Shown: piece after piece, positions 1-20,630 of the stretch
Numbering within the stretch: the first letter of the stretch is position 1
Layout of the letters: every line of letters begins with the position of its first letter
DNA from: a virus
Virus record (IMG/VR): IMGVR_UViG_3300035701_000355
Location: 1 to 20,630 of that record
DNA: 20,630 nt
Reading direction: 5' to 3' (one strand)
Translations under genes and position numbers: made by a program
Notes under the pieces: generated by a model
Database searches by the model: none
Seen by the model: only the letters and a program-made list of their open reading frames with translations
Told to the model about the DNA's origin: nothing

Positions 1-181
1 TCCGCACGCGAAGCAGCGGTGGGAGTTGGAGGCGCGGTTAATGGAAGAGAGGGTCTATGGTTACCACGACCCCCTAACCCATACGCTTGACCGTAAATCT
101 GGAGAGGTTGAGTGCTCTACCTGTCAGTGCATTGCCGACCTTGAGCGCCAGCTCGCCGCGCTGCCGGAGGAGGGGAAATGA
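1..181 (+). CDS. Partial hypothetical protein, paralogue of next gene (C-terminal end)
   Basis: An open frame enters from the left edge (codons from base 2) and ends at TGA 179-181, giving the last 59 residues of a protein. It contains a PHAKQRWELEA segment, a short CSTCQC cysteine cluster and the ending IADLERQLAAL. Both outer segments recur at the end of the downstream gene (PHAREWWELEA and IADLECQLAAL), so the two genes are paralogues in tandem. The stop overlaps the ATG of the next gene (ATGA at 178-181), which indicates one operon with translational coupling. The function is not recognised. The Cys-x2-Cys-x-Cys cluster could bind metal, but the N-terminal part is missing and cannot be judged. 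Confidence 0.7.
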   Translation, partial: PHAKQRWELEARLMEERVYGYHDPLTHTLDRKSGEVECSTCQCIADLERQLAALPEEGK

Positions 182-732
182 CCCTACGAGATCAACTCAA
201 CAAATGCAAGGATCTGGATACCTTGACTGCATTCGTCGAACAGAAGCTCAGCGAGGCCCAGGCGGAGACCAACCGGATCATCATCTGCGTCTGGTGCGGG
301 CATACCATCGAGAGAACTGGCGATATCAGGTTTGATGTGAAGGCGAGCCAAGCGCACGAGGCTGGTTGTGAAAAGAACCCCATCAGAAGAGAGGCCCAGG
401 CGGAGATGGCCGAGCGGTGTGCCGAAGCTCTTAGCCATTTAGCTGCCGAACTAAGGATTGTTAAGGATGGTGTTTCAGCAGACCTCGCGGCTGATGCCAT
501 CCAAGAAAGCATGGAAGTTATCCGCGCACTCTCGCCCGATCCGCACGCGAGGGAGTGGTGGGAGTTGGAGGCAAGCGCGGTGGAAGCGAAAGCAATACGA
601 CGAGGCCACTCATCTCTCGGCGTTAAGCTGACTACTGCTGAGGTACTGTTCGTGCAGTGGCTCGACAGGCGTATTGCCGACCTCGAGTGCCAACTGGCCG
701 CGCTGTTGAAGGTGATCCCATGTGGCAAATGA
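178..732 (+). CDS. Hypothetical phage protein with CxxC...HxxxC zinc-finger-like motif
   Basis: This 184-residue protein starts at an ATG with a strong GGAGGAGG ribosome site just upstream. Residues 37-64 hold a C37-x2-C40 pair followed by H60-x3-C64 and then KNP, a C2HC zinc-finger-like arrangement that I have seen in small phage accessory proteins. The rest is mostly charged helix, and the C-terminal ~65 residues match the end of the preceding partial gene. Only plus-strand genes surround it, opposite in direction to the virion operon, so it probably belongs to an early or accessory gene set. Its role is unknown; a nucleic-acid or protein-binding accessory function is possible but is inference only. 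Confidence 0.7.
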   Translation: MTLRDQLNKCKDLDTLTAFVEQKLSEAQAETNRIIICVWCGHTIERTGDIRFDVKASQAHEAGCEKNPIRREAQAEMAERCAEALSHLAAELRIVKDGVSADLAADAIQESMEVIRALSPDPHAREWWELEASAVEAKAIRRGHSSLGVKLTTAEVLFVQWLDRRIADLECQLAALLKVIPCGK

Positions 733-917
733 AGGTATTTGAGGATTCCGACGCCCGGAAGGTGGAGAAGGAATTCAACGAATGGATGGCCGCCCACCGA
801 CCTACGGGCTTGATGGTAAGCCAGTCCTACCGACCCAACGGGACCTTCTGCGTAGTCGTTACCTACCAGGAGTTGGAGTCCGCTGGCGCAAGCCCGAGTG
901 TGGTGCGACCGGTCTAA
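720..917 (+). CDS. Small hypothetical protein (65 aa)
   Basis: The chosen start is ATG 720, preceded by AAGGTG five bases upstream; a longer frame from 657 would lie deep inside the upstream gene and lacks a ribosome site. A second ATG at 729 forms an ATGA overlap with the upstream stop and is a fair alternative. The protein begins MWQMKVFEDSDARKVEKEF, looks alpha/beta (one amphipathic helix, then strands around SQSYRPNG and FCVVVTY) and has no domain I can name. Its TAA stop at 915-917 overlaps the stop of the opposing endolysin gene. Confidence 0.6.
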   Translation: MWQMKVFEDSDARKVEKEFNEWMAAHRPTGLMVSQSYRPNGTFCVVVTYQELESAGASPSVVRPV

Positions 918-1432
918 GCCATCACACGCCGGAGCCAGCCGAGGAGAAATCGTTTTTTCTCTTCCTCCGCCACATCTGACTGTCGGATCACTATACTTGC
1001 ATAATAGAAAGCTTGTCGAGCACGGAACTCTCTTAAGAGTAGTTCTGATAGCAAGGAGTTTGTAACTTCAAGCGTCTTGGGACCAAAAACTCCATCAATC
1101 ACAACTGGGCCGATCGTCAGGTAACGTATAGCCTCCTGGAGGATCTTGACGGCTACCTTCGGCCAACCGCGTGCGCTGGTATTCACACCAAAATCGAATA
1201 ATTCATCCGCCAACTCCTGGTCAGCGACCTGGTCGTATAACGGATGCCAGAAATCATGGTGGTAGAGTTCAAGGGCGCGGTCCTGCGTGAGGTGGGCGAT
1301 ATCTTCCTCTGGATAGGCAGTCTGGCTGATTCCCCACTTCGTTAGTTTGCCGGGGTCTCCTTTGAGGTTCACAAGTTTCCCGAAGCCTTCGAGTTCTAAG
1401 GTCTTCTCGACGGCAATCTCAAATTTCGCCAT
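914..1432 (-). CDS. Endolysin: GH108-type N-acetylmuramidase with peptidoglycan-binding C-terminus
   Basis: The 172-residue protein should cleave peptidoglycan for host lysis. The N-terminal part has the glycosyl hydrolase 108 pattern: Glu15 in LELEGFG, followed by GDPGKLTKWGIS (residues 25-36), comparable to the family's E-G-G...D-x-G-x-T-x-x-G-I signature with the catalytic glutamate first. Residues ~95-165 (KILQEAIRYL, IDGVFGPKTLE, FLLGWLRR) resemble the PG_binding_3 domain that normally follows GH108. Length fits the family. No signal peptide is seen, so passage through the inner membrane needs the holin. ATG 1432 has AGGAG nine bases upstream. It is the last gene of the minus-strand operon, 12 bases after the putative holin gene. 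Confidence 0.9.
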   Translation of the reverse strand: MAKFEIAVEKTLELEGFGKLVNLKGDPGKLTKWGISQTAYPEEDIAHLTQDRALELYHHDFWHPLYDQVADQELADELFDFGVNTSARGWPKVAVKILQEAIRYLTIGPVVIDGVFGPKTLEVTNSLLSELLLREFRARQAFYYASIVIRQSDVAEEEKKRFLLGWLRRVMA

Positions 1433-1444
1433 TTGACTACTCTC

Positions 1445-1687
1445 CTACACATTGGGCTTTGCCGGGTCGTTCTTACCCGACAGGTAGCCAAAATAGGCTC
1501 GCCAGGGATTGGCCGCCAGTAGATGCAAGAACATATACAGCGATTTGTAAAACTTGCTGCTCGCTTCCACTGGTGAAGGTAGCGAACTCACCGCTGCGCT
1601 GAATACCGGCCAGCCTATCAACAACCCCAGAAATGTGCGTGGATGCGCCACGATCAGGGCCACAATAGCTTGAATGATTGCTTCCAT
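1445..1687 (-). CDS. Putative holin (80-aa membrane protein)
   Basis: This small protein has one long hydrophobic region near its N-terminus (about residues 4-35, IIQAIVALIVAHP and TFLGLLIGWPVF), then a polar segment with FYKSLYMFLHLLAAN, and a charged tail ending KNDPAKPNV. Size, hydrophobicity and its place directly before the endolysin gene suggest a holin that permeabilises the inner membrane. The family assignment rests on context; no holin family signature is certain. ATG 1687 has AGGAGG five bases upstream, and the stop codon of the spanin-like gene sits within this ribosome-site region, so translation is probably coupled. Confidence 0.65.
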   Translation of the reverse strand: MEAIIQAIVALIVAHPRTFLGLLIGWPVFSAAVSSLPSPVEASSKFYKSLYMFLHLLAANPWRAYFGYLSGKNDPAKPNV

Positions 1688-1696
1688 TTTCTCCTC

Positions 1697-2329
1697 CTAG
1701 CGTTTTAATATGGCGACGATGCCGCCGACCGTAAGTCCGCCCGCTGCATACCATCCGCCGTTCCGCTTGAAGCGCGTCCAGAACGTTCCACCCTTCACGG
1801 CCCGAATTGCCGCCTCCCGCTGCTGAATCAGGATGGCCTCTTTCTCTTCCCAGGTCACTTCCTTCGCCTTCCAGTCCTTCGCATTCTCTTGGCAGGCTTG
1901 CAACTCCAGCGTAGCCCGATGGCAGTCCAGATAGAACTTCCTCAAGTCCTGGGTCTGAGATTCGTCCAGTTGAATCTGCGGCGGGGCCTCGGGCGTGGCG
2001 GGATTGGGGGGGGCGACTTCTGGCGGCTTCTCGAAGGGAATGTATTGCGGTATTTCGCGGACGATCTCTCGAATTGTGGCGGGCCGCGCCTTCAGCCTCT
2101 CGATCTCGTTCACCATTTCGGCAGTCTGCTGATCACGCTCCTTCATCCCTTGGTCGAGGCGGGAATTCTCCTGATCCTTAGCCTGGAGCAATTGCCGCGT
2201 GGCTTTCAACTCTGCCTCCAATTGAATTCGGCCCTCCCGCTCATTCCAGTAGGAGCGTAACGCCAAACTCCCTAGGAGCAATCCGAGGAGTCCCACGGCT
2301 GTCCAGACGAGTCTTTGAACTTGCGTCAT
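1697..2329 (-). CDS. Spanin-like coiled-coil protein with N- and C-terminal membrane segments
   Basis: The 210-residue protein has an N-terminal transmembrane segment (~8-26), a long coiled coil rich in Glu, Gln and Arg (~30-80), a proline-rich linker (~94-118, PFEKPPEVAPPNP), a second helical stretch with two cysteines (C136, C146; ~125-178), and a second hydrophobic segment at the end (~192-208, WYAAGGLTVGGIVAIL). The first half resembles Rz-type inner-membrane spanins, which disrupt the outer membrane after peptidoglycan degradation. A C-terminal membrane segment is not usual for Rz. It starts at ATG 2329 inside the stop of the upstream gene (ATGA) and is followed by holin and endolysin genes. 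A membrane-tethered virion or structural coiled-coil protein is the alternative. Confidence 0.6.
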   Translation of the reverse strand: MTQVQRLVWTAVGLLGLLLGSLALRSYWNEREGRIQLEAELKATRQLLQAKDQENSRLDQGMKERDQQTAEMVNEIERLKARPATIREIVREIPQYIPFEKPPEVAPPNPATPEAPPQIQLDESQTQDLRKFYLDCHRATLELQACQENAKDWKAKEVTWEEKEAILIQQREAAIRAVKGGTFWTRFKRNGGWYAAGGLTVGGIVAILKR

Positions 2330-2733
2330 TTGTGCCCTCCACCGCCTGTAGCTTTCTTCGACTCCACAGGCGGAGTTGGTCCACTCTTGATCTCAGGTTC
2401 CGCGTTGCTGCCTGTCCCATCTCGTTCACGCTGTTCAAGAAAAACCGGCGGCTCTGGTCGCTCCGGGCCAGCCGGATAGATGATTGCCCCACCTGGTACA
2501 TGGCGGTGTATGGGGAAGGATTTCAGGTCGTGGGTAATCATTTCCATAGCGACTGCAACTCGCGTGATCTGCCGAGTGGTCTCCGTCTGCGCAGTCTTCA
2601 TGCCGCCGATTACTAGATGATCCTGTTGTTGATTGCCTTGCAGTTTGACGTACCCTGCGACGAAGGCGACCAAGATGGCGAGAGCCGTTAAGACATCGCC
2701 GAGCGAGAGCGTGAAATCAAAACGTGGTTTCAT
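2326..2733 (-). CDS. Membrane-anchored hypothetical protein, lysis-cassette member
   Basis: This 135-residue protein has an N-terminal hydrophobic segment (about residues 10-30, LGDVLTALAILVAFVAGYV), a short helical region, then a polar, proline- and glycine-rich tail ending in a run of glycines and HK. One transmembrane helix with a soluble tail would fit an accessory lysis protein, such as an antiholin or spanin partner, but nothing proves it. It begins five bases after the fibre gene ends, with GAAGGA upstream, and its stop overlaps the start of the spanin-like gene by four bases. Confidence 0.6.
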   Translation of the reverse strand: MKPRFDFTLSLGDVLTALAILVAFVAGYVKLQGNQQQDHLVIGGMKTAQTETTRQITRVAVAMEMITHDLKSFPIHRHVPGGAIIYPAGPERPEPPVFLEQRERDGTGSNAEPEIKSGPTPPVESKKATGGGGHK

Positions 2734-2738
2734 TGGGC

Positions 2739-3737
2739 TCAGTCCTTCTTACAGAAGATCACCTTCACGAACGCCGGTCGATTGTCGAACTGCGTTCCCG
2801 TGAATATCGGCTTGGCGTTGGTACCCGAAGGTGTACCCGCCGATACAGATTCGCTCGACCCGCTGAGAGTATGATCGTGTGCGGCCATTGCCGACCCGCT
2901 GAAACTTGGGGCAGGGTGGGTATGCGTCAGGGCTGCTGCGGTTACACCGGCTGTCCCGATCTTAACCCCTGCGGTTGCCGTTGCCGCAATGGTGCCAACT
3001 ATACCCCCCGGTGTACCTGCTGAGAGTGACGCGCTATCGTAACTTCCGACTCCGTGTGAGTGTCCAGCCAGAGCATCGCCGCTGAATGCTGGCGCGGAAT
3101 TCTCGCCTGCCGGAGTAATTGCATTACTCCCGCCCGCCCCTCCAATGTCAGAATTCCCCGCCGCTGTGCCCAGAACGAATTTACCGCTGAGTGAGGCTTC
3201 CTCTGTCCATCCCGTGCCCAAGGTTGTGCTGCAAGTTCCTGAGACAATAAGAACGACCACGCCAGACGGCAATCCTGCGCCTGGAGGTCCCTGATCACCC
3301 GTATCGCCTTTGACTCCTGGTGCTCCGTCATTTCCCGGTAGCCCTTGAACACCTGTATCCCCGATGTCTCCTTTATCGCCCTTTTCACCTGGAGCACCGT
3401 CATTCCCTGGCAAACCTTGTGGACCCGCATCGCCGGTATCACCCTTGGGTCCGGGAGCCCCATCGTTTCCAGGTATCCCCTGTGGGCCGACATCTCCAGT
3501 GTCACCTTTCGGTCCCGGCGGACCTTCGGGCCCAGGTGGTCCGGGCTCGCCCCCGCCGGTTGGGGGATCAACACACACCCAGCCGCTCGTCCCTTTCTGC
3601 AAGGTTTTTCCCAGGACGCAATCCTCACCTGGGGGGTATGGAATACAATCCTTCCCTATTCCATTATGGCAAATGTTTTGCGCGTGCCCGACCACCGGTA
3701 AGAGTACGAGAGCAAGAATCAAGTAGTAGTATCTCAT
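2739..3737 (-). CDS. Collagen-like collar/tail fibre with signal peptide
   Basis: With the start at ATG 3737, residues 1-19 form a Sec-type signal peptide ([19 protein letters not shown]), followed by a cysteine-containing head (C23, C31, C40, C55), about 31 uninterrupted Gly-X-Y triplets, and a C-terminal globular domain. That domain has three His-x-His motifs (HSH 226-228, HTH 272-274, HDH 287-289) and the ending [13 protein letters not shown], typical of phage collar domains in which His pairs bind a metal in a trimeric fibre. It probably acts in receptor binding. ATG 3737 is chosen over ATG 3743 because GGGGAG (3744-3749) lies six bases before it; 3743 would leave no spacer, although it makes an ATGA overlap with the tailspike stop. 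A secreted rather than virion-borne role cannot be excluded. Confidence 0.8.
3273..3551 (-). repeat. Collagen-like Gly-X-Y repeat tract
   Basis: The coding sequence here gives about 31 Gly-X-Y triplets in a row. Within it, a 21-residue unit (GPKGDTGD-x-GPQG-x-PGNDGAP, 63 bases) occurs twice, followed by a 24-residue variant containing [13 protein letters not shown] and a partial fourth copy. Such tracts form trimeric stalks in phage fibres and vary in length by slippage or recombination. Confidence 0.9.
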
Positions 3738-3739
3738 GG

Positions 3740-6166
3740 TCATCTCCCCATGCAGATGATGGTGAACTCATAAGTCCCCGCCGCAGGTGTCCCTTGAAAT
3801 GTCATGGTCGCCGCAGTCGCGGTAGTCTTGACAGTGGCAAACCCAGTCGTCGGTGCTGTAGCATCTCCACGGCTCACGGTGCAAGGCGGGTTGTCAGTCC
3901 ACGTTAAATCTTTGAAAGTCAGGATCACGGTGGGATTGGCCCCGAAGTTCGCCGTTCCAGCGTGCACCTCGAACGTAGTTGCTTGGTCTGTGCCAACTAC
4001 CGCCCCAATGTGGGCAGCCGGTGTATCGCCCCAGTTCGCGTGTACGGCGAAGTCGCCTGCAGCGAGCGGGGTGCCATTAATTGACTTAAACCGTTTCGCT
4101 GCTACACCGCCCCCAAAATAAGCATCTTTGGAAGCACTAAATCCCCTCGGCCTGGTGACGGGACCGCTGGAAGTTCGAATGTAATCGCTCAGCCCGCCGA
4201 GCTCAAGTTGCGCTCCCCAGGCGTAGATTGTAGCGGGACCATTATCAACATAAGCGGGGAAGATGCGAAAATGCACAAAGTTCGCGGTACTTGTCGTGCC
4301 ACATACGGAGAAACGCCTCCACACTGTCGAAACTGAAATTGTGGCGTGAGCAATCGTACCGACCGCTGCTTCGATGATTTCTATTGCTGAACGTCGTGCA
4401 GCAGCGGCACGTACCCAAACGCTGCCGCAAACCCCAGTGTTGGCCCCAGGAGTAACAACATTAAGAGCAGTTAGGTGCTCCATGGGAACCGCCGCCAAGA
4501 CAATGCTGTCAGCGGTCGTTGTACCATCCGGGGCCACGACACTATTGGCCACAGTGGTGACATTTGCTGATTGCGGTGTCCAACTCCCATGCGTAAAATC
4601 CTCGGACTGAAAAATCGAGTTCGTCTGCAAGCGAGTTTCGTAAAGTCCTCCGTTGCGGCCATCCTGATAGTCGCTCACCATGGGATTGATTGATCCGCTA
4701 TCAATGACGCGAATTTTCCAGGGGGCCCGGCTGAGTACAACGGGGTCGTAAGTTAAGGCGCTTAGAGTGAGGGTCAATGCAAGGTCTGTCACGCTACTAT
4801 TCCAGATTGAATCTTCCAGCCCGACACTCGGCAAAAGAATTTGTGTTCTCCGGTCGCCTTCCAGACTGACGTTGAACGCCGGGGCACCTGGGCCTGTCTG
4901 CCATGTCCCGCCGTTGAAACGGATGTCCTGACTGGGGGTTGTTCCGTTCGCGCCGATTCTAATTGCCTTGCCGGTGTTGGCGTGCTCGATGTAAGGCTCG
5001 TTGACGGTGACGGACATGCAGCCACGAATGTCAAACCCTTCTACAGTGGCGACTGCATTTGTAACTTCCGAAAGCGGGGAATCCATCTGTATGCCATTGC
5101 AATCTATGAGCTGAAATTGAGTTCCCTGATCTGCGGCATTGGCATTATTAATCGCCATCGGATGTATGAAATGATGATTATTCGAATTGAAAGGAGCCCC
5201 GATTGATTCCACTTTATAACCATACCGATTGCCTTGACTGTAGGGATAAGAAACAGTCCAGGAGATAGCGCCGCGTCCAAGATAAAATCCCGCTCCAGCT
5301 TTGAAGTTGAGGACATTAACATTTTCGATGCGTCCGTTGCTGACACCTGCCGCATCTGTTACGGCGACACCGTGAATGGAATTGACCGCGCCGGTCAACC
5401 GCAGATTTCGGATTATAGATTTGTCGCTGCCAGCCCCGAAAGTGAATCCGTTTGTCGCTCCCGTCACGTTCCAAACCGTCGCATCACCCAGGCCCTCGAT
5501 GTTCACGAGACTGGTAATGGTCTGACCAACCGAATCACTGATAGTTGCGGCTCCCAGGAGTAACTTCACGGGCTTTGTCACGCCGGCAAAGATGTTTTGA
5601 TTAACTGTCTGCGCGCCTTCAAGGCCGCGTGCATCGATCGTGCCGCCCGTGGCAGGCAGGGCAGCGATTGCCGCCGCGATCTTTGCGCCCGCGTTTGCAC
5701 CAGCAAAGCAATGGGCATAGCAGATATTGTTCAGCCTTGCCACACATCCCAAAGTTGCCGCTCCCGTAACGCTGAGCGTACCCCCAACCGCGAGATTTCC
5801 GGTGACGGTAAGGCCCGCCACAGTGAGCGTGCCGGTAGGCGATTTCAGCCCGTCCACCGACCACTGCAAGACCCCGGCGGAGTTCTCCACCACGATATTG
5901 TAGGTGAAGGGGCCGAGCCAAATATCTGCAAATCCACCTGCATCTAGATGGACGGGATTGGCGTTGGCGACCAGGCCGGTATAGTCGGTGTAGGTAGCCT
6001 GCGGTATCATGCCCCCGGCGACGTAGGTGTGGACCCAACCTCCAGCGAGAGGTGCACCCGTGGAGGAAAGGAACTGCACGCGGGGATACGGTATGGGAGC
6101 TACGGAAACCTGCGCCCAAGAGACGGATGCAAAAAGAAGGAAGATAAGAGCGAGACGTTTAATCAC
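3740..6166 (-). CDS. Tailspike with signal peptide, beta-helix and C-terminal binding domains
   Basis: The 808-residue protein starts at GTG 6166. Residues 1-18 look like a cleavable Sec signal ([17 protein letters not shown]). Residues ~24-108 ([32 protein letters not shown]-like ending) resemble a P22 tailspike head-binding module. Residues 111-140 are a [10 protein letters not shown]-type beta trunk, and ~155-480 read as a right-handed beta-helix of the pectate-lyase fold ([32 protein letters not shown]). Residues ~515-673 are a carbohydrate-binding-like module ending WGAQLELGG...VTRP, and ~690-808 a terminal beta domain ending FTIICMGR. It should bind, and perhaps degrade, surface polysaccharide; catalytic residues cannot be assigned. 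It follows the ejection genes as gp9 does in P22-type operons. Nine cysteines contrast with none in the ejection proteins. Confidence 0.85.
3744..3749 (-). promoter_or_regulatory. Ribosome binding site that decides the collagen-fibre start
   Basis: On the minus strand this reads GGGGAG. It is six bases from ATG 3737 but directly abuts ATG 3743, so the downstream ATG is the likelier initiator. Confidence 0.55.
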
Positions 6167-6167
6167 T

Positions 6168-6177
6168 TGATCACCTC
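6168..6177 (-). promoter_or_regulatory. Extended Shine-Dalgarno of the tailspike gene
   Basis: The minus strand reads GAGGTGATCA, then A, then the GTG start. Nine bases (GAGGTGATC) match the complement of the conserved 16S rRNA 3' end, longer than most sites in this operon. This may compensate for the GTG start and for the 90-base gap that breaks translational coupling here. Confidence 0.6.
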
Positions 6178-6256
6178 GAAAATGGGCTTTTGACAGGCCA
6201 TATTATGACATAAGCCTGACTAAACAAATTCTCCTATGGGCAAACTAGAGACCCGC

Positions 6257-9200
6257 TCAACGGTACTGTCCCCACACGGGCCAAATCTTGTCAATAGCGC
6301 GCTGGATTTGACCGATCGTAGCAGCTTCTGAATGAAAGCGACTCTTTAGTCTCTGCCCTCTCGCCGCGTCCCAGAAATCCGTCCACATATCTATAGCGGC
6401 TGTTCTCCTCCTGGTGGCCTCCATTATTCCCGCTATAGTCTTGATTTGCTCCGGCGTGGGTTTGGACATAATTTCGAACCATGCGCGCGGGTCCTCGGGG
6501 TCAATTCCAAAGGTTCCGCTGCGTACCGCGCCGGTTCTGTGCATGAAATCGTTCACTGTCAGGCCATCTGCTATATTAGGTCTAATTCCCATTCCAGCAG
6601 CCGCCACCATCTGGTGCTCCTGGTCGGTTCCTATCACTTTACCCGATTTGTCTATAAAACTAGTCGCGGAGGCATCTATTTCTGCAAAGTTCTGGGGTTT
6701 CCCGAATTTACGGATGACGCGTTCCTCCTCCAGAGTAACTTCGTATTTTGGTCTGAACTTTCCTCCACCTGCCAGTTGGGACAAAGGCGCAACTTCTTGT
6801 GAAGTCTTCTCAGGCCAAATCTTGTCAATAGCACGCTGAAGTTCCCCGATGGAGGCTGATCCAGAATTAAAGCTATCTAAAAGCTTAGGAAATTTGATCG
6901 ATTGATCATATCTCCATAAATCGATGGATACTCGCCCGCCATGTTCCTTAGCAGCCTTTGCAATAGCTTTGATTTGACCTGGATAAGGTCTGGAGAATGC
7001 TTCAAAAGCGGAGCTACCAACTGTTCGAATAGTTCTTGTATCTTTTAGAAAATGCTGAAAGGACTCATAGGAACCCTCTGTGGCTTCATAAAGTTCATCA
7101 TGAGTCAATTCTCCAGGTAACTTACTCCCTAGATAGCCAACTACTTTGCCATCTTCTCTCATAAAACCCAATGAATCTGAGGAGATTTTTTCAATATCAA
7201 TAGGTTTTCCGTACTTTTCTAAATTCTTGAGAATCTTAGTCGGTCTGAACTTTCCTCCGCCCGCTATCTTGCTCCCCGGCGCATTCAACTCACTCAGCGG
7301 CACTGTCCCCACATAGGTCTTCGGCTCTCCATCTGCTGTCCTTATTATATTGCCCTTCTTGCTTACCACACGGCGCGGCTCCCCAACCTCGTCCAGGAAG
7401 GTGTCGCCTACTTTCAAATCGGTGGCCTTGGCGCGGGTGAGGGTGGAGAGAGGTGTGGTCCCGGTGGGAATCTCCCCAACAGGTGCGGCGGCTTCGGGGG
7501 CAACCTTAGACCTACCAAGATACCTTTCAAATAGTTTCCCAAGTTCCGGGTTTACTGACTTTGGGTCTATGAGGTAGTTCCCATAATCCATCGCAATTTC
7601 CTCGCGGTGGAAATGGTTTTTCGTTATCCACTCAGGCTTGTACCCCTTTGCCTTCCATTCAGCACCCTTTAATTTCACATATTCATCAAGTAATACACTG
7701 CGACTGCCCTCGGGAAGTGTTTCAATTACCACGTGGGCTATTTCATGGTTGACTACGTTGGGATTCTCCATGTCTTTCGGACTATTGAAGACCAGCCGCT
7801 TCCCCCGCCAATCAACCTCTGCTTCGTAAGTATGACCCTCCTTTGTCCTTGTCTTATCAACTTCTATCCTCCACCCCGATGGTAACAAATCCGTCCTGGT
7901 GGGTCGGTTAGCCCCTTTCGGCGCGACGGCTTCGGAGGTGACGGGGGGTGCCGCAGGTTCCCCGCCTAGGTATTGCCGCATCATGCGTCCCGTCGTTGAT
8001 TCTCTCACAACTGTCCGTCCAGGTTCGATCACTTGAGCTGGTTGCTCAATAGCTGCTCCAGAAGGTTGTGGAGTACTTGGATAACCGCCTGGACCTCCAG
8101 CTCCTAGTGGAATGATTCCTCCAGTAGGAGCACTACCAGCACCTGGGGCAAGTGGTGAAGGGGGCATAATCAAAGGCCCGGGAGGCAGCATAGGAAAAGG
8201 TCCAGGAGGTTTTGGAAGAGGTGCCCTCTCTGGTCCTTGAGCAAACTTATCCATAGCCTTCCGTAACAAAGCGTTTGGAACCGCAGCCCGTTCACCATAT
8301 GTCCGTAGAGCTTCAACAGCAGGCACGGCCATCACGGCAGGCAACACACGAGGTTCCATTGCTACAGCACCCGCAATGGCTGGAACCAAGAGAGGATGAT
8401 AAGTAAAACCCCGAGTGAATACTCCAAGGTATTTGGGTTTCTCTGCTTCCATCCGCTCAGCTCTTGGAATGTTCCTGTTCAACACCTCATGTAAATCAGT
8501 CATTGCAGCATAATCAAGTCGTGCTTCTCGGATGCCTGGTTCACCCAAGCGATCCAAAGTGCCATACAGTTCTCTACGGACAGAACGAGTGACTTCATCA
8601 AGTACAGCCTTACCCATCGAGGCACGTTCAGCCGCTGCCTTTGATTCTGGAGTCATTTTCTGTAAAGCTCTAGATGCAGCATTAAGTTTGGCTAGCAACT
8701 CTCGGCCATCAGGCAATGGAATTCGCTGTCCAGCATATCTAACCATCTCTTCGTCAATTACTTTTGAATTCTCTGGGAACAAAGCATCAAGGACAGGATT
8801 TTTGAGTCTTCCAATAGCTGAAGCGAGATTGTTACCTAGGAGAGTCGCACCTGGGTGACGGTTGACAGCTAAACCGATAGTATCATTCTCCCACTGATCC
8901 ATATAATCCCGTAGACCATCAGCTGCCTCGCGGACAGTAGTAGGTTTCTGTTGCGCAGCGAATTCCCTCATGTGGCCGCGTTCTGATAACCGTTCTATCT
9001 GTTTAGGGAAGTTGGGTTTAGTTCCACGTAGAGCTCTAATAGTGTATTGATAGCCTTTTTGTGCAGCTTGAACAGGAGTATCTGTGATTATTCTCCCTAC
9101 TATTCTTCCTCCTGCTTTTAATGTCTTTGCTGTTGGCTTCAAAGTTCCCTTCACGCCAGCTATTCCCATCGCCGCCAGCGACGCTCCGCCCAGACGACGT

Positions 9201-9769
9201 TCCAAGATATCGGCAGGGGTCTCTCCCGGCTTCGGAGGAGCCGTCACCTCCTCCACGCCCTTGCCCAGGAACCAAGCTGAGGGGACGAACCCAGCGAGCG
9301 CTTGTATTGCCTTGGGCGCTCCAATGGCGGGCAGGCCTAGGCCTCCCCCGACCAGTCCCACCATCGCCGGGGAGGTGAACCCGGCTACGGTATCACGCAG
9401 CCCCCGTAGATTCTTCGCCAATTGGTCATACTTCCGCATGGCCTCAAGATTACCCGCCCGCTGCGCCACTTCCGTCATCTTCTCCCAGTGGGTGATCTCC
9501 TCATTCACGTTCTTAGCTTGGAAAGCCTCAGCCTGTGTGCGTGCCCCCAAACTGGGCACAATCTTGCCCAGAGTTTCAGGTGAGATCAGTGGTCGCATGA
9601 GGAATCCTGGCCTCTCAGAACTGATTGGTCTGATATTGGTGAATTCATCCTCGACCTTAGCCTGGGCCTCAGCAATAGATGGGCGAAGGCGCTCGGCACC
9701 ACCCGTCCATAGCGTCGGGATTGGTCTTATGTTCGTAAATTCTTGCGTGCCTGCATTTCCATTTGGCAT
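6257..9769 (-). CDS. Giant internal/ejection protein with zincin metallopeptidase motif and duplicated C-terminal module
   Basis: The 1170-residue protein sits in the gp16 position, last of three ejection genes, overlapping the upstream stop by one base (TAATG). A Gly/Ala-rich hydrophobic stretch (~133-170) could insert in a membrane; ~250-510 is helical; ~511-575 is Pro/Gly-rich. NHEIAHVVIE at 674-683 carries HExxH (675-679), with EE 723-724 and D728 downstream as possible third ligands, the pattern of a zincin-type zinc peptidase. Residues ~780-825 (DLKVGDTFLDEVGEPRRVV) look like a small beta domain. Residues 835-986 and 999-1164 are divergent copies of one module (start GGGKFRP, end QRAIDKIWP). 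There is no cysteine. The likely role is entry into the host with DNA and cleavage of an envelope or cytoplasmic target; the substrate is unknown. No convincing lysozyme or transglycosylase motif was seen. Confidence 0.75.
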   Translation of the reverse strand: MPNGNAGTQEFTNIRPIPTLWTGGAERLRPSIAEAQAKVEDEFTNIRPISSERPGFLMRPLISPETLGKIVPSLGARTQAEAFQAKNVNEEITHWEKMTEVAQRAGNLEAMRKYDQLAKNLRGLRDTVAGFTSPAMVGLVGGGLGLPAIGAPKAIQALAGFVPSAWFLGKGVEEVTAPPKPGETPADILERRLGGASLAAMGIAGVKGTLKPTAKTLKAGGRIVGRIITDTPVQAAQKGYQYTIRALRGTKPNFPKQIERLSERGHMREFAAQQKPTTVREAADGLRDYMDQWENDTIGLAVNRHPGATLLGNNLASAIGRLKNPVLDALFPENSKVIDEEMVRYAGQRIPLPDGRELLAKLNAASRALQKMTPESKAAAERASMGKAVLDEVTRSVRRELYGTLDRLGEPGIREARLDYAAMTDLHEVLNRNIPRAERMEAEKPKYLGVFTRGFTYHPLLVPAIAGAVAMEPRVLPAVMAVPAVEALRTYGERAAVPNALLRKAMDKFAQGPERAPLPKPPGPFPMLPPGPLIMPPSPLAPGAGSAPTGGIIPLGAGGPGGYPSTPQPSGAAIEQPAQVIEPGRTVVRESTTGRMMRQYLGGEPAAPPVTSEAVAPKGANRPTRTDLLPSGWRIEVDKTRTKEGHTYEAEVDWRGKRLVFNSPKDMENPNVVNHEIAHVVIETLPEGSRSVLLDEYVKLKGAEWKAKGYKPEWITKNHFHREEIAMDYGNYLIDPKSVNPELGKLFERYLGRSKVAPEAAAPVGEIPTGTTPLSTLTRAKATDLKVGDTFLDEVGEPRRVVSKKGNIIRTADGEPKTYVGTVPLSELNAPGSKIAGGGKFRPTKILKNLEKYGKPIDIEKISSDSLGFMREDGKVVGYLGSKLPGELTHDELYEATEGSYESFQHFLKDTRTIRTVGSSAFEAFSRPYPGQIKAIAKAAKEHGGRVSIDLWRYDQSIKFPKLLDSFNSGSASIGELQRAIDKIWPEKTSQEVAPLSQLAGGGKFRPKYEVTLEEERVIRKFGKPQNFAEIDASATSFIDKSGKVIGTDQEHQMVAAAGMGIRPNIADGLTVNDFMHRTGAVRSGTFGIDPEDPRAWFEIMSKPTPEQIKTIAGIMEATRRRTAAIDMWTDFWDAARGQRLKSRFHSEAATIGQIQRAIDKIWPVWGQYR
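6278..6775 (-). repeat. C-terminal module, copy B (residues 999-1164 of the giant internal protein)
   Basis: This copy begins LAGGGKFRPKYE and ends QRAIDKIWP. It shares with copy A the internal order KFGKP/KYGKP, a GKV-(I/V)-G step, P-x-(Q/E)-QIKxIA, DxW and the final helix. A 20-base stretch at 6279-6298 is identical to 6813-6832 in copy A. Confidence 0.75.
6812..7267 (-). repeat. C-terminal module, copy A (residues 835-986 of the giant internal protein)
   Basis: This copy begins IAGGGKFRPTKI and ends QRAIDKIWP. It is about 150 residues long and somewhat shorter than copy B. Its DNA is visibly richer in A and T than most of the operon. Confidence 0.75.
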
Positions 9770-11553
9770 TATTCTACTGCCCCTAGATCCTTGCCCTGAG
9801 CGTCAAGGTAGTGATCCCTTCCATCTTTCCTCGACGTACCAATGCTTACTGCTCCCGGGGGTGGGGCCTTCCCCACTTTACCCTCCGCCCCGCCCGCAGG
9901 CGCACCAGGGGCGGAGGTGGGGGAGGTCGCCGCCGGAGTTGGGGGAGGCGCACCCGGAGGCGGGGCTGCACCCACGCCCGGGACTGGAGTCACCACCTCC
10001 TCCTTCTCTAGCAGCGCGGAGCCCGCCCCGCCCAACCCTTTCAATATCTCGATAGACTTGGGACTAAGAAGCTTGAAATCGCGCGCTTTTTTCATCCCGG
10101 TTACCCACTGATAGTCCAGAGCATCCATGCGGGAACCGAGCAGGCGTACGATCTCCTCGTATGTCGCCTGCAGCTTCTCCGGCGAGTCAGACGAGTTGAG
10201 TTGTTCCTTCCACGTCGTGATTTCCTGATCGGTGCCTGCGGTGCCCTTAAAAACAGTAGCCGCCTCCCCCGCCACGGCGTTAGCATCAACTAGGAATCGG
10301 CGGACCCGGGGATCGCCTCGCCAATCGCTCAAAGTATAATTGGCAATTTTATTCCAAAACTGCACGCTGCGGTTCTGCAAGGCCTCCGATGAGTCCTTGA
10401 AGTTTTTGAGATGGCCGATGGCCGTATTAAGTGAACGGATATTCCCAGCTGCTTTGCCTTTCGTGAATTCCGTGCGGACGGCGGTGCGGATCTGGAATTG
10501 AGTGGCGTCAAAATTAGGATCATACATGCCCGCCAATTGAAGCAATTTCTGCCAATAAGGGCTGCGGAGAGCGAAACTGCCGGGGAATGCCAACCGGCCC
10601 TCAACTAGAGCCTTAACTATATTGGCGAGGCCCGGGGACAGCTTGCTAAGGATCTCCTCATTGGTTGCAAATGTTGGTGCCCCTGCCACTCCCGGCACTG
10701 CCGCCTGTGGGATTCCTCCCATACCGCCAAATCCCGCCATCTCACCCCGCGATCTAGCCTCCGCTTCCGCCCCAGCAGTCCTGGCTCGAAATTGAGTCAG
10801 AGCACCGAGGGCCGCCTTCGCTGGTCCATAGTTCTTGCCAGCTAGCACCGCTAGGTTCGCCTCCGTCGCTTTCTGCATCTGTCGCTCCTCCGGAGTCAGA
10901 GCGGCCTCCTCTGTCGCGATCTTTCCTGTTGCTATAATGCTCGGGGTCTCGAGGGCGAGGCGGTCAGCGCCGGTCTGCGCCGTCAATTCCCTCGCCGCCA
11001 TCCCACGTCGGGCGATCTCCTCATCCATTAGAGACTTGCTCATGCCAATCGTCGAATCGAATAGCGGCAGGACTTCATCGCCGGGGTATTGCGCGGGGAG
11101 CCGAGAGATATCCACTTCGTTCTGCTGGAGCATCGCCAGCTGTTGGGCGTATACCTGAGGCCGCATCTGTGGCGCGGCGTCTTTCACAGATTTGAGGGCA
11201 CGGGCGACGAGATCCATGCTGGTCTGTACATTCTTGAACTTTACCTCGTCTAGAAGTTGGAGGTTCTTCCGACTCTCCGTGAGGCTGCTCTGCAACGTGA
11301 TCAGAGTCTGGGGGTCCGCCCCCTTCTGCGCCGCCAGCTGCAGCATCTTTCCCACGTCGCCCCCGGATTCCACAGCGGCGGACTGGAGGATCTTCTGGCT
11401 CGCCAGTGCCATCCTCTCCCGCTCCATTTGCATCTGCCGTATCTGGCCTTCCTGCGTCAGGCTGCTCAACTGCAGCATCCGCCCATACTGCTCGAGCGGG
11501 TTCTCAAGCGGCGCGGGAGGCCGAATGCCCAAAGCTGGAAGTGGAATACCCAT
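9769..11553 (-). CDS. Ejection (internal virion) protein, gp20 position
   Basis: The 594-residue protein is cysteine-free, with a long helical N-terminal region (coiled-coil-like around 25-60, QIRQMQMERERMALASQK), an Ala/Gly-rich middle, and a conserved block at ~305-385 (LSPGLANIVKALVEGRLAFPG, SPYWQKLL, RSLNTAIGHL) that I recognise from internal virion proteins of podoviruses and related prophages. The C-terminal ~75 residues are an Ala/Pro-rich linker followed by a short tail (GRDHYLDAQGKDLG). It lies second of three ejection genes, after the gp7-like gene, matching the P22 order gp7-gp20-gp16. ATG 11553 has AGGAG six bases upstream. It is probably packaged in the head and expelled to help form the trans-envelope DNA channel. 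Confidence 0.7.
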   Translation of the reverse strand: MGIPLPALGIRPPAPLENPLEQYGRMLQLSSLTQEGQIRQMQMERERMALASQKILQSAAVESGGDVGKMLQLAAQKGADPQTLITLQSSLTESRKNLQLLDEVKFKNVQTSMDLVARALKSVKDAAPQMRPQVYAQQLAMLQQNEVDISRLPAQYPGDEVLPLFDSTIGMSKSLMDEEIARRGMAARELTAQTGADRLALETPSIIATGKIATEEAALTPEERQMQKATEANLAVLAGKNYGPAKAALGALTQFRARTAGAEAEARSRGEMAGFGGMGGIPQAAVPGVAGAPTFATNEEILSKLSPGLANIVKALVEGRLAFPGSFALRSPYWQKLLQLAGMYDPNFDATQFQIRTAVRTEFTKGKAAGNIRSLNTAIGHLKNFKDSSEALQNRSVQFWNKIANYTLSDWRGDPRVRRFLVDANAVAGEAATVFKGTAGTDQEITTWKEQLNSSDSPEKLQATYEEIVRLLGSRMDALDYQWVTGMKKARDFKLLSPKSIEILKGLGGAGSALLEKEEVVTPVPGVGAAPPPGAPPPTPAATSPTSAPGAPAGGAEGKVGKAPPPGAVSIGTSRKDGRDHYLDAQGKDLGAVE

Positions 11554-11563
11554 ACGTCACTCC

Positions 11564-12403
11564 TTATACGTAGCCGCCAGTGGGTTGAGGTTGTTTGCCG
11601 AGTAGCGAGCTCAACAGCAACAGATTGCTGATGTTCGACCCGATGCCGCTCACCGCCCCGCCCCAAGCATTCGCCCCGCCGACGTAACCGCTGGCCCGAG
11701 CCGCCGCCGCATTCTGCAGAGCCTGGGATTGTTGCGCCGCGCTTCCCATCAGGATGTTGGAGACGCTTCCCGCCGTCTGTGCCCCAGTCTGCCCGAGTTG
11801 CGCGGCGGTGGTCTGTCCCATCCCGGCCATGCCCGCGTAGCGGTTGTACTGATTGGCCTGGCCTTGCTGGAAGATGTTGTAGGCCTGTTGATACTCGGTC
11901 AGCGCCCGGTTGTAAACGTTCTGATACTCGCCCGAGGCATATTCCTGCCCGTAGCGCGTGAGCGCTTTGCCCGTCCCGCCGGTGAGCAATCCGCCCCGCG
12001 CCGCCGCTGAACGCTCGATCGCCTGCTGGCCCTGCGCTAGGCGGAATTGGAAGCCCGGCTCGGCCTCCATCTGAGCGGTGGTAGGCGCAGCGAATTCCTT
12101 GCCCCAAGGCTGGGTCAGTTCTCCACCCGGCCCCATCAGGCTGGCGAGGGTGGTGACGGCTCCCTGGCCCGCCTTCAAGAAGGGAGCCTGTTGCCGCTGA
12201 TATGTTTCCCATTGCTGCTTCTGGAAGGCTAGGGCCTCACGAGCGGATCGCGCCTCAAGTTCAGCCGCAGTCTCCGCTGCCCTCGCTTGGGTCTCTCCGG
12301 CTTTTCCAGCAGCCCTCGACCCAATAGCTGCAGCAGCGATGCTACTACCACCTGCAATCGCGCCACCAATAATCATCCCTGTTACTAGGCTAGAGATAAT
12401 CAT
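11564..12403 (-). CDS. DNA transfer/ejection protein, P22 gp7-like
   Basis: The 279-residue protein begins with a glycine-zipper-like hydrophobic segment (residues 1-30, GMIIGGAIAGGSSIAAAAIG) that could insert into membrane, then a helical region rich in Ala, Glu and Arg. The core motif EPGFQFRLAQGQQAIERSAA, followed by GGLLTGGTGKALTRYGQEYA and repeated Tyr/Gln/Asn helices (YNRALTEYQQAYN, NQYNRYAGMAGMGQ), is characteristic of phage DNA transfer proteins annotated like P22 gp7. The C-terminus ends in another hydrophobic stretch (ISNLLLLSSLLG). It has no cysteine. The start overlaps the acetyltransferase stop by four bases and has AGGAG six bases upstream. It is expected in the capsid and ejected early at infection. 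Confidence 0.85.
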   Translation of the reverse strand: MIISSLVTGMIIGGAIAGGSSIAAAAIGSRAAGKAGETQARAAETAAELEARSAREALAFQKQQWETYQRQQAPFLKAGQGAVTTLASLMGPGGELTQPWGKEFAAPTTAQMEAEPGFQFRLAQGQQAIERSAAARGGLLTGGTGKALTRYGQEYASGEYQNVYNRALTEYQQAYNIFQQGQANQYNRYAGMAGMGQTTAAQLGQTGAQTAGSVSNILMGSAAQQSQALQNAAAARASGYVGGANAWGGAVSGIGSNISNLLLLSSLLGKQPQPTGGYV

Positions 12404-12840
12404 GCCAGTCTCCTCTGGTAGCCCACTTCTACTTGATGATACCCACGCCGCTTGTACAATTGCTCGATCTCTGCCGTCGGAGCAACCATTTGCATCCTTT
12501 TAGCTCCAAGATCACGTGCCATCGCTTCGGCAGCCGCCAGCAACTTGAGACCTGCTCCACCTTTTCGCGCTTCAGGCTCTACGTACCACAGAAGTTCCCC
12601 CGCCGTCATCTCCCCTGAGAAGAAGTGGGGGAAAACGAGGAATGCAAACACTCCGATCAACTTGCCCTGGTATTCCGAGACGAGAATTCTTCCACCGGGA
12701 TTTTTAAGAAGTTGCACAAAGAAGCCAGTTGCCTGCTCGGGATTGTCCGTTACCTCATCACGGTATGGCCCCTCAGCCAAGAACCGCCGTCCCATCTCTA
12801 CCACTCTCGGAAGGTCTGCGGGAGTAGCTTGCCGAATCAT
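12400..12840 (-). CDS. GNAT-family N-acetyltransferase
   Basis: The 146-residue protein begins MIRQATPADLPRVVEMGRRF, the usual GNAT N-terminal strand and helix. It continues with ILVSEYQGKLIGVFAFLVF, then motif A at ~84-100 (LLWYVEPEARKGGAGLKLL, an R-x-x-G-x-G-like acetyl-CoA loop) and a C-terminal LYKRRGYHQVEVGYQRRL. It should transfer an acetyl group from acetyl-CoA to an amine; the substrate is unknown. ATG 12840 is chosen because AGGGAG lies seven bases before it and it makes an ATGA overlap with the upstream stop; a GTG at 12858 would add six residues. It sits between a membrane-protein gene and the gp7-like gene, so modification of a virion or host protein is plausible. Confidence 0.88.
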   Translation of the reverse strand: MIRQATPADLPRVVEMGRRFLAEGPYRDEVTDNPEQATGFFVQLLKNPGGRILVSEYQGKLIGVFAFLVFPHFFSGEMTAGELLWYVEPEARKGGAGLKLLAAAEAMARDLGAKRMQMVAPTAEIEQLYKRRGYHQVEVGYQRRLA

Positions 12841-13250
12841 CGCGGCACTCCCTGCCACGCACGATGCTCACGTAGTCGAAGATTGTGCTGAATACACCAG
12901 GCATTCACGGCAATAGATGCGACAAACACCGCCTTCCACAATCGCCGATGCCCTTGCTTCTTTAGACGCCAGGCAAGTAAATTCAAGCCCACCTCAGCCC
13001 CCAACCCCATAGCATACATCCTTGCTCGGCTGGGATAAGGCCCCAAAAGAGAATTCATTTCCCTGATACCCGGCATGGTTTGTTGCTTATATTTGGTGAC
13101 TTCAATGTCCGCAATCACCATCCCTGCCGCCGTCGCGCTCAGCAACCAAAAATCCCGATTGCTGTGCCGCAAAGATTCCTGGCCGCTCAGCGGTATTGCC
13201 GACATCAGAGTCACAAGGAACATCAGCACAAGTACCATGCCAGTAACCAT
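12837..13250 (-). CDS. Multi-pass membrane protein of unknown function
   Basis: The 137-residue protein starts at ATG 13250, overlapping the upstream gene by 28 bases; ATG 13238 or ATG 13223 (ATGA overlap) are alternatives. A much longer frame from 13466 is open, but it runs through the coding frame of the 107-residue gene and has glycine-rich, non-natural composition. Residues 1-22 form a hydrophobic leader (MVLVLMFLVTLMSAIPLSG), then come ~34-50 (WLLSATAAGMVIADI), ~77-95 and ~104-122 as further membrane segments. The motif EMNSLLGPYPSRARMY between them recalls small bacterial membrane proteins I associate with Acidobacteriota. The function is unknown; a host-derived cargo gene or an envelope-acting phage protein are both possible. 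Confidence 0.6.
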   Translation of the reverse strand: MVTGMVLVLMFLVTLMSAIPLSGQESLRHSNRDFWLLSATAAGMVIADIEVTKYKQQTMPGIREMNSLLGPYPSRARMYAMGLGAEVGLNLLAWRLKKQGHRRLWKAVFVASIAVNAWCIQHNLRLREHRAWQGVPR

Positions 13251-13546
13251 GCCCCTATCCCCGGCGCTACCGCCATCGTGATCGTCGCCCCAGCGAGAGT
13301 ATACTCCACACCAACCCCCTGCCGTTGAAGATGCCCGGACATGAACAACAGGAGCGCCGCCGGGGGATTCGGACCCTTCGCCAAGGTATACACCTGGTTG
13401 ATCCCATTGATGGCCCCAGCCGGGACCTCCGCCGCCGCGATGGACGTAGGCAGCGCCTGGAACCACTTGATCCAGGCCGTAGCTATGCCTGAATTGGTCT
13501 TCGCGTCCGCAAATAGCGTCCGAATTGGCGGCCCAGCGCTGGTCAT
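13223..13546 (-). CDS. Small phage structural protein (107 aa)
   Basis: The N-terminal ~40 residues (DAKTNSGIATAWIKWFQALP) look helical. Residues ~45-107 form a beta-rich domain: INGINQVYTLAKGPNPPAAL, LLFMSGHLQRQGVGVEYTL, GATITMAVAP and LLAWY. This NG-x-N-x-x-(Y/F)-TL...L-x-L-x-x-NG pattern is common in phage tail and fibre proteins, where it forms a small beta-sandwich. It starts at ATG 13546 in an ATGA overlap with gp10 and has AAGGTG five bases upstream. Its place right after gp10, where P22 encodes the tail needle gp26, suggests a tail-tip or portal-closing role, but that is inference from position. Confidence 0.65.
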   Translation of the reverse strand: MTSAGPPIRTLFADAKTNSGIATAWIKWFQALPTSIAAAEVPAGAINGINQVYTLAKGPNPPAALLLFMSGHLQRQGVGVEYTLAGATITMAVAPGIGAWLLAWYLC

Positions 13547-15513
13547 GTGCTCACCTTCAGATAGGCATCTACGATCCGCCAGGGAATCGGGTCCGTCACC
13601 ACTATCTCGTATACTCGATCCCGCGACCGGCCAAGTCTGCGCCAGATAATGCGCTTCCGGTATTCACCCACCTTGCCGGCCGGTGCCCAGTGCTGATTAC
13701 TCCAAGTCTTCGCCCCGTCGTCGCTCCACCGCAGGATAATCTGTGGATCGCTCCCCTGGCCCACCTGCAAGGCCAGTCCCGGCTCAAGGTCTACCTGTAA
13801 TTGGTGATGGAAAATCCATTCCTGCTCCTGCGAGATGTGCGGGGCGCGGCGCATCCGGCGGATGGGATCGCCATCCTCATCGTGGAACTCAGTGCTCATC
13901 TCATAGATGTTGGGGGCCAACCGGTCGCCGACCAAATGCTTACCGAAGGCGTAGGCGTGGCATTGGCTTCGATGAGCAACGTATCCCGGCAAACTTGGGT
14001 CCCAAGTGCCGCGTTCCTGCCACATCCCCGTGGACGCATCGTAGACCCAGGTAGCCTTCGCCGTGGGGAAACTTAACACCCAAAACGAATGCCCATCGGC
14101 TTGATAGGCATAACTCACAACATCAGTGGTGGTCGAGTAGGACTGCCAGGCCTGCTCGACGGCATGATTACTGACGCGGGTGGGAGTATAACCCGAGGCT
14201 CGCCAAGCGACGGCAGCTCCACGCTCGTCCTCACCCAGCCAGAAGACCGAGTTGTCCAGCCGCACCGGGGAACGCTTCGCCCCGCAGCCCTGTTCGATGA
14301 ATGCCCCAGGCATCACTTCCCAAGGAAAGTCTGGGTTGCCGGAATCGTAATAGACCTGCGAGGCCTTTCTTCCCCACAGCCATAATTCGCGATGGTCTAC
14401 GAGCATCGAGACGAGGTTATCGGGAAAGACGGAGACCTGGGCGATGTCCGATGGATCCCAACTGGTTGCATCCAGCAGGGCTGAGATCTGAAACCGCTGC
14501 GAATTGTCGAGCATGACGATGAAATAGCCATCCGAATACCCCGCCAGGCTCGGCGTGCCCAGCATTCCTACCACTGGAGCCAGCACATCCGTCGTCAGGT
14601 CATAGGAGTAGGCAACACCGCCAGAGACAATCAAGAGTTGTGTGGGTCCACCCGCGATGGAGACCGGCTGCCCGTCGTCCGCCACCACGCCGCGCAAGGT
14701 GACTACGCCATCCAAGGCCAACTCGTAGAAATTCGGCCCGACGACAGCGAAGACACGATCATTGATAGTGTGCAAACCACGGCTGGAAGTTCCACCCAAG
14801 GGAGTCCCGTAATACACCTCTATGATGACCGAATCGACATAGAATGTGGCTGACGCGGCGACTGGGCCTGCACCTACACATTGGATGGCAAATCCGAAAC
14901 CTGACGAAATAAGATCTGCCGTAGGCCAGTTGGCATTCCAAAGGTCAGTCGGGCCTCCGTAGGAGACTGCTACATCTGGACCACCAGATGGGCCGTAACT
15001 GCTGAAGGCATCAAGTTTCAATGTTCCTGTCTGGACGACACCATCCTTAATAAGGTAGAGACGAAGTATACCCTGCCCAAGGAGTCCACCGACGAAGTGC
15101 CCTTCCACCGTCGCCCGTATACCGAAAATCGTCGCATCTGGGAGAATCACGGTTGCAAATCCGAAGTCGCTTAAGTCTAGATAATGACTCACCTCCGGGG
15201 CAGGCGGAGCCCCAATGTTCGCCCAGACTAATGCCCAGGCATAGGCATCATCTGAAACCTCGGCATTGTTGGGATCATGCCACGGTTTGGTGCCGGAACT
15301 TGCATCGTCTACTGCGGCTGCTGGACTCCGAGGCCCGTCAGACACTCTAGTCGCAAAAGCGAATCTCTTGATCCCTGGTGTCGGATACAAAGCTGCTGGC
15401 CCTTTTCCTGCACCGCTCTCAATCGCTTCGACGTACCAATTTATGCAGCGCTGAGCATCAGCGTTGAGCGACTTGCTGGCGTAGGTTGGCCCGACGAATC
15501 CAAATTTAGCCAC
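13543..15513 (-). CDS. Packaged DNA stabilisation protein, P22 gp10-like, with inserted beta domain
   Basis: The 656-residue protein starts at GTG 15513 (GAGGGG six bases upstream). Residues 1-54 (FVGPTYASKSLNADAQRCINWY, LYPTPGI) and ~242-656 match gp10-type tail hub proteins. The latter part is a propeller-like chain with RGLHTINDRVFAVVG, LWLWGRKASQVYYDSG, EQGCGAKRSPVRLDNSVFWL and HAVEQAWQSY. Between them, residues ~56-238 form an extra beta-rich domain (YLDLSDFGFATVILPDATIFG, SYGGPTDLWNANW, FYVDSVIIEVYYG) that resembles lectin or jelly-roll modules of fibres. In P22, gp10 joins the gp4 ring below the portal and prevents DNA leakage. The insert, probably outside the hub, could bind sugars or carry another tail part. 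The gene overlaps gp4 by eight bases. Confidence 0.85.
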   Translation of the reverse strand: MAKFGFVGPTYASKSLNADAQRCINWYVEAIESGAGKGPAALYPTPGIKRFAFATRVSDGPRSPAAAVDDASSGTKPWHDPNNAEVSDDAYAWALVWANIGAPPAPEVSHYLDLSDFGFATVILPDATIFGIRATVEGHFVGGLLGQGILRLYLIKDGVVQTGTLKLDAFSSYGPSGGPDVAVSYGGPTDLWNANWPTADLISSGFGFAIQCVGAGPVAASATFYVDSVIIEVYYGTPLGGTSSRGLHTINDRVFAVVGPNFYELALDGVVTLRGVVADDGQPVSIAGGPTQLLIVSGGVAYSYDLTTDVLAPVVGMLGTPSLAGYSDGYFIVMLDNSQRFQISALLDATSWDPSDIAQVSVFPDNLVSMLVDHRELWLWGRKASQVYYDSGNPDFPWEVMPGAFIEQGCGAKRSPVRLDNSVFWLGEDERGAAVAWRASGYTPTRVSNHAVEQAWQSYSTTTDVVSYAYQADGHSFWVLSFPTAKATWVYDASTGMWQERGTWDPSLPGYVAHRSQCHAYAFGKHLVGDRLAPNIYEMSTEFHDEDGDPIRRMRRAPHISQEQEWIFHHQLQVDLEPGLALQVGQGSDPQIILRWSDDGAKTWSNQHWAPAGKVGEYRKRIIWRRLGRSRDRVYEIVVTDPIPWRIVDAYLKVST

Positions 15514-16237
15514 GCCGCACCCCCTCGCCGGTAAGCCAGTTGAATATCCTCTTATTCGGGCTCACCAGGGCCGGGTCGCAGCGCAGATCTGCAACGGGCG
15601 TGTTGAGCGATTTGATTATGGCTTGGCTGGCAACCGCCTGTATCGCCACTTCCGGCGTGACGGAACGGCCATACTCGGGGGCCAGATCCACCGCTAGATT
15701 GTAGCGCAGAGCCTTAGCGTACCCGGGCGGGAAGGGGTAGTCCGTCACCAGATCTGCGAATTGTGATAGCGCCGACCAGGTGTAGAGGGCCGTATCCACC
15801 GCGAGGTTAGGTATGCACCAGTAGCTCAGCACGCGGAGCGGGAACCCGCCGTCGTCGTACACCTTGAGCGGCAGGGCCGAAGCAATGTTCTTGACGGGGA
15901 TGGCCGCCCACTGGTCGAGGGTAAGCATCTCCATAGGCAGTTCCAATGGTTGGGCCGGGTTCGCCAGGTTGATAATCCCGGCGGCCTCGATGCGGGTGGG
16001 ACGGGGAACAGCAAAGGTACCGCCAGGCAAGCCCATCGTGTAGGCCTGTACGCCCGCCGTCAGGTGGAAGACTTGACGACCGGTAGTGAAAATCATCAGC
16101 CGCTCCGTCTGCCAGAGATCCACCATGTCGTTCAGGATCATCAGGCCGTCCGCCGCCTCCGCCGCCGAGGGTGTCTCCCCCGAGGCGAGGACGCCGATCA
16201 GACGAAGCGAACTAGCGATCAGATCATTGGCCTTCAT
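15506..16237 (-). CDS. Tail accessory factor, P22 gp4-like
   Basis: The 243-residue protein starts MKANDLIASSLRLIGVLASGE, then ALILNDMVDLWQ-like helices (residues ~28-45), the strand QVFHLTAGVQAYTMG, PRPTRIEAAGI, a middle beta region, and a C-terminal helical block YPFPPGYAKALRYNLAVDLA. This layout is the P22_Tail-4 type head completion protein, which forms a ring attached to the portal and accepts gp10 below it. The gene directly precedes gp10, as in P22. ATG 16237 has AGAGG six bases upstream and follows the preceding stop by three bases. P22 gp4 also has peptidoglycan hydrolase activity; I cannot identify such residues here. Confidence 0.85.
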   Translation of the reverse strand: MKANDLIASSLRLIGVLASGETPSAAEAADGLMILNDMVDLWQTERLMIFTTGRQVFHLTAGVQAYTMGLPGGTFAVPRPTRIEAAGIINLANPAQPLELPMEMLTLDQWAAIPVKNIASALPLKVYDDGGFPLRVLSYWCIPNLAVDTALYTWSALSQFADLVTDYPFPPGYAKALRYNLAVDLAPEYGRSVTPEVAIQAVASQAIIKSLNTPVADLRCDPALVSPNKRIFNWLTGEGVRRG

Positions 16238-16240
16238 CGG

Positions 16241-16483
16241 CTACCTCTTCTTCGAGGACTTACCAACCTTAACTTCCTTCGGCGACTTGCCTTCCATGAC
16301 CTCTGTTAAACCCAGAGGCTCGGGTTCTGACAACGACGGCGATTCCAGGACAGGTGTGGACTCAGGAAGATTCGCCGGGGATTCGAACCATTCACCCTCT
16401 AGGGCATTCTGCTCCTCCCAGTTATTCACCAGTCTCATGCCCTGCTCCGGATGGAACAAGTACTTCGGAAATTCATTTGCCAC
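16241..16483 (-). CDS. Small conserved phage protein (80 aa), GTG start
   Basis: The chosen start is GTG 16483, because a full AGGAGG (16493-16498) stands nine bases upstream and the product then begins VANEFPKYLFHPEQGMRLVN. This form (E-F/Y-P-K-(W/Y)-L-(F/Y)-H-P...G-x-x-V-N...EE-x-x-AL-x-x-x-W-x-x-SP) is familiar in short proteins of podoviral head genes. An ATG-initiated frame from 16666 would add about 60 Arg-rich residues lying over the lipoprotein gene and is unlikely. The C-terminal half is acidic, then ends in a basic KSPKEVKVGKSSKKR tail. The function is unknown. It overlaps the lipoprotein gene by 11 bases. Confidence 0.65.
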   Translation of the reverse strand: MANEFPKYLFHPEQGMRLVNNWEEQNALEGEWFESPANLPESTPVLESPSLSEPEPLGLTEVMEGKSPKEVKVGKSSKKR

Positions 16484-16796
16484 GTGGCTTATCCTCCTTC
16501 TTGGGTGCATCCGATTTCTTCTCCGGCGCGGCCTTCGGCTTCGCGGATTCGTCCTTGCCCGATTCCTTATTCGCCACCTCAAACTTGCCAATCCAATACT
16601 TACATTCCTGGATTGCGCCATCATAGGCGTGCAGATCGGCCAGGGTTTGATCGCGGCCCTTCTCAAGCCCGGCTAGCCGGTCCTGGAGGGCCTTCTTGGT
16701 GATTATAGGCTTCGGACTATCCGAAGGTTTGTCCTGGGCGGGGATCGAGAGACACCCACCCAGGACGAGCAGAATTGCCAATGCTACAGTCTTCAC
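16473..16796 (-). CDS. Small lipoprotein with coiled-coil region
   Basis: The 107-residue protein starts at GTG 16796 with AGGAG six bases upstream. Residues 1-15 are a type II signal peptide, hydrophobic with the lipobox L-G-G-C and Cys15 as the lipidation site. Residues ~34-75 form a heptad-like helix (LQDRLAGLEKGRDQTLADL, AIQECKYWIGKFE) similar to coiled coils in small phage proteins, and the tail is Lys/Ala/Pro-rich. It should be exported and lipid-anchored. The gene sits amid head and tail genes, not in the lysis cassette. Candidate roles are an outer-membrane spanin subunit, a superinfection-exclusion lipoprotein or a virion-associated lipoprotein; the sequence does not decide between them. 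Confidence 0.65.
   Translation of the reverse strand: MKTVALAILLVLGGCLSIPAQDKPSDSPKPIITKKALQDRLAGLEKGRDQTLADLHAYDGAIQECKYWIGKFEVANKESGKDESAKPKAAPEKKSDAPKKEDKPRGK
16493..16498 (-). promoter_or_regulatory. Ribosome binding site supporting the internal GTG start at 16483
   Basis: The minus strand reads AGGAGG, followed by nine bases and GTG. It lies inside the end of the upstream lipoprotein gene. No comparable site precedes the longer ATG frame from 16666. Confidence 0.6.
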
Positions 16797-16805
16797 GGCT
16801 CACTC

Positions 16806-17834
16806 CTAATCAGTCGGAGCGCTCGAATAGAGTTGAATGTATCGAGCGTTGCCATCAACATACACTTTGATATAACCGTCTGCTGTGCTGGGCTCAGTTC
16901 CCGGGTTATCGTTCCAAACCAATGGAATAGACCCCGTAAACTCAAACGCAGCATCATAAGTTTTGCTGTTGGTTTGAGTCTCCGGGACCTCAATTCGGAT
17001 TGGGACGAATTTGCCGGTGATGGTAGTGGCGGAGAATGCCGAGCGAATACGGAGCGCGCTGACATTCCCACTGAAGGTTCGGGTCCCGGCATCGTCCGTG
17101 ACCATTTCTATCTGAACGCCACGTACGTCACCGGAGACAGTTCCCGCCGCCGTGCCCCTCGGATAGGGACTCACGTGCAGACCGATTATGTTGGCAACGG
17201 CAACTCCGCTATTGAGTCGTGCGGTGATCTCGGCACCCTCAATAGTGCCTGTCGAGGTGACGGTCTGCGTCGGGCTGGATTGGAAGCCGATCGAACTGCC
17301 GCTGGTTTGAACATAATTGCGGCTGTTGATGCGGACAGGCTTCGAATCAGCTACACTCTCTAAAGTCAAGTTGTTGCCATAGGAAGCCTTGATGTTGGTT
17401 ATTACCTGCTCCAGTGCCCATTGACCATTGTCGCAAGTGTACAGATTGCCGCTAAGCACGTTGATGAACGGCAGGACTGTTTGGTTGGCTGAGGTGCAGG
17501 AACCGGAGTAATCGCGGGCGGTGAAGTAGTTGAATGGCCCGACGTAGATGGTTTGCCCCGAGACGTGAGGCTGGGATTTGGTCCCTTGCTGGCCCCGCGT
17601 CACGGTGATGAACAATCCAGATACCCCTACCACATTCACAGCCTCTTGATCGACGTAGGCCATGGTGGTATTGGCCACGAACCCCGTGGCCGAGGCCACA
17701 TAGAAGACGGTCTGGGTATCGCTCGTGACCGCTCCCGCAAGGGTCGTCTGGGTGAGGGTTGCCTGAGGATAGCCCGCCGACGCCAGCGCCACCAGCAACC
17801 CAAGAAGCGTCAGTACCTTGGTGATGTATCGCAT
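16806..17834 (-). CDS. Head fibre/decoration-like protein with signal peptide
   Basis: The 342-residue protein has an N-terminal Sec-type leader (MRYITKVLTLLGLLVALASA). Residues ~25-100 form a beta domain, TLAGAVTSDTQTVFYVASA, AYVDQEAVNVVG, TVTRGQQGT and SGQTIYVGP, of a kind common in phage decoration and fibre proteins. A short segment with two cysteines (C113, C134; SGNLYTCDNGQW) follows, then a long beta-rich region (~145-342) with repeated strand pairs such as GEIT/GVQIEM. It lies directly after the coat gene, so an outer capsid fibre or decoration protein is the likeliest role. ATG 17834 has AAGGAG ten bases upstream. The export signal is at odds with cytoplasmic assembly; secretion is the alternative. 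Confidence 0.65.
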   Translation of the reverse strand: MRYITKVLTLLGLLVALASAGYPQATLTQTTLAGAVTSDTQTVFYVASATGFVANTTMAYVDQEAVNVVGVSGLFITVTRGQQGTKSQPHVSGQTIYVGPFNYFTARDYSGSCTSANQTVLPFINVLSGNLYTCDNGQWALEQVITNIKASYGNNLTLESVADSKPVRINSRNYVQTSGSSIGFQSSPTQTVTSTGTIEGAEITARLNSGVAVANIIGLHVSPYPRGTAAGTVSGDVRGVQIEMVTDDAGTRTFSGNVSALRIRSAFSATTITGKFVPIRIEVPETQTNSKTYDAAFEFTGSIPLVWNDNPGTEPSTADGYIKVYVDGNARYIQLYSSAPTD

Positions 17835-17894
17835 TGCGTTTACTCTCCTTCTGAGTTGAGATGCGAGAGGAGGACCCGGCCTCCCCCCGATTAC

Positions 17895-17908
17895 CGCCGA
17901 TATCGGCG
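17895..17908. other. Perfect 14-base palindrome after the coat gene
   Basis: CGCCGATATCGGCG is a perfect inverted repeat placed one base after the coat stop codon. As RNA it could fold to a five-pair stem with an ATAT loop. No T-run follows on the minus strand, so it is not a standard terminator. It may mark an mRNA-processing or stabilising hairpin after an abundantly made mRNA. Confidence 0.45.
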
Positions 17909-17909
17909 T

Positions 17910-19118
17910 CTAGCTCGCCACCCGGCAAGCCAGTTCCTGATACAGCGTAGTCCAGCCGTACAGGATATCCAACCTGCACGGGAAGCGATCGGTGTTGATG
18001 TCGTAGGCCCGAACCAAGCGAATGCTCAGGCCCAGTTGCTTGTCGTTCACCCGCGCCGCCATATCCACCCCGCCGGGAAGCGGCAGATCCGCGCTGCCCA
18101 TAGCGAAGGCGTCCTTGTGGAACGCCAGGCCCTGAGGCGTGGAAGTGCTCGCCACGCCGAGGATGGTGAGAGGCGCGTTGTTGGCGGGCGAGGCCGTCAC
18201 CGTCTGGAATCCCCCGGCGACGACGATGGACGGGCTGATCGGGATGGTCATGTTGCCGCCCACGTCCGAGAAGCTGTCCGCCGTGACTACGAATTGCCGC
18301 AGCGCTCCGGTCGATTGCTTGTTCTGCGGGTTCACGGCGAAGACTCCGGCGACGGTGAACACATCGCCCCGGTTGAGGCGCTGCAGGACCGCCGCCGTCC
18401 AGCCGTCGGTGACGAGGCTGGCACCCGTCTGCCCAGCGTTGTTCACGAGAGGCGCTCCGCCCAGGACCCCGACGAGATGGGTGCGGACGTTCTGGTCCAT
18501 TGACCACTTGAAGCCGATGGTGCGGCCCATCAAGCCCTCGGCGTACTGCTTCTCGATCTCCGAGGACTCGTGGAACAGGCCCTTCAAGGCATCCACAATG
18601 GTGGCCTGCATCGCCGGACTGAGAATGAGGGATCGCTGATTGTCGCGAGGGGCGGCTTCCTCATCCAATCGCTGACCGGCCTGGAGGTAGGTGAGCAGGG
18701 CGTTGGGGATGGTCCCCGGCACGCCGATGCAGTTGTAAACCTTCAGGTATTCGGCCAGCCCGTCGTAGTCCATGAAGTTGGCGACGTTGGCGATGGCGGG
18801 CTTGACGAAGCGGTCACTGAAATCATCAATGGACAGCGCCAGATCCTGGCTGGTGAAGGCGATGTCCACGCCACGTTGAGTATTGAGGACCAGAGGCACG
18901 CTGGTCTCAGTCGCATCCTCGAGGAGGAGGCCCTGACCAACGCGGCCCACATAGCGGGGCGGCTTGCGGATGTTGAGCACGGTCCCGATTTTGGCCCCCG
19001 CTCGGCCAAAGCTGTCATCGAAATCGCGTCGGACAAACTTGCTGAACACGAGGTTGTTCTCCAAGATGCGGAGAGCCTCGCGGGTGATCATACTGATCGT
19101 GAGTAGTACGTTTGCCAT
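17910..19118 (-). CDS. Major capsid protein, P22 coat (gp5)-like
   Basis: The 402-residue protein has the P22 coat-type N-terminus: MANVLLTISMITREALRILENN, then RRDFDDSFGRAGAKIGTVLNIRKP, a strand with LLLEDATETSVPLVLN, and FTSQDLALSIDDFSDRFVKPA. The HK97-fold core continues with RSLILSPAMQATIVDALKGLF, a probable insertion domain around 240-320 (RGDVFTVAGVFAVNPQNK, GALRQFVVTADS), and the end AYDINTDRFPCRLDILYGW. Length is close to P22 gp5 (about 430). It assembles with the scaffold into the procapsid. ATG 19118 has AGGAG eight bases upstream. The 187-base leader before it and the hairpins after it may help raise its expression over its neighbours. Confidence 0.9.
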   Translation of the reverse strand: MANVLLTISMITREALRILENNLVFSKFVRRDFDDSFGRAGAKIGTVLNIRKPPRYVGRVGQGLLLEDATETSVPLVLNTQRGVDIAFTSQDLALSIDDFSDRFVKPAIANVANFMDYDGLAEYLKVYNCIGVPGTIPNALLTYLQAGQRLDEEAAPRDNQRSLILSPAMQATIVDALKGLFHESSEIEKQYAEGLMGRTIGFKWSMDQNVRTHLVGVLGGAPLVNNAGQTGASLVTDGWTAAVLQRLNRGDVFTVAGVFAVNPQNKQSTGALRQFVVTADSFSDVGGNMTIPISPSIVVAGGFQTVTASPANNAPLTILGVASTSTPQGLAFHKDAFAMGSADLPLPGGVDMAARVNDKQLGLSIRLVRAYDINTDRFPCRLDILYGWTTLYQELACRVAS

Positions 19119-19305
19119 TGCGAAGGCTCCTTTTCTCCTCGGCCCGGAGGCCGGGATTAGAATCAGATGCTGCTGCGCTTACTATTGCCGCTCGCGTTTC
19201 CGATTCGGAGCACCTATTTCCAGCCCGTTTCGCGGGCCACGGATGACAACTTGCAGCGATTTGCGACGGGGCCTACACGCCGACCCAGGGGCGGACTTTC
19301 CTATC
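19119..19305. other. Intergenic leader between scaffold and coat genes
   Basis: This is the longest gene-free stretch of the window. I see no supported gene. It holds the coat ribosome site and two short potential hairpins: CCCGG-AGG-CCGGG near 19143-19155 and GCCCG-loop-CGGGC at 19222-19236. Neither is followed by a T-run on the minus strand, and no clear promoter pair was found. A role in tuning coat versus scaffold expression is inference. Confidence 0.4.
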
Positions 19306-20340
19306 CTAGTGTACTCGTTCCTTTTCCTGTTGCTCACGAACTCTGCGGTAGTCCGGGTAAGACAATTGATCAAGCGGGACCGCAGACTTCGTTGAAGCCC
19401 CACCCACCGGTTTAATCGGAGGCGGAGCGCTGCTTGAAACTTTGGGCTTCCCGCCGGGCGGAGATACTTCCCCTCCCTTCTCAGCTTCCTCAGCGGCCAG
19501 GGTCGCCGCGATCACTCCCGCCCGGGCCACCGCCGCCAGAGGGGACAATACACACAACTCGCGGCAAATCTCGGGATGCTGACCCAAATAGTAAGCCACA
19601 GCCGGGCCGTTCTCCAATTCCACCACGACTAATTGGACGCCCTGTGGAATCTGCACGTCCTCGCGGTTCACCACTTCATCGAAATCCGGGTATTTCTCAT
19701 GAGCCACCGCGACGCGCTCATTATAGGCATCAAAGGTTTCCTTAGTCCGTTGTTCCTCCGCTTGCTTAGTTGCCTCCGCCGTCTGTTTATCAAGGGCCGC
19801 CTTGATCCGCTGATCGGCCTTCCATTCCGATAGCGCCTCGATGTATTCACTATAGGGCTTACCCTCGAACTGCTCCTCCGTAGGCTTTCCGGCCTCCACT
19901 GCGGGAGCGACCCCAACGGGCGCAGCGGCGATCTTGCCCTCTAGGTGCGCCAAGAGTTGTTCAACCCGTCGGCCTTGTTCCTCCAATTGCTCCTCGAGAG
20001 CGTAATTGCGGCGCGTCAGCTTGTCGATGCGCTTCTGGAAACCGCCCTTGCCCTTCTCCTTGCCCTCCTCCTCTTTGGCTTTAACTTCCGCCGCTAATTC
20101 TTCGGCAGTCTTCCCTTCTCCCTCTTTAGCCTTTCCCTCGCCCTCCGCTGGCTTAGGAGGCTCCTCCACTGGCTTGGGCTTAGAGTCAACTTCTCCCGCT
20201 GGTGGGGTTTCGACTTTTCCTGCGCCCACACCCGTGCCTGCCTCCACCTCTACTGGTTTAGCCCCAGCGGGCAATCCCGCCGCCAGATTCACCTGTTCCT
20301 GGGTATCGGTCGTACTTGCAATCGTGATGTCCTTGCTCAT
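19306..20340 (-). CDS. Scaffolding protein
   Basis: The 344-residue protein is highly charged and low in complexity: an acidic, Pro/Ala/Glu/Lys-rich N-terminal third (residues 30-98), then a coiled coil starting GGFQKRIDKLTRRNYALEEQ (99-135), a helical middle with Gln/Glu/Ala, and a conserved block YNERVAVAHEKYPDFDEVVN (206-225) followed by NGPAVAYYLGQHPEICREL. This arrangement is typical of scaffold proteins placed just before P22-type coat genes. The C-terminal part after 290 is Ser/Pro-rich and ends in a basic Arg/Lys/Glu helix that could bind coat protein. ATG 20340 has AAGGAG eight bases upstream. It assists capsid assembly and should leave the procapsid. Confidence 0.85.
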   Translation of the reverse strand: MSKDITIASTTDTQEQVNLAAGLPAGAKPVEVEAGTGVGAGKVETPPAGEVDSKPKPVEEPPKPAEGEGKAKEGEGKTAEELAAEVKAKEEEGKEKGKGGFQKRIDKLTRRNYALEEQLEEQGRRVEQLLAHLEGKIAAAPVGVAPAVEAGKPTEEQFEGKPYSEYIEALSEWKADQRIKAALDKQTAEATKQAEEQRTKETFDAYNERVAVAHEKYPDFDEVVNREDVQIPQGVQLVVVELENGPAVAYYLGQHPEICRELCVLSPLAAVARAGVIAATLAAEEAEKGGEVSPPGGKPKVSSSAPPPIKPVGGASTKSAVPLDQLSYPDYRRVREQQEKERVH

Positions 20341-20406
20341 GGGATCGTCTCCTTGGATTCGTTACCGGCTGTTTATCCCCAAGCCGTAGGGAAATTGTAA
20401 ACTTTC

Positions 20407-20630
20407 TTAGTTTTTACTCATTCCCCGAAACGTCCCGCCCCGCAGGGTCAGGACGATCGTTCCCGTGCCCGAAAGCGAAATGTCATCGGGGGAACTCGCC
20501 GCGTCGGTCGTGAATCTGATTCGCCCGGTGCGACTCCCGCCCGCCACCGGGGTGAACGAGACATTCACCGCGCAACTCGCCGCTGCCGCCAGAGTCGCCC
20601 CACAGGTGGTGGACGCGATATTGAAATCTC
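20407..20630 (-). CDS. Partial Ig-like (choice-of-anchor D / ASH-type) protein, C-terminal end
   Basis: A minus-strand frame enters from the right edge (first full codon at 20628) and ends at TAA 20407-20409, giving 73 residues. It reads FNIASTTCGATLAAAASCAV, then NVSFTPVAGGSRTGRIRFTT, DAASSPDDISLSGTGTIVLT and a short tail ending GMSKN. The STTCG-x-TL-x-x-x-x-SC-x-V-x-V-x-FTP-x-x-x-G-x-R-x-G pattern, ending SLSGTG, is characteristic of choice-of-anchor D and ASH-type beta-sandwich repeats found on bacterial surface proteins. It lies upstream of the scaffold, where P22-type phages have the portal nearby, so it may be a virion surface protein. The rest of the gene is outside the window. Confidence 0.75.
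   Translation of the reverse strand, partial: DFNIASTTCGATLAAAASCAVNVSFTPVAGGSRTGRIRFTTDAASSPDDISLSGTGTIVLTLRGGTFRGMSKN

Follow-up and report, generated by a model that had tools for sequence, protein, structure and literature searches.

Does the single HExxH motif in the large third ejection protein of a P22-type soil phage mark a working metallopeptidase, and if so, what would such an enzyme do in a protein that travels with the DNA? Our work here addresses this question for a virus record of 20,630 bases, the whole of which we call the window, by combining gene order, sequence homologues and structure prediction. Taken together, the homologues and the predicted structure make it very probable that the motif belongs to a genuine metallopeptidase domain. 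We further propose that the third ejection protein is probably modular, that is, polyvalent, with an ejection core, a Pro-rich linker, a functional zincin peptidase (residues 618-752) and a C-terminal cargo (residues 757-1170), the self-processing that we assign to the peptidase being the least certain part of this reading.

The minus-strand genes of the window run, in the direction of transcription, from a scaffold gene (phrog_8865) through a P22-type coat gene (Pfam P22_CoatProtein, E 3.5e-36; also phrog_283), a head-tail adaptor-like gene and the gene for head closure protein Hc3 (phrog_578, E 4e-112) to a GNAT gene, a phrog_598 ejection gene, a further ejection-like gene and the zincin gene, after which come a tail-like gene and a lysin gene of the glycosyl hydrolase 108 type. 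The ejection block reads as follows.

11564-12403, minus strand: first ejection protein (gp7 position), 279 aa, matching phrog_598 'DNA ejection' at E 2.6e-34
9769-11553, minus strand: second ejection protein (gp20 position), 594 aa, assigned by position and by same-place homologues in related loci
6257-9769, minus strand: third ejection-protein gene (gp16 position), 1170 aa, ATG start, carrier of the zincin, assigned by its position after the first and second ejection genes

Since the zincin gene is the third in the ejection block of a P22-type gene order, preceded by coat, Hc3 and the two other ejection genes, it takes the place of P22 gp16, and the gp16 position given in a first-pass annotation of this DNA is borne out by synteny. 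The same annotation spoke of a giant ejection protein; the protein is large, but at 1170 aa the term overstates its size, as same-position relatives are mostly 337-664 aa long and those of Vibrio and Thalassomonas phages reach 2600-3100 aa or more. The shorter relatives come from 72 related loci collected by coat-protein scans, in which the third ejection gene is present wherever the locus extends far enough, the shorter proteins lacking HExxH. No copy of the window protein was found in 50 whole related phage records. A coat-protein search of 396 Acidobacteriota genomes returned one match, at 43%, which is insufficient to name a host. The GNAT acetyltransferase gene (12400-12858, minus strand) that directly precedes the ejection block recurs in related loci (15 matches), and Xanthomonas phage PBR31 has an annotated acetyltransferase at a similar place.

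Homologues of the domain were found by its motif. IMG/VR was scanned for the DNA pattern of HE(I/L/V/M/F)AHVx(I/L/V/M/F)E, which also returned chance matches, and yielded two giant proteins, in loci L140 and L149, that align with the window protein solely over the zincin (45.8% identity over 166 aa, E 4e-42, and 52.5% over 122 aa, E 3e-38, respectively). An alignment-based scan of bacterial genomes added a third, a 2189-aa protein in an Acidobacteria MAG, whose gene adjoins a recombinase and a DNA primase/polymerase and therefore probably lies in an integrated element. The three homologues, from two other phages and this apparent integrated element, are 1594, 2604 and 2189 aa long and 49-53% identical to the window domain; they share with it a domain of ~130 aa only, residues 573-774 at most being alignable, and outside the zincin the window and the homologue-bearing elements are connected by a single weak similarity (E 1.5e-4). 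As the zincin is all that these otherwise different proteins have in common, the domain appears to move as a unit. The features of the domain, with conservation taken from the four-row alignment, are these.

7514-7918, minus strand: zincin-like metallopeptidase domain, residues ~618-752, from sequence homologues, AF2 model and zincin structural neighbours
7832-7834, minus strand: H646 of the invariant TRTKEGHxxEAEVDW signature
7733-7747, minus strand: HEIAH, with H675 and H679 as putative zinc ligands and E676 as putative general base, in model helix 60-73, invariant in 4/4
7607-7609, minus strand: H721, two residues before the Glu ligand, invariant in 4/4
7601-7603, minus strand: E723 of FHxExIAxD, putative third zinc ligand, in model helix 110-124, invariant in 4/4

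HEIAH, at residues 675-679, is the only HExxH of the 1170-aa ORF (9769..6257, minus strand), just as the first-pass annotation had it, and it is kept in every homologue of the domain that we could detect (3/3), together with the invariant downstream Glu. The alignment has 46 invariant columns, H675, E676, H679, H721, E723 and D728 among them, and its invariant blocks read GW, TRTKEGHxxEAEVDW, NHE(I/L)AHVxIE, LP and KNxFHxExIAxD. The EE pair and Asp noted earlier about 45 residues downstream are present, with E723/E724 (7603-7598) 44/45 residues past the second His and D728 at 7588-7586, but they fall outside the interval 7693-7797 first assigned to the motif, which takes in the HExxH and not the putative third ligand E723; E723 and D728 are conserved, and E724 is not.

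Other searches added no relatives of the domain. A second viral scan, with TRTKEGHxxE, returned the same two viral proteins and no others, and an earlier gapped HExxH pattern gave mostly unrelated or out-of-frame matches. Whole-protein and piecewise sequence searches of Pfam, NCBIfam, PHROGs and the PDB produced sub-threshold matches only (for example eCIS_core, E 0.17), tblastn against phage and plasmid records yielded nothing relevant, related-locus searches came back empty both for the full protein and for a poor two-row alignment, and 396 + 193 Acidobacteriota genomes held no copy of the domain beyond the one already known. A profile built from the four true members fails to pick up the proteins in L107 and L081, which look similar by eye, and we do not claim them as relatives. 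A domain that Pfam, PHROGs and NCBIfam do not detect is missed when such phages are annotated.

The homologue P0018 (L163:8516-16330) carries ddrB-ParB (E 6e-38) and RadC (E 4e-14) besides the zincin, and portal, terminase and Hc3-like genes are present in the phage that encodes it. The first-pass analogy with polyvalent proteins has thus become direct homology to a protein with polyvalent hallmarks: P0018 combines an MPTase with further disparate domains, the pattern by which polyvalent proteins are recognised, and the corresponding partners in the window protein are the ejection core and a duplicated C-terminal domain. PMC5512222 lists ddrB-ParB as phage-only and RadC as conjugative-element-only, and P0018 joins the two in one phage protein. 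The 2189-aa MAG protein (L165:7424-13993) contains another HExxH (HEIGHFIDWKYG), well separated from the first, and the genes beside it are those for the recombinase and the primase/polymerase, not recognised structural ones.

Our AF2 model, built on the four-row alignment, has a mean pLDDT of 86.1 and a pTM of 0.80, with 114/147 residues at 90 or above. In model numbering, strands at 24-27, 40-43 and 48-51 are followed by the HExxH helix (60-73), a helix at 77-97, the Glu helix (110-124) and a last helix (131-141). This order of three strands, HExxH helix, helix and Glu helix agrees with the zincin core described in PMC5512222, and the features that define the superfamily, an HExxH within a helix, a Glu in a later helix and a three-stranded sheet ahead of the HExxH helix, are all seen in the model. 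A VIA-align 2 search with the model returned zincins in nearly all rows at Z of ~6-8. Values of this size are modest and, taken alone, could reflect no more than a common arrangement; they carry weight here through the agreement of the neighbours among themselves and with the motif. The N-terminal domains of Certhrax and lethal factor lead (Z 7.9-8.0 over 131-133 residues), followed by the catalytic domain of lethal factor (6.5-6.8), IrrE/PprI (6.4-6.5) and PPEP (6.0-6.3); Foldseek on the same model listed the same families with no significant E-value. A single-sequence AF2 model (pLDDT 61), too weak for Foldseek, already ranked lethal factor first. The zincin fold suggested by the motif reappears in the predicted topology and in its structural neighbours. 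Neither of the outcomes that would have spoken against the first-pass reading, a model lacking a zincin fold or an HExxH lost from the homologues, was obtained. We dropped an assignment to family M34, whose catalytic Tyr precedes the Glu ligand by seven residues, a placing with which the Y178 variants named in PDB titles agree: T716 stands there in the window protein and V in its relatives, and with this Tyr missing the domain is zincin-like, not M34. H721 is a possible stand-in for it.

The rest of the protein can be divided into the following parts.

8240-9769, minus strand: ejection-protein core, residues 1-510, probable counterpart of the relatives' shorter third ejection proteins, from weak similarity to an L008 protein
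9719-9742, minus strand: EFTNIRPI copy 1, residues 10-17, a score reached by 0/500 shuffles
9623-9646, minus strand: EFTNIRPI copy 2, residues 42-49, with 10 identical residues around the copies
7910-8239, minus strand: Pro/Gly/Ala-rich linker by composition, residues 511-620, with 15 Pro in residues 501-550
7265-7501, minus strand: residues 757-835, a small segment that follows the zincin and matches no family
6770-7261, minus strand: C-terminal repeat 1, residues 837-1000, weak phrog_20527 match (E 1e-3)
6260-6769, minus strand: C-terminal repeat 2, residues 1001-1170, from the repeat-to-repeat comparison

The core was placed by residues 117-237, whose sole match, a weak one, is the protein at this position in L008 (E 2e-4 among 32 proteins, 0.042 against all ORFs). 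Because the relatives' third ejection proteins are short and lack HExxH, and only that of L008 resembles the N-terminal part, the zincin and the rest of the C-terminal half look like an addition to a short core; the domain is not needed for ejection itself, as close relatives manage with shorter proteins that lack it, a point that weighs against our overall reading. The last 334 residues (7261-6260, minus strand) are two copies of one domain, with a Smith-Waterman score of 169 between them (shuffles 29 +/- 5) and G+C of 0.415 and 0.520.

The duplicated N-terminal peptide extends beyond the window. In third ejection proteins of related environmental phages and in the three zincin giants, a short peptide occurs twice within about the first 50 residues, its sequence varying by phage (EFTNIRPI, GDIFDEVA, RRSPDEI, GWTPVPES, KFDLEKYR). 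We see it in the window protein (P0001), in P0017, P0018 and P0019, and in L002, L005, L008, L015, L021, L032, L033, L038, L039, L043, L050, L051, L060 and L062. The copies often differ in codons, as do 6/10 of the identical residues in P0001, and so seem to be maintained as protein sequence. In a shuffle test at p < 0.01, 18/20 third-ejection candidates, chosen by position, pass, against almost none of the coat, adaptor, gp7-position and other families of the same loci (for example 0/45, 0/53 and 0/28; Hc3 1/44); the 4/38 scaffold proteins that pass owe it to stretches of charged, low-complexity sequence or to a reading frame that is itself doubtful. The doublet marks third ejection proteins within the related environmental loci, the scope to which we limit it, having dropped the idea of a general P22-like trait when 103 annotated proteins of eight named phages showed no doublet at p < 0.01. 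Two ORFs at the third ejection position, L024:11304-12479 and L037:19296-20228, are without it, and that of L024 starts MADKNVQLPDGRVVAFPDSMADADIAEVI, another kind of N-terminus. We read the doublet as a possible packaging, capsid-targeting or ejection address.

How might such a protein work? Synteny and the doublet make it likely that the third ejection protein is packaged in the capsid, from which it would be ejected with the DNA. Its C-terminal half would reach the cytoplasm in the way proposed for T7 gp16-C, which PMC8954989 places in the host cytoplasm. That the zincin also occurs in very large proteins of otherwise unrelated phages makes its delivery into the cell probable, there to cut either itself or a host protein. 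We rank the first above the second: the peptidase would act mainly on its own polypeptide, cutting the linker after, or shortly before, ejection and separating the membrane-bound core from the C-terminal cargo of small domain and duplicated domain. This preference comes from the position of the zincin in all four proteins, between an N-terminal part and a C-terminal cargo and often beside Pro/Ala-rich linkers, and from the self-processing suggested in PMC5512222 for zincin MPTases, the commonest domain of polyvalent proteins. As the main role of the domain, self-processing nevertheless stays a tentative proposal, to which we give a little less than an even chance; a comparison of the linkers revealed no common cleavage motif, which counts against it, as does the packaging of N4 vRNAP, also with an HExxH domain, in unprocessed form (PMC5512222).

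The alternative that survives best is that the zincin acts in trans as an injected effector and cleaves a host defence factor, regulator or envelope protein after ejection. Strong conservation of the domain amid surroundings that all differ is what one would expect of an effector module constrained by its substrate, the closest folds take in proteases that are delivered or secreted as well as the regulatory IrrE/PprI type, and PMC5512222 names host proteins as possible targets; the mid-protein position in 4/4, however, fits a processing role at least as well, and we regard trans cleavage as possible without favouring it. Processing might instead belong to virion assembly, so that the packaged forms are already cut pieces. 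Phage P1 offers a precedent, its DdrB being cut to 76 kDa before packaging, which the authors of PMC5512222 ascribe to its MPTase domain; N4 vRNAP, packaged whole, and the linkers, with no common site apparent, speak against it and leave assembly processing unlikely. It is more improbable still that the fold is kept for structure or metal binding and does not cut peptides, like the dead N-terminal domain of lethal factor. That domain and its counterpart in Certhrax head the structural neighbours and are without HExxH, whereas H675, E676, H679 and E723, unneeded by a dead domain, are invariant in four proteins of ~50% identity. A chance HExxH in an unrelated ejection-protein segment, for which the empty family and PDB sequence searches might speak, is hardly credible given an expected number of 0.017 for this protein length and composition, the conserved homologues and the confident zincin model.

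Returning to self-processing, we can sketch a more daring version, which we consider doubtful as a whole: a timed self-cleaving separator, in which the N-terminal doublet would be the capsid address, the core would form the inner-membrane part of the ejection channel, and a zincin that becomes active only on entering the cytoplasm would cut the linker and free the cargo, the separator domain being passed between unrelated phages with very different cargos. Phage-delivered proteases have been little tested. This zincin is compact (~130 residues) and well predicted, and the P22-type ejection protein that carries it is otherwise ordinary, which makes it a manageable subject for finding out whether, when and where ejected polyvalent proteins are cut, a matter that the 2017 survey did not settle.

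Among known systems, the closest folds are those of M34 (anthrax lethal factor fold, PPEP-1) and M78 (IrrE/PprI), which resemble the window domain in structure (Z 6-8) and in a Glu ~40-45 residues past the HExxH; at only 8-20% identity this is a resemblance of fold that implies no toxin function. The virion RNA polymerase of N4 likewise has an HExxH domain, C1, in an ejected giant protein (PMC12633501, PMC5512222), but it belongs to the N4-type RNA polymerase protein and has no sequence match to the window domain. Nearer in gene order are Thalassomonas phage BA3 and Vibrio phages VvAW1 and 1.183.O, P22-like isolates whose third-position ejection proteins also carry an HExxH (HEMAH). The two scanned for polyvalent domains have LPD38 (BA3) and SNF2 plus methylase (VvAW1), so that third ejection proteins of this kind were already known; they differ from ours in size (2600-3100 aa and more), in their HEMAHYLD-type motif and in having no sequence match to the window domain. 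P22 gp16 itself, the counterpart by P22-type coat and ejection gene order, has 609 aa (PMC8954989), whereas the window protein adds ~660 residues after a core of ~510. The common phage MPTase clade is described as having an Asp three residues past the HExxH, where the window domain has I682, then E683, and is thereby set apart. It differs from the MPTase domains that Iyer et al. 2017 (PMC5512222) describe in polyvalent proteins, and sort into 12 clades, in escaping detection by Pfam, NCBIfam and PHROG models and in its own TRTKEGHxxEAEVDW and FHxExIAxD signatures. It nonetheless shares with them the HExxH helix, the Glu helix and the three-stranded sheet, a place in a large modular phage protein, the company of ddrB-ParB and RadC in a homologue, and a presumed route of packaging and injection.
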